From: a virus
Direction: 5' to 3' (one strand)
IMG/VR virus record: IMGVR_UViG_3300032309_001811
Location: 1 to 28,476 of that record
DNA length: 28,476 nt
Both the position numbers and the translations under genes were made by a program. Below, in pieces: positions 1 to 28,476 of the stretch (its first letter is position 1; every line of letters begins with the position of its first letter). The notes beneath the pieces are model-generated. The model did not search any database and was not told the DNA's origin. It worked only from the letters and a program-made list of their open reading frames with translations.

Positions 1-179
1 CTGCCGCCCTTGACTGGCTTGCCCTTTTTGGCCATCGCTGGCTTCTGGCCCTTGGCAGTGCCCTTTGCTGGCTTGCCCATCGCCATGCCCTTGCCTGCTT
101 TGTCGTTGTACACGGGGAACCCGGTCACTACCGGAGCTTTCCCGGAAACCTGAGCTAGATCATGCGGCGCTATGGCCAT
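1..179 (-). CDS. Partial Lys/Gly-rich basic protein (N-terminus only, runs off left edge)
   Basis: Reading leftward from an ATG at 179, an uninterrupted frame begins MAIAPHDLAQVSG and passes into a tail dominated by Lys, Gly, Ala, Pro and Met (KPAKGTAKGQKPAMAKKGK) before leaving the window. The opposite frames here translate to implausible hydrophobic strings, which favours this strand. A purine-rich GGGTGGGG lies just before the start. The gene would be divergent from the plus gene at 172: both start in the palindrome ATGGCCAT, so the first 8 bases are shared. I do not recognise a family; the basic tail suggests nucleic-acid binding, which is inference. It could also be non-coding, as low-complexity composition can imitate coding. 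Confidence 0.38.
   Translation of the reverse strand, partial: MAIAPHDLAQVSGKAPVVTGFPVYNDKAGKGMAMGKPAKGTAKGQKPAMAKKGKPVKGG
143..151 (+). promoter_or_regulatory. Leader element CGGAAACCT before the 172 gene
   Basis: One copy of the recurring leader element (C/G)GGAAA(G/C)CT, ending 20 bases before the ATG at 172. An inverted copy (GGGAAAGCT read leftward) occupies 135-143, so two head-to-head copies stand between the divergent reading frames. Function unknown; see findings. Confidence 0.5.
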
Positions 180-666
180 CCCCACCCTCAACAACCTGTG
201 GCGGATCACCCCAAAGGATGACCGTGAGCTGATCCGGGGCTATGCGGGCTGGCCCTTGTCGGTAACCAACCTCACCGAGCTGACCTCAATCCTCAACCGA
301 GTAGCGATCACCTCCGCCCCTGCTGTTCAGCAGGTACAGCAATGGATCGACGAGATCGAGACCCTGGAGAGCGACTACGCCGACCAGGTGGAAAGCGGGA
401 CGGCGCACCTCAACAATGCGGCGAGCTACGAAGGCCCAACCCCTGGCAAGACCCTCAGCCGCGACGACCTGAAGAAGAAGGCCGATGTCCTGGAGTGGGA
501 CACCAGCCTGCTGCGGGTCAAGTACGAATCGGGCGGCGCTGGTGGGACGGCCGGCGCCGTGCTCGGCGGTCGTTTGGTCACCTTAAAAGGGCGGATCTTC
601 CAGACCTTGGGGATCGAGCCGGTCAGCGGCGCCGGAAGCGGCATGGCAACCCTGGTGCGTAGCTGA
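172..666 (+). CDS. Putative head-completion/neck structural protein
   Basis: A 164-residue soluble protein with no signal peptide or membrane segment. The first half is mostly helical with acidic stretches; a Gly/Ala-rich segment (GGAGGTAGAVLGG, about residues 121-133) precedes the C-terminus. I do not recognise the family. Its place upstream of the tail-completion and tail genes, with coupled translation into the next gene (TGATG, one shared base at 666), suggests a head-tail connector or neck component. Head completion proteins of siphoviruses are usually 100-170 residues, which fits. The start is taken as ATG 172 because it lies 20 bases after the leader element; no strong Shine-Dalgarno sequence is visible. 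Confidence 0.65.
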   Translation: MAIPTLNNLWRITPKDDRELIRGYAGWPLSVTNLTELTSILNRVAITSAPAVQQVQQWIDEIETLESDYADQVESGTAHLNNAASYEGPTPGKTLSRDDLKKKADVLEWDTSLLRVKYESGGAGGTAGAVLGGRLVTLKGRIFQTLGIEPVSGAGSGMATLVRS

Positions 667-1139
667 TGGCCACCGACTTCGCCCCCTACGCCAACCTGCG
701 GATGCTGTGGCAGCCGCCAGGGACAATCACCAACTTCCGTGCTGGGGTGCCTGCTGCTGGCCCTGCGGTGGTGGTCGAGGCTTTTGCAAAGGCCAAAGGC
801 CGCAGCGAGCAGGATCTGCCAGGGGTTAAGGCTGGTGACCTGATCCTGGAGGGCTATCTGACCCGCTGGGCGCTGCTGGGTAACGCAAGCTGGCTGGTGG
901 CTGGTGCCTCGCTGAACTGGAACGACACGGGCTACAGGCCCCCTGGGATGCTGCCAGGCGCTACCGGGCAGGCGGTGCTCACCAACCTCACCGTGCTTCC
1001 TACGTTGGCCGATGGTGCCGAACAGGGGAAACTGAGGATGCTGGAGCTAAGCCAGCCGTTTGGAGTCGGCGGGATCGGGATTGAGCTACGCGAGGCTCTC
1101 GGGGACACGTTTAGGGCTGCCCTGTCCACCGCGATCTGA
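666..1139 (+). CDS. Putative head-tail joining (neck/stopper-type) protein
   Basis: A 157-residue protein, mostly beta-type sequence with aromatic motifs (LRMLWQPPG, WLVAGASLNWND) and a Gly-rich C-terminal region. Its ATG overlaps the stop of the preceding gene by one base, so it is probably translated by reinitiation. The size, the beta-rich character and the position between a neck candidate and the gp10-like tail-completion gene fit a head-closure or joining protein. No motif identifies the family, so the role rests on synteny only. Confidence 0.6.
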   Translation: MATDFAPYANLRMLWQPPGTITNFRAGVPAAGPAVVVEAFAKAKGRSEQDLPGVKAGDLILEGYLTRWALLGNASWLVAGASLNWNDTGYRPPGMLPGATGQAVLTNLTVLPTLADGAEQGKLRMLELSQPFGVGGIGIELREALGDTFRAALSTAI

Positions 1140-1143
1140 ACCG

Positions 1144-1179
1144 ACTAAGGAACAAACTAAGGAACAAACTAAGGAAGAA
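1144..1179 (+). repeat. Three tandem 12-bp repeats (ACTAAGGAACAA) in the leader of the 1182 gene
   Basis: Copies at 1144-1155 and 1156-1167 are identical; the third, 1168-1179, differs at one base. The array fills nearly the whole 42-base gap before ATG 1182. Every copy contains AAGGA, a Shine-Dalgarno core, so the start codon is preceded by three equally spaced possible ribosome-binding sites, with only the last at a normal distance. This gene lacks the usual (C/G)GGAAA(G/C)CT leader element. Confidence 0.9.
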
Positions 1180-1181
1180 CC

Positions 1182-1622
1182 ATGAGCATCCGAGTTGAAA
1201 CACAAGTAAGCGGTCCCGGTCCTGGGGAGTTGAGCGGGATGCTGCAGAAAATCAGCCGCGAGACCCTTGCTGAGTTGTTCGGTCGTTATCAGGCATCGTT
1301 TAACCCCTCAGCATGGAATTGGCCACGGGAGACGCAGCGCCGGGTGGGCACGGTCGGTAGCCCGCGCAACATTGTGGACACCGGCACCCTGCGCCAAAGC
1401 GGCACCTACACCTTCAGCGACTCCTACAGCATGGAGGCCCGCTGGAGCGCCAATTACGCCACCGCCGTGCATGAGGGCGCCCGCCTCCGCAATGGCACCA
1501 TCCTCCCGGCCAGGCCCTGGACTGATGCGGTCAGGGGCACGGTGCAGGTATCAGGCATCACGCCGTTCCCTCTCGGTGATCGGCTGCGCACGAGGATTCA
1601 GAGGGCAATCACGGGTCTCTAA
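1182..1622 (+). CDS. Tail-completion protein, HK97 gp10-like
   Basis: A 146-residue protein with the pattern of the HK97 gp10-like/minor tail family: NIVDTGTLRQS (about residues 62-72), then ARWSANYATAVHEG (about 86-99), then ARPWTDAV (about 109-116). In that family the order is D-T-G-x-L-R, followed by YA-x-x-V-H/E-x-G and P-x-R-P-W/F. These proteins sit at the head-tail junction and complete the tail or neck. The position just before the tail assembly chaperone agrees. The start is the ATG two bases after the 12-bp repeat array, whose last AAGGA gives correct Shine-Dalgarno spacing. Confidence 0.78.
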   Translation: MSIRVETQVSGPGPGELSGMLQKISRETLAELFGRYQASFNPSAWNWPRETQRRVGTVGSPRNIVDTGTLRQSGTYTFSDSYSMEARWSANYATAVHEGARLRNGTILPARPWTDAVRGTVQVSGITPFPLGDRLRTRIQRAITGL

Positions 1623-1624
1623 GC

Positions 1625-1633
1625 CGGAAAGCT
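1625..1633 (+). promoter_or_regulatory. Leader element CGGAAAGCT before the 1657 gene
   Basis: Copy of the recurring leader element, here flanked on both sides by TAAGCCG (1620-1626 and 1634-1640). It begins immediately after the stop of the tail-completion gene and ends 23 bases before the GTG start at 1657. Confidence 0.5.
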
Positions 1634-1656
1634 AAGCCGTTCGGTCAGGCTGACCC

Positions 1657-2364
1657 GTGCCCCTTCCCTTTGTCACCGCTCCAGAGATCCGAGTTGAGCA
1701 GGTGGGGGATGAAACCACCGGCATCCTGCAGTTCCCTGTCTTCAATGCCCTGCTAGCTGGGGAGCGGATGTTACTCGATGAGATCGACTACCAAAGCACG
1801 GTGAATGAGCAGACCCACCGTCTGGCCAGCATCATCCGCGAGATGGACGATCTACCCGAGGCCGATGCCAACCTAGTGGCCGCTCGCCTCATGGCTAAGC
1901 ACATCGGCATCCCGGTGGTGCTGGAGGCATTAGAGGACACCATTCGGCAAAGGGAGCATCGGTTGATCCGTGAAATCGACAATCGCCTGTCCCTACAGAA
2001 CGAGGCCCAGGTGACCCGCCTTGTTACCGCCGCGATTGTCTACCGCCTCGGCAAGGTGGACCCTGATTGTGCTGTGTGGACCGATGACGACACCCGCAGC
2101 TTGACCGAGCCCCTCCGTAACGCCATCTACGCCTTCATGCTCAAAGAGCAGCGTGGTGGGGCGGCACCGGCTGATCCTGCGGCAGCGTTGCAGCTAATGG
2201 CTGACAGCCTGGGAAAGCCCAGCCTGCTCCCACCGACTGGGGAGCCATCTTCTGGCGCTTGCAAGATTTCTGGCCCCACAACCCAGACTTCAACCGAGAG
2301 CAATTCGCCTGGTGCCCCGAAACCGTCATCTGCTCGGCGCTTGAAGAAGGAGCCAAGCTCCTGA
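1657..2364 (+). CDS. Tail assembly chaperone, short form (gpG-like, unshifted product)
   Basis: A 235-residue protein starting at GTG 1657. Residues 1-190 are mostly helical, charged and well formed (for example DEIDYQSTVNEQTHRLASII). Beyond about residue 195 the zero frame becomes a Ser/Pro/Thr-rich, low-quality tail (SSARRLKKEPSS), as expected where the true coding frame changes. A GGGAAAG slippery heptamer in the correct phase at 2211-2217 lets some ribosomes move to the -1 frame, which stays open to 2909. This is the architecture of the G/GT tail chaperones of lambda-type siphoviruses, which bind the tape measure protein and recruit tail-tube subunits. The gene lies before the major tail protein rather than between it and the tape measure, as in lambda. 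Confidence 0.72.
   Translation: MPLPFVTAPEIRVEQVGDETTGILQFPVFNALLAGERMLLDEIDYQSTVNEQTHRLASIIREMDDLPEADANLVAARLMAKHIGIPVVLEALEDTIRQREHRLIREIDNRLSLQNEAQVTRLVTAAIVYRLGKVDPDCAVWTDDDTRSLTEPLRNAIYAFMLKEQRGGAAPADPAAALQLMADSLGKPSLLPPTGEPSSGACKISGPTTQTSTESNSPGAPKPSSARRLKKEPSS
2211..2245 (+). promoter_or_regulatory. Programmed -1 ribosomal frameshift signal
   Basis: In the zero frame the codons are CTG GGA AAG, giving the heptamer G GGA AAG (2211-2217), an X XXY YYZ site identical to the lambda G-T slippery sequence. Eight bases downstream, GCTCCC (2226-2231) and GGGAGC (2240-2245) form a perfect 6-bp GC-rich stem with an 8-base loop, at the usual distance for a stimulatory hairpin. The -1 frame is closed by stops at 2172 and 2202 but open from 2205 onward, so the signal lies at the start of the overlap. 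After the shift the next codon is GCC at 2217. Confidence 0.85.
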
Positions 2365-2909
2365 GGGAGCGACTGCACGCAGCAGAACGCCCGATCGCCA
2401 ACCTCCACGCCTGGTACGCGACCGCTCATCGGGACTCCGATCAACGCCGCGAACCGTTCTCGATGGAGGAGTTCTGTTGGTTCCTGCCGCCTAAAGATCG
2501 GGAGATGGGCCAGGCGCCCCCTTCTGCAGCCGGTGCAGCGATGCTGGCCCTATGCGAGCAACACCAGGTGCCAGGGTTTGCGATGGCCTTCTACGACGCC
2601 CTGGCCACTGCCGGGGAGGGAACGCCACCACCTTCACTGCTAGCCCTACTGGCAGAGGACGCCCTACTGCTCGCCCCGGTTGAACATCAAGACAGCTGGC
2701 GGGGGCTACTGCTAGCAGAGGACAGTGCAGGAGGACAAGAGCGAATCTTTAGGTTGGCGGATGATCCGCAGAGGTTGGTGACCCTGTTGGTGCCGATCGC
2801 TCCCGATGCCGCAATGCCAGCATGGGCGGCGGCAGATTCATGGCTGCCCATCGTTCGATCTCCCGGTAGCACACCTCCACTGCCTCCGCTGCTGCCTGAA
2901 TCGTTGTGA
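2217..2909 (+). CDS. Tail assembly chaperone, -1 frameshift extension (T part of GT fusion)
   Basis: This is the -1 frame read after the slippery site. It adds about 230 residues to the first 187 of the upstream frame, for a fusion of about 417 residues. The extension begins AQPAPTDWGAIFWRLQDFW and continues as a Trp-rich, helical, natural-looking protein (NLHAWYATAHRDSDQRREPF, EEFCWFLPPKD), supporting translation well upstream of the internal ATG at 2259. In lambda-like tails the T domain contacts the tube protein while G binds the tape measure. The last 50 or so residues overlap the antisense AP2 gene and end in a Pro-rich tail, so the functional domain may finish earlier. Confidence 0.72.
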   Translation, partial: AQPAPTDWGAIFWRLQDFWPHNPDFNREQFAWCPETVICSALEEGAKLLRERLHAAERPIANLHAWYATAHRDSDQRREPFSMEEFCWFLPPKDREMGQAPPSAAGAAMLALCEQHQVPGFAMAFYDALATAGEGTPPPSLLALLAEDALLLAPVEHQDSWRGLLLAEDSAGGQERIFRLADDPQRLVTLLVPIAPDAAMPAWAAADSWLPIVRSPGSTPPLPPLLPESL

Positions 2910-3012
2910 AGTAGCCCAGCGACCAGCGCCTCCCAGCCCACCACACGCGGGCTTGGTACGGGCGCCGGTTGGCGTGGGGGCAATGAGAAACGCCGCGAGG
3001 GTAAGAAGCCAT
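2749..3012 (-). CDS. Small AP2-domain DNA-binding protein (antisense)
   Basis: An 87-residue protein whose segment RPYQARVWWAGRRWSLGYF plus the following TTIQAAAEAV (about residues 17-45) matches the AP2/ERF-like DNA-binding fold: a three-stranded sheet with Arg/Trp contacts, a Gly-x-F/Y turn, then an Ala-rich helix. Phage AP2 domains are usually joined to HNH homing endonucleases; here no nuclease half is present, so this may be a free-standing regulator or a remnant. It runs opposite to the flanking late genes and overlaps the 3' end of the chaperone extension by 161 bases. A GGGAAAGCT leader element ends five bases before its ATG. Confidence 0.62.
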   Translation of the reverse strand: MASYPRGVSHCPHANRRPYQARVWWAGRRWSLGYFTTIQAAAEAVEVCYREIERWAAMNLPPPMLALRHRERSAPTGSPTSADHPPT

Positions 3013-3017
3013 GCCAC

Positions 3018-3026
3018 AGCTTTCCC
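3018..3026 (-). promoter_or_regulatory. Leader element GGGAAAGCT before the AP2 gene (minus strand)
   Basis: Minus-strand copy of the recurring leader element, separated from the AP2 gene's ATG (3012) by five bases. The wider context AGGCGGGAAAGCT closely matches AGACGGGAAAGCT at 4573-4585, which also lies five bases before a start codon. Confidence 0.5.
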
Positions 3027-3056
3027 GCCTAAGCCGCTGAGAAGGCTTAAGCCGTG

Positions 3057-3065
3057 GGGAAACCT
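3057..3065 (+). promoter_or_regulatory. Leader element GGGAAACCT before the major tail gene
   Basis: Copy of the recurring leader element, ending 33 bases before ATG 3099. The surrounding leader (3013-3098) also holds two TAAGCCG copies (around 3030 and 3048), a possible stem AAGCC/GGCTT, and a small hairpin CCGGC-AGT-GCCGG just before the start codon. Confidence 0.5.
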
Positions 3066-3098
3066 GCGAGGTAACGCACCGGCAGTGCCGGAACCACC

Positions 3099-3932
3099 AT
3101 GCCTCAAACTTGGGAACAGGCTTACGGATTTAGGTTTTTCTTTGTGCCGATGAAGGCGGCTTCAGTAGACCTGAGCACGGTGACCGGCGGCGGCCTCGGC
3201 ACCGGCAAATTCATCAACAACACCACCACGCAAAGTTCTTCCGCCACGGTGATCACCGCCGGAACCGGTGACACCTTTGCGCTCGGGGTCGGCACCAAGG
3301 CGATCACCAATGCTGCCCTGGCCTCCAACGTGGCTACCTTGACCTTCGCGGCTGCGCACGGCATTGAAGTAGGCAAGCGGATTGCCGTCAAGGATCTGCC
3401 TGCTCCCTTTACCAGCCTGAACGGTTCGTTTGTGGTGGCTTCGGTGACCACTTCCAGCCCGTTCACCCTGACTTACGCCCTGACCGGCACCAACGTCACT
3501 TCCGCTGCCGTGACTGCTGGTGTGGTGGCTCCCTCGCTGCTGCTCGATGGCACCGATGCTCCGTTCCGCCTGTTGGGACTGACCAACATCCAGCCGAACA
3601 ACAGCACCAACAAGGAAAGCGTCATCATTTACGATGACGAATCAGGTAGCTATGACACCCCGATTCCCCTTTCGCGCACCAAGGACTGGAGCCTGGAAGG
3701 TGCCATGAACTACGCCGACCCTGCTTGGCGGGCGATGCGCTTCTGCGAGGAGTACAACGTCAGCGAGAAGCTGATGGTGAAGTACGCCGTCATCGGCCCC
3801 AATAACGGCAAGCAGGTGGAGTACGGCTACGGGTTTTTTGAGAACTACCAGCCCCAGCAGACGGCTGGCACCGTGATCAAGTTCCAGGTGTCCATGGCCG
3901 GTTACGGCAAGGTGGGCCTCGATCTGCTCTGA
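3099..3932 (+). CDS. Major tail (tube) protein with inserted Ig-like domain
   Basis: A 277-residue protein. Residues 1-60 and 150-277 look like a siphovirus tail-tube subunit, with a beta-rich C-terminal half ending YGYGFFENYQPQQTAGTVIK and then a Gly-rich strand. Between them, about residues 68-143 (3300-3527), lies a separate Ig-like module: ITNAALASNVATLTFAAAHG, a turn, then FVVASVTTSSPFTLTYAL. A related module occurs in the decoration-like protein at 17762-18445. Ig-like inserts in tube and capsid proteins are displayed on the virion surface and often aid adsorption. Position after the chaperone and before the tail terminator and tape measure supports the tube role; no motif proves it. 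Confidence 0.72.
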   Translation: MPQTWEQAYGFRFFFVPMKAASVDLSTVTGGGLGTGKFINNTTTQSSSATVITAGTGDTFALGVGTKAITNAALASNVATLTFAAAHGIEVGKRIAVKDLPAPFTSLNGSFVVASVTTSSPFTLTYALTGTNVTSAAVTAGVVAPSLLLDGTDAPFRLLGLTNIQPNNSTNKESVIIYDDESGSYDTPIPLSRTKDWSLEGAMNYADPAWRAMRFCEEYNVSEKLMVKYAVIGPNNGKQVEYGYGFFENYQPQQTAGTVIKFQVSMAGYGKVGLDLL

Positions 3933-3934
3933 TC

Positions 3935-4207
3935 ATGGCGATCACTGTTCGGGGGGAGACGTTTGAGGGCTACAACAAGCCCAAGCGAACCCCCCAGCAC
4001 GCCACCAAGAGCCATGCGGTGTTGGCCAAGGAGGGCGAAAAGGTGCGGCTGATCCGCTTCGGGCAGCAGGGGGTGACCGGTGCCGGGAAACACCCGCGCA
4101 CCGAAGACCAGAAGGCTCGGCGTGCGAGCTTCAAGGCCCGCCATGCCGAGAACATCGCCAAGGGCCCGATGAGCGCCGCCTACTGGGCCAACAAGGTGAA
4201 GTGGTAG
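3935..4207 (+). CDS. Small basic conserved phage protein
   Basis: A 90-residue, strongly basic protein starting two bases after the major tail stop. The C-terminal segment RASFKARHAENIAKGPMSAA, followed by YWANKVKW, resembles a conserved ending of small proteins in cyanophage and other marine phage structural clusters, though I cannot name its function. It is followed by a rho-independent terminator, so it closes a transcription unit with the tail-tube gene. Possible roles are a minor structural or DNA-binding protein; both are guesses. Confidence 0.7.
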   Translation: MAITVRGETFEGYNKPKRTPQHATKSHAVLAKEGEKVRLIRFGQQGVTGAGKHPRTEDQKARRASFKARHAENIAKGPMSAAYWANKVKW

Positions 4208-4244
4208 ATCAGCAAACAACGGAAATCCCGGTGTTTGATCCTTG

Positions 4245-4268
4245 GCCCCGGTTCTGCCGGGGCTTTTT
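4245..4268 (+). terminator. Rho-independent terminator after the 3935 gene
   Basis: A perfect 7-bp stem, GCCCCGG (4245-4251) with CCGGGGC (4257-4263), a five-base loop TTCTG and a run of five T (4264-4268). It stands 38 bases after the stop of the small basic protein gene. Confidence 0.88.
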
Positions 4269-4278
4269 CATGCCTGCC

Positions 4279-4311
4279 GTACTTGATGGGTACTTGACGG
4301 GTACTTGATGA
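4279..4311 (+). repeat. Three tandem 11-bp repeats (GTACTTGATGG)
   Basis: Units GTACTTGATGG (4279-4289), GTACTTGACGG (4290-4300) and GTACTTGATGA (4301-4311), head to tail. They lie between the terminator and the 3' end of the antisense gene ending at 4314. They could bind a protein or be slippage of intergenic DNA. Confidence 0.85.
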
Positions 4312-4313
4312 CC

Positions 4314-4592
4314 CTATGTCTCAGCACTAAACGGCTGACTGACCCGCTCCATGCGCTTGGCCCAGGTGTCGCCACCTTCGCGGCCCTTGCACGGGTTGAT
4401 GCAGGCGGGGTCGTTGACCATGTTGCAGACCAGGCCCGCTAGATCAAGTTCTGAGGCTTTCTTGCCGGTGCCTGACCAGTAGAGCTGCCCGTCAAGCCAC
4501 CGGGCGCCGCAGCGGGGGCAGGTGCGGGCTTCCATGGCAGCATCAGCGGTGGTTGCGGCAGGTTTCCGGTGCAGACGGGAAAGCTCAGACAT
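4314..4592 (-). CDS. Zinc-ribbon-like small protein (antisense)
   Basis: A 92-residue protein with CPRCGARW (about residues 24-31), then a conserved-looking core DLAGLVCN (about 50-57) and CINPCKGREGGDTWAKR (about 63-79). The CxxC plus C...CxxxC pattern is what a zinc ribbon would show. I recall similar small proteins with DLAGLVCN and EGGDTW from marine cyanophages, of unknown function. It is antisense to the late genes and lies in a gap with no plus-strand gene, after a terminator, consistent with an independently transcribed accessory (moron-like) gene. Its ATG (4592-4590) overlaps the ATG of the divergent gene at 4591 by two bases. Confidence 0.7.
   Translation of the reverse strand: MSELSRLHRKPAATTADAAMEARTCPRCGARWLDGQLYWSGTGKKASELDLAGLVCNMVNDPACINPCKGREGGDTWAKRMERVSQPFSAET
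4577..4585 (+). promoter_or_regulatory. Leader element GGGAAAGCT before the 4591 gene
   Basis: Copy of the recurring leader element, five bases before ATG 4591. It lies inside the first codons of the antisense zinc-ribbon gene, so it is shared by two reading frames. Confidence 0.5.
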
Positions 4593-5055
4593 GGCGCTAC
4601 CTAGGACCGCACAGGAGCTGTACGACCTGCTGATGGGCGATGCGGTGGTGGCAGCGGCGTTAGGCAGCTACACTCCTCGCGGCCAGAGCCCAATCCCTGC
4701 CATTGCAGTGGTGCGGCGCAATGAATCCCTGCCCGAGGGGCTGGCGGTGACCGGCCTGGAGGTGGTGATCCTCAACAACCCCGAATACACCACCGAGGCG
4801 ATGCTGACCGGGGAGCAGTCGCTGAACCCACAGTTCAGGTTGTATATCAGCGAGTGGTCACCGGCAAGCGACCTGCTGGCCCTCCAGGCGCTGACCCAGC
4901 GGATCATTGCCCTGTTGCCTGGGTGCCGTGCGATGCCGATCAGCGGTGATCAGCGCGGGCAAGGGGACCCGAACGGGCAGGGGATTGGGCTGCTCGATCA
5001 GTACGCCATCGCCTGGACCAACCCAGATCAGTACGTCGTGACACCAGGAAGCTGA
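4591..5055 (+). CDS. Putative tail terminator protein
   Basis: A 154-residue protein beginning MALPRTAQELYDLLMGDAVV. The N-terminal helix, a central beta section (GLEVVILNNP, FRLYISEW) and a later helix (LQALTQRIIALLPG) fit the alpha/beta fold of siphovirus tail terminators, which cap the tube during assembly. The reading frame is open from 4522, but the upstream part is antisense to the zinc-ribbon gene; ATG 4591, just after a leader element, is the better start. The stop is separated from the tape measure ATG by one base. Identification rests on size, predicted fold and place. Confidence 0.6.
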   Translation: MALPRTAQELYDLLMGDAVVAAALGSYTPRGQSPIPAIAVVRRNESLPEGLAVTGLEVVILNNPEYTTEAMLTGEQSLNPQFRLYISEWSPASDLLALQALTQRIIALLPGCRAMPISGDQRGQGDPNGQGIGLLDQYAIAWTNPDQYVVTPGS

Positions 5056-5056
5056 A

Positions 5057-8000
5057 ATGTCAAACGAATGGGTGATCAAGGTTACGGCCGATGTCAAAGG
5101 CGTGCTCGATGCCTCGCGGCAGATCGGGCAGGCGGGCAAGGCGGCGGGGCAGGAGTTCCAGTCAGGCTTTGCCGCTAATGACAAGCTGCTGGAGCGGCTG
5201 CGGAATCAGCTTAAGGAGCTGAGCCAGGGCACCAGTAGCAACGCTACCACCTTAGGAAGCCTGAAGGCCAAGCTCGGCGAGCTAGGCCAGACCCTGGATA
5301 AGGCTGCTATCGGCTCAAAGGAGTTCGTGGCGACTCAGAAGGAGATCGCCAAAACACAGCAGGAGATCAACGCAGCCCTTAAGGGATTCGGAGCTGGTGA
5401 GAAGACCATCAGCGGGCTTCGCAGTAAGATGGCTCTGTTGAATGAAACACTAGATCAGACGGTAATCGGGTCTGAAAAGTTTATTTCAACCCAGAAAGAG
5501 ATAGCACAAACGCAGGATAAGCTGAACACAGCGTTAAAAGGGTTTAGCAGTAATGAAAACAGCGTCCAAGGATTAACCAGTAAACTGAGTGAGTTAAATG
5601 CTGTATTACAAAAAGCCGAGATTGGCTCAAAGGAGTTTGTAGCTGCACAAAAAGAGATCACCCAGACACAAGAAAAGCTTAACGCAGCCCTGAAAGGATT
5701 TCAGGGTAATGAAAATAGTATCCAGGGACTAAACAATAAACTCACGGAGCTGAATGCCGTACTGCAGAAAGCCGAGATAGGCTCAAAAGAGTTTGTGGCT
5801 GCTCAAAAAGAAATAGCGCAGACACAGGAAAAACTTAACGCGGCTTTGAAAGGATTCCAGGGTAGCGAGAAAAGCATTGAAGGATTAAACGCTAAACTGG
5901 CAGAATACAACCAAGTTTTACAGAAGGCTGAGATTGGCTCAAAGCAGTTTGTGACTGCTCAGAAAGGAATAGCTAAAACACAGCAAGAGATTAACACAGC
6001 ACTAAAAGGGTTTGACGGCAACGAGAAGTCAATTCGGGGATACAGAGATCGACTGTCAGAGCTGAACCTGACGCTGGAGAAATCCGTAATCGGCTCAAGA
6101 GAGTTTAAGCGGGCGCAACAAGAAATTGCAGTAGCTCAAAAGCAAGTTGATAACGCATTAGGTCAAACCAGCCTGGCGGCTAAGGCTCTTAGCGCGGTGC
6201 TGACGGGACTGGGTGCCATAGGGGTTGGGGCTGCAGTAGTCGGGTTCTTAAAGGACTCAGTTACCAAAGCTGTAGAGCTGGAGACGATCGGCCGAAAGCT
6301 CTCTAACACCCTTGGCCCGCAAGGTGCAGCCGGGGCCCTTGGGTTTGCCCGTCAAACGGCCGACTCACTAGGCCTGTCGTTTAAGGACCTGGCCAACAAC
6401 TTTGGCAGCTTCACAGCAGCGGCAACGGCTGCCGGGGTGCCCCTCCAACAGCAAAAGGATCTATTCGGAGCAGTGGCCAAGGCTGGGCAGGCGCTGGGCC
6501 TCTCCAATGAAGAGATCAGCGGCAGCCTTCTGGCCCTCCAGCAGGTGGCCTCAAAGGGCACCGTGTCGATGGAGGAGCTGCGAGGGCAGCTCGGAGAACG
6601 TTTGCCGATTGCCTTAGCCGCTACTGCCAAGGGGCTTGGGATTAGCCAACAGGAGCTGATCAAACTTGTCGAGTCGGGTCGGCTTACCTCTACCGAGTTC
6701 TTCCCGGCCATAACCAAGGGCTTAAACGAACTCACGGCAAGCGCGGGCGGGGTGCCCACGGCAGCGCAGAACTTTGCCAAGCTGCAAAACGCTTTTGATG
6801 ATCTTCAGGCCAGCTTTGGAACCAGCCTGCTGCCTACGGTTACCCAGCAAGTGTCGGATCTAGCCGGTGCCCTAGAAGGGTTGAAGGTTGATACATCGGC
6901 AAGGGACTTGCGTCAGTCGTTTGGCTTAACGGCAGATGAAGCAACGCAGCTAGTTGGTGTCCTTAAAAACATCAGCAAAGAGTTTGGCGTAAGCGATCAA
7001 CAGGCAAAGAACCTGCTAAGCAGAGCTATTGCCAATACAGGCGCTAGCCGTGATTGGTTTGGTGAATTAAACCTAGGCGGCGAACAGTTTACACAAATAC
7101 AAACTGAGATCCGAACACTAGCGAAAGACTTTGTATCAACGCAGCGGGACATCCTTGGTGAAACCAATGCCGTCAGTGCAGCCGAGAGTGCCCGACTGAC
7201 GAAGGCAAAAGAGCAAAACGCGGAAAAAGCCAAGGAGCTGGTAACACAGGCGCAGCTAGCAGAAGCGGTAGGAAAAACACTGCAAGCGGAGGCCAGTGGG
7301 CGTGTTTCCGTTCAGCAGGCTAGCGTTAATCTTGGCCAAGCTCTAATCAACCTAGAAGATTCACGCTTTAACATTATCCGCAATCGCAACAGCTTTGAGC
7401 TGAAAGACGCCCAGGACCGAAAGGCAAGCGAAGCGGAGCTAGATGCAATCAAGCGCAAAGGTGAAGCAATCGAGCAAGCGGCGCTGAACTTTAAGTTTAC
7501 GGCACTAACCCAACAGCAAACCCTGCAGAGGGACTTGGTATCCTTACAGCAACAACAGGCCACACTAGAAGCCAATCTGGCATCAAGCACAGCAAGGATA
7601 GAAGTAAAGAAAGCGGAGCTAAAGCTAGAGCAAGCCTCTATTACGGGTAATGCCGAGGCTAGAAAAGAGGCAGAGCTTGGGCTGCAAATTGCTCAACTGG
7701 GCTTAAACGCTGCTGATACCAAGCTACAGATTCTGGCTAAGACTCAGCCTATTGAGGATCGGATCGCCAACGCCAACAATCAAACAGCCCGCAATGCAAT
7801 CATCGCCGAAGCCGCTAGCAAGGGGCTGGCTCTGGCAGCAGATGGCACTTTCCAGAAGGTGAAGGGCACCGCCGACCAGTTCAAGAGCGTCGGCGACTCC
7901 CTGAAGGTGCCCCTTGCTCAGCAGGGTGCTTTCGCCCAGTTGGCTAAGGATGTGGGCCTACGGGTGCGTGATACCGGCAGGGGCTACTACGAGATTGGGC

Positions 8001-9499
8001 AGGCCCTGGGCAAAGGGGTAGGGCCCGCTTCAAATGACATTAAGAACTTTATGGGCGTGGCTGCTAAAGCTACGCAAGGGGCCAAGACGCAGGCATCAGG
8101 ACTGGCCAGCAATATGGACAGGGCTGCAGATTCCGCCGATAGTTTCTACCGCTCCCTGGCGGCGGCTTCCGGCCTCCCCCCTTCCCGCTTTATCGGTGGC
8201 CCGGTCGATGCTGGTCAGACCTACCGGGTGAACGACGGTCCTAGTGGCCTCTCCCTTGGCCAGGAGGCGTTCTTGTCCGCTTCCGGTGCCTTGTCGTTGA
8301 TCAACAAGCCAATGAACACCCTCTGGACGGCCCCCTCCCGTGGCACGGTGATCCCTGCTGCAGTGACCAGCCGCCTGAAGGAATCCGGAGTTCTAGGCGG
8401 TGGTGCTGGTAAGTCCTACAGAGTGAGCAACGGCCCGAGCGGTATGCCTTTCGGGTATGAGGCGTTCCTTTCGGCATTGCGTGCCCTTTCGCTGATCAAC
8501 AAGCCGCCGAGCAGTTTGCGGGAAGCACCTTCCCATGGCACGGTGGTTCCGGCCAATGTAACCACCCGCCCGAAAGAACCCAGTCCCATCAGCGGTGGCG
8601 TCGATCAGGCCTCTAAATTCATGCCCTCTGCTGATGGACCCCACCCTGCCCGCTTCACGGGTGGCCCTGTCAACGCTCGCCAGATCGTGCGCATAAACGA
8701 CGGCCCCAGCGGTTTATCGCTGGGGCAAGAGGCGTTCCTTTCAGCCTTCGGTGACCTTTCGTTAATCAACAGACCGCCAAACAGCCTGTGGCAGGCGCCT
8801 TCCCGTGGCACGGTGATTCCCGCTGATGTGACCGCCCGCCTCAAAGAGTCCGGGGTTGTAGGTGGTGGCGCTAGCAAGACCAACCGAGTGAACGACGGCC
8901 CAAGCGGCATGTCGCTCGATCAAGAAGCATTCGTGTCATCCTCCGGCCTCCTGTCGCTGATCAACAGGCTGTGGCAGGCTCCATCCCGAGGCAATGTGAC
9001 TCCTGCCGGTGCCACCAGCCGTGCGAAAAAGCCCGAGGAAAAAGGCGATGGTGCGAACCGGCCCTACCGATCCCCGGCGCCTGCTGCTGGACTCGCCCCT
9101 GCTCGATTCGCGGGAGGTCCTGTCAATGCTGGCCAGACCTACCGGATCAACGATGGCCCGAGCGGCGCAAGCGTCGATCACGAGGCTTTCCTGTCAGCTT
9201 CTCGCGCCTTGTCGCTGATCAACAGACCCATCAGCAGCCCATGGATACCCCCCTCGCGTGGCACGGCAATCCCGGCCAACATCACCAGCAGCCCTAAAGA
9301 TTCCAAGGCCCAGCAGGGCGGCGGTGCTGGGGTGCTGCGTGGTGGCTCTGACCCGGCGATGGCGCATCTGGCCCTTGCTGTTGGAAACCTGAGCCAGGAA
9401 GTGGCTGAGCTGAGGCAGAAAGCGTGGAACGTGTCGGTCGGGGTGCGCGGCGATGGGAGCGGCCTGAAGCTGGCGCAGACGATGGCGCGGATGCGTTGA
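5057..9499 (+). CDS. Tail tape measure protein
   Basis: A 1480-residue protein and the longest gene here. Residues 1-68 are an N-terminal segment; 69-375 hold six 52-residue coiled-coil-like repeats; 372-400 are hydrophobic (AVLTGLGAIGVGAAVVGFL). About residues 420-600 carry the conserved tape-measure N-terminal region, with the diagnostic GTVSMEELRGQLGERLP followed by GISQQELIKLVESG. A long helical section follows, then five repeats ending near 1415, and a final helical tail. Tape measure length sets tail length; at the rule of thumb of about 1.5 angstrom per residue this implies a tail near 200 nm, less if the repeats fold compactly. It acts with the G/GT chaperone. Confidence 0.95.
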   Translation: MSNEWVIKVTADVKGVLDASRQIGQAGKAAGQEFQSGFAANDKLLERLRNQLKELSQGTSSNATTLGSLKAKLGELGQTLDKAAIGSKEFVATQKEIAKTQQEINAALKGFGAGEKTISGLRSKMALLNETLDQTVIGSEKFISTQKEIAQTQDKLNTALKGFSSNENSVQGLTSKLSELNAVLQKAEIGSKEFVAAQKEITQTQEKLNAALKGFQGNENSIQGLNNKLTELNAVLQKAEIGSKEFVAAQKEIAQTQEKLNAALKGFQGSEKSIEGLNAKLAEYNQVLQKAEIGSKQFVTAQKGIAKTQQEINTALKGFDGNEKSIRGYRDRLSELNLTLEKSVIGSREFKRAQQEIAVAQKQVDNALGQTSLAAKALSAVLTGLGAIGVGAAVVGFLKDSVTKAVELETIGRKLSNTLGPQGAAGALGFARQTADSLGLSFKDLANNFGSFTAAATAAGVPLQQQKDLFGAVAKAGQALGLSNEEISGSLLALQQVASKGTVSMEELRGQLGERLPIALAATAKGLGISQQELIKLVESGRLTSTEFFPAITKGLNELTASAGGVPTAAQNFAKLQNAFDDLQASFGTSLLPTVTQQVSDLAGALEGLKVDTSARDLRQSFGLTADEATQLVGVLKNISKEFGVSDQQAKNLLSRAIANTGASRDWFGELNLGGEQFTQIQTEIRTLAKDFVSTQRDILGETNAVSAAESARLTKAKEQNAEKAKELVTQAQLAEAVGKTLQAEASGRVSVQQASVNLGQALINLEDSRFNIIRNRNSFELKDAQDRKASEAELDAIKRKGEAIEQAALNFKFTALTQQQTLQRDLVSLQQQQATLEANLASSTARIEVKKAELKLEQASITGNAEARKEAELGLQIAQLGLNAADTKLQILAKTQPIEDRIANANNQTARNAIIAEAASKGLALAADGTFQKVKGTADQFKSVGDSLKVPLAQQGAFAQLAKDVGLRVRDTGRGYYEIGQALGKGVGPASNDIKNFMGVAAKATQGAKTQASGLASNMDRAADSADSFYRSLAAASGLPPSRFIGGPVDAGQTYRVNDGPSGLSLGQEAFLSASGALSLINKPMNTLWTAPSRGTVIPAAVTSRLKESGVLGGGAGKSYRVSNGPSGMPFGYEAFLSALRALSLINKPPSSLREAPSHGTVVPANVTTRPKEPSPISGGVDQASKFMPSADGPHPARFTGGPVNARQIVRINDGPSGLSLGQEAFLSAFGDLSLINRPPNSLWQAPSRGTVIPADVTARLKESGVVGGGASKTNRVNDGPSGMSLDQEAFVSSSGLLSLINRLWQAPSRGNVTPAGATSRAKKPEEKGDGANRPYRSPAPAAGLAPARFAGGPVNAGQTYRINDGPSGASVDHEAFLSASRALSLINRPISSPWIPPSRGTAIPANITSSPKDSKAQQGGGAGVLRGGSDPAMAHLALAVGNLSQEVAELRQKAWNVSVGVRGDGSGLKLAQTMARMR
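5261..6180 (+). repeat. Six 156-bp (52-residue) repeats in the tape measure N-terminal part
   Basis: Each unit follows the pattern LxxKLxELNxVLQKAEIGSK, then EFVAAQKEIAQTQEKLNAAL, then KGF and a Gly-rich linker. Units start at residues 69, 121, 173, 225, 277 and 329; the sixth is divergent. Units 3 and 4 are nearly identical. Unit 1 uses GC-rich codons like the rest of the backbone, whereas units 2-6 use AT-richer codons (AAA, GAA, TTT, ACA). Confidence 0.93.
8183..9300 (+). repeat. Five repeats in an A-B-A-B-A order, tape measure C-terminal part
   Basis: Common core: YRVNDGPSGLSLGQEAFLSA, then LSLINKP, then APSRGTVIPA. A-type units start with ARF-x-GGPVNAGQ (near 8183, 8644 and 9097); B-type units start with GVLGGGAGK or GVVGGGASK. 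The higher-order A+B period is about 455-460 bp. A single GGPV...GTVIP motif is common near the C-terminus of tape measure proteins; five copies is unusual. Confidence 0.92.
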
Positions 9500-9509
9500 G
9501 AGTGACCTG

Positions 9510-10280
9510 ATGGCCCTGCAGCTCAGCTACGGAGCCTCAACCCTGACGCTGCGCTACCTGCAGGCGCAGCCGATCGGGTATGCCGAGACTGAGACGGAGC
9601 AGGGGCTGACGGCAAGGCGGTTCAGCGTGGCGGGGCTGTGTACTCCGGCGCAGTGGGTAACCTGCTGCAGCCTGTTTGATGCGTGGCAAGCCGCCAAGAT
9701 CCAAGAGTCGCCAACCCTGACCAGCCGTGCTGTGGGAGCCACCGTAACCCTGACCTGCGCTGCCCACGGGCGAAGTGTCACCAGCCTGGCGTGCTGGTTC
9801 ACCGGGGCGCCGGTTGGCGAGACGGTGCAAGGCGGGGCATGGGTAAAGGCGTCCTTCACCCTGATCGACGCCGCCCAGCAGCTAGCGGTGCTGCTACGCC
9901 AAACCGAGAAGGGCCGACTAGGTGGTGACGCCTTCCTTCCTGCCTACGGGTCGATCACGCTGGGCACCACCACGCTTGCCCTGCTGGATCAGCCCGAGGG
10001 CTTTGAAGATGGCCCGACCCTGGAGCCCACCAGTACCGGGGGATTCGTAGCACGGGGGCCCCTGGTGGCTTCTGAGGTGCGAACCGTTCGTGGAGTCACC
10101 AATTCCGCTGGCTGGACCTCGGTGAAGGCCTGGTTTGCATCCACCATTGCAGCCCGCCCTGGTGCTACCGAGTTCTGGCCGGTGGGTGAGCTTGGTTTAG
10201 AGCGTGATCAGATCGTGAGCGGCGGGGCAGTTGTTGAGCGGTACATCGTGACCGTAAAACTCAAGCGGAGGGCAAGCTGA
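9510..10280 (+). CDS. Putative distal tail protein (Dit-like)
   Basis: A 256-residue, beta-rich protein directly after the tape measure gene, the usual place of the distal tail protein that starts the tail tip. Strand-forming stretches such as ATVTLTCAAHGRSVTSLACW and YIVTVKLKRRAS fit a two-domain beta architecture, but I see no diagnostic motif. The last codons (CGG AGG GCA AGC TGA) contain GGAGGG seven bases before the next ATG, and the stop overlaps that ATG by one base, so the downstream gene is coupled. Role by position only. Confidence 0.58.
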   Translation: MALQLSYGASTLTLRYLQAQPIGYAETETEQGLTARRFSVAGLCTPAQWVTCCSLFDAWQAAKIQESPTLTSRAVGATVTLTCAAHGRSVTSLACWFTGAPVGETVQGGAWVKASFTLIDAAQQLAVLLRQTEKGRLGGDAFLPAYGSITLGTTTLALLDQPEGFEDGPTLEPTSTGGFVARGPLVASEVRTVRGVTNSAGWTSVKAWFASTIAARPGATEFWPVGELGLERDQIVSGGAVVERYIVTVKLKRRAS

Positions 10281-11068
10281 TGCCAGCGGCACCGGTTGAC
10301 GTTCGCGCCCAGGTATTCAGCAACCTGGGAACCGTGATCAGCGGTCAGCTCTCCGATGATCCGGTCGCGCCGGGAGTTGGCCTGCTGCGAACGCAGGGAG
10401 AGGTAGTGATCAGCGGCCTAATCCAGCCTGTTAAGGGCACCGAGCTGAAACTAGGAGTGCGTTCACCCGGCGGAAGGCTCACGCGGTTTCCCAGGCGCCT
10501 GCGGGTAATCAAGGCTGATAGCGACCCGATTGCCAATGAAACCACCCTCACGGTCGGATGCCTGCTGGCCTTGAAGTGGGATTACGTGGTGCCTGAGATT
10601 TACTACGCGATTGACTACCCGACCTGGACACCGGTTGATACGGCAGCAGGATCAACCCCGAACATCTGCTTTTTGGGCAGCGTGTTAGCCGTTTGCTTAG
10701 ATCGCTGCTCGATCACACAGGCCACCAATAACCCGGTAGTGCCATGGGCTAAGGCGATCGCTAGCATCGACCTATCGGATGGCTACCTGGAGATCGCTAG
10801 CAAGATCATTGCCGAATCTGCGATGTACGGCTTTATCGACGCGAGCGAGAAGCTACGGCTACGCCGGGTGCTTGTCCCTGCCAGTAAGGGGCCGTTCCTG
10901 ACGATCAACGACACCATCACCATTGAGGCGATCGGCAACCCCTCGCCGCCTGAGCAGATCACGATTAGCTACGGGCAATCGGTCTGGCCCACAGTGGAAA
11001 CCTCTCCCAACTACAAACCCAAGGCGCCGGGTGATGAGGCGTACACCTGGAACACGGGGACCAACTGA
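10280..11068 (+). CDS. Putative tail hub/tail-tip protein
   Basis: A 262-residue protein translated by coupling from the preceding gene. The C-terminal half has DGYLEIASKIIAESAMYGFI, followed by LRLRRV and LTINDTITIEAIG, a pattern seen in tail hub domains that read as a helix followed by beta strands (gp27/late-control-D-like). Proteins of this sort form the ring between the distal tail protein and the fibre-bearing tip. The ATG of the next gene overlaps its stop by one base at 11068. I cannot confirm the family from sequence alone. Confidence 0.55.
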   Translation: MPAAPVDVRAQVFSNLGTVISGQLSDDPVAPGVGLLRTQGEVVISGLIQPVKGTELKLGVRSPGGRLTRFPRRLRVIKADSDPIANETTLTVGCLLALKWDYVVPEIYYAIDYPTWTPVDTAAGSTPNICFLGSVLAVCLDRCSITQATNNPVVPWAKAIASIDLSDGYLEIASKIIAESAMYGFIDASEKLRLRRVLVPASKGPFLTINDTITIEAIGNPSPPEQITISYGQSVWPTVETSPNYKPKAPGDEAYTWNTGTN

Positions 11069-13488
11069 TGCAGAACTGGACCCTACAGAAAACGATCAGC
11101 CCCGCTGAGACTTTTTTAGTTGATTACAAAATCAAGGTGGGTGACACTACGCAGACCCTAGTTGATGAGGTCAACTTTGCGCCAACATCAGAGGTACTGA
11201 CTGAATATACAACGCTGGTTTATGTCGATAAAGACGGCAAGAAGCAAAGTCAAGACGTTGTAGCAAATACCATTTCAACGACGACAACCTGCGTTGCAGC
11301 CGCTAACCCGACCCGCTGGAAATCAAAACTAGAAGCAGGCAGCCCAGCCTTTCCTGGCGCGGTACTTGTCAAGCGGATCGAAACGTTTAACAAATACATC
11401 ATCACAGAAGACGGGCCTGTAGAGCGGGAGATCACAACTTATGAGTATGAGCCAACCATCGCCTTTGCCGGTGGTTTGGCAATCGAGAACTACAAAAACA
11501 TTGACCTTGGTGTTGGCAACATCTTGTTGCGTAAAACGATTGTCGAAAAAGAAGAAAACAAGGCAGCCGATCTGACATTGCAGATCACAACCACCTACCA
11601 GGCCTGGGGGGCTACATCAAGTGGCAAGACGGTTGCTTCTGTGATCATGGCTGGCATTAAGAGGGCTGCCGATGCTGATCGGATCAGCGGCACCTACGCC
11701 CTTGTCAATCGGATGAGCGCCCTGGTCTGCAGTGGGGTGGAGAAGAGTATCAACATTGGCCGAGGCCTTGCCCCCTCTCAGCCCACGGCATTGGATCAGC
11801 AGAACGACAACCTAAGAAACGTCCAAGATTCCCTTAACAGCAACGGTGGCTGGAGCCTGAACAACCCCAAGGGCGACCCATACAAAAGCCAGCTTGTTGA
11901 TCTGTCGTTCGGCTCTGACGCAATCAGCAACACAGATAAATATGACATGGAGTTTGCCCCAGATAGCTATCTGCGCCCCGCTAACGATGCTGGTGATAAC
12001 GGCACTGGCCTCAGCTACGTCTACCTCTCCAGTGCTGCTGCTGCCTACGAATACGGCAGGGCGATCCACTACATTCTGTCAGGGATGGCTAATGGCAAGA
12101 GCATCACCACCGAGCTACGCAACCTCCCGAGTGAGCCGATGGGCACCCTCTACTTAGAGGCGGCGGGCACCGTGGGGCGGTTCCGCGCTAATGGCACCAC
12201 TTTCGCGTTTGACTCTCAGGGGCTGGTCGTTGGCTGTGACGCGATGCTCGATGGAGGGGCTGGCCTGGTGGCGAATGCCACGGGTGCTGACTGGTTCCCA
12301 ATGATGGTGCCAGCCACCAACCTGCCCACGGTGACCCCTGCGGCAAACAACAGCCCAGGCCTTGCAAACACGATCAACGCCCCGAGCGGCTTTGATCCGA
12401 TGGCGCCGGGAAACATCTGGGCCAGCTTCGGAACTGCTGGCGTCGAGGGGGACATTTATGCGGTCGAGCTGACTAGAAGCAGCACGGTGGGGGCGGTGGC
12501 GGAGAGCGTGCGGCGTGAAAGCGTCAGCCGCTCACTGAGCTGGCTGCTGGAGGCCCCGTACAACGTGCTGCCGGTGATGGAGACGCTGATCAGCGTAGCT
12601 ATAGCGTATGGAACGTTCTTCCAGGGGAATTACCTGTTTGCGGGGGCTGGTGCAGGAGTGATTGCCAACCTCAGGCCTGCAACAACACCGCCTGTGCTGT
12701 TTGCTGGCGCCGGGGCGGGAGCAATCGCAAGCCTTATGACATCAGCTATTACCTCTGAATTGCTGGCGGGATCGGGTGCTGGAGCAATCGCAAGCCTTTT
12801 GACATCAGCTACTACTTCTAGCTTGCTGGCGGGATCGGGTGCTGGGGCGATTACAACACTGACAACAGCAAGCGCACCTCCTGCAACAGGCGTACAAACA
12901 AGCGGTACGCAGGCTCCACTGCTTGGGGCTAGTTCGGCGACTACTTTTACGGACTGGAGTAGGATTGTTAATGAAAATAGGTCCCAGACTTTCGTTTTAT
13001 TTGACGGCTGGCCGTTTAGCTTTTACATGGCTGGCACCGCCTACAGAGATTGCTTTGTGGGAACAAGCGGTTACGCTACTTTTGGTACCGGGTCACAAGC
13101 GTTTACATCCCTGGGTGAAAGCAACCCAGCGTTTCCAAAAGTTATGTTTGGAAGTGGCAACATTTCTTACTCAAGGATTTATACAAAAGTTTCAAATGTC
13201 AGTGCTACTTTTAGGTGGGAGGGACATTCAGCTAACTTTGGGACGCCAGGTTTCTCAAACAGAATTGTTGAAGTAACATTTTGGAAGCCGGGAAGCAGCA
13301 AACAGCTTATCGAAGTCAGAACAGGCAGCTTTGCAAGCCCCAGCTCAGCGCAGCCATTTTTGATTGCTTCAAAAAACATTACCTACGCCTCTGCAACCAC
13401 ATTAAACGCGAACCAAAGCTGGGTATTTGAAGGCAACCTCGCCGGAACAAGCTGGACGCTCTACAGCAACAGTTACGTGACCGTCTAG
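11068..13488 (+). CDS. Tail-tip/central fibre protein with putative receptor-binding C-terminal domain
   Basis: An 806-residue protein. Residues 1-500 form a tail-tip body, beginning NWTLQKTISPAETFLVDYKI, with helices in the middle (YALVNRMSALVCSGVEKSI). Residues 523-606 are four 21-residue Ala/Gly-rich tandem repeats, probably a flexible or fibrous linker. The last 190 or so residues form a distinct beta-rich domain (FVLFDGWPFSFYMAGTAYRD, GYATFGTG, NRIVEVTFWKPG) of a type found at the ends of phage adhesins, so a host-binding role is likely but inferred. The 5' section (about 11100-11600) and the C-terminal domain are visibly AT-richer than the middle, suggesting mosaic origin. Confidence 0.72.
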   Translation: MQNWTLQKTISPAETFLVDYKIKVGDTTQTLVDEVNFAPTSEVLTEYTTLVYVDKDGKKQSQDVVANTISTTTTCVAAANPTRWKSKLEAGSPAFPGAVLVKRIETFNKYIITEDGPVEREITTYEYEPTIAFAGGLAIENYKNIDLGVGNILLRKTIVEKEENKAADLTLQITTTYQAWGATSSGKTVASVIMAGIKRAADADRISGTYALVNRMSALVCSGVEKSINIGRGLAPSQPTALDQQNDNLRNVQDSLNSNGGWSLNNPKGDPYKSQLVDLSFGSDAISNTDKYDMEFAPDSYLRPANDAGDNGTGLSYVYLSSAAAAYEYGRAIHYILSGMANGKSITTELRNLPSEPMGTLYLEAAGTVGRFRANGTTFAFDSQGLVVGCDAMLDGGAGLVANATGADWFPMMVPATNLPTVTPAANNSPGLANTINAPSGFDPMAPGNIWASFGTAGVEGDIYAVELTRSSTVGAVAESVRRESVSRSLSWLLEAPYNVLPVMETLISVAIAYGTFFQGNYLFAGAGAGVIANLRPATTPPVLFAGAGAGAIASLMTSAITSELLAGSGAGAIASLLTSATTSSLLAGSGAGAITTLTTASAPPATGVQTSGTQAPLLGASSATTFTDWSRIVNENRSQTFVLFDGWPFSFYMAGTAYRDCFVGTSGYATFGTGSQAFTSLGESNPAFPKVMFGSGNISYSRIYTKVSNVSATFRWEGHSANFGTPGFSNRIVEVTFWKPGSSKQLIEVRTGSFASPSSAQPFLIASKNITYASATTLNANQSWVFEGNLAGTSWTLYSNSYVTV
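12634..12885 (+). repeat. Four tandem 63-bp repeats inside the tail-tip gene
   Basis: Units of 21 codons with consensus LLAGSGAGAIASLLTSATTS plus one residue. Units 3 and 4 share a long identical start (TTGCTGGCGGGATCGGGTGC), and units 2 and 3 are alike across most of their length; unit 1 is the most diverged. The reading frame is kept, so copy number could change without breaking the protein. Confidence 0.93.
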
Positions 13489-13495
13489 GAAACCT
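13487..13495 (+). promoter_or_regulatory. Leader element variant AGGAAACCT before the 13519 gene
   Basis: Recurring leader element with A instead of C/G at the first position. It overlaps the TAG stop of the tail-tip gene and ends 23 bases before ATG 13519. The following GAGTCAGTAGATCAT resembles GAGCTAGATCAT after the copy at 143. Confidence 0.45.
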
Positions 13496-13518
13496 GAGTC
13501 AGTAGATCATCCGTTCCT

Positions 13519-13968
13519 ATGCCAGCCGCCATGATTATGACCCCGTTTGAAACGGGGCGTTTGTTTGCCAGTGATTACGCAGGCAAGCGAGCGCGGTTGT
13601 GCCTAGCGAACACCGCATCAGGCTTGCCAGGCATCAACTCAACGACCGCGCAGTGGGATGGCGTCGAGCTGAGCGGTAACGGCTATGTTCGCTTTGAGTG
13701 GACCATCCCTACTGGCAGCTACAACAGCACGACCGAGCGGTTTGAGGCAAACAATCAGCTAGCCACCTTTGCTGCAAGCGCCGGAGGTGCTGGCCTGAGC
13801 TGGAACGCTGTGTATTTGGTGATCGGCACGCTCAGCGGCAGCGTTACCACCTACAACACTGGCGTTTCCTTTATCCTTAACGAAAGTTCAACGATCACTT
13901 TAGCGGCTAATGACATTCGCGGCTACTACGTCCAGCTCTTTAGCGATGGCTTCCTAGTCACCGCCTGA
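13519..13968 (+). CDS. Accessory tail protein, paralogue of the next gene
   Basis: A 149-residue beta-rich protein. Its core (GKRARLCLANT, then WDGVELSGNGYVRFEWTI, then TGSYNSTTERFE, then AGLSWNAVYLVIG) aligns with the core of the following gene, so the two are products of a duplication. Small beta-sandwich proteins of this kind occur beside fibre genes in cyanophages and may be receptor-binding or fibre-cap subunits; this is inference from place. The likely start is ATG 13519, though ATG 13531 is in the same frame. Confidence 0.62.
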   Translation: MPAAMIMTPFETGRLFASDYAGKRARLCLANTASGLPGINSTTAQWDGVELSGNGYVRFEWTIPTGSYNSTTERFEANNQLATFAASAGGAGLSWNAVYLVIGTLSGSVTTYNTGVSFILNESSTITLAANDIRGYYVQLFSDGFLVTA

Positions 13969-13970
13969 TC

Positions 13971-13979
13971 GGGAAAGCT
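13971..13979 (+). promoter_or_regulatory. Leader element GGGAAAGCT before the 13999 gene
   Basis: Copy of the recurring leader element, 19 bases before ATG 13999. Here CGGGA and TCCCG flank AAGC and could form a 5-bp hairpin with a four-base loop. Confidence 0.5.
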
Positions 13980-13998
13980 CCCGTAAGCGGTTGCACCT

Positions 13999-14397
13999 AT
14001 GGACGTTCTGATCTCACCGGATGCGCTGGGCAAGCAAGCGCAGCTCACCTACGAGGGCAAGAGTTACAAGATGCTTCTGGCCTACCGCAATGGCACGGTG
14101 CTGACTCAGGCCAGCCTGATGAGTGCCTGGAACGCCGTAAAGCTCTCGGCAGGCAACGGCTACGCCGAGGCAACCGGCACCATTGGCACCGGGAGCTTCA
14201 ACAGCGGCAATGCCCGCTATGAGCTGCCGCAGTTTCAACTAGCCCTCACCGCCTCGGGTAGCGGCTTCACCTACGACGCGATCGTGCTGCAGGTGGACAA
14301 CAGAACCTACCCCGATCGAGTGGTGCTGCTGCCAACACCTGAGACCCTGCAGGCAGGGCAGAGCAAAACCTACGTGCTGCTGCTGGCCCAAGGATGA
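13999..14397 (+). CDS. Accessory tail protein, paralogue of the preceding gene
   Basis: A 132-residue beta-rich protein. It shares with its neighbour the pattern GKQAQLTYEG, W-N-A-V-K-L-SAGNGYAEATGTI, then TGSFNSGNARYELP, then SGFTYDAIVLQVDN. Divergence between the two is considerable, so the duplication is old or each arrived separately. Its 3' end overlaps the next gene by four bases (ATGA at 14394-14397), so it is coupled to the AT-rich adhesin gene. Likely structural and surface-exposed; exact role unknown. Confidence 0.62.
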   Translation: MDVLISPDALGKQAQLTYEGKSYKMLLAYRNGTVLTQASLMSAWNAVKLSAGNGYAEATGTIGTGSFNSGNARYELPQFQLALTASGSGFTYDAIVLQVDNRTYPDRVVLLPTPETLQAGQSKTYVLLLAQG

Positions 14398-15695
14398 GCC
14401 TGATCGTTGACATCAATCCGGTGCCTTGGAAGATCCTAGACCTGGTAAGGGCTCGGATCCTTAAGAACCGGGCCACGAAGGCCAAGAAGGGAATGGACTG
14501 GTCCAAGGAAACGCTGAGGCGGGAAATGAGCCTGCAGTCGGCGCCGTTGATAAGTCGCAGGAAGGATGAGCCAAATTTCGTTTCTTCACAGGAGGCATAT
14601 GTTGTAGTAGGATGGTTTGCAAATAACAATGTCACAAGCGATAATTATTCAAGCAGCGTAAGCTGTAGCATTGCTAGAAACGTTCCTATTCCTGGTGCTT
14701 CTGCTGGCAATAATTTTGATACTACGCGAACCTGCAACGGGGTAGATTTGTATAGCGGAACCTGCACAATAGAATACAGAATTGGATCTGGCAATGCCGA
14801 AAACTGGATCACTGACACGGTTTCGTTTAATTATGCAACATCTGCTCAGAAAGTAGAATACCGAGAATATCTAAATACTATAGCAACGGGCATTCCTAAT
14901 GACTGGAGAGTAATTGATGGAACAATCAACGGAAGCGGGAATAGTAGTTTCTTGATTTACTGGTCAATGCTGCCTTCAGGCGAAGACTCTATGGTTTTGT
15001 TTGTGGCAATTGTGCAACGTTCAGCATCATATAGCACAGTCTTTTATTATCCAGCTACAGGTCAAACGAGTGGAACATACCTTGGGGAAAGATCGACCAC
15101 GATTGTAAACCTTAAGACTTACAAGATTTCAAACGATAGCGTGACAAGATTGCAGGCTGCGATCCCAAAATTTATGCAAGATCGAATAAAGTATGATGAT
15201 GAAGCCTTCGGCAACTCTCTTCTTGGTATTAGCGACGACGGGGAAGTTGATGATAGGTTTGTGTACCAATCATCTAATATTGGATTTAATAACCCATATC
15301 CTACCAATTCGTCTGGCACTTACATTTCCTCGTCAGCTTCTTTTCTGATGATTAAAAACTACACATGGGCTAATCAGCTTAATTTTTCAAAGGAAGAAGC
15401 ATTGCAAGATTACAGGGCCGTTACAGGCTCTGATCAGATACCAGTACTGGGTTACCGGCGAGTCAGCAACGGCAGGCCAAATCCATTAGTTGAAGAAGGT
15501 GTGTTTGGAATCATCCCCGGTGCTACGGTTTATAGTCAACTGCTTCCGACTACGACTCTTAACGATGAGGTAGACCAGCGGCCAAGTGCTAATGCCGTTG
15601 CGCCAGGCGCAGACCATCTAATGCTTATCACTTACGATTATCACGGCGGGACCTACTGCAGCGATCAGCTAAGTCAGCTCGGCATCAACATATGA
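14394..15695 (+). CDS. Putative receptor-binding tail protein, AT-rich insert
   Basis: A 433-residue protein of unknown family. The first 50 or so residues (MSLIVDINPVPWKILDLVRA, then basic helices) are encoded by GC-rich DNA like the neighbours. From about 14560 to 15560 the DNA becomes markedly AT-rich and codon use changes (AAT, TTT, ATA, GAA), then returns to the backbone composition for the C-terminus. The middle is Ser/Asn/Tyr-rich beta-type sequence typical of adhesins. A conserved docking N-terminus with an exchanged distal part is the classic layout of host-range proteins. It is coupled to its neighbours by ATGA overlaps at both ends. Confidence 0.6.
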   Translation: MSLIVDINPVPWKILDLVRARILKNRATKAKKGMDWSKETLRREMSLQSAPLISRRKDEPNFVSSQEAYVVVGWFANNNVTSDNYSSSVSCSIARNVPIPGASAGNNFDTTRTCNGVDLYSGTCTIEYRIGSGNAENWITDTVSFNYATSAQKVEYREYLNTIATGIPNDWRVIDGTINGSGNSSFLIYWSMLPSGEDSMVLFVAIVQRSASYSTVFYYPATGQTSGTYLGERSTTIVNLKTYKISNDSVTRLQAAIPKFMQDRIKYDDEAFGNSLLGISDDGEVDDRFVYQSSNIGFNNPYPTNSSGTYISSSASFLMIKNYTWANQLNFSKEEALQDYRAVTGSDQIPVLGYRRVSNGRPNPLVEEGVFGIIPGATVYSQLLPTTTLNDEVDQRPSANAVAPGADHLMLITYDYHGGTYCSDQLSQLGINI

Positions 15696-15826
15696 CCACC
15701 CCCCAACCCCCCTCCATCGAAACCCTCCTGGAGACGGTCCAAACCCGCCAGCTCGCCAACCGCATGGCCGCTGCCGAACGCGAGCAGGAGCGCCGCCAGC
15801 GACCTAAGCCACGCGGCAACCGCTAA
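15692..15826 (+). CDS. Small 44-residue basic protein
   Basis: Starts at an ATG overlapping the stop of the AT-rich gene (ATGA) and encodes MTTPQPPSIETLLETVQTRQ followed by a charged helix (NRMAAAEREQERRQRPKPRG), ending at TAA 15824-15826. Pro-rich start, then one amphipathic basic helix. The 4-base overlap, the codon use like the GC-rich backbone, and the leader element immediately after its stop support a real gene. It precedes the scaffold gene; a minor virion or assembly role is possible but unsupported. Confidence 0.55.
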   Translation: MTTPQPPSIETLLETVQTRQLANRMAAAEREQERRQRPKPRGNR

Positions 15827-15828
15827 GC

Positions 15829-15837
15829 CGGAAAGCT
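15829..15837 (+). promoter_or_regulatory. Leader element CGGAAAGCT before the scaffold gene
   Basis: Copy of the recurring leader element preceded by TAAGC (shared with the previous stop), 34 bases before ATG 15872. CGGA and TCCG around AAGC could pair. Confidence 0.5.
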
Positions 15838-15852
15838 CCGAGGTAGTTCGCG

Positions 15853-15863
15853 GGCGTGATGCC
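15853..15863 (+). repeat. GGCGTGATGCC element before the scaffold gene
   Basis: One copy of the 11-base near-palindrome found three more times before the capsid gene. It lies eight bases before ATG 15872 and contains GTGATG, opening a short reading frame (MPRPNVQAMV) that ends inside the scaffold gene. Confidence 0.6.
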
Positions 15864-15871
15864 CCGACCAA

Positions 15872-16672
15872 ATGTCCAAGCGATGGTTTGAACAGCTCCA
15901 GAGCCCTGAGCCTGGCAGCGAAGGTGGTGCTGGTGTTGGCAGTGCTGCAGGTGCAGGGCTGGGGGTCACTGATCCCGCACCCGGCAACAGCGAAGGCGAA
16001 GGCGAGGGCGATGACCTCTCCCGCGTCAAACATGCCCTGCAGCGTGAGCGGGAGGCCAACCGCGAGAAGGAGCGCCGCATGGGTGCCCTAGAGGCGCAAC
16101 TGCGGGAGCTGAGCACAACCAACCCCGAAGCGGTGCGGGCGGCTGAGGCTAAGGCCCTAGAGGAGCAGACCCGGCGAGAACTGATCGAGCAGCAGGCACG
16201 CCTGGAGCGCGAGCAGATCGAGTCCAAATACTCCGCCCAGCTTCAGCAGGCAACCACTGAGCTGGTCGCCGAGCGCGAGGCCCGTCAACGGGAGCTGGTG
16301 CGGCAGCAAGCGGAGAAGGCTTTCATCGGCGCTAAGGGCAGCATGGAGGCCAGCACCATTGACGGTTCAACGCCCTTTGATGCGGTCTGGTTCCGGTTTG
16401 GCGCCAACTTCCGCATTGAAGACGGCGCTCTGGTTGTCGTGGATGCCAAGGGCAATCCTGAAATTGACTCCGAAACCGGCAAGCGGTACGAGCCGACCAA
16501 GTGGCTGAAGCGGCTGCAGACCGATCCGGTTTGGGGTCGCCATTTTGAGCCATCCATGGGCAGCGGTGGTGGTGCCCGCAACGGTCGGGATGGCCGTGCC
16601 TTTGCCGGGAAGGACCTGATGTCCCAACCGCTCAACTCCTTGTTCTCTGATGCCTTCGGAGGCGCGGCTTAG
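15872..16672 (+). CDS. Capsid scaffolding protein
   Basis: A 266-residue, highly charged protein directly upstream of the major capsid gene. Residues 1-50 are Gly/Glu/Ala/Pro-rich and acidic; about 50-150 form a long coiled-coil (ALQREREANREKERRMGALE and onward, ending near RELVRQQAEKAF); about 150-220 form a globular part (FDAVWFRFGANFRIEDGALV); the tail is Gly-rich and ends LMSQPLNSLFSDAFGG. Acidic, coiled-coil proteins with a short C-terminal capsid-binding motif next to the capsid gene are the hallmark of phage scaffolds, which shape the prohead and are then lost. No protease motif is evident. Confidence 0.82.
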   Translation: MSKRWFEQLQSPEPGSEGGAGVGSAAGAGLGVTDPAPGNSEGEGEGDDLSRVKHALQREREANREKERRMGALEAQLRELSTTNPEAVRAAEAKALEEQTRRELIEQQARLEREQIESKYSAQLQQATTELVAEREARQRELVRQQAEKAFIGAKGSMEASTIDGSTPFDAVWFRFGANFRIEDGALVVVDAKGNPEIDSETGKRYEPTKWLKRLQTDPVWGRHFEPSMGSGGGARNGRDGRAFAGKDLMSQPLNSLFSDAFGGAA

Positions 16673-16678
16673 GGGCTC

Positions 16679-16687
16679 GGGAAAGTT
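16679..16687 (+). promoter_or_regulatory. Degenerate leader element GGGAAAGTT in the capsid gene leader
   Basis: One-base variant of the recurring leader element (GTT instead of GCT) in the 139-base gap between scaffold and capsid genes, far (124 bases) from the capsid start. A TAAGCCG copy lies at about 16719. Confidence 0.35.
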
Positions 16688-16708
16688 CGGGCAGCAGGAA
16701 CCGGCGGC

Positions 16709-16783
16709 GGCGTGATGCCTAAGCCGGTTCCAAATCAATCAGCCAGGCGTGATGCCTCGCGGTGAATCAACTGGCGTGATGCC
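16709..16783 (+). repeat. Three GGCGTGATGCC repeats in the capsid gene leader
   Basis: Exact copies at 16709-16719, 16746-16756 and 16773-16783 (start-to-start 37 and 27 bases). The 11-mer is a near-palindrome (its reverse complement is GGCATCACGCC). Each carries GTGATGCC, so each could also open a mini reading frame (MPKPVP..., MPRGES..., MPPPTF...), the last two ending at the TGA just before the capsid gene. Whether DNA-binding sites, leader peptides or RNA elements, they occupy the whole gap between scaffold and capsid genes. Confidence 0.85.
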
Positions 16784-16811
16784 ACCCCCGACCTTCATTT
16801 GATTTCCACTC

Positions 16812-17723
16812 ATGGGACTCACCATTCTGGAGGCCGCCAAGACGGAGACTGATCCGCAACGGGTGGCCGTAATTCGTGAGCTTGCCGAAAGCGAGCTGAT
16901 CAGCATCATGCCGTTCCGCAATGTGCAGGGCGGTCTGGACTACGCTGTGGAAGCCGAGCTTCCCGCCGTTGGCTTCCGTGGGTACAACGAGACCTACGAC
17001 GAGTCCTATGGCGTCATCAATCCCCAGTATGAGCGCCTGAAGTTCTTCGGTGGCGACATCGACGTTGACATTCAGCGCATCAAGAACTACGGCCCTCAGG
17101 CCAAGGCCGAGCAGATCCAAATGAAGGTGCGCTCGCTGCGCCTGACATTTGAAGAGCAGGTGATCAACGGCGACGAGTCGGTTGATGTCCGCGCTTTCGA
17201 TGGCCTGAAGACACGGATCAACGTCGGCAGCTCTCAGGCTGTCAACGTGAACGGCGCCCTGTCGCTGACAGCTCTCGATGAGCTGATTGATGCGGTGGAT
17301 GGCGACAACAAGATCCTGCTGATGAACAAGAAGATGCGTCGGCGCCTTTCGGCTGCCAGCCGCAACACCTCCATCGGTGGCTTCATGTCCTACGAGCAGG
17401 ATGCTTTTGGTCGTCGGGTGACCATGTACAACGATGCCCGCATTGTTGTGACGGACACCAACGCCCAGAACGTGCAGATTCAAGGTTTTACCGAAACCTC
17501 CAGCTCTACCAGTATCTACTGCGTGGCGTTTGGCGATTTGCAGACCACCGGCATCCAGGGCCCTGCGGCTGCTGGCTACGGCATCGACATCAAGGAGTTC
17601 GGCGAAATCGCTGAGGCCCCTGTTGATCGAACTCGCATTGATTGGTCAATCGGCATGGCGATCATGAATGGTCGTTCTGCTGCCCGTGCCTACGGAATCA
17701 CCGATGCTGCGGTGACCGCTTGA
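16812..17723 (+). CDS. Major capsid protein (HK97 fold)
   Basis: A 303-residue protein resembling a known group of HK97-fold phage capsid proteins: an N-terminal helix (ILEAAKTETDPQRVAVIREL), then ELPAVGFRGYNETYDESYGV with INPQYERLKFFGGDIDVDIQ, then a central helix-rich part including ALSLTALDELIDAVDG and LLMNKKMRRRLSAAS, and a C-terminal strand section (VDRTRIDWSIGMAIMNGRSA). These correspond to the E-loop/spine and A-domain order of that family. The short length and absence of a large N-terminal delta domain agree with use of a separate scaffold. It follows the scaffold gene, as expected. Confidence 0.92.
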   Translation: MGLTILEAAKTETDPQRVAVIRELAESELISIMPFRNVQGGLDYAVEAELPAVGFRGYNETYDESYGVINPQYERLKFFGGDIDVDIQRIKNYGPQAKAEQIQMKVRSLRLTFEEQVINGDESVDVRAFDGLKTRINVGSSQAVNVNGALSLTALDELIDAVDGDNKILLMNKKMRRRLSAASRNTSIGGFMSYEQDAFGRRVTMYNDARIVVTDTNAQNVQIQGFTETSSSTSIYCVAFGDLQTTGIQGPAAAGYGIDIKEFGEIAEAPVDRTRIDWSIGMAIMNGRSAARAYGITDAAVTA

Positions 17724-17761
17724 TCATCGCTCCATCTATCCATTCCCTGAGGTACTAGCTC

Positions 17762-18445
17762 ATGTCTCGTTCTACTGGTCTTGCCCCTCGGCGGGGCTAT
17801 CAACTGGATGCTGAAACCATCCTGCTGGGCGCCGTTAAGGCTGGCGCCCGTGGCCGCGCTGCGGAAACCCGCACTGGTGCTGCCCGTCTGCTGCAGACCA
17901 ACCTGGCTGCCAACGATAATCTCAAGCTCATCGTTGCCGGTGGCTCCAGCAACTCCGCTGGCGGCTACATCCTGCAGGCTGCCCATGTTGCTGAGGGTGC
18001 TGCCCTTAGCTCTGCTTCTTCCTATGCAAACATCGCTGTGGTTACCGCCAGTGCTGGCGTGATCAACGAGGCGGGAGTGACCGGCAAGGAAGTCCGCGAG
18101 GCCGTCCGGGTTGCAGGTTCGGTCAGCGGTGATGTGCGGGTTGCTGCTGTCCGGGTTCGCCCTGGCACCGGCACTCTGACGATCAGCAACGTGGCGCTTA
18201 CCACCAACGTGGCAACGATCACGCTGAGCGCCGCTCACACCATGCTGGTGGGTGAGATCGTCACCGTGGGTTGCTCCAACCCCCTGGTGAATGGCACCTT
18301 TGCCATCAAAGCGGTGACTTCTACCACCTTCACCTACGACTCGGTTCAGAGCAACATCACCAGCGCCTCGGCGACTGGCACCGTGACCAACGGCGCTGCT
18401 GCGCCGGTCGGGACCAACACGGTGGCCCTGGTTCCTGGCGACTGA
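17762..18445 (+). CDS. Probable capsid decoration/head protein with Ig-like domain
   Basis: A 227-residue protein just downstream of the capsid gene. Residues 1-130 are Ala/Gly/Val-rich, with an N-terminal RSTGLAPRRGYQLDAETILL. Residues 137-209 (18170-18388) form an Ig-like module, LTISNVALTTNVATITLSAA, turn, then VNGTFAIKAVTSTTFTYDSV, clearly related to the insert in the tail-tube protein at 3300-3527. Genes in this place often code for head decoration or fibre proteins displayed on the capsid surface. A weak GAGG precedes the ATG. A terminator follows the stop by about 25 bases, closing the head unit. Confidence 0.62.
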   Translation: MSRSTGLAPRRGYQLDAETILLGAVKAGARGRAAETRTGAARLLQTNLAANDNLKLIVAGGSSNSAGGYILQAAHVAEGAALSSASSYANIAVVTASAGVINEAGVTGKEVREAVRVAGSVSGDVRVAAVRVRPGTGTLTISNVALTTNVATITLSAAHTMLVGEIVTVGCSNPLVNGTFAIKAVTSTTFTYDSVQSNITSASATGTVTNGAAAPVGTNTVALVPGD

Positions 18446-18469
18446 GCCGCTAGCAGGTTGTGTTTCACG

Positions 18470-18489
18470 GGGCCCTTCGGGGTCCTTTT
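18470..18489 (+). terminator. Rho-independent terminator after the head genes
   Basis: GGGCCC (18470-18475), tetraloop TTCG, then GGGTCC (18480-18485) and TTTT. Six pairs including one G-U, with the very stable C(UUCG)G loop. It separates the scaffold-capsid-decoration unit from the second fibre block. Confidence 0.88.
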
Positions 18490-18503
18490 CACTTTGAAGC
18501 CCT

Positions 18504-18695
18504 ATGAACTTCCCGATCGGCTACGGCTTTGATCTAGGCCAACCTCAGCCGGTAGCGGTTGAACCTGAGCCCCAAGAGCCCCCTGCGGAGCCTGCTTGCC
18601 TCATGCCTAAGCGCAAGCGGGCACGGGTGAAGGGCGACCAGTTTGCCGCCGACGACCCCGCTACAGAGGCTAATGAGGCCTGGGCGGAAAGCTAA
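18504..18695 (+). CDS. Small conserved phage protein (63 residues)
   Basis: Pro/Glu-rich N-terminal half (QPVAVEPEPQEPPAEP), then a basic stretch KRKRARVKGDQFAADDPATE followed by ANEAWAE. The pattern basic-K/R, then G-x-F-x-A/G-DDP-x-T, then NEAW resembles the end of small proteins near structural genes of cyanophages and other phages; function unknown. The start is ATG 18504, soon after the terminator, with no clear Shine-Dalgarno site. The leader element of the next gene begins inside its last codons. Confidence 0.65.
   Translation: MNFPIGYGFDLGQPQPVAVEPEPQEPPAEPACLMPKRKRARVKGDQFAADDPATEANEAWAES
18685..18693 (+). promoter_or_regulatory. Leader element CGGAAAGCT before the 18713 gene
   Basis: Copy of the recurring leader element followed by AAGCC, overlapping the last codons of the preceding gene and ending 19 bases before ATG 18713. 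Confidence 0.5.
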
Positions 18696-18712
18696 GCCAG
18701 CGGAGCTAGACC

Positions 18713-19072
18713 ATGGCTTGGGTCGAGGACGAAACCTGGGAAATGGAGCAGGGTATCGACGCCCTGAAAATTTTTGAGCTGTACTCCAACACCGCTCAAA
18801 CTACGCCATGGTCGTTTGTTGGCTGGGACGTTAACGCTACCATCTCCGACGAAAAAGGGCTGTCGGTCTATCCGGTCATAGTTGAAACGACTCCAGCCTC
18901 AGGAATTGTGCGGCTGATCCTGCTGGAGGCAGCGGTAAACGGCCTCAAGGTAGGCGGCACCTATCGCTACGACTGCTTGATGGTTCCTCCTGGTTCAACA
19001 ACGGCCGACGATCATTTCCTAGCGACTGGCCCGGTGACAGTTGCCCTCCGTACAACGAGGAGGGATCCATGA
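18713..19072 (+). CDS. Putative fibre-module Ig-like/upper baseplate-type protein
   Basis: A 119-residue beta-rich protein: FELYSNTAQTTPWSFVGWDV, strand and turn, then IVRLILLEAAVNGLKVGGTY followed by YDCLMVPPGS and HFLATGPVTVALRTTRRD. The order (target W-G-W near the start, TGxxxL strand, Y-x-YD, then a final G-x-V-T-V strand) is that of small Ig-like proteins often found upstream of phage tail fibre genes. Its last codons (ACG AGG AGG GAT CCA TGA) include GGAGGG four bases before the next ATG, which overlaps the stop by four bases, so translation continues directly into the next gene. Confidence 0.62.
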   Translation: MAWVEDETWEMEQGIDALKIFELYSNTAQTTPWSFVGWDVNATISDEKGLSVYPVIVETTPASGIVRLILLEAAVNGLKVGGTYRYDCLMVPPGSTTADDHFLATGPVTVALRTTRRDP

Positions 19073-19338
19073 GTACCCCCGAAGTTATCCGCGTTTCCCT
19101 TCCGGGTGCTCCTGCTGTTGCCAAGGTTACAGCGCAAGGAGCACCTGCGGTTGCTCGTGTAGCAACTCCAGGCCCGCCTGGGTCAGGAAGTAGTGCAACA
19201 CAGCTCTCCGCCTTAGTGGATGTTGATGTTGGGGGCAAGGTGAACAATTCACTTCTCTACTACTCAGCAGCATCCCAAAAGTTTAAGGCTGACAGCAGCA
19301 CGACCACACTCACCATTACAGACGGAGGCAACTTCTAG
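19069..19338 (+). CDS. Short fibre-connector protein
   Basis: An 89-residue protein. Residues 8-36 are a Pro/Ala/Val repeat (two GAPAVA-K/R-V units and a collagen-like GPPGSGS), followed by LSALVDVDVGGKVNNSLLYY and SAASQKFKA, a spacer motif common in phage tail fibres, and an ending ITDGGNF. It probably builds a stalk or adaptor of the fibre made by the next gene. The last codons (GAC GGA GGC ... TAG) supply GGAGG 13 bases before the next ATG at 19341. The long neighbour ends with a similar DGGTF motif. Confidence 0.62.
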   Translation: MSTPEVIRVSLPGAPAVAKVTAQGAPAVARVATPGPPGSGSSATQLSALVDVDVGGKVNNSLLYYSAASQKFKADSSTTTLTITDGGNF

Positions 19339-19340
19339 TC

Positions 19341-21458
19341 ATGGCAAACACAGTTCGGTTTAAACGCAGATCTAGCGGATCGCCAGGGGCACCTTCCTCG
19401 CTGGAGAACGCGGAACCCGCGTTTAATGAAGTTGATGAGATTCTGTATTACGGCAAAGGAACTGGCGGCGCTGGCGGCACCGCTACGACTGTCCTAGCTA
19501 TTGGCGGTCCTGGTGCTTTTCTAGCGCTAACCGGAACCCAAACCGTTAGCGGAAACAAAACGTTTTCGGGTTCAATCGACCTGACTGGTGCTGCTACTGC
19601 GGTGACGCAGGCCGGATCTGACAGCAGCACCAAAATCGCCACTACGGCATTTGTTAAGGCGCTCAATTACCTGACGGGTAATCAAAGCATCAGCTTATCT
19701 GGTGATGTTACAGGTTCAGGTACTACGTCAATCAGTGCCACCCTAGCCTCTGTCGGCACAGCAGGAACCTACACCAAAGTCACAACTGATGCAAAGGGGC
19801 GCGTCAGTTCCGGCACCACGCTGGCCGCTTCCGATGTTCCAACCCTAACCGCCAGCAAGATTTCGGATTTTGATACTCAGGTCCGAACAAGTCGCCTGGA
19901 TCAACTGGCGGTTCCGACCGCAGCGGTAGCGTTCAATACTCAACGTGCAACGGGCCTCGCGGATCCGGTAAACGCACAAGACGCAGCAACAAAAAACTTT
20001 GTTGAAAGTCTGGTCGCTACTGGCAACAACAAGGGCGCGGCTCGCGCAGCCACTACTGCGGCTCTGAGCCTGACCAGTGCAAACGCAACCAGTATCACCA
20101 TCACAGGCGGCCTCCCCACCGCCGCCGATGGTGTAACGCTTGCCGCTGGCGACATTGTTTTTGTCAAAGATCAAAGCGGCGCAGGTGCAACCGGAGCTGC
20201 CGCAAACGGACTTTATGTTTATGCAGCGGGTGCTACCTGGCAGCGGGCTACAAACGCCGACGTTAGCGCAGAAGTAAAAGCCGGTCTGTTTGTATTTGTT
20301 TCCGAGGGAACGGCCAACGGAAATAACGGCTACACCCTTACCACAGACGACCCAATTACATTGGGCACCACCCAATTAACGTTTACCCAAACGTCGGGCG
20401 CTGGTCAAACTGAAGCTGGTGATGGCTTAACTAAGACAGGAAATAGACTTGACGTAGCCTCAACTGGAGGCGGTGCTCTTTCAATCTCCGCTGACTCAAT
20501 CAACCTAGCCTCGGGTATTGCGACTGCTGGCACTTTCCGGTCAGTCACGGTCGATACCTATGGCCGGGTCACGGGCGGGACTGCTCCCACTTCGTTCTCG
20601 GGCTACGGAATTTCAGACACCAGCGCCAACCTCGCCGCCGCGCTCACTGATGAAACCGGCAGCGGTTCATTGGTGTTCGGCACCTCCCCGAGCCTGACAA
20701 CTCCATCGCTATCTGGGGAGACGTTCAGTACCACCAATAACGTCACTGCTGGTACAAACGCTCAAGGGCAGGGCGCTCTTATTAGCGATCTCAACATCAT
20801 CACCACCGCCACTGCTAACCCAAGCGGTGTCACCCTCCCTACAGCAACAACGGGTCGCAGAATTGTTGTAGTCAACAAAGGCGCCAACCCGGTCAACATT
20901 TATCCAGCCACTGGTGCTTCTGTTGATGCACTCGGAGCAAATGCTTCTATCCAGTTGCCAGTTAATGGTGTCCTGGAATTTAACGCTAGCTCTACTACAC
21001 AGTGGTATTCGTCTTTTAACGCAGCAGTTACCGGAACTGGTGTTACTACCTTCTCCGGTGGTACTACGGGGCTCACCCCGAGTACGTCCTCAACAGGCGC
21101 CATCACGCTGGGCGGCACCCTGGCTATTTCCAATGGTGGCACGGGTGCCACAACCGCAGCGGCAGCCCGAACCGCCCTTGGCCTTGCCATCGGCTCCGAT
21201 GTGCAGGCCTACGACGCTGACCTGGCCACACTGGCCGGGGTGCAGACAGGTGTGGCCGCTGCACTGGCCCTGCTCACCTCCTCTGAAGCGGCCATTATTG
21301 ATGGTTCCACCAGTGGCACTTCTGTTACCCTGGCCCTTACGGACAGGTTGGTAATCAACAATGGTGGAACAATGGTTCAGGTCGCGCTTAGCAACTTGAT
21401 CACGTTCCTGGAAAACGGAACTGCCAGCGGGTTTGATATTGACGGAGGTACGTTCTAG
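19341..21458 (+). CDS. Long tail fibre protein
   Basis: A 705-residue, Ser/Thr/Gly/Ala-rich protein. The N-terminus (TVRFKRRSSGSPGAPSSLEN, then AEPAFNEVDEILYYGKG) is a virion-docking module also seen at the start of the 21458 gene and similar to the major tropism determinant type N-terminus. Middle motifs (LTGTQTVSGNKTFSGSID, STKIATTAFVKALNYL, SISLSGDVTGSGTTSISATL, VTTDAKGRVSSGTT) are classic phage fibre repeats. Around residues 500-560 is a carbohydrate-type beta section, and the C-terminus ends FENGTASGFDIDGGTF-like. Homotrimeric fibre binding the host surface is the expected role. Confidence 0.85.
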   Translation: MANTVRFKRRSSGSPGAPSSLENAEPAFNEVDEILYYGKGTGGAGGTATTVLAIGGPGAFLALTGTQTVSGNKTFSGSIDLTGAATAVTQAGSDSSTKIATTAFVKALNYLTGNQSISLSGDVTGSGTTSISATLASVGTAGTYTKVTTDAKGRVSSGTTLAASDVPTLTASKISDFDTQVRTSRLDQLAVPTAAVAFNTQRATGLADPVNAQDAATKNFVESLVATGNNKGAARAATTAALSLTSANATSITITGGLPTAADGVTLAAGDIVFVKDQSGAGATGAAANGLYVYAAGATWQRATNADVSAEVKAGLFVFVSEGTANGNNGYTLTTDDPITLGTTQLTFTQTSGAGQTEAGDGLTKTGNRLDVASTGGGALSISADSINLASGIATAGTFRSVTVDTYGRVTGGTAPTSFSGYGISDTSANLAAALTDETGSGSLVFGTSPSLTTPSLSGETFSTTNNVTAGTNAQGQGALISDLNIITTATANPSGVTLPTATTGRRIVVVNKGANPVNIYPATGASVDALGANASIQLPVNGVLEFNASSTTQWYSSFNAAVTGTGVTTFSGGTTGLTPSTSSTGAITLGGTLAISNGGTGATTAAAARTALGLAIGSDVQAYDADLATLAGVQTGVAAALALLTSSEAAIIDGSTSGTSVTLALTDRLVINNGGTMVQVALSNLITFLENGTASGFDIDGGTF

Positions 21459-21994
21459 TGCCCAATGAAATCAAGTTAAGGAGAGGCAGCGCCGCACCGT
21501 CTGCCTCTTCGTTTGCCGTTGGCGAACCTGCTTGGGATGGCACAAATAAAAGGCTTTACGTTAAGGCTAGCGATAATACTATGGTTTTAATTAACCCTGA
21601 AAATGATACCCTTATCCCACTTAGCGATGAGACAACGGCCCTAACAGCTTCATCGACAGTTGCCAAGGTCACAATCCCTTATTGGCCCCGCGCCACGGTG
21701 TTGACCAGCTCGCCAATTTGGATGGTAAACACCGCTCCAACGGGCGCGGCACTGCAGTTTGATATTCAGGTTGGCGGGAGTTCAATTTATTTACCTGCCA
21801 GCGGTGGCACCTACCCAACCATTGCTATCAGCGGTACTAACTCTACATCGTCTGCCGGTACATTTACCACTGCATTTACGGCATCACCAGCAATCGCACT
21901 CGGGTCTTCCGTTACCTTCTTCGTAAGGCAGATTGGTAGCACTGTAGCGGGCGCCGGATTAAAGGTTGTGATACCTAACAGGAGGGCAAGCTAA
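21458..21994 (+). CDS. Secondary fibre/adhesin protein with Mtd-like N-terminus
   Basis: A 178-residue protein from a GTG start that overlaps the previous stop (TAGTG); GGAGGT lies nine bases before it. Residues 1-45, PNEIKLRRGSAAPSASSFAV then GEPAWDGTNKRLYVK, match the docking module of the long fibre (KRRSSGSPGAPSSLENAEPA). The remaining part is beta-rich (VKVTIPYWPRATVLTSSPIW-like strands, then FDIQVGGSSIYLP) and may be a receptor-binding or trimerisation domain. The last codons, AAC AGG AGG GCA AGC TAA, include GGAGGG for the next gene, the same cassette as at 10262-10280. Confidence 0.65.
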   Translation: MPNEIKLRRGSAAPSASSFAVGEPAWDGTNKRLYVKASDNTMVLINPENDTLIPLSDETTALTASSTVAKVTIPYWPRATVLTSSPIWMVNTAPTGAALQFDIQVGGSSIYLPASGGTYPTIAISGTNSTSSAGTFTTAFTASPAIALGSSVTFFVRQIGSTVAGAGLKVVIPNRRAS

Positions 21995-22863
21995 TGCAGT
22001 ATTGGGGGAATAGTTATGCGTTTAGAGGCGTTGTTGCTACTGGCGGAACTGAGACTGTAGTAGGTGGCTACAAAATTCACACATTTACGACAGTCGGTAC
22101 ATCCACCTTCACTGTGTCCTCGGGAGTGACCGTTGAATACCTAATTATTGCCGGTGGCGGTAGTGGCGGTGGCGGATCTTCCGCAAACGGCTGCGGTGCT
22201 GGCGGTGGTGCTGGCGGTTATAGGTGTTCCGTGGCAGGAGAAAATAGCGGTGGCGGTGCATCTGCTGAAAGTCAAATCACCTTGTCACCTGGCTCTTACA
22301 GTATTGTCGTAGGTGATGGTGGCACAGCGGTTACGGGCGACGTTGTTGGTAACAATGGCGGCAATTCCTCTGCATTTAGCATTACGTCTATTGGTGGTGG
22401 TGGTGGTGCTCGTTATACTGGTGCTGGTAATTCCGGCGGATCAGGTGGAGGCAATTCCACTCTTGCGTTAGCAGCAGCGGCAGGCACTACTGGACAAGGG
22501 TTTGCAGGTGGCATAGTTACCCAAGCAAACAATGGCGACGTTGGCGCATCGGGCGGCGGCGCAGGTGCAGTGGGGGGAAACAAAACTGGTGGCTCCAGCA
22601 CCCTGTCAAATCCTGGCGGCGCAGGGGCCACTTCGTCCATAACAGGAACCGCAACAACAAGAGCCGGAGGAGGAGGTGGCGGTATTTACAACTTAGTCTC
22701 CCCCGGCACGGCGGGTGGCAGTGGAGGTGGCGGTAGGGGTGGGTACGCAACCGTCGCTCCCGACAGTGGAGCGGCCAACACCGGCAGCGGTGGCGGCGGC
22801 AGCGGCAGGGGAGCCTCAGGTGCTGGCGGCTCCGGGATCGTAATTGTTCGCTATCCAATTTAA
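21994..22863 (+). CDS. Glycine-rich tail adhesin
   Basis: A 289-residue protein, about a third glycine. Residues 1-50 form a compact start (GYKIHTFTTVGTSTFTVSSG, then VEYLIIAGGGSGGG), followed by many Gly-rich runs separated by short variable stretches, and the diagnostic ending GAGGSGIVIVRYPI. Phage glycine-rich adhesins fold as stacked polyglycine-II helices and carry host-range loops at the tip; this ending is characteristic of the wider Gly-rich family. Its ATG overlaps the preceding stop (TAATG). Variable segments between Gly runs are the likely receptor contacts. Confidence 0.78.
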   Translation: MQYWGNSYAFRGVVATGGTETVVGGYKIHTFTTVGTSTFTVSSGVTVEYLIIAGGGSGGGGSSANGCGAGGGAGGYRCSVAGENSGGGASAESQITLSPGSYSIVVGDGGTAVTGDVVGNNGGNSSAFSITSIGGGGGARYTGAGNSGGSGGGNSTLALAAAAGTTGQGFAGGIVTQANNGDVGASGGGAGAVGGNKTGGSSTLSNPGGAGATSSITGTATTRAGGGGGGIYNLVSPGTAGGSGGGGRGGYATVAPDSGAANTGSGGGGSGRGASGAGGSGIVIVRYPI

Positions 22864-22869
22864 CGCACC

Positions 22870-23466
22870 ATGAGCCGTTTCCTCTATAGCCGCGCCAGTG
22901 GCGCATTGATCCCCTACCCCCGCCGGGACAGCGAACCCGTGGTTGGCCTGGACCGCACTACCTATGATGTGGTGGAAGTCGTGCGCGAACCTGAGCCAGA
23001 ATTTGACCCATCCACGCACTACCTACAGCCGCTCGAGCCGGTGATCAATATCACTGATCCCGACAGTGATGATATAAACGGCTTGGCAACCTATGGATGG
23101 GAGCTAGTGGGATTGCCCCCGCTTCTACCACGGCCTCGCTGGGTTGAGTTCGGTGCCGCAGTCCAAAGCGACCCGGCTATAAATTCCCTTCTCAGCGCAG
23201 CTCTTGCAGTGCTTCCGGCCCTGGGACTGGGCCTGGGGGTCGGCTTGGGTAAAGCCGAGGACGGGCGACCAGCCAATTTCCTCAGTTCCTGGGATATGGC
23301 CTTTGCTCTCGGCTTGATTTCGCCTGATTTGCTGGCTGCCGTTGAGGTGATGGCGGTGGAATTTGACCTGCCTGCAGATTTCGTGGAGGCGCTGGGGCCT
23401 CGGGAAAACTTAGGCAGCAACACTCCTCGACAGCCGCAATGGGCATCGCCGAATCCATCGCCCTAG
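22870..23466 (+). CDS. Tail-fibre-associated protein of unknown function
   Basis: A 198-residue protein. Residues 1-80 (SGALIPYPRRDSEPVVGLDR, then YDVVEVVREPEPEFDPSTHY, then YGWELVGLPP) resemble proteins that follow fibre genes in cyanophages. The centre, ALAVLPALGLGLGVGLG (about 110-126), is hydrophobic and Gly-rich; the rest is helical. Possible role: fibre chaperone or baseplate accessory; the sequence does not decide. The 3' end overlaps the next gene by 28 bases and ends in a Pro/Gln/Ser tail, so the functional part probably ends before 23400. Confidence 0.58.
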   Translation: MSRFLYSRASGALIPYPRRDSEPVVGLDRTTYDVVEVVREPEPEFDPSTHYLQPLEPVINITDPDSDDINGLATYGWELVGLPPLLPRPRWVEFGAAVQSDPAINSLLSAALAVLPALGLGLGVGLGKAEDGRPANFLSSWDMAFALGLISPDLLAAVEVMAVEFDLPADFVEALGPRENLGSNTPRQPQWASPNPSP

Positions 23467-23633
23467 GCGCCCTGTTGCTCACCGCTGGGGCAACCGCTGC
23501 ATCTGGCGTCAAAGCCCTGTGGGCGATCTCCCGAGGGCTGGGGACGTTTGAGGGGAAGATCCTGGAAATCCTGGCCCGCCATGAGGGCACCCTGGAGGAC
23601 CATGAGGAGCGGCTGAGGGCGGGGAAACTATGA
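23439..23633 (+). CDS. Small membrane protein, holin or holin-partner candidate
   Basis: A 64-residue protein with one hydrophobic segment near the N-terminus (AESIALGALLLTAGATAASG, about 4-23) and a charged helical C-terminus (ILARHEGTLEDHEERLRAGK). A single membrane segment plus a coiled-coil-like end recalls XhlA-type haemolysin/holin-associated proteins. It lies between fibre genes and the lysis peptidase, the usual place of holins. It overlaps both neighbours (28 bases upstream, ATGA downstream). The lysis role is inferred. Confidence 0.5.
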   Translation: MGIAESIALGALLLTAGATAASGVKALWAISRGLGTFEGKILEILARHEGTLEDHEERLRAGKL

Positions 23634-23833
23634 GCCGCCACCTAGGACCCTGCCTAGCCTTCGCTGGTGCCTGCCTGCTGGCCGGTGCTGCAGTGGGCGT
23701 TCTGGACTGGGCCGCCTGTGTGCGGTCTGCCGGGGGAGCTGCTTGCAGAGCTTCTAGGGCCGATGCGATGGCCGCACTCAGCGGTGCCGCCAATGTTGCG
23801 CTGGGCGTGGCGCTGCAGGAGCGGCAGCCTTAG
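23630..23833 (+). CDS. Small membrane protein, holin candidate
   Basis: A 67-residue protein with two hydrophobic stretches (LAFAGACLLAGAAVGVLDWA, about 8-28, and DAMAALSGAANVALGVAL, about 45-62) joined by a short Cys-containing basic loop (CVRSAGGAACRASR). Two short membrane segments and a length under 80 residues fit a class II-like holin or antiholin. It is coupled to the preceding membrane protein by a four-base overlap. The three Cys residues could also mark a lipoprotein-like or spanin component, but there is no clear lipobox. Confidence 0.5.
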   Translation: MSRHLGPCLAFAGACLLAGAAVGVLDWAACVRSAGGAACRASRADAMAALSGAANVALGVALQERQP

Positions 23834-24120
23834 GCAGGTTGAGCGTGAAAGGCCTCTAGCAGTTCATCGTGCCACTCCTCTAGGTCTTTGGGATCTGTAT
23901 CAGCACGGGCCATAATAACCGGCTCAAAGTTGATAATTTCAGCTTTGGTATTGCTGATCAATTTGACCGTTATGCCAACAATGCCGCGATGAATGCAAGA
24001 GGCCGAGAACATGGTTCCCCCTGGTAACAGATCAAAAGCCCGACCCATGATGCCGAGATTGCGCTTTCCCTCGACAGGAAAGACCCGCTGTTGATCCCAG
24101 GCAATGACGGCTGTAGGCAC
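23830..24120 (-). CDS. Antisense gene of unknown function between the lysis genes
   Basis: A 96-residue protein starting at GTG 24120: VFPVEGKRNLGIMGRAFDLL, then SASCIHRGIVGITVKLISNT, then DPKDLEEWHDELLEAFHAQP. Natural-looking composition, beta-rich core and acidic helical tail; no known family recognised. The DNA is a little AT-richer than its neighbours. It fills the gap between the second holin candidate, whose stop it overlaps by four bases in convergent fashion, and the peptidase gene. Its place inside a late cassette and its orientation fit a moron-type accessory gene. Confidence 0.5.
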   Translation of the reverse strand: MPTAVIAWDQQRVFPVEGKRNLGIMGRAFDLLPGGTMFSASCIHRGIVGITVKLISNTKAEIINFEPVIMARADTDPKDLEEWHDELLEAFHAQPA

Positions 24121-24148
24121 TGCATTACAAGTCGTGCCTCAGCTTGCC

Positions 24149-24157
24149 GGGAAACCT
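24149..24157 (+). promoter_or_regulatory. Leader element GGGAAACCT before the lysis peptidase
   Basis: Copy of the recurring leader element, eight bases before ATG 24166. It stands between two divergent genes (24120 leftward, 24166 rightward). Confidence 0.5.
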
Positions 24158-24165
24158 AGAGCAGC

Positions 24166-24897
24166 ATGAGTAAAGCATTGGCCCCCAACATTCGATTAGA
24201 CGCGGCGGCGCTTGCCACCACAACCCCAATCCTCCCTCATCAACAGGCGGCGTGGAACTGGCTGCAGGAGCAACTAACAACGGGTCAGGTTGCCGAGTTT
24301 GCTGAGCTGTTCAGGGCTGGCCCCGCTGCAAAAGAGCCGCTAATACCAGTGGCCGCCAATCCGCTTAGCGGGTTCCCCTATTTCTCCCAGATCAGCAGCG
24401 ACGGCAGCGACGGGGTAAACGGTTGGCGTCAATGCCAGACAAGTTCGATTTCAATGTGTCTTGCGTATCTAAAAGTAAAGGGTATCAAGGATGACACCGA
24501 TTACCTAAAGATCGTCAACCGTTACGGAGATACCACCAGTCAAACCACCCACCAGCTAGCCCTCAAGGCGCTAGGGGTCCGCGCCAGGTTTGTCCAGGAT
24601 TGCTCAGCCTCTCAGCTCCAGGCCGAGCTACGCAGTGGGCTTCCGGCGGCACTGGGCTACCTGCATCGAGGCCCGGTAGGAGCGCCCAGCGGTGGGGGGC
24701 ACTGGCTGGCGTGTTTAGGCTTCACGCCTCATGGCTGGGTCGTCAATGACCCGTTTGGCTCCTGTGATCTGGTAAGGGGGGGCTTCACCCAGCAGGGCGG
24801 CACCACTGGCAAGGCACAGCTCTACAGCTACCGCAACTTCAACCCTCGCTGGCTGGTCGATGGTCCCGCAACCGGCTGGGCCTGGCTGTTCAGCTAG
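24166..24897 (+). CDS. C39-like (papain-fold) peptidase, probable endolysin
   Basis: A 243-residue protein. Residues 20-55 contain a helical region (HQQAAWNWLQEQLTTGQVAE). The catalytic domain spans about 66-205: GFPYFSQISS, then GWRQCQTSSISMCLAYL with Cys90 as the likely nucleophile, GGGHWLACLGF with His179, and VVNDPFGSC with Asp195. This is the Cys-His-Asp arrangement of C39-like peptidases, a family used as endolysins in some cyanophages. The position beside two holin candidates supports a lysis role, cutting peptide bonds of peptidoglycan. No signal peptide, so release needs a holin. A tail-associated or host-effector peptidase is the alternative. Confidence 0.72.
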   Translation: MSKALAPNIRLDAAALATTTPILPHQQAAWNWLQEQLTTGQVAEFAELFRAGPAAKEPLIPVAANPLSGFPYFSQISSDGSDGVNGWRQCQTSSISMCLAYLKVKGIKDDTDYLKIVNRYGDTTSQTTHQLALKALGVRARFVQDCSASQLQAELRSGLPAALGYLHRGPVGAPSGGGHWLACLGFTPHGWVVNDPFGSCDLVRGGFTQQGGTTGKAQLYSYRNFNPRWLVDGPATGWAWLFS

Positions 24898-25202
24898 ACA
24901 CCTGGATCCGGCAGTGGAGAGGGCCCTACAACGGGCTGTGAGACCCCTGTAGTCGCCAGGGTGATACCAGCCTCTAGGCAGCGCCGCTGAAGCTCTAGCC
25001 AGGCTCCTGCACCTGAGCGAGACTCAACGCAAAGATCCCCGGCGCACAGGCGCCATACAGGCTCACCCGCTACTACGACCACCTCCAGCACCGGGACCAG
25101 AGAATCAGGGTGCATCGCCTTGCCGCAGGGGTGATACAGGTTTCCGTGATGAGCGGTAGGAATAATGCAGCCCTGATGCACCACCTCTGAAAAGCATTGC
25201 AA
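24894..25202 (-). CDS. Cys/His-containing small protein of unknown function
   Basis: A 102-residue protein: HQGCIIPTAHHGNLYHPCGK, then MHPDSLVPVLEVVVVAGEPV, then WRLCAGDLCVESRSGAGAW and LELQRRCLEAGITL. The spread of Cys and His could bind a metal, but no standard finger is recognisable. It converges on the peptidase gene with a four-base overlap. It may be an early gene read leftward. Start ATG 25202; the sequence before it (25203-25240) holds a small palindrome. Confidence 0.48.
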   Translation of the reverse strand: MQCFSEVVHQGCIIPTAHHGNLYHPCGKAMHPDSLVPVLEVVVVAGEPVWRLCAGDLCVESRSGAGAWLELQRRCLEAGITLATTGVSQPVVGPSPLPDPGV

Positions 25203-25422
25203 CGACTAGGTTGGGAATACGATATTCGCGAGATTGACGAGGATTTGTATCTTGCCGTCTTGGCCTGCCGTCTCGGGGAAAAAGGTGCCTCTGACAGGGT
25301 TCTCAGCGATGTAGCCTCCGTATCTCAGGGACAGGAAGGGACAGAAAGGGACCCCTAAGCCGTAGGTTATGCACGGCCCGTGCATCGCGCATAGGTCGGC
25401 ATCACGGACGCGTCGTATTCCC
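25203..25422. promoter_or_regulatory. Integrase control region with palindromes and direct repeats
   Basis: A 220-base region with no convincing gene. It holds GAATA-CGA-TATTC (25215-25227), decamer repeats GGGACAGGAA and GGGACAGAAA followed by GGGAC (25328-25352), a TAAGCCG (25355-25361), a palindrome with perfect 8-bp arms, ATGCACGG-C-CCGTGCAT (25369-25385), and GGCATCACG (25398-25406), which matches 9 bases of the inverted capsid-leader element. Position between divergent genes and directly before the integrase suggests operators and possibly arm-type integrase sites or attP. No -35/-10 pair of good quality was found. Confidence 0.45.
25369..25385. repeat. Perfect 8-bp-arm palindrome before the integrase gene
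   Basis: ATGCACGG and CCGTGCAT around one central C, 37 bases before the integrase ATG at 25423. A dyad of this length fits a dimeric repressor site or a recombination core. The ATG at 25369, inside it, opens a longer integrase frame but is unlikely to be the start. Confidence 0.85.
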
Positions 25423-26427
25423 ATGGCCTCGATTAACTCGCAACGCGGTCGGCTCTACCTGCTGGCCAACCTGCCCCGCCGTGATGGGGCTCCAGGGCTG
25501 CAGCAGTCCCGCATTGCCCTCAAGCTCGATGACACCCCGATTAACCGCCGCACCGCCGCGAAGCAGCTTCAGACCCTGGAGCGGCAGGTAAAGGAGGGCT
25601 CCTTCACCTGGGCCTATTGGCTTGATGAGCAAGCGGGCCCGATCACCTGGCGCGAGGCCATCGCCAAGCTCTACCGGGCTCGGGTGGTGCTGGGCCGTAC
25701 GGGGGAATCAACCTGGCAGGTGAACTACCTCGGACGGCTGCGGCAGGTTCCGCAGGGGGGCGCCTGCACTACAGCCAGCATGGCTAAGGCCCTGGAGCGG
25801 TACGACCGGAGGACCTGCTCCTACAAGGAGTTGTATTACCTACTTCGGCACCTGTCCAAGCTGGTGGCGGTGCCGTTCCCAGAGGTGCCGGTGCCCACCT
25901 ACAGCCAGGCTGAGCTGGTGGCGGTACCCAGCGATGCCGAGATCCTTGGCTGGGTCGAGGGGGCGCCGGAACCGGTGCGCTGGTACTGGGGAATGATGGC
26001 CACCTACGGACTGAGGCCCCATGAGATCGAGGGGGCGACGTTGATCGAGCGGGATCTGTGTCAGGTGGCAGACGCGACAAAAACGGGATTCAGGACTGTG
26101 GTGCCGTTACCCCGCGAATGGGTCGAGCGGTTCGGGTTAAGGGAGCGGCGCCTAAGGCCCCGGCTGGAGGGCAGCACCGATCGCCCTGATGCGGTGTCCA
26201 AGTGGCTTAACAAAGAGCTGAGGCGGCAGGGGCTGCCTTGGCGTCCCTACTCCCTGCGCCATGCTTTTGGCGGCAGGTTATGGCGGGAAGGTGGCAGCAG
26301 GCTGGATGTTTACACCGCTGCTCGCTTGATGGGGCACACCCCGACGGTTCATGCCAAAACCTACCGTGCACACATCCAGCCTCATCAGGTAGCCGAGGCG
26401 GCCGAGCGGGCGCTAGCGGGGCTTTAG
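25423..26427 (+). CDS. int: Tyrosine recombinase (phage integrase)
   Basis: A 334-residue integrase from ATG 25423 (MASINSQRGRLYLLANLPRR). Residues 1-65 are the arm-binding/N-terminal part, about 70-155 the core-binding helices, and about 165-334 the catalytic domain. Catalytic residues: Arg198 (ATYGLRPHE), Lys220 (DATKTGFR), Arg279 and His280 (PYSLRHAFGG), His305 (RLMGHTP) and nucleophile Tyr314 (AKTYRAH). Tyr replaces the first His of the HxxR box, as in many cyanobacterial integrases. All key residues are present, so it should be active, and the phage temperate. The frame is open back to 25369, but that part covers the palindrome. It converges with the next gene by 15 bases. Confidence 0.93.
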   Translation: MASINSQRGRLYLLANLPRRDGAPGLQQSRIALKLDDTPINRRTAAKQLQTLERQVKEGSFTWAYWLDEQAGPITWREAIAKLYRARVVLGRTGESTWQVNYLGRLRQVPQGGACTTASMAKALERYDRRTCSYKELYYLLRHLSKLVAVPFPEVPVPTYSQAELVAVPSDAEILGWVEGAPEPVRWYWGMMATYGLRPHEIEGATLIERDLCQVADATKTGFRTVVPLPREWVERFGLRERRLRPRLEGSTDRPDAVSKWLNKELRRQGLPWRPYSLRHAFGGRLWREGGSRLDVYTAARLMGHTPTVHAKTYRAHIQPHQVAEAAERALAGL

Positions 26428-26640
26428 CCGCCACACCCCATCCGGTCCCTGCTCGCCAAGCCGCTGAACCAAGGTCAGATGTTCGGTCCTGTAAGGATCC
26501 ATCGTTGTGCGCAAGCCAGTCTTGCCGCTCATGCGCCAGTAGCAGGTTAGGTATCCATGGGAGCACGGTTCGTCGGTGACATACAGCATCCCCATGCCGG
26601 AGTGCCGCCAAATGTCACCAGGCTGGAGCTTGTTACCCAT
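26413..26640 (-). CDS. Small protein of unknown function
   Basis: A 75-residue protein: MGNKLQPGDIWRHSGMGMLY, then VTDEPCSHGYLTCYWRMSGK, then TGLRTTMDPYRTEHLTLVQR. The beginning looks like a small SH3-like beta barrel (G-D-I/V-W ... strand ... Y/W-R), a fold common in short phage regulators, but the family is not identified. It overlaps the upstream HTH gene by eight bases and is the last gene of the leftward operon, converging on the integrase. Confidence 0.58.
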   Translation of the reverse strand: MGNKLQPGDIWRHSGMGMLYVTDEPCSHGYLTCYWRMSGKTGLRTTMDPYRTEHLTLVQRLGEQGPDGVWRLKPR

Positions 26641-26851
26641 TGATCACCCCCGGCACCACCGCCGCAACATTCACCCGCACGCACCGCCTGCTGCTGCCCA
26701 CGGGCGCTAGATCAATCAGCTCCCTGCCCCAGCGCCAGCGGCTCTTGCGGTTGGCATCGGCTTCGTGGATTAGCCGCTTGATGTGGCGGTCGCTGACCCC
26801 GAGAGCCTCTGCAGCCTCGGCAACGGTTAGCAGCACCCGAGCAATGGCCAT
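26633..26851 (-). CDS. Excisionase/MerR-like HTH DNA-binding protein
   Basis: A 72-residue protein with LLTVAEAAEALGVSDRHIKR (about residues 7-26), a winged helix-turn-helix start typical of the HTH_17/excisionase and MerR-like family, then RKSRWRWGRELIDLAPVGSS and a final strand RCVRVNVAAVV. Proteins of this size and fold next to integrase genes often act as excisionases or control early transcription. Its ATG overlaps the stop of the preceding 65-residue gene. Convergence with the integrase gene rather than co-direction is less usual for an excisionase, so a regulator is equally possible. Confidence 0.68.
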   Translation of the reverse strand: MAIARVLLTVAEAAEALGVSDRHIKRLIHEADANRKSRWRWGRELIDLAPVGSSRRCVRVNVAAVVPGVING

Positions 26852-27048
26852 CAGGCGATTTCCTGAAGCAACCGGGTGCTAGCGACGTACAGGGTCCAAT
26901 CCAGAACGTCTGAAAACGGGTTGTCTCGGCGCCAGGTTTCGTACAGAACCCGAAGCTCTGCGCGGCGGCTGCGCTCGGCTGGTGTCGCGTCGGGCTCGTC
27001 GTCGTGAGGCTCTAGCGAGAGGTGCCTAGCAATGTCGGTGGTATTCAC
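26851..27048 (-). CDS. Small acidic protein of unknown function
   Basis: A 65-residue protein: MNTTDIARHLSLEPHDDEPD, then ATPAERSRRAELRVLYETWR, then RDNPFSDVLDWTLYVASTRL. Mostly helical and charged, no recognised family. Its stop overlaps the start of the HTH gene by one base, so the two are coupled. A 48-base GC-rich gap with GGT/GTG runs separates it from the larger gene upstream; that gap may hold a small hairpin (GCGG...CCGC) but no convincing promoter. Confidence 0.52.
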   Translation of the reverse strand: MNTTDIARHLSLEPHDDEPDATPAERSRRAELRVLYETWRRDNPFSDVLDWTLYVASTRLLQEIA

Positions 27049-27096
27049 GGTGTTGCGGGTCGGTGGTGGTGGTGCGGCTGTTGCCGTTCCGCAATC

Positions 27097-27735
27097 TTAA
27101 GCCGTTGGCCCCGCTTTCGTAAAGCCGCTGCTTCCGTTTCGTAACGCATCAAGCCAGACCACCGTTTCCAGTCCGGTGACCCAAGGCACGGTGCAGGCGT
27201 CCGGGTCGTGCTCGGTGGTGATGACCCCGAGCGGCGAGGCCCAGATCAGGAGGGGGCGGGCGATCACCGATCGGAGCTGATCGGATGCCATCACCAGGGC
27301 TCCGCCAAGAGCAGCAAGCCAGGGCTCGGGGATTGTGGTGGGCTGCGCCTGGGTAATCAGCAGAGCAAGGCCCAGAGCGTCATCGGGGAACCGCAGCAGC
27401 AGATCAGCGGTTGTAGCGACCCGAGCGCGGCGATCGGCGAGGTGTAAGGGCGCAGCGATGATCTGCGCCTCGTCCCACAGGCTCCAGGAGGCCAGCGCAG
27501 CGATGGTGCGGTTGATCGGATCGTTCCCCCCGCTGAAACGCTCAACAGGCCCTCCTGCTGCCCTCTGGCGGGCCATGCGAGCAAAGGCGCGGCGGACGGT
27601 GCCGTTGGGCTGGCGGATCGGCTGATCGGGGTAGAGGGTGGCCGCCACATCGGCCACCGTGCGCCCGATCATGGCGCCGCTTCGATGTTCGTAGATGCCG
27701 GGGATCGGGGTGGGCTTGCAGGTGGGGGTAAACAT
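27097..27735 (-). CDS. Early protein of unknown function
   Basis: A 212-residue, mostly helical protein. The frame is also open from a GTG at 27738, but the ATG at 27735, which overlaps the methyltransferase stop by one base (TGATG), is preferred. Residues 1-60 (IPGIYEHRSGAMIGRTVADV, then ATLYPDQPIRQPNGTVRRAF) look like a compact, perhaps nucleic-acid-binding head; the rest is Ala/Leu-rich and helical (LLLRFPDDALGLALLITQAQ, LAALGGALVMASDQLRSVIA). I do not recognise the family. Coupling to the methyltransferase points to a shared early role, for example DNA modification or its regulation, without direct evidence. Confidence 0.55.
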   Translation of the reverse strand: MFTPTCKPTPIPGIYEHRSGAMIGRTVADVAATLYPDQPIRQPNGTVRRAFARMARQRAAGGPVERFSGGNDPINRTIAALASWSLWDEAQIIAAPLHLADRRARVATTADLLLRFPDDALGLALLITQAQPTTIPEPWLAALGGALVMASDQLRSVIARPLLIWASPLGVITTEHDPDACTVPWVTGLETVVWLDALRNGSSGFTKAGPTA

Positions 27736-28463
27736 CACCGGCCCCCCATGGAACCGGCCAGCTCCAGCACCCGCGCCAGCGGCACCATGGCCACCTGCGG
27801 GACCACGGCATTGCCCAGCGCCTTCAGGCGGTCCATCCAGGCGGGAATCCCATCAGGATCTCCACGGAATCGGGGTGAGCTACCAGGGGGTCCGTTGGTG
27901 AGGTCCGCAACCCCTCGACTAAACGAGACATCCGTGAGTCCTTGCTGCCAAGAAACCGCGTCCGGGAGGTGCCCTTGTATTCGGTAGCTGCTGGGGTAGG
28001 CAACTGCCCACCACCGATCACGAAGGTGCCAAGCTCCAAGATCGGCAGCCGATAGGCATGCCCATTCGCAGTCATACCCATTCGCGGCCAGCTCTCCGAC
28101 CACGGTTCCCAGGTGTCCGTCAAGGATCGCTGCCACATTTTCCAGGACGATGAATCGCGGTCGTACCAGGCAAACGACTCGGAGGAGTTGATAGAACAGG
28201 CCGGAACGGGTGTCATGTCCCAGACCACGGCGGGCGCCCGCTTTTGATAGGTCTTGGCAGGGAAAGCCGCCAACCACAACGTCGGCTGCTCCACGCTCTG
28301 GGCTGAAAGTGCAGATGTCATCGTGAATAGGGACGCTGGGCCAATGTTTGGCGAGGATGCGCTGGCAGAACGGCTCGCGCTCCACGAACTGCACGGTTTC
28401 GATCCCACCAAGCCAGCGAGCGGCAAGGCTGAAGCCGCCGATACCGCTGAAGGTGTCAATCAT
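27735..28463 (-). CDS. DNA C5-cytosine methyltransferase
   Basis: A 242-residue enzyme transferring a methyl group from S-adenosylmethionine to C5 of cytosine. Motifs in order: I, DTFSGIGGF (3-11); II, VEREPFC; III, DDICTF; IV, GGFPCQDLSKAG with catalytic Cys69; VI, ENV (108-110); VIII, RDRWW (148-152); X, LGNAVVP (216-222). The target-recognition region between VIII and IX/X is only about 60 residues, short for the family, as in other phage enzymes. No restriction nuclease accompanies it, so self-protection of phage DNA is the likely use. The frame stays open from ATG 28463 to the window edge, so a slightly longer N-terminus cannot be excluded. Confidence 0.92.
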   Translation of the reverse strand: MIDTFSGIGGFSLAARWLGGIETVQFVEREPFCQRILAKHWPSVPIHDDICTFSPERGAADVVVGGFPCQDLSKAGARRGLGHDTRSGLFYQLLRVVCLVRPRFIVLENVAAILDGHLGTVVGELAANGYDCEWACLSAADLGAWHLRDRWWAVAYPSSYRIQGHLPDAVSWQQGLTDVSFSRGVADLTNGPPGSSPRFRGDPDGIPAWMDRLKALGNAVVPQVAMVPLARVLELAGSMGGR

Positions 28464-28476
28464 GCGAAGGGCTGCC

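Follow-up and report, generated by a model that had tools for sequence, protein, structure and literature searches.

A probable G/GT-type tail chaperone pair, joined by −1 frameshifting, upstream of the tail tube gene in a cyanosiphovirus group

Organization of the locus

The IMG/VR virus record IMGVR_UViG_3300032309_001811 (positions 1 to 28,476; this whole 28,476-base stretch is hereafter called the window) carries two overlapping open frames ahead of its tail tube gene (Table 1). The first, G-like frame starts with GTG and has its stop codon at 2362-2364. The second, T-like frame lies in the −1 phase, opens at 2205 and has its stop codon at 2907-2909. Within the overlap, the GTG-started frame reads the heptamer GGGAAAG in phase, as CTG GGA AAG. 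Reading the sequence thus bears out the original prediction, which had named both the in-phase heptamer and a −1 frame that stays protein-like for about 230 residues. Since 187 residues precede the site and 230 follow it, a fusion protein would have 417 residues.

About 53 codons at the end of T are overlapped by an antisense 87-residue ORF, whose product looks AP2-like and resembles HNH endonuclease families in their C-terminal part (phrog_99, E 2.1e-5). Over this overlap the pattern of substitutions switches to the antisense frame, which marks the ORF as a real gene. Rfam and tRNA scans gave no matches.

Table 1. Coordinates of the features discussed in the text
Feature	Position	Strand	Remarks
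Zero-frame G-like gene	1657..2364	+	187 residues to the slip site, then a 48-residue Ser/Thr/Pro-rich tail
Slippery heptamer G GGA AAG	2211..2217	+	In phase; canonical heptamer in 76/79 relatives; frozen codons
−1 frame extension, T-like	2217..2909	+	230 residues, predicted to be read only as G-T fusion; phrog_34388, E 1.9e-30
6-bp hairpin, 8 nt past the slip site	2226..2245	+	Perfect stem; no stabler than synonymous controls
Antisense HNH/AP2-like ORF	2749..3012	−	phrog_99
Tail tube gene, expected T partner	3099..3932	+	phrog_38654, E 9.4e-31
Zinc-ribbon-like gene	4314..4592	−	phrog_484, E 1.4e-33
Putative tail terminator gene	4591..5055
Tape measure gene, expected G partner	5057..9499	+	PF20155 TMP_3, E 1e-28
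Tandem repeats in tape measure gene	5057..6170	+	About six, roughly 55 residues each
Scaffold and major head protein genes	15872..17723	+	phrog_206; phrog_212, E 3.9e-66
Repeat resembling the tube insert	17762..18445		phrog_9998
Tyrosine-integrase-like gene	25369..26427	+	Weak PF00589/PF12167 matches, below cut-off
C5-cytosine DNA methylase gene	27735..28463	−	PF00145, E 4.4e-33

Conservation of the slip site

The in-phase GGGAAAG occurs only once in the 5477 codon positions of the 13 main ORFs of the window, and about 0.006 copies are expected by chance within the overlap. Searching IMG/VR with each frame separately yielded 27 and 68 loci. The junction is included in 56 distinct close relatives; its heptamer reads GGGAAAG in 55 of these and GGGGAAG in the remaining one. 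The zero-frame and −1 protein matches adjoin at the same position in nearly all of them, and the few offsets come either from the edges of alignments next to a 3-base deletion or from a broken T frame (locus L010). The codons of the site are frozen: across 50 relatives, CTG is used in 50, GGA in 49 and AAG in 50, and the synonymous difference amounts to 0.054 over the site and the codons just before it, as compared to about 0.25-0.47 elsewhere in the gene.

The survey was extended by tblastn to the cultured cyanophages PSS2, S-CBS2 and S-CRES1-3, and by alignment searches to about 30 further divergent IMG/VR loci. Of the 79 distinct T-encoding loci, 76 have a canonical in-phase −1 heptamer at the corresponding junction, down to about 30% protein identity: GGGAAAG in 53, AAAAAAG in 20, GGGAAAA in two and AAAAAAA in one. 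The three exceptions are GGGGAAG (L069), GGAAAAG (L104, read by eye) and a contig that starts inside T (L086). At the cultured-phage junctions the heptamer stands in the same phase, as GGGAAAG in PSS2 and S-CRES3 and as AAAAAAG in S-CBS2 and S-CRES2; it is unannotated in these four phages, whose public records give two separate genes with a T start placed too late. Because two different slippery sequences occupy one site, slipperiness itself appears to be what is selected.

A sequencing error or a pseudogene could in principle explain a bare overlap of two open frames, and we found nothing further in its favor. The relatives already refute it: the overlap recurs in identical phase in 79 independent records, cultured phages among them, and both the G and T frames show coding-type substitution patterns, the G frame with the codon-position pattern of a coding gene. 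One scan found no relatives in bacterial genomes as prophages.

The −1 frame extension

How is T translated? If G and T were separate genes, with T started by itself, whether coupled to G or independently, and the heptamer a coincidence, this would agree with the two genes annotated in the GenBank records of PSS2, S-CBS2 and S-CRES, and candidate starts can indeed be pointed out: the window's T frame contains TTG at 2259, and that of S-CRES3 has a start codon 18 codons upstream. However, conservation of the 230-residue T domain begins ahead of any start codon. The first ATG, GTG or TTG of the T frame is reached in most relatives only after about 82 codons of T, where the sequence is already conserved, and in 73 of 79 relatives it lies more than 10 codons downstream of where the match begins. 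Together with the heptamer kept in all but three relatives, these positions make separately started genes scarcely credible, and we favor the programmed −1 frameshift that would join the two frames. The original prediction of a lambda-type frameshift in a G/GT pair is upheld by this comparison, since nearly all relatives have no independent T start; separate genes with independent starts and no conserved heptamer are not the pattern that the relatives show.

T matched phrog_34388, a family of unknown function, in all 38 members tested. In the profile search that had been proposed against tail chaperone families, a resemblance to PF06223 (Phage_tail_T) appeared in seven of the 38 alignment members, always below the Pfam cut-off, the strongest being the T of PSS2 (E 6.4e-4, 20.5 bits against a cut-off of 25.9), but the window's own T gave no Phage_tail_T match in Pfam, and the G part was likewise without a match.

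The zero-frame protein and its tail

The G protein is 62-97% identical in the IMG/VR relatives and about 30% identical in PSS2. Its part before the site has no match in Pfam, PHROG or PDB sequences, and its viral matches are all weak, such as the frameshift protein G of Xylella phage Sano (E 0.76). A single-sequence structure model of G reached a pLDDT of 50. The alignment-based model, of moderate confidence (pLDDT 74.7), predicts a beta-hairpin followed by helices and had no significant fold match in the PDB. VIA-align paired this model with ion-channel helices, with Z up to 6.6; these scores are at the level of common helix arrangements, and we rejected the pairings.

Beyond the site, the zero frame had been expected to degenerate. 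This is only partly borne out: it stays open for 47-48 Ser/Thr/Pro-rich residues in the window's clade, where 55 of 56 close relatives end it at one shared position. The tail has 39-47 residues in PSS2 types and 0-7 in S-CBS2/S-CRES types. Among 149 reconstructed synonymous changes in the tail, none creates a zero-frame stop where 2.7 were expected (Poisson about 0.07), and the synonymous changes amount to 3.1 versus 4.5 per codon; as the sequences are related, neither count is made up of independent events. The Leu and Val codons that precede an A never end in G or A in this stretch. However, the synonymous rate is similarly low in codons 50-90, outside the tail, and the stop avoidance is no more than suggestive of a selected peptide. 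A more elaborate reading is that the zero-frame product of the window's clade and of PSS2 ends in a Ser/Thr/Pro/Lys-rich tail of 39-48 residues, which is overprinted on the beginning of T and kept by selection, so that the gene would make two chaperones differing by alternative C-terminal domains, and that the displaced gene would let the phage set chaperone dosage apart from the tube and tape measure; we offer this as a speculation that is rather unlikely.

The downstream hairpin

The heptamer is followed by the 8-nt spacer CCCAGCCT (2218-2225) and then by GCTCCC (2226-2231), which pairs over a perfect 6 bp with GGGAGC (2240-2245) across an 8-nt loop. The predicted stem eight bases after the site is therefore there, whereas a selected role for it found no support. 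When synonymous codons were redrawn while the T-frame protein was kept, the stability of the hairpin showed no excess over these controls (mean z = 0.06 over 30 different sequences taken after the site), and the sequence of one relative (L075) breaks it. The stem arises largely because the encoded residues force it, Pro/Ala codons facing Trp-Gly codons. The hairpin may help slippage, but we rejected it as a selected stimulator.

Gene order and partner genes

In every long relative examined, connector-like genes are followed by G/T, then the tube gene and then the tape measure gene. The usual position, between the tube and tape measure genes, which does not strictly define such a pair, is not the one that it takes in the window or in any of these relatives; between the two genes the window has only a 90-residue gene, the antisense zinc-ribbon-like gene and a 154-residue gene. 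The predicted order, with G/GT before the tube and the tape measure further on, thus holds for the whole group, and the displacement is a property of the group and not of one genome. Since the chaperone gene lies upstream of the tube throughout the cyanosiphovirus group, adjacency to the tape measure is not needed. In PSS2 the chaperone gene occupies 34.5-35.8 kb and is 17-18 kb away from the tube gene (53.2 kb) and the tape measure gene (54.1 kb). The S-CRES3 homologue of the tube protein passes the PF06199 tail tube cut-off. The homologue of the putative tail terminator gene precedes the tube in S-CBS2 types and follows it in the window types.

The partner genes and their surroundings have features of their own. 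The tube protein has an N-terminal insert (about residues 60-140) outside its tube matches in the cultured relatives; this insert resembles a repeat found further downstream in the window, and both match phrog_9998. The tandem repeats (GSKEFVAAQKEIAQTQEKLNAALKGF...) in the N-terminal part of the tape measure protein were seen in translation. Many relatives, though not all, have the zinc-ribbon-like gene, which in the window separates the small gene from the putative terminator gene; distances in this region differ by kilobases and suggest an insertion hot spot.

Might the pair be made by −1 frameshifting and yet serve a step other than tail assembly, such as head-tail joining? Its place after head-tail connector-like genes, without contact to the tape measure gene, and the lack of a family match for G would fit such a role, but the T of several relatives resembles Phage_tail_T, the S-CRES homologues are annotated as tail assembly protein, and the stretch between tube and tape measure contains no other G/GT candidate. 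We consider this alternative improbable, though a little less so than that of separate genes. With no family match for G and a T match below the cut-off, we infer the chaperone role from the frameshift arrangement, the resemblance of the T domain and the location in the tail module. On this sequence evidence, we assign a probability of about 0.92 to the reading that the 1657-2909 locus encodes a tail assembly chaperone pair of the lambda G/GT kind, joined by a programmed −1 frameshift.

Elsewhere in the genome, the scaffold and major head protein genes come after the tail genes. The major head genes are also downstream in S-CBS2 and PSS2, and six long IMG/VR relatives have a homologue outside the retrieved tail loci; the group thus has an unusual order of head and tail genes. 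Near the right end, the integrase-like and methylase genes point to a possible temperate phage.

Proposed mechanism

Slippage and its frequency are proposed here from comparative sequence data. Most ribosomes would stay in frame zero from the start at 1657 and produce the G-like protein of 235 residues, the 187 before the site plus the tail. A minority would slip one base back on G GGA AAG, most likely by a tandem −1 shift of two tRNAs, and continue to 2909, producing the G-T fusion. In lambda, gpG binds the tape measure protein, and the T domain of gpGT binds and recruits tube protein (PMC5009743). By analogy, the G part would coat the tape measure protein, and the rarer T part would recruit the tube subunits.

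Implications

The pair provides a likely function for hypothetical proteins, namely phrog_34388 and its upstream partner, across the cyanosiphovirus group, and it allows the T starts annotated too late in the cultured-phage records (PSS2, S-CBS2, S-CRES) to be corrected. It also suggests that a G/GT pair can persist, with its slip site under strong selection, outside the gene neighborhood usually used to find it. The displacement bears both on annotation by position and on models that couple the doses of chaperone, tube and tape measure. In the literature, which we covered incompletely, we found no description of a frameshift in this phage group or of a chaperone gene before the tube; given this coverage, such absence is weak evidence of novelty.

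Comparison with known systems

In lambda, the gene order is tube, G, T, tape measure. The same order is found in TP901-1, whose slippery sequence GGGAAAG is identical to that of the window (PMC4493119). Compared with lambda gpG/gpGT and TP901-1 gpG/gpT, the window's pair differs in that it precedes the tube gene, that an antisense HNH/AP2-like gene follows T, that G matches none of the known chaperones in sequence or fold, and that the zero-frame product keeps its 48-residue tail past the site.

The cultured cyanophages PSS2, S-CBS2 and S-CRES1-3 share with the window a homologous T part, a G part homologous by alignment and a chaperone gene before the tube, and the major head gene is downstream of the tail genes where checked. 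The in-phase heptamer stands at the same junction in PSS2, S-CBS2, S-CRES2 and S-CRES3, and none of these cyanophage records, S-CRES1 included, annotates a frameshift. There are also differences from the window. In the S-CBS2/S-CRES types the heptamer is either AAAAAAG or GGGAAAG, the zero frame stops immediately behind it, and T is followed by a complete antisense HNH gene, while PSS2 differs in that its tube gene lies about 17 kb downstream of the chaperone.
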